This document shows, in pieces, positions 1 through 33,162 of a stretch of DNA of 33,162 nucleotides (the stretch's first letter is position 1; each line of letters opens with the position of its first letter). The translations under genes were made by a program, and so were the position numbers. Origin of the DNA: Phycisphaerales bacterium (lineage in GTDB: Bacteria > Planctomycetota > Phycisphaerae > Tepidisphaerales > Tepidisphaeraceae); contig JANYKD010000514.1 in the NCBI GenBank assembly GCA_025361735.1, forward strand, positions 1 through 33,162. The letters are read 5' to 3'. Under the pieces are notes generated by a model, which saw nothing but the letters and a program-made list of their open reading frames with translations, did not search any database and was not told the DNA's origin.

Positions 1-129
1 GCCGAACGTGGGAGCAGAACAGAGACCAACACAAGACAATCGCAGGATGCCGCCCGACACGAGATCCGGCGCGGAAAGTTGTGGTACGTATCTATTGTGC
101 TACATAATGAGCTAACAGACTACGCTTGT

Positions 130-666
130 TTAAGGCCTAGCGGTGTCCTCGGGGGCGTCGGCTGCGCCAAGGACGGTGACGGTCACGTGGCCGACGATCC
201 GGCCGTTGACGGTGTACTTGAAGGTATCCTCGGCCGCCTTGCCCAGGGGAAGCGAGGTGAGGGCTTTGGCGCTCCTCGGGTCATAGGTGAACCTGCCATC
301 GTTTGCCATCTGCACGCGAGCGCCGAACTTGGAGGTCAGGTCGAAATCGGTCACCCTCAGCGACGCGCCGCTGGAGGTATCATTCGCCAGGACGCCGGCC
401 TCGGCGTTGACGCGCAGCACCGCGCCTTCCCGCGTGGAATAGAGGTCGGCGACGGTTTTCGGAACACTTGCCGCGGCGGAGGAGAGAAGAACTCGATCCT
501 CAAGACGCTCGAGAAAGTACTCGATCATCTGGCCACGGCCAGGCGCCGCATCCGCGGACGATCCGGTCCGCCTGCGACCCAACAGCGGGGCCGACGCAAG
601 TTGCTCCGCCCACGATGCCACAACGCGGCCAATCCGCGTAGACCCACGCAGGGAATTCTTAATCAC
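130..666 (-). CDS. LEDRVLLS-motif surface protein with one cadherin/VCBS-like beta domain
   Basis: Probable exported or cell-surface protein of 178 residues. The motif LEDRVLLS at about residues 55-62 is the planctomycete-type N-terminal LExRxLxS signature, usually found near the start of large surface proteins. After it comes one beta-sandwich module with the pattern GVLANDTSSG...GRFTYDP...FKYTV...VTVTVLG, typical of the VCBS/cadherin-like Ig fold in bacterial adhesins. The GTG start at 666 is chosen because AAGGAG lies 6 nt upstream; a longer frame to 717 has no such site. The start overlaps the end of the upstream small gene by 8 nt, so the two are probably translationally coupled. The protein is very short for this class, where many modules are usual, so it could be a truncated remnant. 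Function unknown. Confidence 0.7.
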   Translation of the reverse strand: MIKNSLRGSTRIGRVVASWAEQLASAPLLGRRRTGSSADAAPGRGQMIEYFLERLEDRVLLSSAAASVPKTVADLYSTREGAVLRVNAEAGVLANDTSSGASLRVTDFDLTSKFGARVQMANDGRFTYDPRSAKALTSLPLGKAAEDTFKYTVNGRIVGHVTVTVLGAADAPEDTARP

Positions 667-970
667 CAGAGGCTCCTTTTCTAACCAGAGGACAACGCGC
701 GATTGGGGACAATTCAAAGCAGGACAATGTGTTGGTGCTAATGGTTGAACTAGTGAGAGGAGGTTGGATTCCGCAGGGGCGTGGTTGCATGAGGCGGGGT
801 GGCAGCCCCGTTGGTTCCACGGTCACCGAAAACGCCTCGTCGACCGCCGGATGCTGCAAGTCCGACACCGACTCCAAGGTAAGGAGCGACGTGGGCCGAG
901 CCGTGCCGACAAGAACCAAAACCAGGACGATCGCTATGAACAATGTGCCTTGCTTCGAGTGTCTCACCAT
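659..970 (-). CDS. small secreted hypothetical protein
   Basis: A 103-residue product that I do not recognise. The N-terminus is a plausible signal peptide: charged MVRHSKQ, then a hydrophobic run of about 14 residues (LFIAIVLVLVLVG) and a small-residue cleavage region near TARPTS. The rest is rich in Thr, Ser and Pro and has no motif I can name. Support for a real gene comes from its surroundings: GAAGG sits a few bases before the ATG, a good promoter lies at 995-1023, and its stop codon overlaps the GTG start of the LEDRVLLS protein by 8 nt. It may be a leader cistron whose translation opens the downstream gene. No homology evidence. Confidence 0.45.
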   Translation of the reverse strand: MVRHSKQGTLFIAIVLVLVLVGTARPTSLLTLESVSDLQHPAVDEAFSVTVEPTGLPPRLMQPRPCGIQPPLTSSTISTNTLSCFELSPIARCPLVRKGASGD

Positions 971-994
971 CGAGCCTTCAGGAAAGGGCTAAAA

Positions 995-1023
995 AATTTA
1001 GGGATGCAAGTTCAGGGAGTCAA
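995..1023 (-). promoter_or_regulatory. predicted sigma70-type promoter
   Basis: On the minus strand TTGACT (1018-1023, 5 of 6 to consensus) is followed by a 17-nt spacer and TAAATT (995-1000, 4 of 6). Transcription would start near 988, about 18 nt before the ATG at 970. It would drive the small secreted gene and the LEDRVLLS gene. Confidence 0.55.
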
Positions 1024-1131
1024 GAAGAAAAGAAGAATTGTGCAGGGCGCGTTCCTGTCTGGGCGTCCCCGTCTTTCCTGGCAAATGAGATGGGGACCGT
1101 TCGCCGGGCAGTCCGTTTCACACGTCAAGAC

Positions 1132-1152
1132 GGCGGTTTCGGCGAAACCGCC
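1132..1152. terminator. hairpin, possible terminator of the sulfatase operon
   Basis: Perfect 9-bp stem GGCGGTTTC / GAAACCGCC with a 3-nt loop, about 150 nt past the sulfatase stop. No T-tract follows on either strand, so a termination role is only possible; it may simply be a structured intergenic element. Confidence 0.3.
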
Positions 1153-1303
1153 CCACCAATGCCAAAGAACGGAAGGAAGACCCTTCCTGCCTTGTGGTCT
1201 ATTGAGGCCGAATGCGGTCGTCAAGAATCTTGTGCGTGCGGTCCAGGCGTAGTCAATAAAATGACAATAGATGTTGCCTTTGCGTGGCGTGCCGAAGCAC
1301 ACC

Positions 1304-3064
1304 CTACGGGTTCGGCGGCGGCGTGGGGCCTTTTTTGCGTTCGGCGTCGAGTTTGTCGGCCAGGTCTTTCACACGCTGGGGATTGGCGCTGAGGAGGTTG
1401 GTGTTTTCGCCGAGGTCGGTGGCGAGATCGAACAGTTGGGCGTTGGTGGCGCGGGGTGGGGAGGTGAGTTTCCAGAGGCCTTCGCGGATGGCGAGCATGC
1501 CGGCGTGTTCGACGAGGTGGGTGCGGGCGGTTTTGGACTCTCCCAGCAGGGCGGGGAGGACGTTGACGCTGTCGGGGGCTTGGCCGGGGGCGAGTTTCTG
1601 GCCGGTCAGGTCGGCGAAAGAGGCGAGGCAGTCAATGAGGCAGACGAGGGCATCCGACGTGCCGGGTTTCACGCGGGCGGGCCAGCGGAGGATGAAGGGG
1701 ATGCGGGTGCCGCCTTCAAAGATGGTGTATTTGCCGCCGCGCAAGGGGCCGGCCGGCTTGTGGTCGCCGAGTTTCTCGACGGCCTGGTCTTTGTAGCCGT
1801 CATCGACGACGGGGCCGTTGTCACTAGTGAGGATGATGAGCGTGTTGTCGGTGAGGCCGAGGCGGTCGAGCGTGCGGAGGATTTCGCCGGCGCAGAAATC
1901 GAACTGGAGGATGACATCGCCGCGCGGGCCCATGCCACTCTTGCCGGCGAAACGTGAATGGGGGACACGGGGGACGTGGATGTCGTGGGTAGCGAAGTAG
2001 AGGAAGAAAGGTTTGTCCTTGTTGGTTTCGATGAAGCGGGTGGCCTTGCCGGTAAGCGTGTCGGCGAGGTCCTGGTCGACCCAGCGGGCGGATTTGCCGC
2101 CGGTCATGTAGCCGATGCGGCTGATGCCGTTGACGATGGTCTGGTCGTGGCCGTGGCTGGGGTGCATCGTGAGAAGTTCGGGATGGTCCCTGCCGGTGGG
2201 CTCGGTGCCGACGGGTTTGCTGTAGCTGACTGTGATCGGGTCGGCAGGGTCGAGGCCGACAATGCGGTGGTTCTCGAGGTAGACGCAGGGCGTGCGGTCG
2301 CCGGTGGCGGGCATGATGAAGCAGTAGTCAAAGCCGAGTTCGAGCGGGCCGGGCTTGATGTCGGCGTTCCAGTCGGGGCCGGCCGGGCCGCCCAGGCCGA
2401 GGTGCCACTTGCCGACGACGCCGGTGCGATAGCCGGCTTTCTGGAGCATGGAGGGAAGCGTGGTTCGGCCGGGCTCGATGATGAGCGAGGCCTCGCCGGG
2501 GAGAATGCCGGTGCCTTTTCTGCGCCAGGGGTATTCGCCGGTGAGCAGCGCGTAGCGGGATGGGGTGCAGGTGGACGAAGTGGCGTGGGCGTCGGTGAAG
2601 CGGATGCCTTCTTTGGCGAGGCGGTCGACGTTGGGGGTTTGCACGCGGGTGGCGCCGTAGGCGCTGACATCGCCGTAGCCGAGATCGTCGGCGAGGATGA
2701 TGACGATGTTGGGAGTGGTGGCGAGGGCGGAGTGGATGGGGAGGAGGAAGAGGAGGAGGAAGGCAAGGAGGCACGAAGGCACAAAGGCACGAAGTGGCAA
2801 GAGGAAGGCACGCAGGCACGAACGCAGACCCTTCGAATACTCAGGGCGGGCTCCGGCACGAAGCGGCAGCAAGGAGGTTAAGGCATGGAGGGCGGGAGAC
2901 ATCGTTGGTACACGCACGGGCAAGGGTACTTGCCCATGGCACCCGAAAGAGGGAGAGAAGTGTCGGAGTACGGGCCGCATGGGCGAGACGGCCATGCCAC
3001 GAGAGTCTGGCGTCGGGACGTTGTTCCTGGAGGCATCGTCGAAGTTGGTTTGTTGATGTGTCAT
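1304..3064 (-). CDS. secreted arylsulfatase (sulfatase family S1), N-terminus uncertain
   Basis: Type I sulfatase, expected to hydrolyse sulfate esters on a polysaccharide outside the cytoplasm. Numbered from the ATG at 3064 (586 residues), the mature enzyme starts near 117 (TTPNIVIILADDLGYGD; metal-binding DD at 126-127). The active-site signature CTPSR is at 166-170, where Cys166 would become formylglycine; GKWHLG is at 218-223 and the metal-site SDNGP follows later. The start at 3064 is taken because it overlaps the upstream sulfatase stop as ATGA and has AGGAGG in front, at a long spacing of about 12 nt. The first 110 residues are odd: they cover repeat-like DNA, and the only hydrophobic signal segment (residues 95-115) is encoded partly by the GGCACGAAGGCAC repeat. 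Alternative starts are ATG 2902 or GTG 2782, the latter giving a normal-length signal peptide. Confidence 0.9.
   Translation of the reverse strand: MTHQQTNFDDASRNNVPTPDSRGMAVSPMRPVLRHFSPSFGCHGQVPLPVRVPTMSPALHALTSLLPLRAGARPEYSKGLRSCLRAFLLPLRAFVPSCLLAFLLLFLLPIHSALATTPNIVIILADDLGYGDVSAYGATRVQTPNVDRLAKEGIRFTDAHATSSTCTPSRYALLTGEYPWRRKGTGILPGEASLIIEPGRTTLPSMLQKAGYRTGVVGKWHLGLGGPAGPDWNADIKPGPLELGFDYCFIMPATGDRTPCVYLENHRIVGLDPADPITVSYSKPVGTEPTGRDHPELLTMHPSHGHDQTIVNGISRIGYMTGGKSARWVDQDLADTLTGKATRFIETNKDKPFFLYFATHDIHVPRVPHSRFAGKSGMGPRGDVILQFDFCAGEILRTLDRLGLTDNTLIILTSDNGPVVDDGYKDQAVEKLGDHKPAGPLRGGKYTIFEGGTRIPFILRWPARVKPGTSDALVCLIDCLASFADLTGQKLAPGQAPDSVNVLPALLGESKTARTHLVEHAGMLAIREGLWKLTSPPRATNAQLFDLATDLGENTNLLSANPQRVKDLADKLDAERKKGPTPPPNP
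2768..2826. repeat. interspersed GGCACGAAGGCAC repeat, family A copy 1
   Basis: Degenerate tandem GGCACGAA / GGCACAAA units ending in GGCACGAAGTGG, then a second partial block. The same pattern in the same orientation recurs at 5991-6027. This copy lies inside the sulfatase frame and encodes part of its hydrophobic signal segment. Confidence 0.7.
2918..2935. repeat. small inverted repeat in the sulfatase 5' extension
   Basis: GGGCAAG / CTTGCCC with a 4-nt loop. It lies between two candidate sulfatase starts (3064 and 2902), in DNA that looks intergenic, and could affect access to the start at 2902. Confidence 0.4.
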
Positions 3065-4482
3065 GGTTGTTGCTCACTCCTCCTGGCGGTCTGTTTGGCG
3101 GCGGCGTTGGCGCCGGTACGGGCGCCGGCGGGTTCGGGGAAACGGCCTTTGTCGTCGGTGTCGATGATCCATTTGTCGAGCACTGCGCGGAGCTTCTTGA
3201 GTTCCGCCTGGGCCTCGGGTTTGTCGGATGCGGCGAGATTGTGGATTTCCCACGCGTCGGTGTCGAGATCGTAAAGCTCTTCGTCGGGCATGCGCGGCTG
3301 ACAGAGGAGTTCCTGGGGCGGGGTCAGCTTGCCCTGGGCGTGCAGTTCCTTGAGGAGGTTCCAGACGGGGTACTGCTTCTCTTTGTAGGCATTCTCGGCG
3401 AGAAACGGAACTTCGGGCGTGAAGTTGTGGATGTAACGGTAGCGGTTGTCGCGGACGGTGCGGATGCGCATAGGCGTTTCGTCGCAGCGGTCGCGGCCGC
3501 CGAAGACGTACTCGCGATCGGCCTCGGCATGCTCACCCAGGAAGATCTGTCCCTGCATCTTTGCAGGTTTGGCTGCTCCGGCGATGTCGAGCATGGTCGG
3601 GGCGAGGTCGATGGCATGGAGGAGGCGGTTGTCGAGCGAGCCGGGCTTGTACTGCGGGGGCGGTGGGACATTCTTCGGCCAGCGGATGATCATGGGGACG
3701 AGCAGGCCTTCTTCGTAGCAGAACTGCTTGCCGCGGACGTGCGATTGGCCGTTGTCGCCGAAGAAGATGACGATGGTGTTGTCGGCGAGACCATCGGCCT
3801 CGAGCGACTGGAGGACGAGTCCGAGCTTGCGATCGAGCTCACTGATGTCGTCGAGATACTTCGCCCAGTCGTCGCGCGTGATCGGATGGTCGGGGTAGTA
3901 GGGGGGGAGGTCCACTTTGGCGGGGTCGGCCTTTTTGGGCGCTTTGTAGGTTCGGTGGGTTTCGCTGAAGTTGAGCTGGGCGAAGAACGGCTGGTGGGTT
4001 TTCAAATCGGCCCAGTTGGCGGAGTCGAAGGGCTTGCCCTGATAGGCGAAGTTCCAGTCGGTCTTGCCGGTGCCTTTGAAGCCGCAGGCCGCAGGCAGTT
4101 GGACGATGTTCCCCGTGAAGAACTTCGCGTCGCGCATGCGGTCCGTGAGGAGCCGGACACCCTCGGGCAGGGGTTGCTTGTTGACGGTGCGGTGATTGTG
4201 TGCGCCGATGGTCGTGGCGTACATGCCGGTCATGAAAGCCGAGCGGCTGGGCGAGCAGACGTGCCCGGTGTAGAAGCGTGTGTAGCGGACGCCCTGGGTG
4301 GCCATGCGGTCGAGATTGGGCGTCCAGACTTCCTTGGTTCCACAGCAGCCGAGGTGCGGGCCGAGATCTTCGGCGATCAGCCAGAGAATGTTGGGTCTCG
4401 GCGCGTCGGCGGCCGAGAGGCGGATCGCCTGGCCGGCGAGCAGAAACGCCAGCACGATCGCGATGAGGCTGTGGATCTTCAT
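3061..4482 (-). CDS. secreted sulfatase, heparan N-sulfatase-like
   Basis: Second type I sulfatase, 473 residues. The signal peptide covers residues 1-26 (MKIHSLIAIVLAFLLAG, cleavage after LSAADA). The catalytic fold starts at PNILWLIAEDLGPHLGCCG with a metal-site Asp at 39. The signature VCSPSRSAFMTG places the future formylglycine at Cys76. GDNG for the second metal half-site appears later, followed by RGKQFCYEEGLLVPMIIRWP. The CSPSR signature with a GPHLGCCG start and FYTGHVCSPSRS context is typical of the SGSH/N-sulfoglucosamine sulfohydrolase-like branch, though substrate cannot be fixed from sequence. The ATG at 4482 fits the signal peptide; an upstream TTG at 4501 would only add seven residues. 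The stop overlaps the next sulfatase start (ATGA), so the two are probably co-translated and act on the same polymer. Confidence 0.92.
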   Translation of the reverse strand: MKIHSLIAIVLAFLLAGQAIRLSAADAPRPNILWLIAEDLGPHLGCCGTKEVWTPNLDRMATQGVRYTRFYTGHVCSPSRSAFMTGMYATTIGAHNHRTVNKQPLPEGVRLLTDRMRDAKFFTGNIVQLPAACGFKGTGKTDWNFAYQGKPFDSANWADLKTHQPFFAQLNFSETHRTYKAPKKADPAKVDLPPYYPDHPITRDDWAKYLDDISELDRKLGLVLQSLEADGLADNTIVIFFGDNGQSHVRGKQFCYEEGLLVPMIIRWPKNVPPPPQYKPGSLDNRLLHAIDLAPTMLDIAGAAKPAKMQGQIFLGEHAEADREYVFGGRDRCDETPMRIRTVRDNRYRYIHNFTPEVPFLAENAYKEKQYPVWNLLKELHAQGKLTPPQELLCQPRMPDEELYDLDTDAWEIHNLAASDKPEAQAELKKLRAVLDKWIIDTDDKGRFPEPAGARTGANAAAKQTARRSEQQP

Positions 4483-4504
4483 GGTTGGCGTAACAATACA
4501 CAAC

Positions 4505-4534
4505 GGACCCTCCGGCCCGCAAGCCGGAGGATCC
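4505..4534 (-). terminator. strong hairpin between the lysine-rich protein and the sulfatases
   Basis: 12-bp stem (GGACCCTCCGGC with GCCGGAGGATCC, one G-U pair in the minus-strand RNA) and a 6-nt loop. It lies after the stop at 4557 and just before the sulfatase ATG at 4482. Only a short T-rich stretch follows, so it may be a weak terminator or attenuator between the upstream gene and the sulfatases. Confidence 0.45.
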
Positions 4535-4556
4535 GCTGAATTGGCGAGGCCCAGCC

Positions 4557-5213
4557 CTATTTGTTCTTGTTCTTCTTGCCCTTGGCTTTCTTGGCAGGCG
4601 TGGGCGGCGTCTCCGTCGCGCCGACTTCGACGCGCAGCGGAGAGCCGAAAGAGGGAGTCACCTTGACGCGTTGGGCTGCTTTGAGATCGACAAGGGCCGC
4701 GGTCGTGCCGTTGATGACGACAACGGTGGCGTCGTCGGTGGTGAGTGTCCTCTCTTCGCCCGTGTCCAACTTGATGACCAGAGTTTTGCCATCAACCTTG
4801 ACCACGGCCCCGGCCAAACCCGGATCGGGGGGTAGGGCTATATCCTTGTTCTTCTTTCCCTTCTTCGCAGCGGCCGCCGGCTTGTCGATCGCGCCGACTT
4901 CAATCTTCTGCGGAGAGCCGAACGTTGGCGTTATCTTCACGCGCTGATCGGCCTTAAGATCTGCAAGCTTTGAAGTGCTCCCATAGATGATGACGACCGT
5001 TGCCTCATCGGTCGCCAGGGTCCTTTCTTCGCCCGTGTCCACCTTCATGATCAGGTTCTTGCCATCAACCTTGACCACGGTGCCCATGATGCCCGCGTCG
5101 GGCGGCACCGCTTTGTTCTTGCCCTTGCCTTTGCCGGCGCCCTTGGCTTCGGCCGAACCGGCCAGGCTGACGATAAGCAGCAACGCCACCAGCATACTCG
5201 CCCACATCCTCAT
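4557..5213 (-). CDS. secreted lysine-rich protein with two duplicated beta domains
   Basis: Exported protein of 218 residues. A signal peptide (MRMWASMLVALLLIVSLAGSAEA) is followed by a Lys/Gly linker and two near-identical modules of about 72 residues (roughly 38-109 and 130-201). Each has the order G-VVKVDGK-L--K-DTGEERTL-TD-ATVV-I-G-----L-DLKA-QRVK-TP-FGSP--VEVGA, which resembles small OB/DUF5666-like beta-barrel modules; that assignment is by pattern only. The linkers and tail are strongly basic (KGKGKNK, KKGKKNK, KKAKGKKNKNK), suggesting binding to an acidic polymer or the cell envelope. AAGGAG 6 nt before the ATG supports the start. It is upstream of the sulfatases and may share transcription with them, hinting at a role with sulfated polyanions. 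Function unproven. Confidence 0.85.
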   Translation of the reverse strand: MRMWASMLVALLLIVSLAGSAEAKGAGKGKGKNKAVPPDAGIMGTVVKVDGKNLIMKVDTGEERTLATDEATVVIIYGSTSKLADLKADQRVKITPTFGSPQKIEVGAIDKPAAAAKKGKKNKDIALPPDPGLAGAVVKVDGKTLVIKLDTGEERTLTTDDATVVVINGTTAALVDLKAAQRVKVTPSFGSPLRVEVGATETPPTPAKKAKGKKNKNK

Positions 5214-5410
5214 TGCGGTCTCCTTGCCGAATCCATTTGGTTCGGCGATGTTCGCCGCAGGCGGGGCGGTTGATTACAAAGAACCCCGCTTCCACGCCTG
5301 TCACTTTGTTAACGCATGCAAGTCGAGTTCGTTGGGACCGATAATACTTTCCAGTAAGCTACCCCAACGGAATTGAGCCTCGTTCGTTGAACCTTTTGCC
5401 GGGAACTGAT

Positions 5411-5953
5411 GTGAATCCCGATCGTGCCAGGACGCCCATCCCGATTGACGCCGCCACCCGCGAGGAAATCGCCGGGTGGGTCGAAATGCATTGGGATGCC
5501 GTGTTTGCGGTGTTGTACCGCATGGCCGGCAATCGGCAAGAGGCCGAGGATCTGACCCAGGAGACGTTTCTGCGGGCGGCGGCGCAGCGTGGATCGTTTG
5601 CCGCGGGTACGAATCTCCGGGCGTGGCTGATGCGGATTGCCAGCAACGCGTTTGTCGACGGACGGCGCAGGGTGCGAATCGCCCGGACCACGCCGCTGAC
5701 CGACAATTTCGATGTCGCCGCAGCCAGTGTGGAGCCTGCGGGCGCGATGGTGAGCCATGAGTTTGGCGACGCACTGGCTGCAGCGCTTTTGGAACTGCCG
5801 GAGACAGGCCGGATGGTGTTTCTCCTGCGAACTCGCGAGGAATTGTCCTTCCGGGAGATAGCAGAGACCATGGGCATTTCCGAAGACACGGCCCGCTGGC
5901 ACATGTTTCAGGCCCGGCAGCGACTGATGGAACGGCTGGAAGGGTGGCGGTGA
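5411..5953 (+). CDS. ECF-type RNA polymerase sigma factor
   Basis: Sigma-70 family extracytoplasmic-function sigma factor, about 180 residues, directing RNA polymerase to a dedicated regulon. Region 2 is seen as VLYRMAGNRQEAEDLTQETFLRA, with the usual RAWLMRIASNAFVDGRRR following; region 4 is LELPETGRMVFLLRTREELSFREIAETMGISEDTARWHMFQARQRL in overlapping pieces, a typical helix-turn-helix. There is no extra C-terminal domain. The start is uncertain: GTG at 5411 (weak GGGA upstream) is preferred over TTG at 5387, and both precede the conserved part. The anti-sigma gene follows 121 nt downstream, an unusually wide gap for such a pair, filled partly by an interspersed repeat. Target genes cannot be deduced. 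Confidence 0.9.
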   Translation: MNPDRARTPIPIDAATREEIAGWVEMHWDAVFAVLYRMAGNRQEAEDLTQETFLRAAAQRGSFAAGTNLRAWLMRIASNAFVDGRRRVRIARTTPLTDNFDVAAASVEPAGAMVSHEFGDALAAALLELPETGRMVFLLRTREELSFREIAETMGISEDTARWHMFQARQRLMERLEGWR

Positions 5954-5990
5954 TGGTGTTCAATTCCGGAGAGCGGTAAGCAAAGGGATT

Positions 5991-6027
5991 GAGGCACGAA
6001 GGCACGTAGGCACGAAGTGGAAGAAGG
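5991..6027. repeat. interspersed GGCACGAAGGCAC repeat, family A copy 2
   Basis: GAGGCACGAAGGCAC, then GTAGGCACGAAGTGG and a purine-rich end, matching the copy at 2768-2826 in sequence and orientation. It sits in the gap between the sigma and anti-sigma genes and may have separated a once coupled pair. Confidence 0.75.
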
Positions 6028-6074
6028 CGCTTGGCGGTTGAGCGCGATGGGCGAAACGACAGGCAGGTGAGGTC

Positions 6075-6980
6075 ATGGATTGCACACAAGCACGGGAACT
6101 GATGCTGGGCGCGGAATCGCTCGCTGATGACGCGCTGGCGCCGGAGGTGGGTTCTCACCTCGGCGGTTGTGCAGCCTGCGTAGCGGTTTTGGCGAGGCTT
6201 CGCGAGATGGAGGCGGCGGCCCGTGCATTGCCTGTCCCGGCGGGGTCGGCCGAGGCGAAGGCGGCGTTCCTGGAGCAGCTCCGAAGTGCGCCCGCGAGCC
6301 GTGCGGCAGCCCCACGTATCCTGCGCGTCAGGTGGACATGGACCTCGCGGGCCATTGCCGCATCCATTCTCCTGTGCATCGGCCTGGGGGCGTGGCTTGT
6401 GGTTGCCAATCGCGGGGCCGCTGCATCTGACGTGGTCATCGATCGCCTGGTGGCTTGGAACGTCGCGTTGACCGAGGCCAGTTCGCCGCAGGAAGCCGGC
6501 CGGATCTATGCGGACCAGGCGACGGCGCTCAAGCAATCGCTGGACCGCGACTCTGTGTCCGGCGACGCCAAGGAACTCGGCGCCAAGCTGCTGGAAAACG
6601 GGGCATGGCTCTCGGTTAACAGCGATCCTCTCGCCAGGGCGGATCGTTTTTGCCATGTGGCGGACCTGCTCCTGAAGCGGATCCAACCCGCGGCGGCCGC
6701 CGGCGACACGCGGTCGGTGACCAAGCTGAGCCGCCGGTATCACCAGATCGTTTCCCGCGGTGTTGACGGGCAACTGGGTCGCGTGCAGCCCGCGGTCATC
6801 AGTGATCCCGAACGCAAACGCCACTACGATCGTGTGGTTCGCAAGAATGCGGATCTCGACCAGCGATTGCAGGATGTGGTCGAGCGATCCCCGGAACCCA
6901 CTCGCAAAGCCATTCGCCGAGAGGTGGGGACTTCCAAACGTGGTGCCAAGGAAACGCGCGATTCGCGACTCACTCAGTAG
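6075..6980 (+). CDS. membrane anti-sigma factor with ZAS-type zinc motif
   Basis: Probable partner of the upstream ECF sigma factor, 301 residues. The cytoplasmic N-terminus carries a zinc-binding anti-sigma pattern with HLGGCAAC giving His28, Cys32 and Cys35 (H-x3-C-x2-C). A single transmembrane helix spans about residues 91-112 (RAIAASILLCIGLGAWLVV), preceded by arginines, which puts the remaining 190 residues outside the membrane. The outer part is mostly alpha-helical and charged, ending in basic, Gln/Arg-rich helices; I do not recognise it and it is the likely sensor. GTGAGGTC precedes the ATG. Release of the sigma factor would require zinc-domain displacement or proteolysis, as known for this family. 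Confidence 0.85.
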   Translation: MDCTQARELMLGAESLADDALAPEVGSHLGGCAACVAVLARLREMEAAARALPVPAGSAEAKAAFLEQLRSAPASRAAAPRILRVRWTWTSRAIAASILLCIGLGAWLVVANRGAAASDVVIDRLVAWNVALTEASSPQEAGRIYADQATALKQSLDRDSVSGDAKELGAKLLENGAWLSVNSDPLARADRFCHVADLLLKRIQPAAAAGDTRSVTKLSRRYHQIVSRGVDGQLGRVQPAVISDPERKRHYDRVVRKNADLDQRLQDVVERSPEPTRKAIRREVGTSKRGAKETRDSRLTQ

Positions 6981-7033
6981 GGGCGTCGCTGCGCCGCGGC
7001 ACGACGTTGTCGCGATGAATTGCCCCTTGGGGA

Positions 7034-7546
7034 TCAATAGACGAGCGCACGGCGTGGTGCGGCCGAGCCGCCGAGGGTCACGGTGTTGTTCCCATTGGTG
7101 ACGCTGATCGTTGCCGTTACCCGCACCACACGATTGATTTGCGTTTTCGGATCGGGCTGGATGTCCGCGACAAAGGAGCATGCTCCCACATTGGAAGCCA
7201 GTACGTGGGGTGTCGCGTCACCGACGAGCGTCAATGTCAGGGTCTTGGCCGTGGCGTTGTAGCTATAGGTTCCCTCACTGCCGTCCGGGCGGATGACATC
7301 GACCGATGCCGCGCTCACCTGGACCGCGTCGGCCTTGCGGACCTCGCCCATGATCTGGTCCACGGCCACCCGGCAACTCTGGGCGCAGCGGATGAACTGG
7401 TCGTTGGCGGTGATAGCCTGACATGAGGCGGTGAAGGCGGCGGCGATGGCTCCGAGGAGCAGCGCGCAGATGGTCAGGCTCATCATCGCATCGATGAGCG
7501 TAAGGCCGCGACGGTTGCGGGATCGTATGCGTCGTGCGGTGCTCAT
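7034..7546 (-). CDS. pseudopilin-like protein with prepilin signal
   Basis: 170 residues. The prepilin peptidase site RRG/LTLIDAMMSLTICALLLG is near residues 12-32: cleavage would follow Gly14 and leave a hydrophobic helix for membrane insertion and pilin packing. Position +5 of the mature protein is Asp where nearly all type IV pilins and pseudopilins have Glu, a conservative but rare change. The remainder is a small beta-rich head with two Cys near AQSC and one in GACSF. By size and gene order it resembles the minor pseudopilins PulJ/PilW-like proteins. The start overlaps the preceding gene as ATGA, so it is the third gene of a pilin operon. Confidence 0.8.
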   Translation of the reverse strand: MSTARRIRSRNRRGLTLIDAMMSLTICALLLGAIAAAFTASCQAITANDQFIRCAQSCRVAVDQIMGEVRKADAVQVSAASVDVIRPDGSEGTYSYNATAKTLTLTLVGDATPHVLASNVGACSFVADIQPDPKTQINRVVRVTATISVTNGNNTVTLGGSAAPRRALVY

Positions 7547-8937
7547 TCGATGATCTCCAGATAGGTGTCCGCGAGTGGAACGTAGTCCGAACCAAACTTG
7601 ACACCGGCGGGGAAATTGTTGGTGCCCCGGCTTTGGATCTTGATGGTGTCGTTGCCGGAGAAGGTCATGGCGGTGTCGTCAAGGTTGATGACCGACCCGG
7701 TGATGGTGCCGCCGGCGTTTCCGCTGAACGCCATTTTACTGGCGACAATCGAGCCGGAAACGCTACCAAAATTGCCAGCGAAGCTGACGGCAAAATCAGG
7801 CGCCAGGACGGCGGAGCCCGTTAGTGTCCGCAGATTGCCGAAACTGTCGGGAAGCGTCTCCACTCCGCTCATGGAGACATTGCCACCGAAGCTGATGGTA
7901 TTGGTCGTGGTGTTACCGGTCGGGTTGTTCTGTACGACCACGACGCCCTGGAGAGTGAGATTGCCCGCGAAAGAGACCTTGTTTGGCGTCTCGATGTAGA
8001 CAACGCCGGTGATGGTGGTGTTGGCGGCGAAGGAGGGGTTGGTGTTGGCAGCGATGCGGATATTGGAGAAGCTTCTTCCGGCGGGCCTGGCGGCACTGAT
8101 GACTGTAGTTGCGTAAGGGGCAAACGCGCTCGTGTCGATGGTGGGGAATTCGGGCATTTCCACGCCTTTGTGGATATGGCTGGCATAGGTAGAGGCACTC
8201 GTGGACCCGGCGATCGATGAACTGCTGCTGATCGACACATTGCTGTTCGGATTGACCAGGGACACATCTCCCGAGACGGAGCAGTTGCCGATCATCGACA
8301 GCGGGGTGTTGGTGGAATAGGTTGCCGAGAGCACCGATCCGGCGGCCGGGTTGGTCAGGCCGCTGATGTTCACGTTGCCGTTCATGGTGATGGCGCTCTT
8401 GCTGGCCACGCCGTAATCGAAGATGGCGCTGGCCCGCTGGGCCACACTGTAGTCCATCTGCACGGAACGTTTCAGCCCGCTCGATGAATAGCCGTTGACA
8501 ATCACGCGCAACTGCTGGCCGTTCTGGCAAACACGGGCGCGGAAACGCACGTTGTTGGCGTCGAGCGAGATCGTCTGTGACGTGCTGCCGGGGATAAAGA
8601 TCGTGGTCCCATCGGAAGCGATGGTCCCGCCCGCGAGGTTACCCGTATTGTTCATCTGGGCGGACAGTTGAGCCACGACGGCCGGAAATAGTTGATCCTG
8701 CGGAGTCGTGGCGGGTATCGACATCATGGCGAGCTGGTAGCGTATGAACTGCATGCCCGTGTCGGCGGCGTTCTGGGCTTCGGCGATCTTCCGGTAGTTG
8801 TTGCTGGTCTCAGCAATGGTCGTCGTGGCCGCGTAGAAGCCAATGGCGAGCGTGGAGAAGAGAACGAGGTAGAGCATCGCGAGAACTGAAGCGATGCCAT
8901 GGCGAGCGGGTGGAAGTTGATTCAAGCGTTGCTTCAT
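7543..8937 (-). CDS. PilX/GspK-like protein with beta-helical passenger
   Basis: 464 residues. The N-terminus (ARHGIASVLAMLYLVLFSTLAIGFYAATTTIAE, in one hydrophobic helix at about 13-36) matches the PilX N-terminal domain pattern, followed by helices with KIAEAQNAADTGMQFIRYQL typical of that group. From about residue 175 the protein is a low-complexity beta-solenoid with repeated NGNVNISG, FAGNLTLQG, FGGNVSMSG, FAGNFGSVSG and FSGNAGGTITG turns, resembling the beta-helical C-terminal domain found after PilX-like regions in other bacteria. GGAG lies 6 nt before the ATG. It probably forms the tip or a large surface part of a pseudopilus. No pilus ATPase, secretin or prepilin peptidase is in the window, so it must use a machine encoded elsewhere. 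Confidence 0.8.
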   Translation of the reverse strand: MKQRLNQLPPARHGIASVLAMLYLVLFSTLAIGFYAATTTIAETSNNYRKIAEAQNAADTGMQFIRYQLAMMSIPATTPQDQLFPAVVAQLSAQMNNTGNLAGGTIASDGTTIFIPGSTSQTISLDANNVRFRARVCQNGQQLRVIVNGYSSSGLKRSVQMDYSVAQRASAIFDYGVASKSAITMNGNVNISGLTNPAAGSVLSATYSTNTPLSMIGNCSVSGDVSLVNPNSNVSISSSSSIAGSTSASTYASHIHKGVEMPEFPTIDTSAFAPYATTVISAARPAGRSFSNIRIAANTNPSFAANTTITGVVYIETPNKVSFAGNLTLQGVVVVQNNPTGNTTTNTISFGGNVSMSGVETLPDSFGNLRTLTGSAVLAPDFAVSFAGNFGSVSGSIVASKMAFSGNAGGTITGSVINLDDTAMTFSGNDTIKIQSRGTNNFPAGVKFGSDYVPLADTYLEIIE

Positions 8938-8951
8938 GGGTTACTCCACCG

Positions 8952-9470
8952 TCATGGGGTTCCGTCGAATGTGAGCCAGTTCTCGGTGAACACGATTTGT
9001 CCGTTGTGGGAGATGTTCACGGTGATCCGCTGGGCGCGCGTGCTGCCTTTGGGAACGGTCACGGTGATGCGGGCGGGATCGACGCTGTCCACGGTGATGC
9101 TCTGCGACCAGTCGCTGAGGCTTGTCAGAGTCTGCCGGCGCGCGTCGATCGGGGGCGAGTAGGTCTGCCCATCAAGATCGGTAACGTCATCGTAAGTGGC
9201 CAGAGTCTCTCCGGTGCTCGGACCCCAGTGGGTCGGATCGGCCGGGTCGGCGAAGGCCAGGCCCAGGGACAATTCATGGATCTGGTTCGCCAGATGCACG
9301 GCGGTCGTGAGGTTCTGAGATTGTCGCGTGGATACGGACCCGACCGCCAGGAGCTGCATAACCGCCACCACGCCCGTCCCGACAATGATCGTGACAAGCG
9401 CCGACTCGATCAGCGTGAAGCCACGGCGCCGCCGTGGTGCTCGCTCCCGAAGATGGGTGATGATCGTCAT
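8952..9470 (-). CDS. pseudopilin with canonical prepilin signal (PilV/GspI-like)
   Basis: 172 residues. A canonical class III signal, RRRRG/FTLIESALVTIIVGTG, lies at about residues 13-31, with Glu at +5 of the mature protein. A long N-terminal helix continues through VAVMQLLAVGSVSTRQSQNLTTAVHLANQIHELSLG in parts, then a short beta domain of about 110 residues. Order and size suggest a PilV/GspI-type minor pseudopilin that starts the operon; the next gene begins 14 nt downstream of its stop. The ATG at 9470 has only a weak ribosome binding site. Divergent from the giant surface protein at 9768, so the two transcription units share a 297-nt control region. Confidence 0.85.
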   Translation of the reverse strand: MTIITHLRERAPRRRRGFTLIESALVTIIVGTGVVAVMQLLAVGSVSTRQSQNLTTAVHLANQIHELSLGLAFADPADPTHWGPSTGETLATYDDVTDLDGQTYSPPIDARRQTLTSLSDWSQSITVDSVDPARITVTVPKGSTRAQRITVNISHNGQIVFTENWLTFDGTP

Positions 9471-9767
9471 ACGCAGAGGATTTACGATTCAATGGGAGCC
9501 CGGTCTACCTCACAATCGAAAATCAGATGGTCCTGTAACACCGCCATCGTCGCACTGCCGTGCGCCCTTGTGAAAGGCCGACGAATCTGCCTGCCGTGGG
9601 GAAATGCGCCCGGTCTAAAGCGGCGGGTTGACACGGGCCGATATTGAATCGTAAGTCACACAAGCGGATCTGCCAGGATCCGGTCAGCGGAGCACGAGCG
9701 AAGGACTGATGTTTAGTCTCCAGAGCGATGACGCTGATGGGGCAAGTACCCGAAAGGCAAACCACAA
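9471..9767. promoter_or_regulatory. divergent control region, pseudopilins and giant surface protein
   Basis: 297 nt without a credible gene, between divergent transcription units. It must contain both promoters, but I could not find a convincing -35/-10 pair. The last 30 nt before the ATG at 9768 contain GGGGCAAGTACCC and AAAGGCAAACC, superficially riboswitch-like but without the rest of any class I know. Confidence 0.4.
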
Positions 9768-12700
9768 ATGAACAGTCGCACTAAGATGTCCAACCGCAAG
9801 GGGATTCTCGCTTCTCAAACCCGGCTCCGTCGCCAACTCTTCTCGCTGCCGGAAGTGCTGGAGGGGCGCGTGTTGATGAGCACGTACGCGGTGTCGAACA
9901 CCAACGATGATGGTGCTGGCTCGCTGCGTCAGGCGATTCTCGATGCAAACAGCAACAGCGGCGCCGATCTTATCGTCTTCGCGTCCAACATAAGTGAGAT
10001 CCACCTTTCTAGCAAATTGGATCCCATCGTGGGGAAAGTCACCATTGACGGCACGGGGGAAACCACAGTCGATTCCTCAGAAGACGACCATACCGTGCCC
10101 GTCTGGATTGACGGCACGTACGCTGGCTCGAACAGCAACGGCCTGACCATCGCCGCTTCGGCCGCCGGCAGCAAGATCCTCGGCTTGCGCATTGCGTCGT
10201 TTCACGGCATGGCCGGCATTCAGATCGACGCAGCCGACAGCACGGTCAGTAATTGCGTGGTAAACCAGAACAGAAACATCGGCATTCTCGTCACGGGTGC
10301 GAATGCTCAGATCACCGACAACCTGATTGGTGTTGAAACCGACGGCTTGACGCTTGCCGGAAATATTACCGATGGCATTCGTGTTGACGGTACCGGCAAG
10401 GCCGCGCCAGCCAGCGCTTCGATCCTGAACAACGTCATTGCTGCGAACGGCGCCAACGGTATCTGGTTCAAGGCGAACTTCGGATCGAGTGCGGTTTCGG
10501 GCAACAAGATCGGCGAGGCGGTCGACGCCGGTTCCGGCGAGACCTTGGCGGCGGGAAACTTGGGTGATGGTGTCCGGATCGGCGATGCCAACTCAACGAT
10601 TGTTACCGGCCATGGTGCCGTAACCGTCAGCACAAATGTGATTTCGGGCAATGTCAACGGCGTGGCAATCGAGAATTCGTCTTATGCGGTAGTGACTGGG
10701 AACTTCATTGGAACCGACGGAACAGGTACTCTGGCTGTGGACTCTCGGGGCGTGCCCTTCGGAAACGTCACGGGCAACGGAGTCTGGATCGTGGGCAGTT
10801 CCGCGTCCAATACGATAGGTGGCCCGACCGCAGCCGATCGCAATATTATCTCCGGCAATACTGACGGCGTCCGTATCACGACTGATTCTGGCTACACATC
10901 GAACGTGATCCAGAATAACTACATTGGCACCAACGCTTCGGGGACCGCTGCGATCCCCAACACCGTCAATGGCATCTCGGTCAGCGGCAGTTCAAACACG
11001 ATCGTCGGCAATCTCATATCGGGCAATCTCGGCTTCGGGTTGGAAATTGGGGGTGGGTTCTTGTCAGGCGATTCCAACATTGTGCAGGGCAACCGTATTG
11101 GAACACGGGCTGGCGGAGTCTCGCCTCTACCCAACGGTTACAACGGAGTGTTGGTAGATGGCTCGAACAACATTATTGGCGGAACCGGACCGGGCCAGGG
11201 AAACACCGTCGCCTACAATTTTGGCGTTGGCGTTGCAATCAGCACCGGAACGGGGAATTCGATTCGCGGCAACAGCATTCACGATAATGTTCCTCATCCC
11301 TACCTGAATGACGACGGAACGGTCGCGTCTTACGATTTCGGCATCGGCATCGACCTCGGTTGGGATGGGGTCACCCCCAACGGCTCGGGCCCCGACGGCC
11401 CGAACAACTTCCAGAATTTCCCGGTCATCACCAAGGCCGTGAAGAACTTGGACGGCACGGTCACGATCACGGGAACACTGCAAAGCGATGCGACCGGCCC
11501 GTTCACCATCGACCTCTTCGCCAACTCGGCCGCGGACCCTTCGGGCTACGGACAGGGAGAGAAGTACGTGGGTTCGGTCACTGACGCCGCATTCAATAAC
11601 AGCACCGGTTTGTGGGAGTTCACCGCCACAGTCGATGGCGTCTCCCTTGGAATGGCAATCTCGGCCACGGCAACGGACAGTGATGGCAACACCTCCGAAT
11701 TCAGCATGACGCTGGACCCAACCGACTCGACGCCGGCCGCCCAGGCCGCCACCGTGACGACTCTCGACACGAGTGAGAACCCGTCGGTTTACGGCCATAG
11801 TATCACCTTCACCGCCACCGTCACCGCTGCCGATGCCGGCCATACCCCCATAACCTCTGGCAGTGTTGGTTTCTATATCGACGGATCCCTGGATCCGTAC
11901 GTGGTCGTCGGCCTCAACAACACGGATCAGGCATCCTTCACGATCGGCGCCCTGACGGCCGGTTATCACACGATAACCGCCCGGTACCAAGGCAGTTCCG
12001 ATTTCGCTGCGAGCAGTTCGGCGCCTTTGGACGAGACCGTCGCCAAGGCGGACGCCACGCTGACGGTGGACCCCAAGAGCAGGATCTACGGCCAGGGCAA
12101 CCCGAACCTCACCGGCAAATTCAGCGGCATTCTCAATGGCGACGATGTTACCGCCAGCTACGACACCACGGCCAGCCAGTTCGACGACGTGGGCGGCCTC
12201 TATCCCATCACCGGCGCGGTCGGCGGCTCTAAGCTGGGCAACTACAATGTGACGATCGTCGACAGCGCCCTGACGATCACCAAGGCGGACGCCACGCTGA
12301 CGGTGGACCCCAAGAGCAGGATCTACGGCCAGGGCAACCCGAACCTCACCGGCAAGTTCAGTGGCATTCTCAACGGCGACGATGTTACCGCCAGCTACAA
12401 CACCACGGCCGGCCAGTTCGACGACGTGGGCGGCCTCTATCCCATCACCGGCTCGGTCGGCGGCAGCAAGTTGGGCAACTACAATGTGACGATCGTCGAC
12501 AGCGCCCTGACGATCACCAAGGCCGATGCCACGCTGACGGTGGACCCCAAGAGCAGGATCTACGGCCAGGGCAACCCGAACCTCACCGGCAAGTTCAGTG
12601 GCATTCTCAACGGCGACGATGTTACTGCCAGCTACAACACCACGGCCGGCCAGTTCGACGACGTGGGCGGCGTGTATCCGATCACCGGCTCGGTCGGCGG

Positions 12701-15680
12701 CAGCAAGTTGAGCAACTACGACGTGACGATCGTCGACAGCGCCCTGACGATCAGTAAGGCCGATGCCACGCTGACGGTGGACCCCAAGAGCAAGACCTAC
12801 GGCCAGGACAACCCGACGCTCACCGGTTCGTTCAGCGGCATTCTCAACGGCGACGATGTTACCGCCAGCTACAACACCACGGCCACCCAGTTCGACGACG
12901 TTGGCGGCCTCTATCCCGTCACCGGCGCGGTCGGCGGCAGCAAGTTGGGCAACTACAATGTGACGATCGTCGACAGCGCCCTGACGATCACCAAGGCCTC
13001 GTCCACGACCACCGTCACCGGCGGTACGTTCGTCTATAACGGCTCTGCCTACCCGTCCACGTCCTCGGTGTCGGGCATCAATTTGAGCGCTACGGCCAAC
13101 AGCCTTGACTATTACAACATCGATAACGGTATCGACATGTTAGGCCACGCGCCGATCAACGCCGGTCACTACACCGTGACGGCGACCTATGCCGGCGATG
13201 CCAACCATGAGGGGAGCGTCGGCACGGCGACGATCGTCATCGGCAAGGCCACGTCCATGACGGTGGTTAGCATCCCCGCCGGTCCGTTCATCTACAACGG
13301 TGTGGCCCAGACCCCGGCTACGGTGTCGATCACCGGCGCTGGCGCCTTGAGCCTGACGCCGACGGCCAGCTACGCCAACAACATCCACGCGGGCACGGCC
13401 ACGGCCAGCTACATCTACGCCGGCGACGCCAACCACTTCGGCAGCAGCGACAGCCAGACCTTCACCATCGGCAAGGCCACGTCCACGACGGTGGTGAGCC
13501 TCCCCGCCGGTCCGTTCATCTACAACGGCCTGGCCCAGACCCCGGCCACGGTGTCGATCACCGGTGCTGGCGGCCTGAGCCTGACGCCGACGGCCAGCTA
13601 CGCCAACAACCTCCACGCGGGCACGGCCACGGCCAGCTACATCTACGCCGGCGACGCCAACCACTTCGGCAGCAGCGACAGCCAGATCTTCACCATTGGC
13701 AAGGCCAACGCAATCATCGTCGTCACGCCGTACGACCTCACTTACGACGGCCAAGCCCACACGGCCACAGGCACTGCCAAGGGTGTACTGGGCGAGACCC
13801 TCAGCGGTCTGGATCTGAGCGGGACCGTCCACACAAACGCCGGCACCTACTCTGATACGTGGGCATTCACCGATGTCACCGGCAATTACAACAACGCCAC
13901 CCTCACCTCCAGCGACAACATTGCCAAGGCCGCCCTCACCATCAAGGCCAACAACGCCGGCAGGGTCTACGGCACTGCCAATCCCGTCTTCTCAGTCACC
14001 TCCATCGGCTTCGTGAACAGCGAGACCCTGGCGAACCTTAACGGTGCGCTGACCATCTCGACCGCCGCAACGACGAGCAGCCAGGTGGGTGGCTACGCCA
14101 TCACGCCCGGCGGAGTCAGCGGAACCAACTACTCGATCACGTTCGCAAGCGGCACGCTGACCATCGGCAAGGCAACCCCGATTCTCAACTGGGCCAATCC
14201 CTCCGACATCACCTACGGCACGGCCCTCAGCGGCACTCAGCTCAACGCCAGCGCCAGCACGTCCGGTTTGTTCGCCTACACTCCGGCCGCTGGAACCGTC
14301 CTGAACACGGGCAGCGGCCAGACACTCGGCGTTATTTTCACGCCCGCTGACACCACGGACTACAACACGGTGTCCGCGACGGCCACGATCAACGTCCTCG
14401 CCGCGCCGGCCAGCTCGGCTTCGGGCCACATCTTCAACGATGTCTCGGGCAACGGGCTGAGCGCCGACGATACGCCGATGTCCGGGGTGTCGGTGAAACT
14501 CTTCCGCGATGCCAACAGCAATGGCGTGCTCGACTCCGGCGACGGCGTGTCGGTCCAGTCCACTACCACCAATGCAAGTGGCGCGTACTCATTCAGCAAT
14601 CTGAATTCGGGCATTTACTTCGTGCAGGAAGTGCTTCCCAGCGGCTACATTCGCACCGCCCCCGCCCTGAGTGACAACTATGCCGTGGCTGTAACCGGCC
14701 TGACCAATGCCACGGGCCTGGATTTTGACAACTTCAACAAGACCTGCTGCACCAACTCGGTGGCCAACGTCAGCTTCCTGATCAATGGTACCACCACCGT
14801 CACCAATCTCCGCGGCGCCACGCACCAGGGCGACACGGTCAAGGCCAAGTTCACCGTCACGGGCAGTACGGCGGTTCGCCTCTCCTTCGTCACCTACAAC
14901 GCGCCCGACCCGGTCTTCAACGCCGACGACGCCAGCGAGCAGACGGTTTACCAACTCGTCACCGGCCTCTTCTCGCCCGGCGCCAACTCGATGACCGTGA
15001 CCATCCCCAGCAACTACTACCAGATCGACTTCGTCTGCGGCTATGCGATTGACCAGCTCGGGCCGGCCGGCAGCAACATCTTCTACTCCGCACAAAGCCG
15101 CCTGATCAGCGCCGACAACGGCGGCCTCCACTCCGATACCGACGACGAAGCGGCCACGACCTGCTTCTGGGCCAATCTGGGCCAGAGCCTGATCAAGTCC
15201 TTCGGCGGTTGCGAAAGCTCCACAGCACTGGGCAACTGGCTGGCGACAACCTATCCGAAGATGTACGGCGCGAGCTGCCCCAACAGCGCCAACAACCTGA
15301 CCAACGACAGCAACACGGTCGTGGCAGCGTTGTTCAAGACCTTCTACACGAGCAAGACCCACAGCGGCGCGGATGCCCAGGTCATGGCCACGGCGCTCAA
15401 TGTCTACGCGTCGACCCTGTCCCTCGGCGGAACAGCGGCCGAAGCTCCGCAGTACGGTTTCGATGCCACGGCTGCCGGCCTGGGCGCCGCCGAGTTCAAC
15501 GTCGGTAACAACGGCCAGGCCTTCAACGTGGCCAACAACTCGACGCTGACGGTTTCGCAAATGCTGGCGGTTGCGAATACCAAGTCATCCAATGATGTGC
15601 TCTACAACAACGTCACCTCTTTGCTGGTGATGGCGTACAACATGTTCAGCCAGATCAATGGCTCGGGCGGTATTGTCTGA
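9768..15680 (+). CDS. giant LEGRVLMS surface protein: beta-helix, MBG repeats, SdrD-B-like domain
   Basis: 1970-residue surface protein, probably an adhesin or matrix component. LEGRVLMS (31-38) is the planctomycete-type N-terminal motif, followed by VSNTNDDGAGSLRQAI, the usual opening of right-handed beta-helix repeats, which run to about residue 530. Next come an Ig-like domain with ENPSVYGHSITFTATV (about 655-755), four almost identical 79-residue MBG-type domains (760-1075), further MBG/YDG-like modules including two near-identical 76-residue copies (1160-1311), an SdrD-B/collagen-binding-like domain (GHIFNDVSGNGL, about 1553-1660, with calcium-loop-like DANSNGVLDSGD) and a 300-residue unknown C-terminal domain with several Cys. 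No classical sorting tail (LPXTG, PEP-CTERM, T9SS) is visible. AAAGG 10 nt before the ATG is a moderate ribosome binding site. Confidence 0.92.
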   Translation: MNSRTKMSNRKGILASQTRLRRQLFSLPEVLEGRVLMSTYAVSNTNDDGAGSLRQAILDANSNSGADLIVFASNISEIHLSSKLDPIVGKVTIDGTGETTVDSSEDDHTVPVWIDGTYAGSNSNGLTIAASAAGSKILGLRIASFHGMAGIQIDAADSTVSNCVVNQNRNIGILVTGANAQITDNLIGVETDGLTLAGNITDGIRVDGTGKAAPASASILNNVIAANGANGIWFKANFGSSAVSGNKIGEAVDAGSGETLAAGNLGDGVRIGDANSTIVTGHGAVTVSTNVISGNVNGVAIENSSYAVVTGNFIGTDGTGTLAVDSRGVPFGNVTGNGVWIVGSSASNTIGGPTAADRNIISGNTDGVRITTDSGYTSNVIQNNYIGTNASGTAAIPNTVNGISVSGSSNTIVGNLISGNLGFGLEIGGGFLSGDSNIVQGNRIGTRAGGVSPLPNGYNGVLVDGSNNIIGGTGPGQGNTVAYNFGVGVAISTGTGNSIRGNSIHDNVPHPYLNDDGTVASYDFGIGIDLGWDGVTPNGSGPDGPNNFQNFPVITKAVKNLDGTVTITGTLQSDATGPFTIDLFANSAADPSGYGQGEKYVGSVTDAAFNNSTGLWEFTATVDGVSLGMAISATATDSDGNTSEFSMTLDPTDSTPAAQAATVTTLDTSENPSVYGHSITFTATVTAADAGHTPITSGSVGFYIDGSLDPYVVVGLNNTDQASFTIGALTAGYHTITARYQGSSDFAASSSAPLDETVAKADATLTVDPKSRIYGQGNPNLTGKFSGILNGDDVTASYDTTASQFDDVGGLYPITGAVGGSKLGNYNVTIVDSALTITKADATLTVDPKSRIYGQGNPNLTGKFSGILNGDDVTASYNTTAGQFDDVGGLYPITGSVGGSKLGNYNVTIVDSALTITKADATLTVDPKSRIYGQGNPNLTGKFSGILNGDDVTASYNTTAGQFDDVGGVYPITGSVGGSKLSNYDVTIVDSALTISKADATLTVDPKSKTYGQDNPTLTGSFSGILNGDDVTASYNTTATQFDDVGGLYPVTGAVGGSKLGNYNVTIVDSALTITKASSTTTVTGGTFVYNGSAYPSTSSVSGINLSATANSLDYYNIDNGIDMLGHAPINAGHYTVTATYAGDANHEGSVGTATIVIGKATSMTVVSIPAGPFIYNGVAQTPATVSITGAGALSLTPTASYANNIHAGTATASYIYAGDANHFGSSDSQTFTIGKATSTTVVSLPAGPFIYNGLAQTPATVSITGAGGLSLTPTASYANNLHAGTATASYIYAGDANHFGSSDSQIFTIGKANAIIVVTPYDLTYDGQAHTATGTAKGVLGETLSGLDLSGTVHTNAGTYSDTWAFTDVTGNYNNATLTSSDNIAKAALTIKANNAGRVYGTANPVFSVTSIGFVNSETLANLNGALTISTAATTSSQVGGYAITPGGVSGTNYSITFASGTLTIGKATPILNWANPSDITYGTALSGTQLNASASTSGLFAYTPAAGTVLNTGSGQTLGVIFTPADTTDYNTVSATATINVLAAPASSASGHIFNDVSGNGLSADDTPMSGVSVKLFRDANSNGVLDSGDGVSVQSTTTNASGAYSFSNLNSGIYFVQEVLPSGYIRTAPALSDNYAVAVTGLTNATGLDFDNFNKTCCTNSVANVSFLINGTTTVTNLRGATHQGDTVKAKFTVTGSTAVRLSFVTYNAPDPVFNADDASEQTVYQLVTGLFSPGANSMTVTIPSNYYQIDFVCGYAIDQLGPAGSNIFYSAQSRLISADNGGLHSDTDDEAATTCFWANLGQSLIKSFGGCESSTALGNWLATTYPKMYGASCPNSANNLTNDSNTVVAALFKTFYTSKTHSGADAQVMATALNVYASTLSLGGTAAEAPQYGFDATAAGLGAAEFNVGNNGQAFNVANNSTLTVSQMLAVANTKSSNDVLYNNVTSLLVMAYNMFSQINGSGGIV
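12045..12992 (+). repeat. four tandem 237-bp coding repeats
   Basis: Direct repeats starting at 12045, 12282, 12519 and 12756, each exactly 237 bp (79 codons), with few substitutions between copies, many of them silent. They encode MBG-type beta domains beginning KADATLTVDPKS. Exact in-frame length and high nucleotide identity suggest recent duplication or gene conversion, and copy number could vary by slippage or recombination. Confidence 0.95.
13245..13700 (+). repeat. two tandem 228-bp coding repeats
   Basis: Copies begin at 13245 and 13473 and are 228 bp each (76 codons, KATSxTVVSxPAGPFIYNG). They are nearly identical at DNA level and lie in the same surface protein as the 237-bp repeats, a second independent expansion. 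Confidence 0.93.
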
Positions 15681-15711
15681 AGCGACCTGCACATCAGTGA
15701 GTGATTAACCC

Positions 15712-15747
15712 GGCCGGCGTCCATGCATACAGATGTGGACGCCGGCC
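15712..15747. terminator. bidirectional terminator between convergent genes
   Basis: Perfect 12-bp stem GGCCGGCGTCCA / TGGACGCCGGCC with a 12-nt loop, then TTGTATTTG on the plus strand. It lies 31 nt past the stop of the giant surface protein and about 40 nt past the stop of the convergent beta-helix gene, so it can serve both. Confidence 0.75.
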
Positions 15748-15788
15748 TTGTATTTGAATCCGGCAGTCGGGCGACGGCTCCGCCAGTC

Positions 15789-17465
15789 TCACTTGATCGT
15801 ATTCTCCCGCAGCGTGATCTTCGTGCAGCTCACCGTTGTTATGGGATCGGTCTTCGCCGGGTCGCCGCCGATCGTGGATCTGGCCGGCTGGGCTGGCGCG
15901 CAGATGTTGTGGTCGATCCTCAGGTCGTCCGTGGACGTCACCCAGATGCTCGGCACCGGCCCGCCGGTCACGGAGTTCCGGGAGATCGTGATGTGGTTAT
16001 GCGCCCCGGCCGGAGCCAGTTTGCCCTGGCCGCCATGGGCATAGACGGCAATTCCGTTGGTGCGGCAATCGGCGATCACGTTGTCGGCGATTTCCACATC
16101 GTTCGAGCTGCCACTTTCCAGCCACCAGTATTCAGGCGACACCTTGATCGCCTCGCCCCAACACCCGGCCAGCTTGTTGCCGATGACCTTGCCATTGCTG
16201 GCTTTGATGAGGATGCCGCGCGATCGATTCATGCCGAAGTCGCATCCCTGCACGAGGAAGCCGTTGCCCATGCGCTTGGACGCAGCCAGAAGCGAGCCCA
16301 TCGGCAGCTCGACCGCTCGGTCGAGCGTGACCTTGAACGCCTTGGCGTTCCACCGCGTGCGGATGCGCTCGTCCATGCGCTGCTTGAGCAGGAACGCTTT
16401 CTCGGCCTCGGTGATGGCGCCGTCCGGTTCGATCCTGGCGACCCTGGCATCGGGCAGGCGCGTGCCGTCGTAGGCGAGCAGTTCCACCGGATCACCCGGC
16501 TCGACGTTCAGGCTGCCGTTGGCCAATACCCGAAGTTCAGCTCCCGTGCAGGCCGTGACCATGTGATAGTTGCCGCAGATGTTGACCGCGTCGTCGCCCA
16601 TGAACTTCGCGACGCACTCGATGATGGCCGGGCCTTTGATCGCGTGTTTGCTGTGATACGCATCCGCGTTGAGCGAACGCAGACGGGGATCGGCGCGTTT
16701 GACGGGATCGGAGGCGGCCGGGCGGCGGTCGATGCGGCAGCGGTAATAGGTGCTGCCGTCGCAATTGTATTCGAGGAAGCCAAAGCAGTTCGAGCCGAAG
16801 AGGTCGATGTTCTCCAGGCGCACGTTGACATTACCGCTGCACTCGACTGCGTGGCCGGCGCTGCCGCCGGGGGCGTATTCGGCGCCGATGACGATGAGAT
16901 CGCCCACCTGTTCCGGGTCGGTCGCCCGGCCGCGGTTCTTGATCACGCGGATGTGCCGCGCGTCGACTTTCTCAATCGTGTAGCTGTAGTCGGGACAGCG
17001 CAACGTCCGCGTATCCGGCCGGAAGATCTCGTACTTGAACGCCCGGGCATACTCAGCGCCCGGATAGCCGTCGAACAATTCGATTTCGTGAGTCTTCTTA
17101 TCATCCGAAATCCTGACGATCTTCCCCTGCGTGAACGGCAGGGGGTCGTAGTCAATCGCGAGCCCGCGCAGAGTGAGGTTGCGGCAGTTGGCGATGGTCA
17201 GCGCCCGGGTTGTTTCGGTGCAGATCATCTCGACGCCGTCGGCGATGATCTGCACATCGCTGAGCCCGCGAAGCACCAGGTGCTGGGCGCGTTGGGGCTT
17301 CACGCGGTATTGTCCGGGCGGGATGACGATGCGCTTGGAATCGGCCTTGAGCGCCTTGTCGATGAAGCCCTGGAGGTCGAAATCCTGTCCGACGGCGGTA
17401 TGGCCAGGCGTGCAGAAGGCGGCCAGGACGACGGCGAAGAGGATTGCACAAACCAGACGAGACAT
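15789..17465 (-). CDS. secreted right-handed beta-helix protein, GH110-like
   Basis: 558 residues with signal peptide MSRLVCAILFAVVLAAFCTPGHTA. The mature part is a parallel beta-helix: repeated short strands such as LVLRGLSDVQIIADG, CRNLTLRGLAIDYDPLPFTQG, NVNVRLENIDLF and GNGFLVQGCDFGMNRSRGILIKA. The IDYDPLPFTQG turn and the acidic AKFMGDDAVNICG segment (about residue 290) resemble the alpha-1,3-galactosidase family GH110 and related beta-helix hydrolases, so a glycosidase acting on galactose-containing polysaccharide is likely but not certain. The ATG at 17465 is chosen because AGAAGG lies 7 nt upstream and it starts the signal peptide; a longer frame to 17627 lacks both. Convergent with the giant surface protein. 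Confidence 0.82.
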   Translation of the reverse strand: MSRLVCAILFAVVLAAFCTPGHTAVGQDFDLQGFIDKALKADSKRIVIPPGQYRVKPQRAQHLVLRGLSDVQIIADGVEMICTETTRALTIANCRNLTLRGLAIDYDPLPFTQGKIVRISDDKKTHEIELFDGYPGAEYARAFKYEIFRPDTRTLRCPDYSYTIEKVDARHIRVIKNRGRATDPEQVGDLIVIGAEYAPGGSAGHAVECSGNVNVRLENIDLFGSNCFGFLEYNCDGSTYYRCRIDRRPAASDPVKRADPRLRSLNADAYHSKHAIKGPAIIECVAKFMGDDAVNICGNYHMVTACTGAELRVLANGSLNVEPGDPVELLAYDGTRLPDARVARIEPDGAITEAEKAFLLKQRMDERIRTRWNAKAFKVTLDRAVELPMGSLLAASKRMGNGFLVQGCDFGMNRSRGILIKASNGKVIGNKLAGCWGEAIKVSPEYWWLESGSSNDVEIADNVIADCRTNGIAVYAHGGQGKLAPAGAHNHITISRNSVTGGPVPSIWVTSTDDLRIDHNICAPAQPARSTIGGDPAKTDPITTVSCTKITLRENTIK

Positions 17466-17538
17466 AGATGTACCTTCTGGGGTTTGGATCTGGGGCATTG
17501 TCCTCATATACACGGCATGGGGATGAATGTTCGAGTGA

Positions 17539-17790
17539 TCAAGGAACCAGCCGAATGCGGGCCGGGGCACGGAGGGGCTGGATGACGATTGTGCCGTGAC
17601 GAACGACGTCGAAGGATTCGCCGGCATTGAGGAGATGATCGACGGGGTCGTTCGAGAAGGTCAGCCAGATCATCCCCTCGTGTACTTCGACCGAGGCGCC
17701 CGTGGCGGCGGAAGCCGAGAAGACGGCGCCGATTTCGAGGCGGCGCTGGGAGGCGGCGAGGGTCGAGGTTGTGTTTGCGACTGCGATCAT
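17539..17790 (-). CDS. DUF2917 family small protein
   Basis: 83 residues. The pattern SVEVHEGMIWLTFSNDPVDHLLNAGESFDV followed by GTIVIQPL matches, by memory of the family, DUF2917: a short all-beta, cupin-like domain of unknown function with the W-T---D--D-L-AGE core. No signal peptide and no transmembrane helix. It is divergent from the MocR-type regulator, sharing a 128-nt intergenic region full of ACTGT/ACAGT elements, which suggests that the regulator controls it. Such divergent regulator-target pairs are common for MocR proteins. Biochemical role unknown. Confidence 0.7.
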   Translation of the reverse strand: MIAVANTTSTLAASQRRLEIGAVFSASAATGASVEVHEGMIWLTFSNDPVDHLLNAGESFDVVRHGTIVIQPLRAPARIRLVP

Positions 17791-17810
17791 GATGGAATTG
17801 TTCCATGGAA

Positions 17811-17905
17811 ACTGTTATCTTCCAATATGCACAGTATGATAATTGTCATGAGTACAGTTTGATTCAATGCAACACTGTACTCCCCACAATGCGGGCCAAC
17901 TGTAC
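17811..17905. promoter_or_regulatory. predicted MocR operator region with five ACTGT/ACAGT half-sites
   Basis: AT-rich divergent control region. Half-sites: ACTGT at 17811, ACAGT at 17831, GTACAGT at 17852-17858, ACTGTAC at 17874-17880 and ACTGTAC at 17899-17905. The first two and the middle two form inverted repeats; the last two are a direct repeat 25 nt apart. This density is far above background and fits a regulator binding several sites. Confidence 0.6.
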
Positions 17906-17918
17906 CGCGGAGAACGCC

Positions 17919-19406
17919 ATGATTTCCACGACCATGCCGGCGACGGATCCCGCCCCCCTGTACGAGACGGTGGCCGAGCACCTGACGCGGATGATTGAGG
18001 GAGGGACGTTCCGCCCGGGAGAACGGGTGCCGAGCGTGCGGGCGCTGGCGAAGCAGCAGCGGGTGAGCATCACGACGGTGCTGGGGGCGTACCGGCTGCT
18101 GGAGGACCGGGGGTTCATCGAACCGCGGCCGCAGTCGGGGTACTACGTCATGCCGGCGGGATCGCGCGGTTCCGGGAAGGTGATGGGTGGGAACTCGGCC
18201 GGCGCGGAGATGTGTCGCCCGGCGCGCGGCGCCAACAAAGTGAGCGTGCGGGAACTGATGTGGCGGATCATGCTCGATTCACAGAACCCGAATCTCGTGA
18301 AGCTGGGGGCGGCGATCCCGAATCTGCGGTTGTTGCCGGTGGTGCAGTTGAACCGGACACTGGCGCGGATTGGCCGCACCATGCCGCGGCGGGTGAATGC
18401 GTATGAAGACATGGCCGGCGCGCCGGAGTTGCGGGTGCAACTCGCACGCCGGGCGATGCGCCTCGGATGCGCGCTGACGCCCGACGAAATCGTGGCGACT
18501 TCGGGGAGTCAGGAGGCGATCACACTGTGTTTTGAGGCGGTGTGCAAACCGGGGGACATCGTGGCGATGGAGTCGCCATGTTACTACGGCTTCCTGCAGG
18601 CAATAGAGACGATGGGGCTCAAGGGGCTGGAGATCCCGACGCACCCGCGCGACGGGATGGACCTGACGGCGTTGCAGAAGGCGATAGAGGCCCATCCGGT
18701 GAAGGCGGTGCTGGTGATCGGGAATTTCAACAACCCGCTGGGTTCGTGCATGCCGACGGCGAGGAAGAAGGCGCTGGTGGAGATGCTGGCGCGGCGAGAA
18801 GTTCCGTTGATTGAGGACGACATCTACGGCGATTTATATTTTGGAGAGCCGCCGACGACGTGCAAGTCGTTCGACCGCAAGGGCCTGGTGCTGCTGTGCG
18901 ATAGTTTCTCCAAGTCGCTGTCGCCCGGTCTACGAGTGGGATGGACGGCGCCGGGGCGGTTCATCGAGCAGGTATCGTATTTGAAGATGGTCCGGACGAT
19001 CGCGTCGCCAACGCTGCCGCAACTGGCGGTGGCGGACTTCCTGGCGAACGGGGGCTACGAGCGTCACCTGCGGAAACTGCGGCGGACGCTGGCGGTGAAC
19101 GTGCGACAGATGGGGGACGCGGTGCTGCGGCACTTCCCGGACGGGACCACGGTGACCCGGCCGTGCGGGGGGCATGTGCTGTGGGTGCGGATGCCGGAGG
19201 AGATTGATTCGCGGATGCTGTACGCGCGAGCGATGGAAAAGGGGATCACGATTGCCCCGGGCCCGCTCTTTTCGACAAGGGGGTTGTACACAAATTTCGT
19301 GCGGCTGAACACCGCGTTCTGGGGATCTGATGGAGGGGACGAAGCGATCCGAACGCTGGGCCATCTAGCGGGCGCGTTACGCGGCGAGCGAAAACGGCGT
19401 CGGTGA
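17919..19406 (+). CDS. MocR-type (GntR/aminotransferase fusion) transcriptional regulator
   Basis: 495 residues. The N-terminal GntR winged helix (about 10-78: PLYETVAEHLTRMIEGG, PSVRALAKQQRVSITTVLGAYRLLEDRGFI in parts) is joined to a full fold-type I aminotransferase domain. The PLP-binding lysine is Lys332 in LCDSFSKSLSPGLRVGW, with the expected FNNPLG and EDDIYGDL segments before it. MocR proteins use PLP and an amine or vitamin ligand to control amino acid, GABA, taurine or B6 genes; some homologues are true aminotransferases. GGAG 6 nt upstream supports the ATG at 17919, 114 nt inside the longest frame. The divergent DUF2917 gene is the obvious target. No pdx, gab or tau genes are near, so the ligand is unknown. 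Confidence 0.9.
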   Translation: MISTTMPATDPAPLYETVAEHLTRMIEGGTFRPGERVPSVRALAKQQRVSITTVLGAYRLLEDRGFIEPRPQSGYYVMPAGSRGSGKVMGGNSAGAEMCRPARGANKVSVRELMWRIMLDSQNPNLVKLGAAIPNLRLLPVVQLNRTLARIGRTMPRRVNAYEDMAGAPELRVQLARRAMRLGCALTPDEIVATSGSQEAITLCFEAVCKPGDIVAMESPCYYGFLQAIETMGLKGLEIPTHPRDGMDLTALQKAIEAHPVKAVLVIGNFNNPLGSCMPTARKKALVEMLARREVPLIEDDIYGDLYFGEPPTTCKSFDRKGLVLLCDSFSKSLSPGLRVGWTAPGRFIEQVSYLKMVRTIASPTLPQLAVADFLANGGYERHLRKLRRTLAVNVRQMGDAVLRHFPDGTTVTRPCGGHVLWVRMPEEIDSRMLYARAMEKGITIAPGPLFSTRGLYTNFVRLNTAFWGSDGGDEAIRTLGHLAGALRGERKRRR

Positions 19407-19447
19407 GTGGGACGGTGTCGGGGTCCATTGTTAACGTAGTGTCATAG

Positions 19448-19470
19448 TGACTGCTCCGGGAATGCAGTCA
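19448..19470 (+). terminator. hairpin after the MocR gene
   Basis: TGACTGC / GCAGTCA with a 9-nt loop, 41 nt after the MocR stop and followed by GGATTTCG. A weak candidate terminator that would insulate the aroF leader promoter from upstream transcription. Confidence 0.35.
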
Positions 19471-19572
19471 GGATTTCGCATGCACAGGGTTAACCGCGGA
19501 AATGACTCCCGTTGAGGTTGGCACCGGACGCATCCTCGTGTGGAAACGCCGCAGTGTGAACTCCGAACCGGG

Positions 19573-19600
19573 TTGACGAAATCCGCAATCCTGCTAAACT
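19573..19600 (+). promoter_or_regulatory. predicted promoter of the aroF leader
   Basis: TTGACG (19573-19578) and TAAACT (19595-19600) are 16 nt apart. Transcription would start near 19607-19611, at or within a few bases of the leader-peptide ATG (19611), so the leader would be translated from a leaderless mRNA; no ribosome binding site precedes it. Confidence 0.6.
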
Positions 19601-19610
19601 CACTGCACCG

Positions 19611-19685
19611 ATGAACGGCACGCTCGCGAGTTTTGGGTTTTGGTTTAACGGATATTTTTATCCGGCCGCCCAAGCCGCGTCCTGA
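19611..19685 (+). CDS. aromatic leader peptide of the DAHP synthase gene
   Basis: A 24-codon ORF not large enough for standard gene finding. Residues 8-17 read FGFWFNGYFY: four Phe, one Trp and two Tyr in ten codons, a composition known only from attenuation leader peptides such as those of phe, trp and phe-tRNA synthetase operons. Its stop (19683-19685) lies inside the 5' arm of the antiterminator, so a ribosome finishing the peptide would mask that arm, whereas one stalled at the aromatic codons (19632-19661) would leave it free. A 6-bp hairpin CGGATA/TATCCG over the Tyr-Phe-Tyr codons could pause RNA polymerase. Inferred role: sense charged tRNA-Phe, -Tyr and -Trp and set transcription of aroF. 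It lacks a ribosome binding site and may be read as a leaderless message. Confidence 0.85.
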   Translation: MNGTLASFGFWFNGYFYPAAQAAS

Positions 19686-19729
19686 GCTGGTCATCTTTCG
19701 GTAAAAGATTCCAACCCCGGGACGCGGTT
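19673..19729 (+). promoter_or_regulatory. antiterminator of the aroF attenuator
   Basis: Bases 19673-19684 (AGCCGCGTCCTG) pair with 19718-19729 (CGGGACGCGGTT) as 12 contiguous pairs, including two G-U. The 3' arm takes up half the 5' stem and all the loop of the terminator, so the two structures exclude each other. A small hairpin, ATCTTT/AAAGAT (19693-19709), sits in the loop. Confidence 0.85.
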
Positions 19730-19747
19730 CCCGGGGTTTCTTTTTTT
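19713..19747 (+). terminator. intrinsic terminator of the aroF attenuator
   Basis: Perfect 10-bp stem AACCCCGGGA (19713-19722) with TCCCGGGGTT (19729-19738), loop CGCGGT, then TC and seven Ts ending at 19747. It lies before the gene it serves, after a leader peptide, so it acts as a regulated stop rather than an end-of-gene terminator. Confidence 0.93.
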
Positions 19748-19788
19748 GGTGTGTTGGTTTCGGCCGCACTTGGCCACCGGAGTTTGCC

Positions 19789-19851
19789 ATGTTGGTCTGG
19801 CTCAACTGGTTTGGTGCCTGGCGAAAAGGAGATCTGTCATGGTCGTGGTAA
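19789..19851 (+). CDS. Trp-rich upstream ORF overlapping the aroF start
   Basis: A 20-codon ORF between terminator and aroF, in a third frame. Trp occurs at residues 4, 7, 11, 18 and 20 (pieces: [14 protein letters not shown]), 25 percent Trp against about 1 percent expected. GGAG lies 6 nt before its ATG. It spans the aroF ribosome binding site (AAAAGGAG, 19824-19831), and its TAA (19849-19851) lies 10 nt past the aroF start, overlapping an internal in-frame ATG as TAATG. Translation through it and stalling on Trp codons must therefore affect aroF initiation directly: a ribosome stalled at Trp11 would cover the aroF site, while one reaching the end could hand over to aroF. The sign of the effect cannot be read from sequence. 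It could be chance in a TG-rich stretch, but the start signal and position argue against that. Confidence 0.7.
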
Positions 19852-20861
19852 TGAAACAAGGTTCGACCCAGGTTCAGGTGGACCAGGTCATCAAGCTGGT
19901 GCGAGAAATGGGACTCAAGGATCACGTCATCGTGGGCACCGAACGAACGGTGGTGGCCGTCATCGGCGACGATCGTCATAAGGACCGCTCCGTGTTCGAG
20001 ACGCTGGATGGCGTCGACAATGTCGTGCCGATCCTGGCGCCGTACAAGATGGCGTCGGTCGAGGTCAAGAAGGAGCGCAGCGTCGTGCAGCTCGGCGGGA
20101 CACTGGGCGGCAGCGTCGGCGGCAAGCGCGTGGGCGTCATTGCCGGGCCATGCTCCGTCGAGGATCGCAGCAAGATCATCGAGATTGCCCACATGGTGAA
20201 GGAGGGCGGCGCGGTCGGCCTGCGCGGCGGGGCATTCAAGCCGCGAACCAGCCCGTACGCCTTTCAGGGGCTCGCGGAAAAGGGCCTGCAATATCTTGCC
20301 GAGGCCCGCGAGCAGACCGGGCTGGCCATCGTCACCGAGGTCATGAGCATTGACCAGGTGGCCTTGGTGGCCGACTACTCGGACGTGCTCCAGATCGGGG
20401 CGCGCAACATGCAGAACTACAACCTCCTTTCCAAGGTTGGTGAACAGAACAAGCCGGTGATGCTCAAGCGTGGGCTGTGCGCCACGCTGGAGGAGTTCCT
20501 CCTGGCGGCCGAGTACATTATGGCCCGCGGGAACGTCAACGTCATTCTCTGCGAGCGTGGCGTGCGCACGTTCGAGGAATACGTCCGCAATACGCTGCCG
20601 CTGGCGGTCGTGCCGGCCATTCACCGCGTGAGCCACTTGCCCGTGGTCGTCGACCCGAGCCATGGCACGGGCAAGCGATATCTGGTCGATCCCATGTGTC
20701 GGGCGGCCGTGGCGGCCGGCGCGGATGGGCTGATTCTCGAAGTCCACCAGGATCCCGAGCATGCCCTGACCGACGGCGCACAGTCGATCACTCCCACCCA
20801 GTTCGCGGACATGATGAAGGTCATTCGGCGCGTTGCCGCAGCGGTGGATCGGGAAGCGTAG
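19839..20861 (+). CDS. aroF: 3-deoxy-7-phosphoheptulonate (DAHP) synthase, type I beta
   Basis: First enzyme of the shikimate pathway: phosphoenolpyruvate plus erythrose 4-phosphate gives DAHP. 340 residues, close to the type I-beta enzymes with an N-terminal ferredoxin-like regulatory domain (residues 1-70: [11 protein letters not shown]...[12 protein letters not shown]), which binds Tyr in related enzymes. The barrel shows GPCSVED (103-109), [29 protein letters not shown] and DPSHGTGKR; expected metal ligands are Cys105, His274, Glu301 and Asp312. The ATG at 19839 has AAAAGGAG 7 nt upstream and matches the family N-terminus; an in-frame ATG at 19851 overlaps the Trp-rich ORF stop. Transcription is probably governed by the attenuator at 19611-19747. 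trpF lies tail to tail downstream. Confidence 0.95.
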
Positions 20862-21576
20862 ACGTAGTTGATGATTGATAGTTGATAGTTGATAGTGGTG
20901 CGGACTCATCGACCGTGCGGACGGCGTTGATGAATCCACGCATCTTCTCCGGCGACTTGCAGCGGAGCTGCTCTTCGACGCCGCTGGAGACATCGACGGC
21001 AAATGGCCGGATCAGCCGCACGACGGCGGCGACGTTTTGCGGGTCCAACCCGCCGGCCACGATCAACGGCGGGAGACCGGCGAACAGGCCGGCGCTCTTG
21101 AAGCGGGCGATGGCGGTCCAGTCGTTCGCGATGCCAGTTCCGCCCGGCGCTGGCGCAGCGGTTTCCAGCACGATGCCCGCCAGCGTGGAGCCCAGGGCGT
21201 TGGCGTACGCCGTCTTCCATGCCGCAAGCGTCTGGGGCAGTTCCGCGTCCACGCGGACGGCCTTGAGGATGCGCACATTCAGGTGGGCAAGTTGCCCGGC
21301 AAATTCCGGCGTTTCATGGCCATGAAGCTGCACGCATGTCAGGCGCAGCGCCCGCACCGTCTGGGCAATCGTGTCCAGCGACGCATCGACAAACACGCCC
21401 ACGGCCATGACGAAAGGGGGGATTACCCGCACGATCTGCCGGGCCGCTTCCAGGGGCAGATAGCGTTTCGAGGAAGGGACGAAGATCATGCCCAGCGCAT
21501 CAGCCCCGAGCATGCACGCCAACTCCGCATCCTGCGGGCGGCAGATCGAGCAGATTTTCACGCGTGTACGCGGCAT
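20821..21576 (-). CDS. trpF: phosphoribosylanthranilate isomerase
   Basis: Third committed step of tryptophan synthesis (Amadori rearrangement of phosphoribosylanthranilate). TIM barrel with the catalytic Cys at residue 9 (VKICSI), [36 protein letters not shown] and [11 protein letters not shown]. Two oddities: the usual catalytic Asp before the GGTG loop is Glu138 ([14 protein letters not shown]), and the protein has 251 residues where about 205-220 is normal. The extra C-terminus after residue about 222 ([15 protein letters not shown]...) is encoded by the GTTGATAG repeat and then by the antisense of the aroF 3' end, which it overlaps by 41 nt. GAGG 5 nt before the ATG at 21576 supports the start; the frame upstream is not coding. 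It follows the oxidoreductase gene by 16 nt and is probably co-transcribed. Confidence 0.9.
20866..20897. repeat. GTTGATAGTTGATAG interspersed repeat, family B
   Basis: TAGTTGATGATTGATAG followed by tandem TTGATAG units, right after the aroF stop. AT-rich against a GC-rich background. It is read through by trpF, giving a low-complexity C-terminal tail. Related in unit design to the GTTGCCAG inverted repeat at 24304-24383. Confidence 0.75.
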
Positions 21577-21592
21577 GGTGACCTCGGCGGAA

Positions 21593-22609
21593 TCAGACTC
21601 GAATACCCAACTGTAGGCGCAACTCGTCAAGCGTCCGCATCGTTGCCATGGTGTGATCCTCCGGCATGAATGAGGCTGCGCCATCCAGCACCACGGCCGC
21701 GAATGCGTCGGCCTCCACGGCATACAGGTCTTTACCGGCCGACACCGTACGCGTCTCCCGCGGCGGGGCGGCCGGCGCTGTCGCGGCTTGGGGTGCATCC
21801 TGCCTGGGCGGCGTGTTCCGGCAGATGTGGAACACCGCATCCTGCGCGGGCGGCTTCCAGGGTACGGGGATCTCGATATATCCCTCATCGCCACAAACAT
21901 AGGCCGAGTTGTCCGCATGCACAGTCATGCCGCAGGTGAAACTGGCGACGATGCCCGATGGAAAGGCGAGTGTGGCGGTGGCGACATCGTCCACGCCGCT
22001 CGGATGCAAATGCCCGGCCGCCTGACATGAGCAGGGGGCCTCTCCGGCAATGAGGTGCGAAAACGAGATGCAATAGCAGCCGATATCCATGAGCGATCCA
22101 CCGGCCAGCTCCGGGGCGAAGCGGATGTTGCCGTCGATCTTGCGGCTGCAATAGCAGAAGCTGGAGCGGATCAGTTTGACCTGCCCGATGGCGCCCGAAC
22201 GGACGGCCGCCACAACGGCGTGGGTGAGCGGATGGGCGCGGTACATGAATGCCTCGACCAGCACGCGCCGGCTTTCGCGTGCGGCGGCGAACATCTCCGC
22301 GGCCTCGCGGGCATTGGCACCGAGCGGCTTCTCGCACAGGACATGCTTGCCGGCTCGCAGGGCTTTGATCGTCCACTCGTGGTGCATCGTGTTGGGCAGG
22401 GAGATGTAGACGGCGTCGATGTCCGCGCGAGCCAGCAGGGCGTCATACCCGGCCAGGGCGACGGGGATCTTATATGAGGCGGCAAACCCGGCGGCCGACT
22501 CGGCCGTGCGTGAAGCAACGCCGGCCAGACGACAGCGCGAAGATTGACTGACGCCGAAGGCGAATTGCCGGGCGATATTGCCAGTGCCGATGATGCCGAA
22601 GTTGAGCAT
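21593..22609 (-). CDS. Gfo/Idh/MocA family oxidoreductase
   Basis: 338-residue NAD(P)-dependent dehydrogenase of the glucose-fructose oxidoreductase family. A Rossmann fold begins at MLNFGIIGTGNIARQF (GxGxxA), with YISLPNTMHHEW and the family hallmark CEKPLG, which holds the catalytic-region Lys. The C-terminal half is the usual open beta-sheet domain with GGSLMDIGCYCISFSHLIAGE. Substrate is likely a sugar, inositol or similar hydroxylated compound, but cannot be named. The ATG at 22609 starts the Rossmann strand directly; a TTG six codons upstream is possible. It precedes trpF by 16 nt and is divergent from queD with 49 nt between them. The link with trpF may be only transcriptional. Confidence 0.88.
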   Translation of the reverse strand: MLNFGIIGTGNIARQFAFGVSQSSRCRLAGVASRTAESAAGFAASYKIPVALAGYDALLARADIDAVYISLPNTMHHEWTIKALRAGKHVLCEKPLGANAREAAEMFAAARESRRVLVEAFMYRAHPLTHAVVAAVRSGAIGQVKLIRSSFCYCSRKIDGNIRFAPELAGGSLMDIGCYCISFSHLIAGEAPCSCQAAGHLHPSGVDDVATATLAFPSGIVASFTCGMTVHADNSAYVCGDEGYIEIPVPWKPPAQDAVFHICRNTPPRQDAPQAATAPAAPPRETRTVSAGKDLYAVEADAFAAVVLDGAASFMPEDHTMATMRTLDELRLQLGIRV

Positions 22610-22658
22610 GGAGAGATGATATCGCAAAAGCCCGGTTTATTGGTAGACTGCCCCGCCT

Positions 22659-23018
22659 ATGGTTGTCCGGCTGGTCAAGACGTTTGGATTTGAAGCGGCG
22701 CACCTTCTGCCCACTTTCCCCGAGGGGCACAAGTGCCGGCGGCTGCACGGGCACTCGTTCCGCGTGGATGTGATCGTGGAGGGGGAGGTCGACCCGGCCA
22801 AGGGATACCTCGTCGATTACGGCGAGATCAAGCAGGCGGCCGAGCCGCTGATCAAGAAGCTTGACCACTACTACCTCAACGACATCGCCGGCCTCGAGAA
22901 CCCCACCTCGGAAAATCTGGCCAAGTGGATCTACGACGCCCTGCGCCCAAAGCTGCCCCTGCTGGCGGCGATCATCGTCTACGAGACCTGCACGACAACG
23001 TGCGAGTATCGGGGATAG
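22659..23018 (+). CDS. queD: 6-carboxytetrahydropterin synthase / 6-pyruvoyltetrahydropterin synthase family
   Basis: 119 residues. The T-fold enzyme converts 7,8-dihydroneopterin triphosphate to 6-carboxy-tetrahydropterin, the second step towards queuosine and other 7-deazapurines. Zinc ligands are His15 (FEAAH), His30 and His32 (RRLHGHSF); Cys26 (GHKCRRLH) is the catalytic thiol, with Asp69-His70 in KKLDHYYLN and Glu109 in VYETCTT. PTSENLAKWIYD is a typical helix. The catalytic Cys with the short loop favours QueD over eukaryotic-type PTPS. There is no ribosome binding site; TAGACT ends 9 nt before the ATG, so the mRNA may be leaderless, as for the aroF leader. Other que genes are absent. 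The stop codon directly abuts that of the convergent glutamate dehydrogenase. Confidence 0.9.
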   Translation: MVVRLVKTFGFEAAHLLPTFPEGHKCRRLHGHSFRVDVIVEGEVDPAKGYLVDYGEIKQAAEPLIKKLDHYYLNDIAGLENPTSENLAKWIYDALRPKLPLLAAIIVYETCTTTCEYRG

Positions 23019-24296
23019 TCACGGGAAGAGCCCTCTCAAACTCGACGCCTCCGCCACCCGGCGAATGGCCAGCGTGTAGGCGGCCGTGCGGTAGTCGCAG
23101 TCGGCTTCGTCGGCCTGGGTGTTGACGGCGTCAAAGGCGCGATCCATGACACGCTGTAGTTCATCCTGTACGCGTTTGAGATCCCAGAAATAATTATCCA
23201 GTCCCTGCACCCACTCGAAATAGGACACTGTGACGCCGCCGGCATTGGAGAGGATGTCGGGGAGGACGGTCACGCCGTTCTCGCGGAGGATCTCATCCGC
23301 GCGCGGGGTGACCGGGCCGTTGGCGGCCTCGACCACCGTGTGGGCCTGGATGTGCGGGGCGATGTCCTCGTCGATCGTGTTCTCCATGGCCGCGGGAATC
23401 AGCACATCGCATTCGCAGACAAGGACTTCCTCGTTGGTGAGCGCTTCGCATCCGGGGCAGTCGTCGAGCGTGCCATTCTCGCGGTAGTATTGCCCGGCCG
23501 CGTCGGTGTCAATTCCGGTCGAGCAGTAGATGCCGCCGTTGCGTTCGGAAATGGCGATGACGGTGGCCCCACGTTCTTCGAGTAGTCGCGCGGTGTGGAA
23601 ACCGACGTTGCCGAAACCCTGGACGGCGACCTTCACATCGCCCAGTGCCTTGTTCTGCGTGGCGAGGAACTTGCGGAGCACGCACATGACCCCGCGGCCC
23701 GTGGCTTCCTCGCGGCCGACGGACCCGCGCAAGGGCACGGGCTTGCCCGTGACCGCCCCCAGTTCCTGGTGGCCGACCATCATCGAATACGTGTCGAGAA
23801 CCCACGCCATGACCTGGGCATCGGTGCCGACATCCGGCGCGGGAATGTCCTGGTCGGGACCCAGCACCGGCATGATCTGCGAAATGTAGCGCCGGGTCAG
23901 CCGCTCCTTTTCGCCCGGGGACAGTGTCTTCGGATCGCACACCACACCCCCCTTGGCGCCGCCGAACGGCAGGCCCACCAGCGCGTTCTTCCAGGTCTGG
24001 AGCATGGCCAGCGCCATGACTTCCTCGAGATTGACCGACATGTCGTAGCGCAGGCCGCCTTTGAAGGGACCCAGGGCGTTGTTGTGCTGCACGCGATAGC
24101 CCGTGAACACCTGGATCTTGCCGTCGTCCATGCGGATCGGACACGACACCGACACCACCCGCCGCGGCGACGCCAGCACCGGTCGCCAGAGTTCGTCGAG
24201 CTTCATCGTCTGATAGACGCGGTCAAAGTAGTGGTTCGCGTGCTGCCAGAATGCCGAGGTCTTGATCTTCGGAAAGAAGCGGTTGGTGTCTGTCAT
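23019..24296 (-). CDS. gdhA: glutamate dehydrogenase
   Basis: 425-residue Glu/Leu/Phe/Val dehydrogenase, reversible oxidative deamination of glutamate linking nitrogen and carbon metabolism. The substrate domain shows GPFKGGLRYD (Lys79), QTWKNALVGLPFGGAKGG (Lys103 and catalytic-region Lys115) and PAPDVGTD; the nucleotide domain has VQGFGNVG (227-232). Length and motifs fit the hexameric bacterial/archaeal 420-residue class. The ATG at 24296 starts the normal N-terminus, but no ribosome binding site is visible: a 30-bp inverted repeat begins 8 nt upstream and has apparently replaced the native 5' region. The ABC permease gene lies upstream in the same direction. The stop codon touches that of queD with no base between. 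Confidence 0.93.
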   Translation of the reverse strand: MTDTNRFFPKIKTSAFWQHANHYFDRVYQTMKLDELWRPVLASPRRVVSVSCPIRMDDGKIQVFTGYRVQHNNALGPFKGGLRYDMSVNLEEVMALAMLQTWKNALVGLPFGGAKGGVVCDPKTLSPGEKERLTRRYISQIMPVLGPDQDIPAPDVGTDAQVMAWVLDTYSMMVGHQELGAVTGKPVPLRGSVGREEATGRGVMCVLRKFLATQNKALGDVKVAVQGFGNVGFHTARLLEERGATVIAISERNGGIYCSTGIDTDAAGQYYRENGTLDDCPGCEALTNEEVLVCECDVLIPAAMENTIDEDIAPHIQAHTVVEAANGPVTPRADEILRENGVTVLPDILSNAGGVTVSYFEWVQGLDNYFWDLKRVQDELQRVMDRAFDAVNTQADEADCDYRTAAYTLAIRRVAEASSLRGLFP

Positions 24297-24303
24297 GGGT
24301 TGG

Positions 24304-24383
24304 TAGTTGCCAGTTGCCAGTTGTTAGTTGCCACTAAAGACACCGCTGATAACTGGCAACTAACAACTGGCAACTGGCAACTA
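24304..24383. repeat. perfect 30-bp inverted repeat with 20-nt loop, family B
   Basis: Left arm 24304-24333 and right arm 24354-24383 are exact reverse complements built from GTTGCCAGTTGCCAG / GTTGTTAG units; the loop is 24334-24353. In RNA it would form one long hairpin. It fills almost the whole gap between the ABC permease stop (24388) and the glutamate dehydrogenase ATG (24296). Confidence 0.95.
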
Positions 24384-24387
24384 TCCT

Positions 24388-26472
24388 CTAAGTACTTTGC
24401 TTCCGGATCGTCATGTCGAAGTTGTGAACCATCGATTTGTACATGGTCCAGACGACAACGCCCAGCACGCCGGTGGCCATCCAGCCGAAGATGAAGATCA
24501 CGATGCGGGCGTTGAGCAGGGCGTTGTAGTCGGCGAAGTTGCCGCCGGTGTTATCCAGCGGCGACACGAAGAGCGCCATCAGCGTGAACGGGCTGAAGCA
24601 ACCGATCCCGACGCCGACTTCCGACAGGTTGCGGCTTCCGGCCGCGCCCATGCCGCAGACCCACAACGTGCCGAAGACGCCGGCGACGATGCCGACCGAG
24701 CTCATCACCGCCATGATCGTCTTGCGGCAGCGCAGCGACATCTGCATCCCCAGGATGGCCGCGAAAGCCGTGACCATGACCAGCGTTCCCGGCAGCACCA
24801 GCAGCGACTCGGGCAGCACGGTCCAGTCCGTCGTCTGCATGGCCCATGGGGTCGAGTGGAACAGGTCGTAGATGACGAACATGAGAATGCTCGCCACGGG
24901 CACCGCCGCCAGCGGCAGTACGAAACTCACGAGCCCGCGCAACTTGCCCCAGATGTAGTAGCGGCTGGTGATGGGGGTGGACAGCAGCAGGTCGAGCGTG
25001 CCGTCCTCTTTCTCGCGCGTGACGGTCGAGGCCGCGTTTTGCGTCAGGATGAGCATGATGATCGCCAGTTCGATGATCATCGCCCCCAGCAGGAACTGCC
25101 GCACTTTCGCCTGTGACAGGACCATCTCCGGGTACGAGACCTTCATGTAGGTCACGAAATGGTCCTTGACGAGAAAGCCGCCTTGCTCCACGGCCAACCC
25201 GGGGCGGAGGGCGTCGAGCTGCAATGTCTGATCACCAAACTTGATGACGGTCGGGGGGCCGCCCGGATCGCCGGGTGCGCGCACGCGATAGATCACCGAC
25301 CGGTCATCCTCGAGCACGCTGATGGTCCTGGCCTGTTCGTTGTAACCGAATGCCAGGGATCTGGCGGGAGTGATGACCCGCCCGGAGAACATCACCAGCG
25401 TGAAGGCGGCTGCAAGTCCCAGCAGCATGAAACCGTATCGCAGAACGATGGCGCGGTTGGCCGACGCCTTGGTCTTGGCCTCGCGCCAGGCGATGGGGTT
25501 GGACCACACGTTGCGCGGCTTGCGCGTGTTGTTTCCGCGACTGAGGTGCAGGAGCTGCAGGAGCCACATCTGCGCCGTAGTGGTCGATTGTGCCAGCCGC
25601 CGCAGCAGCAGGATCGATGGCGTCACCAGCACGAAGCTCAGGAAGAACATGAAGGATATATAGAATGTATGTGGGCTGGAAAGAAACCAGTTGATCGGCC
25701 AGGAATAGCTAGCCACCATACCGGGCTGTGGCGGCTGATATTCAGTCTCGCCGAACACGCCCCGTAGCGCCAGGAACGGATGCAGTCCGGCGAACCAGGA
25801 GACGTGCGACGTGCTGTTCGGTCCGCTGACCCAGGTGTACCGGCAGTAGCCCAGTTGCTCGATGACCATGGGCACGGCGAGGTAGAGGAGGATAAACAAG
25901 TAGAACGTAAAGATGGTCCGCCGCGTGCCGACCTTGAGGCAGGCTATGGCCATGGCGATTGACCCGGTGACGAACGCGGTGGCACAGGCGATCAGCCAGG
26001 AGACGACGATCTGGTTGATGGCGACGCCGCCGAATATCTGGGTGATGCCGAAGACGGGAATGCCCGAGAGCAGAAGCGTGACCACGAAGAACAGCCGCGA
26101 CAGCAGCGACCCGAGCACGATCTGCCCGTTGCTGAGCGGCGTGGAGAGCAGGATGTCGTAGGTCTGCGAGTCTTTCTCCTGCGTGATCGCACCCGCTGTG
26201 AAGACCGGCGCCAGCAGGGCGACCAGGCCGAGCTGGACATAACTCATCAGGTGGAATATCTGTGCCGAAGTGCTGGTGAGTTTGGAGAGTGACCCGTCCA
26301 TATCGCCCATCTCGGGCAGCAGCCGGAACATCACCAGCAGGACCAGGATGCCGAGATAGCCGCAGCGGATGAACAGATCGCGCGTCCGCTTGCCGCCGGA
26401 CTCCACCACCCGCAGGAGAATGGGGTTGGCGGGAATGAGGCGGAAGATGTAATTGCCAATGCCAAGCATCAT
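24388..26472 (-). CDS. ABC-2 type transporter permease, two fused halves
   Basis: 694-residue membrane protein in which two ABC-2 permease units are fused. Each unit begins with the same motif after its first helices: AITQEKDSQTYDILLSTPLSNGQIVLG in the first and VTREKEDGTLDLLLSTPITSRYYIWG in the second, i.e. EK(D/E)--T(Y/L)D(I/L)LLSTP. About 12 hydrophobic segments are visible, with a long soluble insert near the middle (about residues 375-455). Together with the ATPase at 26996-27931 and the large membrane protein at 27943-30354 it should form an exporter; the substrate is unknown. In relatives the permease follows the ATPase directly, but here the four-helix-bundle gene and its repeats lie between them, and no good ribosome binding site remains before the ATG at 26472. 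Confidence 0.88.
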   Translation of the reverse strand: MMLGIGNYIFRLIPANPILLRVVESGGKRTRDLFIRCGYLGILVLLVMFRLLPEMGDMDGSLSKLTSTSAQIFHLMSYVQLGLVALLAPVFTAGAITQEKDSQTYDILLSTPLSNGQIVLGSLLSRLFFVVTLLLSGIPVFGITQIFGGVAINQIVVSWLIACATAFVTGSIAMAIACLKVGTRRTIFTFYLFILLYLAVPMVIEQLGYCRYTWVSGPNSTSHVSWFAGLHPFLALRGVFGETEYQPPQPGMVASYSWPINWFLSSPHTFYISFMFFLSFVLVTPSILLLRRLAQSTTTAQMWLLQLLHLSRGNNTRKPRNVWSNPIAWREAKTKASANRAIVLRYGFMLLGLAAAFTLVMFSGRVITPARSLAFGYNEQARTISVLEDDRSVIYRVRAPGDPGGPPTVIKFGDQTLQLDALRPGLAVEQGGFLVKDHFVTYMKVSYPEMVLSQAKVRQFLLGAMIIELAIIMLILTQNAASTVTREKEDGTLDLLLSTPITSRYYIWGKLRGLVSFVLPLAAVPVASILMFVIYDLFHSTPWAMQTTDWTVLPESLLVLPGTLVMVTAFAAILGMQMSLRCRKTIMAVMSSVGIVAGVFGTLWVCGMGAAGSRNLSEVGVGIGCFSPFTLMALFVSPLDNTGGNFADYNALLNARIVIFIFGWMATGVLGVVVWTMYKSMVHNFDMTIRKQST

Positions 26473-26483
26473 TGAGCTCGAAT

Positions 26484-26560
26484 GACGAAACCCGATCTCT
26501 GAGACAAACCCGAATACCGAAATCCGAATACCGAATCAAACCCGAATGAGGAAATCCGAA
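26484..26560. repeat. CCGAATACCGAAT-type repeat, family C, left flank
   Basis: Degenerate AT-rich tandem units AAACCCGAATACCG, AAATCCGAATACCG and AAACCCGAATGAGG between the permease start and the four-helix-bundle stop. It is the inverted counterpart of the repeat at 26936-26995. Confidence 0.8.
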
Positions 26561-26965
26561 TTAGCCTGAGCGGCGGATGATCGCTCCGAAGATCAGGTTC
26601 AACTCCTTTGCTTCCTGCCAGAGGCGTCTGGCATCGATCTTCAGCTCCGGTGCCGCTGTCGCCAGCATCCGCAACCAGTGTTTTGTTTCGCGCGACTCCT
26701 TGCGGCAGATGCCAATCTTGTGTCGGAAATCGCGACGCGATTCCGCGTCGTCCGCCTCGCAGTAGTTGGCACCGATGCTTGTCGACGACCGAACGAGTTG
26801 GCTGACGAGTGGCGCGGTCACTGTATCGACATTCACGCGTTTGACGAACGCGAGAATCGCTTCGCCAAACTTCGCCGACCGCTCCTCAAGGTCATAGCGC
26901 GATTGCGCCGAGCCATCGGACTCCTGCTGCGACTCAGGCTTCGGGTTTTGAATTTCGGATTTCAT
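26561..26965 (-). CDS. four-helix-bundle protein, S23 / 23S-intervening-sequence family
   Basis: 134 residues. Core motifs YDLEERSAKFGEAILAFVKRV, LVSQLVRSSTSIGANYCEADDAESRRDF and HKIGICRKESRETKHWLRML (each partly quoted) match the S23-type four-helix-bundle family, first seen in intervening sequences of 23S rRNA and structurally like the accessory protein Avd of diversity-generating retroelements. Function in free-standing genes is unknown; nucleic-acid binding is suspected from the basic pentameric barrel in relatives. The first twelve residues (MKSEIQNPKPES) are encoded inside the flanking repeat. Inverted family C repeats lie on both sides, and the unit splits the ABC transporter operon. 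No reverse transcriptase, variable repeat or rRNA is nearby. It looks like a small mobile unit. Confidence 0.88.
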   Translation of the reverse strand: MKSEIQNPKPESQQESDGSAQSRYDLEERSAKFGEAILAFVKRVNVDTVTAPLVSQLVRSSTSIGANYCEADDAESRRDFRHKIGICRKESRETKHWLRMLATAAPELKIDARRLWQEAKELNLIFGAIIRRSG

Positions 26966-26995
26966 TCGGAATTCGGGTTTCTGGTTTCGGGTTTC
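26936..26995. repeat. CCGAATTCCGAAT-type repeat, family C, right flank
   Basis: GGGTTTTGAATTTCGG, then TTCGGAATTCGGGTTTC units: the reverse complement of the pattern at 26484-26560. It includes the start codon of the four-helix-bundle gene and ends at the stop of the ABC ATPase. Confidence 0.8.
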
Positions 26996-27931
26996 CTATT
27001 GAACCATCCCTTTCGTCAACCTCATAAACGCCGTCTCCAGATTGACTTCCTCTTCCTTCATCAGCGTCAAGCGATGTCCAGCGCCGACCAGTCGTTGCGA
27101 CACGAAGGAATAGTCGCTTACGCCTTCTTTGATCGCCACCTCGATATGTCCATCCTTGATCGCCGCTTCGAGAATGTTCGGATCCTGCGACAGCAGCGCC
27201 GCGGCCGCGGTGTTGTCATCAGCGACCGCCACATGCAGGATGGTACCCGTCTTCGCCCGCTGCAAAATATCGTGAACCGGGCCGGAATAGAGCAACTCGC
27301 CCTGCTCGATGATGCCCACTTTATTGCACAAGTCGGCCAGTTCCGGAAGGATGTGCGAGGAGATCACGATCGTCTTGCCCATCCGCCGCAGTTCCTTGAG
27401 CAGCTCGCGCATCTCGATGCGAGCCCGCGGGTCGAGATTGCCGGCCGGCTCGTCCAGCAGCAGCACCTTCGGGTCGTGCAGCAGCACCCGCGCGATCGAC
27501 AGCCGCTGCTTCATGCCGCGGCTGAGCGAGTCCACGAGCGCATCCCGTTTGAATGCCAGATCGGTCAGTTCCAGTACGTCGTTGACAACCTTCGTGCGCG
27601 CGGCGCCATTGATGTTGTAGGCGGCCGCGAAGAACTCGCAGTATTCCTGCACCACCATGTCTTCGTACGCGCCGAAATAGTCCGGCACATAGCCGATCAA
27701 TGGCCGGATCAGGCGAGACTGGAACCCAATCACCTGATCGCAGATGCGCGCCTCGCCCCACGTCGGCTGCAGCAGGGTAGCCAGGATCTTGATCGTGGTG
27801 CTTTTGCCCGCGCCATTGGGACCGATGTACCCAAAGCAGTCCCCTTCCTCGATTTCGAGGTTGAGGTTCGACAGCGCCACCAGTGTGCCGTAACGCTTGG
27901 TCAGGTTCACCGTCTTGATCACGACGGCCAT
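26996..27931 (-). CDS. ABC transporter ATP-binding protein
   Basis: 311-residue ATPase of the ABC-2/gliding-type exporters. Walker A GPNGAGKST (37-45), signature LSRGMKQR (136-143), Walker B VLLLDEP (156-162), followed by LDPRARIEMRELLKEL and the switch His in ISSHILPEL. At the Q-loop position the sequence is IGYVPDYFGAYEDM, with Asp instead of Gln, as in a subgroup of ABC-2 ATPases. A C-terminal extension of about 90 residues (from about 220) has a regulatory-like beta/alpha pattern. AAGG 7 nt before the ATG supports the start. It follows the large membrane protein by 11 nt, and its permease partner is the fused protein beyond the inserted four-helix-bundle gene. Confidence 0.92.
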   Translation of the reverse strand: MAVVIKTVNLTKRYGTLVALSNLNLEIEEGDCFGYIGPNGAGKSTTIKILATLLQPTWGEARICDQVIGFQSRLIRPLIGYVPDYFGAYEDMVVQEYCEFFAAAYNINGAARTKVVNDVLELTDLAFKRDALVDSLSRGMKQRLSIARVLLHDPKVLLLDEPAGNLDPRARIEMRELLKELRRMGKTIVISSHILPELADLCNKVGIIEQGELLYSGPVHDILQRAKTGTILHVAVADDNTAAAALLSQDPNILEAAIKDGHIEVAIKEGVSDYSFVSQRLVGAGHRLTLMKEEEVNLETAFMRLTKGMVQ

Positions 27932-27942
27932 AAATTAACCTT

Positions 27943-30354
27943 TCACTTCTCCACCGGTTGCGTCGTCGGGGTCTCCGGCGGACGCTCCAGCGGAACTACA
28001 AACTGGTAATACACCGACCCTTTGCCGGCCATCTTCTCGCCAGCCATCTCAAGTGTAACCGGCAGCGGCGAAATGTCTTCGTTTCCATCATCAGCCCTGG
28101 CCAGAATCACCATGTTACCCGTCAGAATGGCGGCCGACGCGTCGAGCCGCCGTCCAGTCCAGCGGTGAATCGCGTAATTCGGCTGGTCCTTCGAGATCCA
28201 CATCGACGGCTGGATGCGGTCAAAGAGGCTCATCAGCAGGAACGCCGACTCGCGGTTGCCCATCGCTGGATCCTTGGCGTTCGACAGCGCGTCGCCGAAT
28301 GTCGGCATCCATCCGCTGTTTAGCAAACCAAATGTGCATAGCGCCGACGGGTCGGGCTTGGTGTAGTTAATGAATTTCCTGTTGGCCAGCAGACTGCCGA
28401 GGTTGATCGAATCACCTTTGGCCCAGGCGGGCTTTCCCTCCGGTGCGAGCAGGCGCAACAGCGTATCGTCGAGCCCCGTGCCCGTGTTGTAGGCGATGTA
28501 CACCTGATGGAGATCGTGTCCGGTGAGGTTCGTGAGTGTCCCCTTGAGGCTGCCGCTGCCCAGGGAAGCGCTCCCGCCAAGTCCGGTCATTCCCGGCCCG
28601 GTCCAGTCCAACTGGAGTTTCTTCAGCGTCCTGCGGAATGGAACCTCGATCATCACCGGCCCGCCGCTCGATCGTTCCGGTACGGGCACATCGTACTCAA
28701 GGTAGCCCAGGAAATCCGGCCAATCGGCGTTGTGCCGCGGATGTGCCGGCAGGGGGGTAACCGTGCTCACCAACCCGACCGTCGCGTCCTTCAGTTCGAT
28801 CTGCTTCTTCTTATCCTCTTTCACCAGCAATCCGAGCTGGCTGAGAACACGAGTATCCGCGCCGCCGGACCAGCGCACGAATGAAACGTGCTGCATTTCC
28901 GGAGCCCCTCGCAAGACCAGCTTTACGAACAGTGCCGTCACGCCCGTTGCTCCGACCGCACAGACCGCGAAGAAGAACCAGCTCTGCTGCGCCTTCTTCT
29001 GTCTTAGCAGGTAGAAATAGCTCCCCAGGCACGCCACCAGCCAGTACCCGATGAAGAAAACGATTGCCAGCAGAACCAGTGCGGCGGCTCGGCCCGGAAT
29101 CTCCGTGGAACTCACAAAACTGCGGCTCAGGTCCACCGTCGTAGCGCTCGGATTCTTGGGATACTTCTTCGTCACTTCCACACATCGGTCGACGAACGCT
29201 ACTGGAAAGCCACTGTCCTTTGCCGTGTCCGGGTGCATCATGGTGGCATTCCGTAGACCCAGCACCGTATCCCATATTTTGCCCCAGCCGTAGAGCCGCA
29301 TGGGGGTCTTGGATTGGAGCGCCGGACTTCCGAAATCCTGCGCCACCCAGGTGACCATGCCCAGCCCATACATCCAGCGTGCGAGGTACGGCGACGGCTT
29401 CGGCGCGTCACTCCACTCCTGGACCCTGGCTCCCGGCCTGGGCGCCGCCAGACAGAGCGGGATGGACTTGCCGCGCAGGTCGGCCCAGGGATCAGTTTCG
29501 ACAGGCAGATCCGTTGAGAACAGTTTGTGTTCCAGGTCCGGCACGCCTCCGATCCGGCGCAGTGTCCGGGCGCTCTGCTCCTCGCTCATGCCCGTCGGCA
29601 CGACCGGCAACATCCCCGCCAGCGGGCCATCCCTGACTTTCTGCCACTCGATGCTCTGGCATACGACCATCCGCCCGCCCGATTTCACCCATCCCTCGAC
29701 TGCAGCAATCGCGTCCGGATTCAACTGGCTCGGATCCGGATGATCCCAGATCAGATCGTCGACCGCCTCAAAGCCCAGCGGATTTGTCGGCAGGTCGTTC
29801 GCCGTCACGGGCAGGTAGACGATGTCCTCCACCATCCCGTAGGCGTTCGAATAGGCCGACAGATTCGGCTGGCTGCCGCTGGTTGTCAGGCCAATCACCA
29901 GCCTCGTACCTCGACCCGATGCCGTCGTCGCGTCCAGGTTCTTCAATCCCGTTCCCGCGCTGAACTTGATCTGCACGAGTTGTTTGTCACCCTTGCAGAG
30001 GAACACGCGGATCGCGCTGGACAGATCGGCCGGTGTGATTGCCCGATCGAGGTCGTGTGGCTGCGGCCGGAAATACACCCAGACCTGTTCCTCCCGCCGT
30101 TCGCCCGGCCGATTACCGTTGAGCGTGAACGGCCGGCTGAAACTCACCCGGTCGCGGTCCATGTCTTCCTGGATTACCTGGATGCGATAGGTCTCCGCGT
30201 CGCCGACCGTCGGCCGCAGGCGCAGCTTCATCGGCACCCAGCAATGCGGCCGATACCATCCCCCGAACCCGACCAACTCGACTTCCCCCTCGGCCTGGCC
30301 CCGAGCCGCGGTCGCGACAATCATCAGGAGAATCCCCGCCAAGACAAAACGCAT
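27943..30354 (-). CDS. large membrane-anchored protein of the ABC exporter operon
   Basis: 803 residues. A signal peptide (MRFVLAGILLMIVATAARGQ) is followed by a beta-rich region (25-135), then an alpha/beta domain (about 145-345) with LVIGLTTSG, DDLIWDHPDPSQLNPDAIAAVEGWVKSGGRMVVC in parts, resembling the class I glutamine-amidotransferase-like fold but without a clear catalytic triad. Two transmembrane helices (about 423-450 and 457-480) are followed by a 320-residue beta-rich C-terminal domain. Such proteins accompany ABC-2 ATPase and permease genes in planctomycetes and recall GldG-like partners of gliding/export systems, but the match is general. First gene of the operon; the ATPase starts 11 nt after its stop. 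Substrate unknown. Confidence 0.8.
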   Translation of the reverse strand: MRFVLAGILLMIVATAARGQAEGEVELVGFGGWYRPHCWVPMKLRLRPTVGDAETYRIQVIQEDMDRDRVSFSRPFTLNGNRPGERREEQVWVYFRPQPHDLDRAITPADLSSAIRVFLCKGDKQLVQIKFSAGTGLKNLDATTASGRGTRLVIGLTTSGSQPNLSAYSNAYGMVEDIVYLPVTANDLPTNPLGFEAVDDLIWDHPDPSQLNPDAIAAVEGWVKSGGRMVVCQSIEWQKVRDGPLAGMLPVVPTGMSEEQSARTLRRIGGVPDLEHKLFSTDLPVETDPWADLRGKSIPLCLAAPRPGARVQEWSDAPKPSPYLARWMYGLGMVTWVAQDFGSPALQSKTPMRLYGWGKIWDTVLGLRNATMMHPDTAKDSGFPVAFVDRCVEVTKKYPKNPSATTVDLSRSFVSSTEIPGRAAALVLLAIVFFIGYWLVACLGSYFYLLRQKKAQQSWFFFAVCAVGATGVTALFVKLVLRGAPEMQHVSFVRWSGGADTRVLSQLGLLVKEDKKKQIELKDATVGLVSTVTPLPAHPRHNADWPDFLGYLEYDVPVPERSSGGPVMIEVPFRRTLKKLQLDWTGPGMTGLGGSASLGSGSLKGTLTNLTGHDLHQVYIAYNTGTGLDDTLLRLLAPEGKPAWAKGDSINLGSLLANRKFINYTKPDPSALCTFGLLNSGWMPTFGDALSNAKDPAMGNRESAFLLMSLFDRIQPSMWISKDQPNYAIHRWTGRRLDASAAILTGNMVILARADDGNEDISPLPVTLEMAGEKMAGKGSVYYQFVVPLERPPETPTTQPVEK

Positions 30355-30447
30355 GACACCACTGTAAGTCCGTAGGTAAATAGCGTCAACTGCCCAAGCC
30401 CGTCCCGATCACGATTTTTGCGCGCTCACGGCACGCGCCGTTCCGTT

Positions 30448-30469
30448 GCTCCGCCACGATTGACGGAGC
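30448..30469 (-). terminator. hairpin after the GH127-like gene
   Basis: On the minus strand GCTCCGTCA / TGGCGGAGC pair as 9 bp (one U-G) around a 4-nt loop. On the plus strand one pair is lost, so the structure suits minus-strand transcripts ending after the stop at 30531. There is no T-tract, so confidence is low. Confidence 0.35.
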
Positions 30470-30530
30470 CCCGATCGCTTCTTTTGTCGGGTTGGGCGCA
30501 TCGAAAGTGCGTGACATTTCCGAGAGAGCA

Positions 30531-33002
30531 TCACTTGATCTCCCACTCCAATATCCCGCCGGAGAAGTTTGCCTTGAGTTGAACTTCGATGCGCAGGCCC
30601 GTGCTTTCGACCGCGTCAAACTTCACGTCATTGAACTGGTCCTTGGCCGTTCCATACGTGCCGGCGCCCGAGACCGGCAGCCACTGGTCGCCCTTGCGAT
30701 ACAGCAGTGTCCACGACGCCGGGACACGGCAGCCGCCTCGGCCTTCATCGTCGAACCAGTACACCCGCACGAACGACACGCTCTGCGGCTTGTCGAACGT
30801 CCACTGGATCCATTCCTTGCCGCCCTTGTGGTCCCACCAGGTGAAACGCGGAATGCTGCGGTCGCCGGAGTTCCTGGGGATGCGTTTGTCCATCACGGCG
30901 CGCGTGCTGTCACCCTCGAACGTGTGCGATGCCGTCACCGGCAGCGGCTTGGTCTCCGGAAGCTCCGCCCACTCCGTGGCGTCCGCGCCGTCGCCAACTG
31001 TGGGAAACGAACTGATCCGCAATCGCGCCGCGCCCATTGGAATCAGCGCGATCGACTCCTCGGGCTCGGCCGACTTCGCCGGGCTCGGCTGAAGCAGCCC
31101 GACGAGATTCAGATAGTCAGCCTTCCAGTTGACAATCTTCCGTCCCTTCGCCTTCAGCGAAATCGGCGTGCCCTCGTGTGTGAACGGCATATTCGTCGCC
31201 GGCCAGTCCTTCCTGACGACCTCAAACGACTTTCTCGCGTCCGCCTTGTCGAGCACCAAGCCGTAGTTCCACGGTGTCGTCGGCAGGATCTCATACGCCG
31301 GCCACTTCTCCGTACCGCCCGAGCGCACCACCTTCTCGCCGATATCCAGCGAGTACGTCAGCGGCCCGCGATCGACCGACACGCTGTTGTGGTTCTTCGT
31401 CCACGTCCGCAGGGAAACCTCCATCGGCAGCGTCAGCGTCACTTTGTCGCCCGGCTGCCACGCCCGCTCCACGCGGATGAAGCTCAGCGGCTTGCTGCTC
31501 ACATCCACGGCTTTGCCGTTGATCGCCACTCCCACCTTTTTGCACCAACCCGGCACGCGGACATACAGCGGAAACTGCACCGCCTTGCCGGCCGAGATCG
31601 TGAACTCCACGCGTTCATCAAATGGGTAATTCGTCTTCTCCGCGATGCTCACTTCGGTGCCATCAGCCACTTTCGCCGTCACCTTGCTGGCCCCAAAGAG
31701 CACCGCCGCCAGCCCGTTGTCCGGCGTTGCCATCCACTGGTGCTCCACAAAATAGGGCCACCCATGCCCGAAGTTGTGCTGGCAGCAGCGGTGATCGTGC
31801 GGGTTCATCTCCAGCATGTTCCCGCCGTTCTGCAATCCGGGCGCCTTCGTCTTCTTATCCGACGAGATCAGGTTCGGGCTCGTCAGATATCGAAGCGCCT
31901 TGAAATCCGCCAGCAGCGCTGCCGGCAACGAATTGAACGCCACATCCTCGCACCGATCCGCCCAGATCAGGTTGCCCGTCGCCATCGTCAGCCGCTCATC
32001 GGAGTACATCATCTCCACCATGCCGCATGTCTCCACGGCTTGGCGCGGGTCGGAAAAGCCCGGCCGGCAATTCTCATCGCCGGCGAACATACCGCCGGGA
32101 ACCTGCCCGTACATCTCGCGGATGATCGTGTAATCCCGCTCCGACGCCTGCAGGAACTTGTCCTGCCTGGACTGCATCCAGTAATACGTCGGCCCGCCCA
32201 GCGCCTGCGACATGTTGACATTGTGCCAGTTCGGCACGCCATCCGACCAGTTGGCCGTGTGCCGGTGGATCTTCTCGGCCAGTTCCAGCAGCCATTTCTC
32301 GCCGATGCGGTTGTACAGCCAGTAGACGCTGTACAGGTTGTCGCCGCCGCGCTGCTGCTGCCAGTAGGGGGGCAGGAAATCCTTTTCAGGGACAGTCATC
32401 TCCCACTTGAAGTACCGGGTCATCAGGTCGATCACCCGCTTGTCGCCTGTGTATTCATAGTACGATTCCAGGCAGTTGAGCATCACCATGTTCGGCCACA
32501 GATCCAGCGGCCCCGCCGTGCTGCCGACCGTCGCGGTCGCCCCTTTGCCGCGCGGCCCGAAGAACCCGTCCTCCGTCTGGCTGGCGATGGCCCCTTCGAT
32601 CCACACCCGGGCTTCCTTGATCTGTTCTTCCTTGTTCAGCAGATACGCCGTATCGCCGAACCCCTTGAGCCAGTAGGGGACTTCCTCCCAGCCATTGCGT
32701 CCCTGTCCCCCTTTGTCGAGCCAGGCATTGCCATCTTTCTTGAGGAAGGTTGAGATCTCCCCCAGATGCCCGTGGAATCCGTCGGACTGCAACTGAAGCT
32801 GCTTGAGCAGCCACCCGTCCGGCCGAACCGCCCCCACCGGCAGCCGCACCAGCGGGCTGGCGATGAGCGGATCGCGGTTGGATGGATAGTGAGCATTGCG
32901 AGATTCGGCCACGGGCTTGTCCACGACCGATACCTGGTCCTGGGCAACAGCGGCCGCGGCGAGCCCGAGGGAAATTCCGATGGCGAGCGATTTGCAGAAC
33001 AT
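30531..33002 (-). CDS. secreted GH127-like beta-L-arabinofuranosidase with C-terminal discoidin-like domain
   Basis: 823 residues, signal peptide MFCKSLAIGISLGLAAAAVAQ. The long alpha/alpha-barrel is of the DUF1680/GH127-GH146 type. Zinc-thiolate active site features are visible: VETCGMVEM gives Glu324 and Cys326, and HDHRCCQHNFGHGWP gives Cys406-Cys407, matching the Cys3-Glu site and nucleophilic Cys of the characterised family; Glu310 (AGDENC) is the likely acid/base. Later RVPGWCKKVGVAINGK and the beta-sandwich are typical. The last 130 residues (FTWWDHKGGKEWIQWTFD...ILEWEIK) look like an F5/8C, CBM32-type sugar-binding module. Probable substrate: terminal beta-L-arabinofuranose in plant or algal glycans. 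AAAGGAA 6 nt before the ATG at 33002 and the signal peptide fix the start. Confidence 0.9.
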   Translation of the reverse strand: MFCKSLAIGISLGLAAAAVAQDQVSVVDKPVAESRNAHYPSNRDPLIASPLVRLPVGAVRPDGWLLKQLQLQSDGFHGHLGEISTFLKKDGNAWLDKGGQGRNGWEEVPYWLKGFGDTAYLLNKEEQIKEARVWIEGAIASQTEDGFFGPRGKGATATVGSTAGPLDLWPNMVMLNCLESYYEYTGDKRVIDLMTRYFKWEMTVPEKDFLPPYWQQQRGGDNLYSVYWLYNRIGEKWLLELAEKIHRHTANWSDGVPNWHNVNMSQALGGPTYYWMQSRQDKFLQASERDYTIIREMYGQVPGGMFAGDENCRPGFSDPRQAVETCGMVEMMYSDERLTMATGNLIWADRCEDVAFNSLPAALLADFKALRYLTSPNLISSDKKTKAPGLQNGGNMLEMNPHDHRCCQHNFGHGWPYFVEHQWMATPDNGLAAVLFGASKVTAKVADGTEVSIAEKTNYPFDERVEFTISAGKAVQFPLYVRVPGWCKKVGVAINGKAVDVSSKPLSFIRVERAWQPGDKVTLTLPMEVSLRTWTKNHNSVSVDRGPLTYSLDIGEKVVRSGGTEKWPAYEILPTTPWNYGLVLDKADARKSFEVVRKDWPATNMPFTHEGTPISLKAKGRKIVNWKADYLNLVGLLQPSPAKSAEPEESIALIPMGAARLRISSFPTVGDGADATEWAELPETKPLPVTASHTFEGDSTRAVMDKRIPRNSGDRSIPRFTWWDHKGGKEWIQWTFDKPQSVSFVRVYWFDDEGRGGCRVPASWTLLYRKGDQWLPVSGAGTYGTAKDQFNDVKFDAVESTGLRIEVQLKANFSGGILEWEIK

Positions 33003-33066
33003 GGCGGGTTCCTTTCCAGCAAGGAAGTATGGCCGCCCCGCACGCGTTTTGAAAGAGGGCACAGGG

Positions 33067-33117
33067 AGAATGCCGAAACTCGAAATCCGAATTCCGAATG
33101 AATTTCGAATTCCGAAT
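33067..33117. repeat. CCGAATTCCGAAT-type repeat, family C, third copy
   Basis: CGAAACTCGAAATCCGAATT followed by CCGAATGAATTTCG and CCGAATGATCG, in the same orientation as 26484-26560. It lies upstream of the arabinofuranosidase gene. No four-helix-bundle gene is attached within the window. Confidence 0.75.
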
Positions 33118-33162
33118 GATCGTGGCCGCGATCGCTGATCGCGGTTCTTCGCCCGCCGAGGG

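What the first reader, a model, noticed from the sequence alone, without database searches (positions are those of the whole stretch)
19611..19747. Complete transcription attenuator with an aromatic leader peptide in front of DAHP synthase
Seen: a 24-codon ORF with F-G-F-W-F-N-G-Y-F-Y in the middle; a 12-bp antiterminator (19673-19684 with 19718-19729) whose 5' arm contains the ORF stop; and a perfect 10-bp terminator with seven Ts that shares bases with it. Known: phe, trp and his operons of enteric bacteria use this logic. Inference: stalling at Phe, Trp or Tyr codons frees the antiterminator and turns aroF on, while completion of the peptide masks it and lets the terminator form. A leader that mixes all three end products fits the common first step of the pathway, whereas enteric DAHP synthases are mainly controlled by repressors. 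I know of no such description in planctomycetes.
Basis: partly seen in the sequence, partly recalled or inferred. Interest (0 to 1): 0.93.

Follow-up and report, generated by a model that had tools for sequence, protein, structure and literature searches.

The report
Leaderless three-aromatic attenuator before DAHP synthase
In front of the gene for the first enzyme of aromatic amino acid synthesis, this planctomycete genome carries a tiny reading frame packed with phenylalanine, tryptophan and tyrosine codons and two mutually exclusive RNA folds, together predicted to switch the gene on when those amino acids run short; the leader and terminator recur in 80 of 195 related genomes examined, which matters because such a switch would need ribosomes to follow right behind RNA polymerase, a point disputed for this group.

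Summary
Confirmed and extended. In a folding model of the window, the terminator's pairing probability is 0.00-0.02 with a ribosome at any of the seven aromatic codons and 0.96 with the ribosome at the stop codon or with no ribosome; it flips within two codons after the last Tyr. Leader plus terminator occurs upstream of DAHP synthase in 80 of 195 Planctomycetota genomes counted, 18 of 20 in the window's own family; reverse complements gave 0 of 174. Wobble bases vary most in the aromatic codons. New: in the window's family and a second one, 36 of 37 leaders start 34-41 nt after a TTGAC -35 box and lack a good Shine-Dalgarno sequence, so the leader mRNA is predicted to be leaderless. Similar leaders lie upstream in 8 of 13 Chloroflexota loci. 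The mechanism class is known; DAHP-synthase leaders are reported in Corynebacterium and Acholeplasma. There are no expression data. In two other families (f50, f91) folding did not show the switch.

The parts
19573..19600 (+). predicted promoter of the leader: -35 TTGACG (19573-19578), 16-nt spacer, -10 TAAACT (19595-19600)
   Evidence: the only promoter-like match in 19400-19900; shuffles mean 0.1; TTGAC 34-41 nt before the leader start in 36 of 37 f1/f5 leaders, window included
19611..19685 (+). leader peptide ORF, 24 codons, no Shine-Dalgarno; start codon 38 nt after the first base of TTGAC, so predicted nearly leaderless
   Evidence: wobble-position variation in relatives
19632..19661 (+). 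aromatic codon cluster F-G-F-W-F-N-G-Y-F-Y (all Phe TTT, all Tyr TAT)
   Evidence: the seven aromatic positions are aromatic in 14-17 of 16-17 aligned rows
19649..19664 (+). small hairpin inside codons for GYFYP (19649-19654 with 19659-19664), possible pause hairpin
   Evidence: 87.9% of cells paired, 3 of 6 pairs with changes on both sides
19613..19692 (+). predicted protector fold of untranslated RNA that occupies the antiterminator's 5' arm
   Evidence: free RNA: terminator 0.96, antiterminator 0.0
19673..19684 (+). antiterminator 5' arm, overlaps the leader stop codon
19718..19729 (+). antiterminator 3' arm, made of the terminator's 5' arm and loop
19713..19747 (+). intrinsic terminator: 19713-19722 with 19729-19738, T-tract to 19747
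19827..19831 (+). Shine-Dalgarno AGGAG of the DAHP synthase gene
   Evidence: (score 5 of 5)
19839..20861 (+). DAHP synthase, B. subtilis-type, with ferredoxin-like domain
   Evidence: PRK08673, TIGR01361 above cut-off; PF00793, PF18152

Best explanation
The sequence upstream of this DAHP synthase gene holds a 24-codon aromatic-rich leader ORF and overlapping antiterminator and terminator stems, and together they most likely work as a ribosome-mediated transcription attenuator that reads Phe, Trp and Tyr supply. Predicted steps: RNA polymerase starts within a few bases of the leader's start codon, so a ribosome would load on an essentially leaderless 5' end; if charged tRNA for Phe, Trp or Tyr is short the ribosome would stall in codons 8-17 and leave 19673-19684 free, which pairs with 19718-19729, breaks up the terminator and lets transcription reach the gene; if supply is good the ribosome would reach the stop codon, cover that arm and let the terminator form; with no ribosome the leader RNA would fold on itself and also let the terminator form. 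Shown by sequence and computation: the elements, their conservation, their covariation and the modelled fold switch. Not shown: transcription start, translation, termination, stalling, response to amino acids.
For: Elements at the stated places. Leader plus terminator in 80 of 195 Planctomycetota genomes counted with >=300 nt upstream: 18 of 20 in the window's family f1, 15 of 24 in f5, 19 of 20 in f50, 11 of 14 in f68, 6 of 8 in f91; controls 0 of 174 reverse complements, 2 of 522 shuffles. A covariance model of 17 f1 sequences hits 21 of 26 family genomes once each; by coordinates 19 of those lie just upstream of the DAHP synthase, 2 of them (G016, G019) not in the training set. Covariation score 0.180 against 0.124 in shuffles for antiterminator plus small hairpin and 0.290 against 0.157 for the terminator, 0 of 500 shuffles each. 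Pairwise variation in codons 8-17 at positions 1/2/3 is 0.22/0.32/0.46, against 0.65/0.67/0.63 in codons 2-7. All three aromatics are in 68 of 74 distinct leader clusters. Window: terminator 0.00-0.02 at the seven aromatic codons with a ribosome leading edge of 10 or 13 nt (with 16 nt 0.36 at the last Tyr, 0.00-0.02 at the other six), 0.96 at stop. Over 88 distinct loci the stall/stop contrast exceeds 0.3 in 27, against 9 of 528 shuffles, and is never reversed by more than 0.3. Leaderless geometry in 36 of 37 f1/f5 leaders.
Against: Only sequence and folding; no RNA or growth data. The stall/stop contrast above 0.3 is seen in 8 of 18 f1 loci, 7 of 15 f5, 2 of 11 f68, 0 of 18 f50 and 0 of 6 f91, so in f50 and f91 the alternative stem is not supported. 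Antiterminator duplex p<=0.05 in only 44 of 74. A first model that allowed pairing across the ribosome showed little contrast (f1 mean 0.95 at stop, 0.93 at last aromatic codon, 0.73 at first). On two covariation measures antiterminator plus hairpin do not stand out: pairs with double changes 6 against 4.0 (75 of 500 shuffles reach it), further pair types 18 against 16.0 (85 of 500). Of the 20 counted f1 genomes G013 has no leader ORF and G023 has the leader but a T-poor terminator; G017 (188 nt before the contig end, not counted) shows a terminator but no leader. Other Phycisphaerae families have none (f3 0 of 7, f8 0 of 7, f10 0 of 7, f12 0 of 9, f14 0 of 15, f16 0 of 13). The TTGAC geometry is not consistent in f50.
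Confidence: 0.9

Rival explanations
1. The leader works by nascent-chain arrest: the peptide inside the ribosome tunnel senses free aromatic amino acid (as TnaC does, recalled) rather than tRNA charging at its codons.
For: Cluster residues in f1 are conserved roughly as FxFWFxGYFY.
Against: Across families aromatic richness is kept but the order of residues is not; residues of codons 2-7 vary freely in f1; termination is predicted on completion, readthrough on stalling within the aromatic codons.
Confidence: 0.05
2. The main function is in trans: the terminated leader RNA or the peptide acts on other genes, as reported for rnTrpL/peTrpL of Sinorhizobium.
For: A predicted leaderless small RNA encoding a peptide, like S. 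meliloti trpL (PMC7298713 passages).
Against: In the window's family 19 of 21 model hits lie directly before DAHP synthase, and an antiterminator overlapping the stop codon has no role in such a scheme. It could be an added function.
Confidence: 0.03
3. The hairpin is just the terminator of the upstream MocR-type gene and the ORF is chance.
For: The MocR-like gene ends at 19406, about 300 nt before the hairpin.
Against: Controls, codon-position pattern, promoter-like site between that gene and the leader.
Confidence: 0.01
4. A protein- or tRNA-binding RNA switch (T-box or similar) controls the terminator and the ORF is incidental.
For: Terminator and antiterminator alone would fit.
Against: Three Rfam matches in 19400-19900, all far below their families' gathering scores and none a T-box; selection appears to act on codons.
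Confidence: 0.01

Closest known systems
aroR-aroF attenuator of Corynebacterium glutamicum (Neshat 2014, known to me here through passages of PMC11802643 and PMC4046766)
   Same: Leader peptide with aromatic residues upstream of a DAHP synthase gene; readthrough on stalling.
   Different: Leader has Phe-Tyr-Phe and responds to Phe, not Tyr, limitation; here seven aromatic codons of all three kinds, another phylum; sequences not compared.
uORFC-13-1 motif, Acholeplasma aroF (passages of PMC8632094)
   Same: Predicted uORF with Phe codon(s) next to a terminator stem upstream of aroF.
   Different: 24 examples, genus Acholeplasma plus environmental sequences; the passages seen speak of Phe only.
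Leaderless leader peptides: S. meliloti trpL (PMC7298713 passages); S. lividans trpL1, leuL1, leuL2, ilvL (PMC8079986 passages)
   Same: Transcript starts at the leader's start codon; attenuation of amino acid genes.
   Different: They control trp, leu or ilv genes (and some tRNA ligase genes); none in the passages seen is at DAHP synthase. There the starts rest on RNA data, here on prediction.
trpL and pheL attenuators of E. coli (textbook knowledge; summarised in PMC11802643, passages)
   Same: Three-part logic: protector, antiterminator, terminator; ribosome at the leader stop covers the switching arm (recalled).
   Different: One amino acid each and terminal branches; here one leader reads the three end products at the common first step.

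Membership tests
Ribosome-mediated transcription attenuators of amino acid operons | Short ORF rich in codons for the pathway's end product(s) | tested here: met
   68 of 74 clusters hold F, W and Y
Ribosome-mediated transcription attenuators of amino acid operons | Intrinsic terminator between leader and structural gene | tested here: met
   (by sequence; termination not measured)
Ribosome-mediated transcription attenuators of amino acid operons | Antiterminator that excludes the terminator and whose 5' arm a ribosome at the stop would cover | tested here: met
   for the window; contrast >0.3 in 8 of 18 f1 loci; not supported by folding in f50 and f91
Ribosome-mediated transcription attenuators of amino acid operons | Downstream gene in the biosynthesis of the encoded amino acids | tested here: met
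   DAHP synthase
Ribosome-mediated transcription attenuators of amino acid operons | Leader is translated | tested here: inconclusive
   codon-position pattern fits translation; no ribosome or peptide data
Ribosome-mediated transcription attenuators of amino acid operons | Readthrough rises when the amino acid is limiting | not testable with these tools
   needs RNA measurement
Leaderless leader peptides | Start codon at the transcription start, no Shine-Dalgarno | tested here: inconclusive
   36 of 37 f1/f5 leaders have TTGAC 34-41 nt before the start; Shine-Dalgarno score 2-3 of 5 in 35 of 36 (4 in one), against 4-5 at DAHP synthase starts; start sites not measured
T-box riboswitches | Match to the T-box covariance model | tested here: not met
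   window 19400-19900, no T-box among the three matches at E<=1
C. glutamicum aroR attenuator | Sequence kinship of leader and stems | not tested
   that sequence was not fetched

The most novel reading that the evidence does not exclude
A leaderless, three-amino-acid ribosome attenuator is an old and standard control of entry into the shikimate pathway across Planctomycetota and Chloroflexota, and its upkeep in so many lineages is genetic evidence that planctomycete ribosomes ride directly behind RNA polymerase, against a spatial split of transcription and translation in this phylum.
Probability: 0.45. Interest if true: 0.8.

Novelty: new variant of a known kind. Interest (0 to 1): 0.64.

Why it matters
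It puts classical attenuation, known to me mainly from Proteobacteria and Actinobacteria, into Planctomycetota as a recurrent control of the pathway's first step, with one leader reading all three end products. Attenuation works only if a ribosome follows the polymerase closely, so the element turns a cell-biology dispute (a spatial split of transcription and translation was suggested for Gemmata; cited in PMC5394234, passages) into a simple reporter test; no named Gemmata genome was examined here. It agrees with a genome-composition study that does not list PVC phyla among those classed as having runaway transcription (PMC13323073 passages). In the window's family the control looks concentrated on DAHP synthase: 0 of 18 prephenate dehydratase and 0 of 24 trpE/pabB loci with enough upstream sequence carry a like element.

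Tried and rejected
First folding model let RNA upstream of the ribosome pair with RNA downstream of it; rejected as unphysical and replaced by folding only RNA ahead of the ribosome. Both results are given.

The control 'other 600-nt windows' (6 of 144 at >=5 F/W/Y) includes true upstream regions of minus-strand loci and is not a clean null; the reverse-complement and shuffle controls are used instead. In one search minus-strand loci were read in the wrong orientation; corrected.

Checked and negative: the genome's other DAHP synthase (C373) has no such leader within 600 nt. A third PF00793 protein (C472, 271 aa) looks like KDO-8-phosphate synthase, by recall of the family. One search left out 5 of 23 prephenate dehydratase and 6 of 30 trpE/pabB loci for want of sequence, the window genome's own trpE (L320) among them; flanks re-checked. 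Families f10, f12, f14, f16, f3, f8 have no leader plus terminator; three f10 genomes have an aromatic ORF without a detected terminator. f5 leaders show no Phe codon bias relative to their gene, whereas f1 leaders do (TTT 50 of 68 against 21 of 137). Rfam gave three sub-threshold matches only.

Selection: from the class search (225 of 397 genomes with a match) and the phylum search (116 of 392) I took mainly the best-scoring rows, so 80 of 195 is not a random-sample frequency; 4 further genomes with under 300 nt upstream were left out. Of 26 family genomes 22 had their upstream read; G015, G020, G021 and G024 (no match, or only truncated or distant ones) did not. G017 (no leader) was left out of alignment A1 (17 of the 18 rows printed).

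Full report
What is there. Between a MocR-like regulator gene (ends 19406) and a DAHP synthase gene (19839-20861, PRK08673/TIGR01361, with a ferredoxin-like domain) lies what reads as a complete attenuator on the + strand. A promoter-like pair TTGACG-16-TAAACT (19573-19600) is followed by a 24-codon ORF (19611-19685) with the core FGFWFNGYFY, an antiterminator (19673-19684 with 19718-19729) and a perfect 10-bp terminator (19713-19738) with a T tract to 19747.

Lineage. The window's assembly (G000, 7.5 Mb in 571 contigs, 84% complete, 6% contaminated) has no other held genome in its genus. Family members G012 and G011 have contigs of the same length and match position as records titled Phycisphaerae bacterium (L035, L036), so I place the window in Phycisphaerae, phylum Planctomycetota.

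Conservation. I read up to 600 nt upstream of DAHP synthase orthologues from genomes of the family, class and phylum. With the criterion 'ORF of 8-70 codons with >=5 F/W/Y in 11 residues, terminator starting within 70 nt of its stop', 80 of 195 genomes are positive: f1 18 of 20, f5 15 of 24, f50 19 of 20, f68 11 of 14, f91 6 of 8, f57 2 of 2, f100 2 of 2, f18 2 of 3, f19 1 of 5, and the single genomes of f2, f71, f87 and f118; the other 26 families are at zero, many with one or two genomes. On the 174 with >=400 nt held at the time the count was 65, against 0 of 174 reverse complements, 2 of 522 shuffles and 2 of 37 homologues from other phyla. In G023 the leader is present but its terminator has a poor T tract, so it is not counted as positive; G013 has no leader.

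Translation. In the f1 alignment, codons 8-17 vary at positions 1/2/3 by 0.22/0.32/0.46; codons 8-12, which lie before the small hairpin, by 0.19/0.24/0.47; codons 2-7 by 0.65/0.67/0.63; codons 18-24, which overlap the antiterminator arm, by 0.47/0.31/0.32. Seven positions are aromatic in 14-17 of 16-17 rows, and F, Y and W often replace one another. This is what selection for aromatic codons, not for a particular peptide, would give. All three amino acids are in 68 of 74 distinct clusters.

In f1 and f5 (here with >=4 F/W/Y, 37 leaders), 36 have TTGAC starting 34-41 nt before an in-frame ATG or GTG; over all ATG/GTG in the same stretches, leader starts included, it is 47 of 603, and for ATG/GTG outside the leaders, with a wider 28-48 nt span, 7 of 372. 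The exception is G018. Shine-Dalgarno similarity before these leader starts is 2-3 of 5 in 35 of 36 and 4 in one (G016), while the DAHP synthase starts of f1 and f5 score 4-5 of 5. So the leader mRNA is predicted to begin at or within a few bases of its start codon. In f50 the geometry is not consistent; a few f91 leaders (G511, G707, G739) have a CATAAT box 7 nt before an in-frame ATG.

Switching. Folding only the RNA ahead of a ribosome with a 13-nt leading edge, the window's terminator probability is 0.00 at F8, F10, W11, F12, Y15 and F16, 0.02 at Y17, 0.36 at P18, 0.93 at A19 and 0.96 at the stop. The switch point thus sits just behind the last aromatic codon. Untranslated RNA folds 19613-19692 on itself and gives 0.96 terminator, the behaviour expected of a protector stem. 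0 of 100 shuffles of the intervening stretch match the window's contrast; over 88 distinct loci 27 exceed a contrast of 0.3 against 9 of 528 shuffles, and none is reversed by more than 0.3. The contrast is seen in 8 of 18 f1, 7 of 15 f5, 2 of 11 f68 and 7 of 9 named loci, and is absent in f50 (0 of 18) and f91 (0 of 6). An earlier model with pairing across the ribosome showed little contrast.

Covariation. Antiterminator plus small hairpin: 80.7% of cells paired, score 0.180 against 0.124, 12 double-change cells against 5.1, each reached by 0 of 500 shuffles; but pairs with double changes (6 against 4.0) were reached by 75 of 500 and further pair types (18 against 16.0) by 85 of 500. Terminator: 97.6%, 0.290 against 0.157, 0 of 500. 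The 3' arm of the antiterminator is partly fixed by the terminator; the loop columns are free of that and pair in 17, 14 and 14 of 17 rows at columns 140-142, in fewer further on.

Specificity. A covariance model of 17 f1 sequences found one match per genome in 21 of 26 family genomes; by coordinates 19 lie directly upstream of DAHP synthase, including two not used for the model (G016, G019, whose leaders are read); G020 sits at a contig edge and G021 is marginal (E 0.08), neither checked. 0 of 18 prephenate dehydratase and 0 of 24 trpE/pabB loci with enough upstream sequence have such an element; the window genome's own trpE is at a contig edge and was not among them. The genome's other DAHP synthase has none.

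Beyond the phylum. Looking up to 2 kb upstream in 37 homologous loci from other phyla, 9 forward against 1 reverse-strand stretch meet a stricter criterion (>=6 F/W/Y); 8 of these are among the 13 loci titled Chloroflexi, Anaerolineales or the like, for example METSARFYFFWFYFYGSPRRTAVSGA in L079 before an AroH-like chorismate mutase (named by recall of the family) and two DAHP synthases. The ninth is titled Patescibacteria (L091).

Literature. Passages only were read: C. glutamicum aroR with Phe-Tyr-Phe, responsive to Phe (PMC11802643; PMC4046766); Acholeplasma uORFC-13-1 before aroF (PMC8632094); leaderless leader peptides in S. meliloti (PMC7298713) and S. lividans (PMC8079986). Related work in Planctomycetes that I saw is of other kinds: distance statistics of leader genes (PMC4833913) and LPPP uORFs related to arrest peptides (PMC10987492). 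No description of an aro attenuator in Planctomycetota turned up in searches of the open-licence library; most subscription papers are not in it. A spatial split of transcription and translation in Gemmata is cited in PMC5394234 (the original was not held). PMC13323073 does not list PVC phyla among those with runaway transcription.

Verdict. A real, conserved element with the layout of a classical attenuator, in a phylum where I found none described for this pathway, with two less usual features: one leader reads all three end products at the common first step, and it is predicted to be leaderless. The mechanism in vivo remains untested.

Noticed in passing
L078, L079 (1408-1488), L082, L084, L087, L088, L093, L097: Chloroflexota loci carry aromatic-rich (mostly Phe/Tyr) leader ORFs plus terminators up to 1.6 kb upstream of DAHP synthase; in L079 the first gene after it looks like an AroH-type chorismate mutase followed by two DAHP synthases.
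   Followed up: partly
L168 (G120), L178 (G202), L199 (G091), about 70 nt before DAHP synthase: Three f10 genomes have an ORF ending in GYRYWRRG or YAYWRRW close to the gene without a detected terminator; perhaps a translational or degenerate version.
   Followed up: partly
   Followed up: partly
window 17940-19406 (+): MocR-like regulator (GntR plus aminotransferase domains) just upstream of the leader promoter.
   Followed up: no
window about 20926-21561 (-): Phosphoribosylanthranilate isomerase (TrpF) domain, convergent with DAHP synthase.
   Followed up: no
G000:C373 (L002, L005) and G000:C472 (L003): The genome has a second DAHP synthase (46% identical) without a leader, and a third PF00793 protein that looks like KDO-8-phosphate synthase.
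   Followed up: partly
f1 leaders against genes: Leader Phe codons are TTT in 50 of 68 although the f1 DAHP synthase genes use TTT in 21 of 137.
   Followed up: partly
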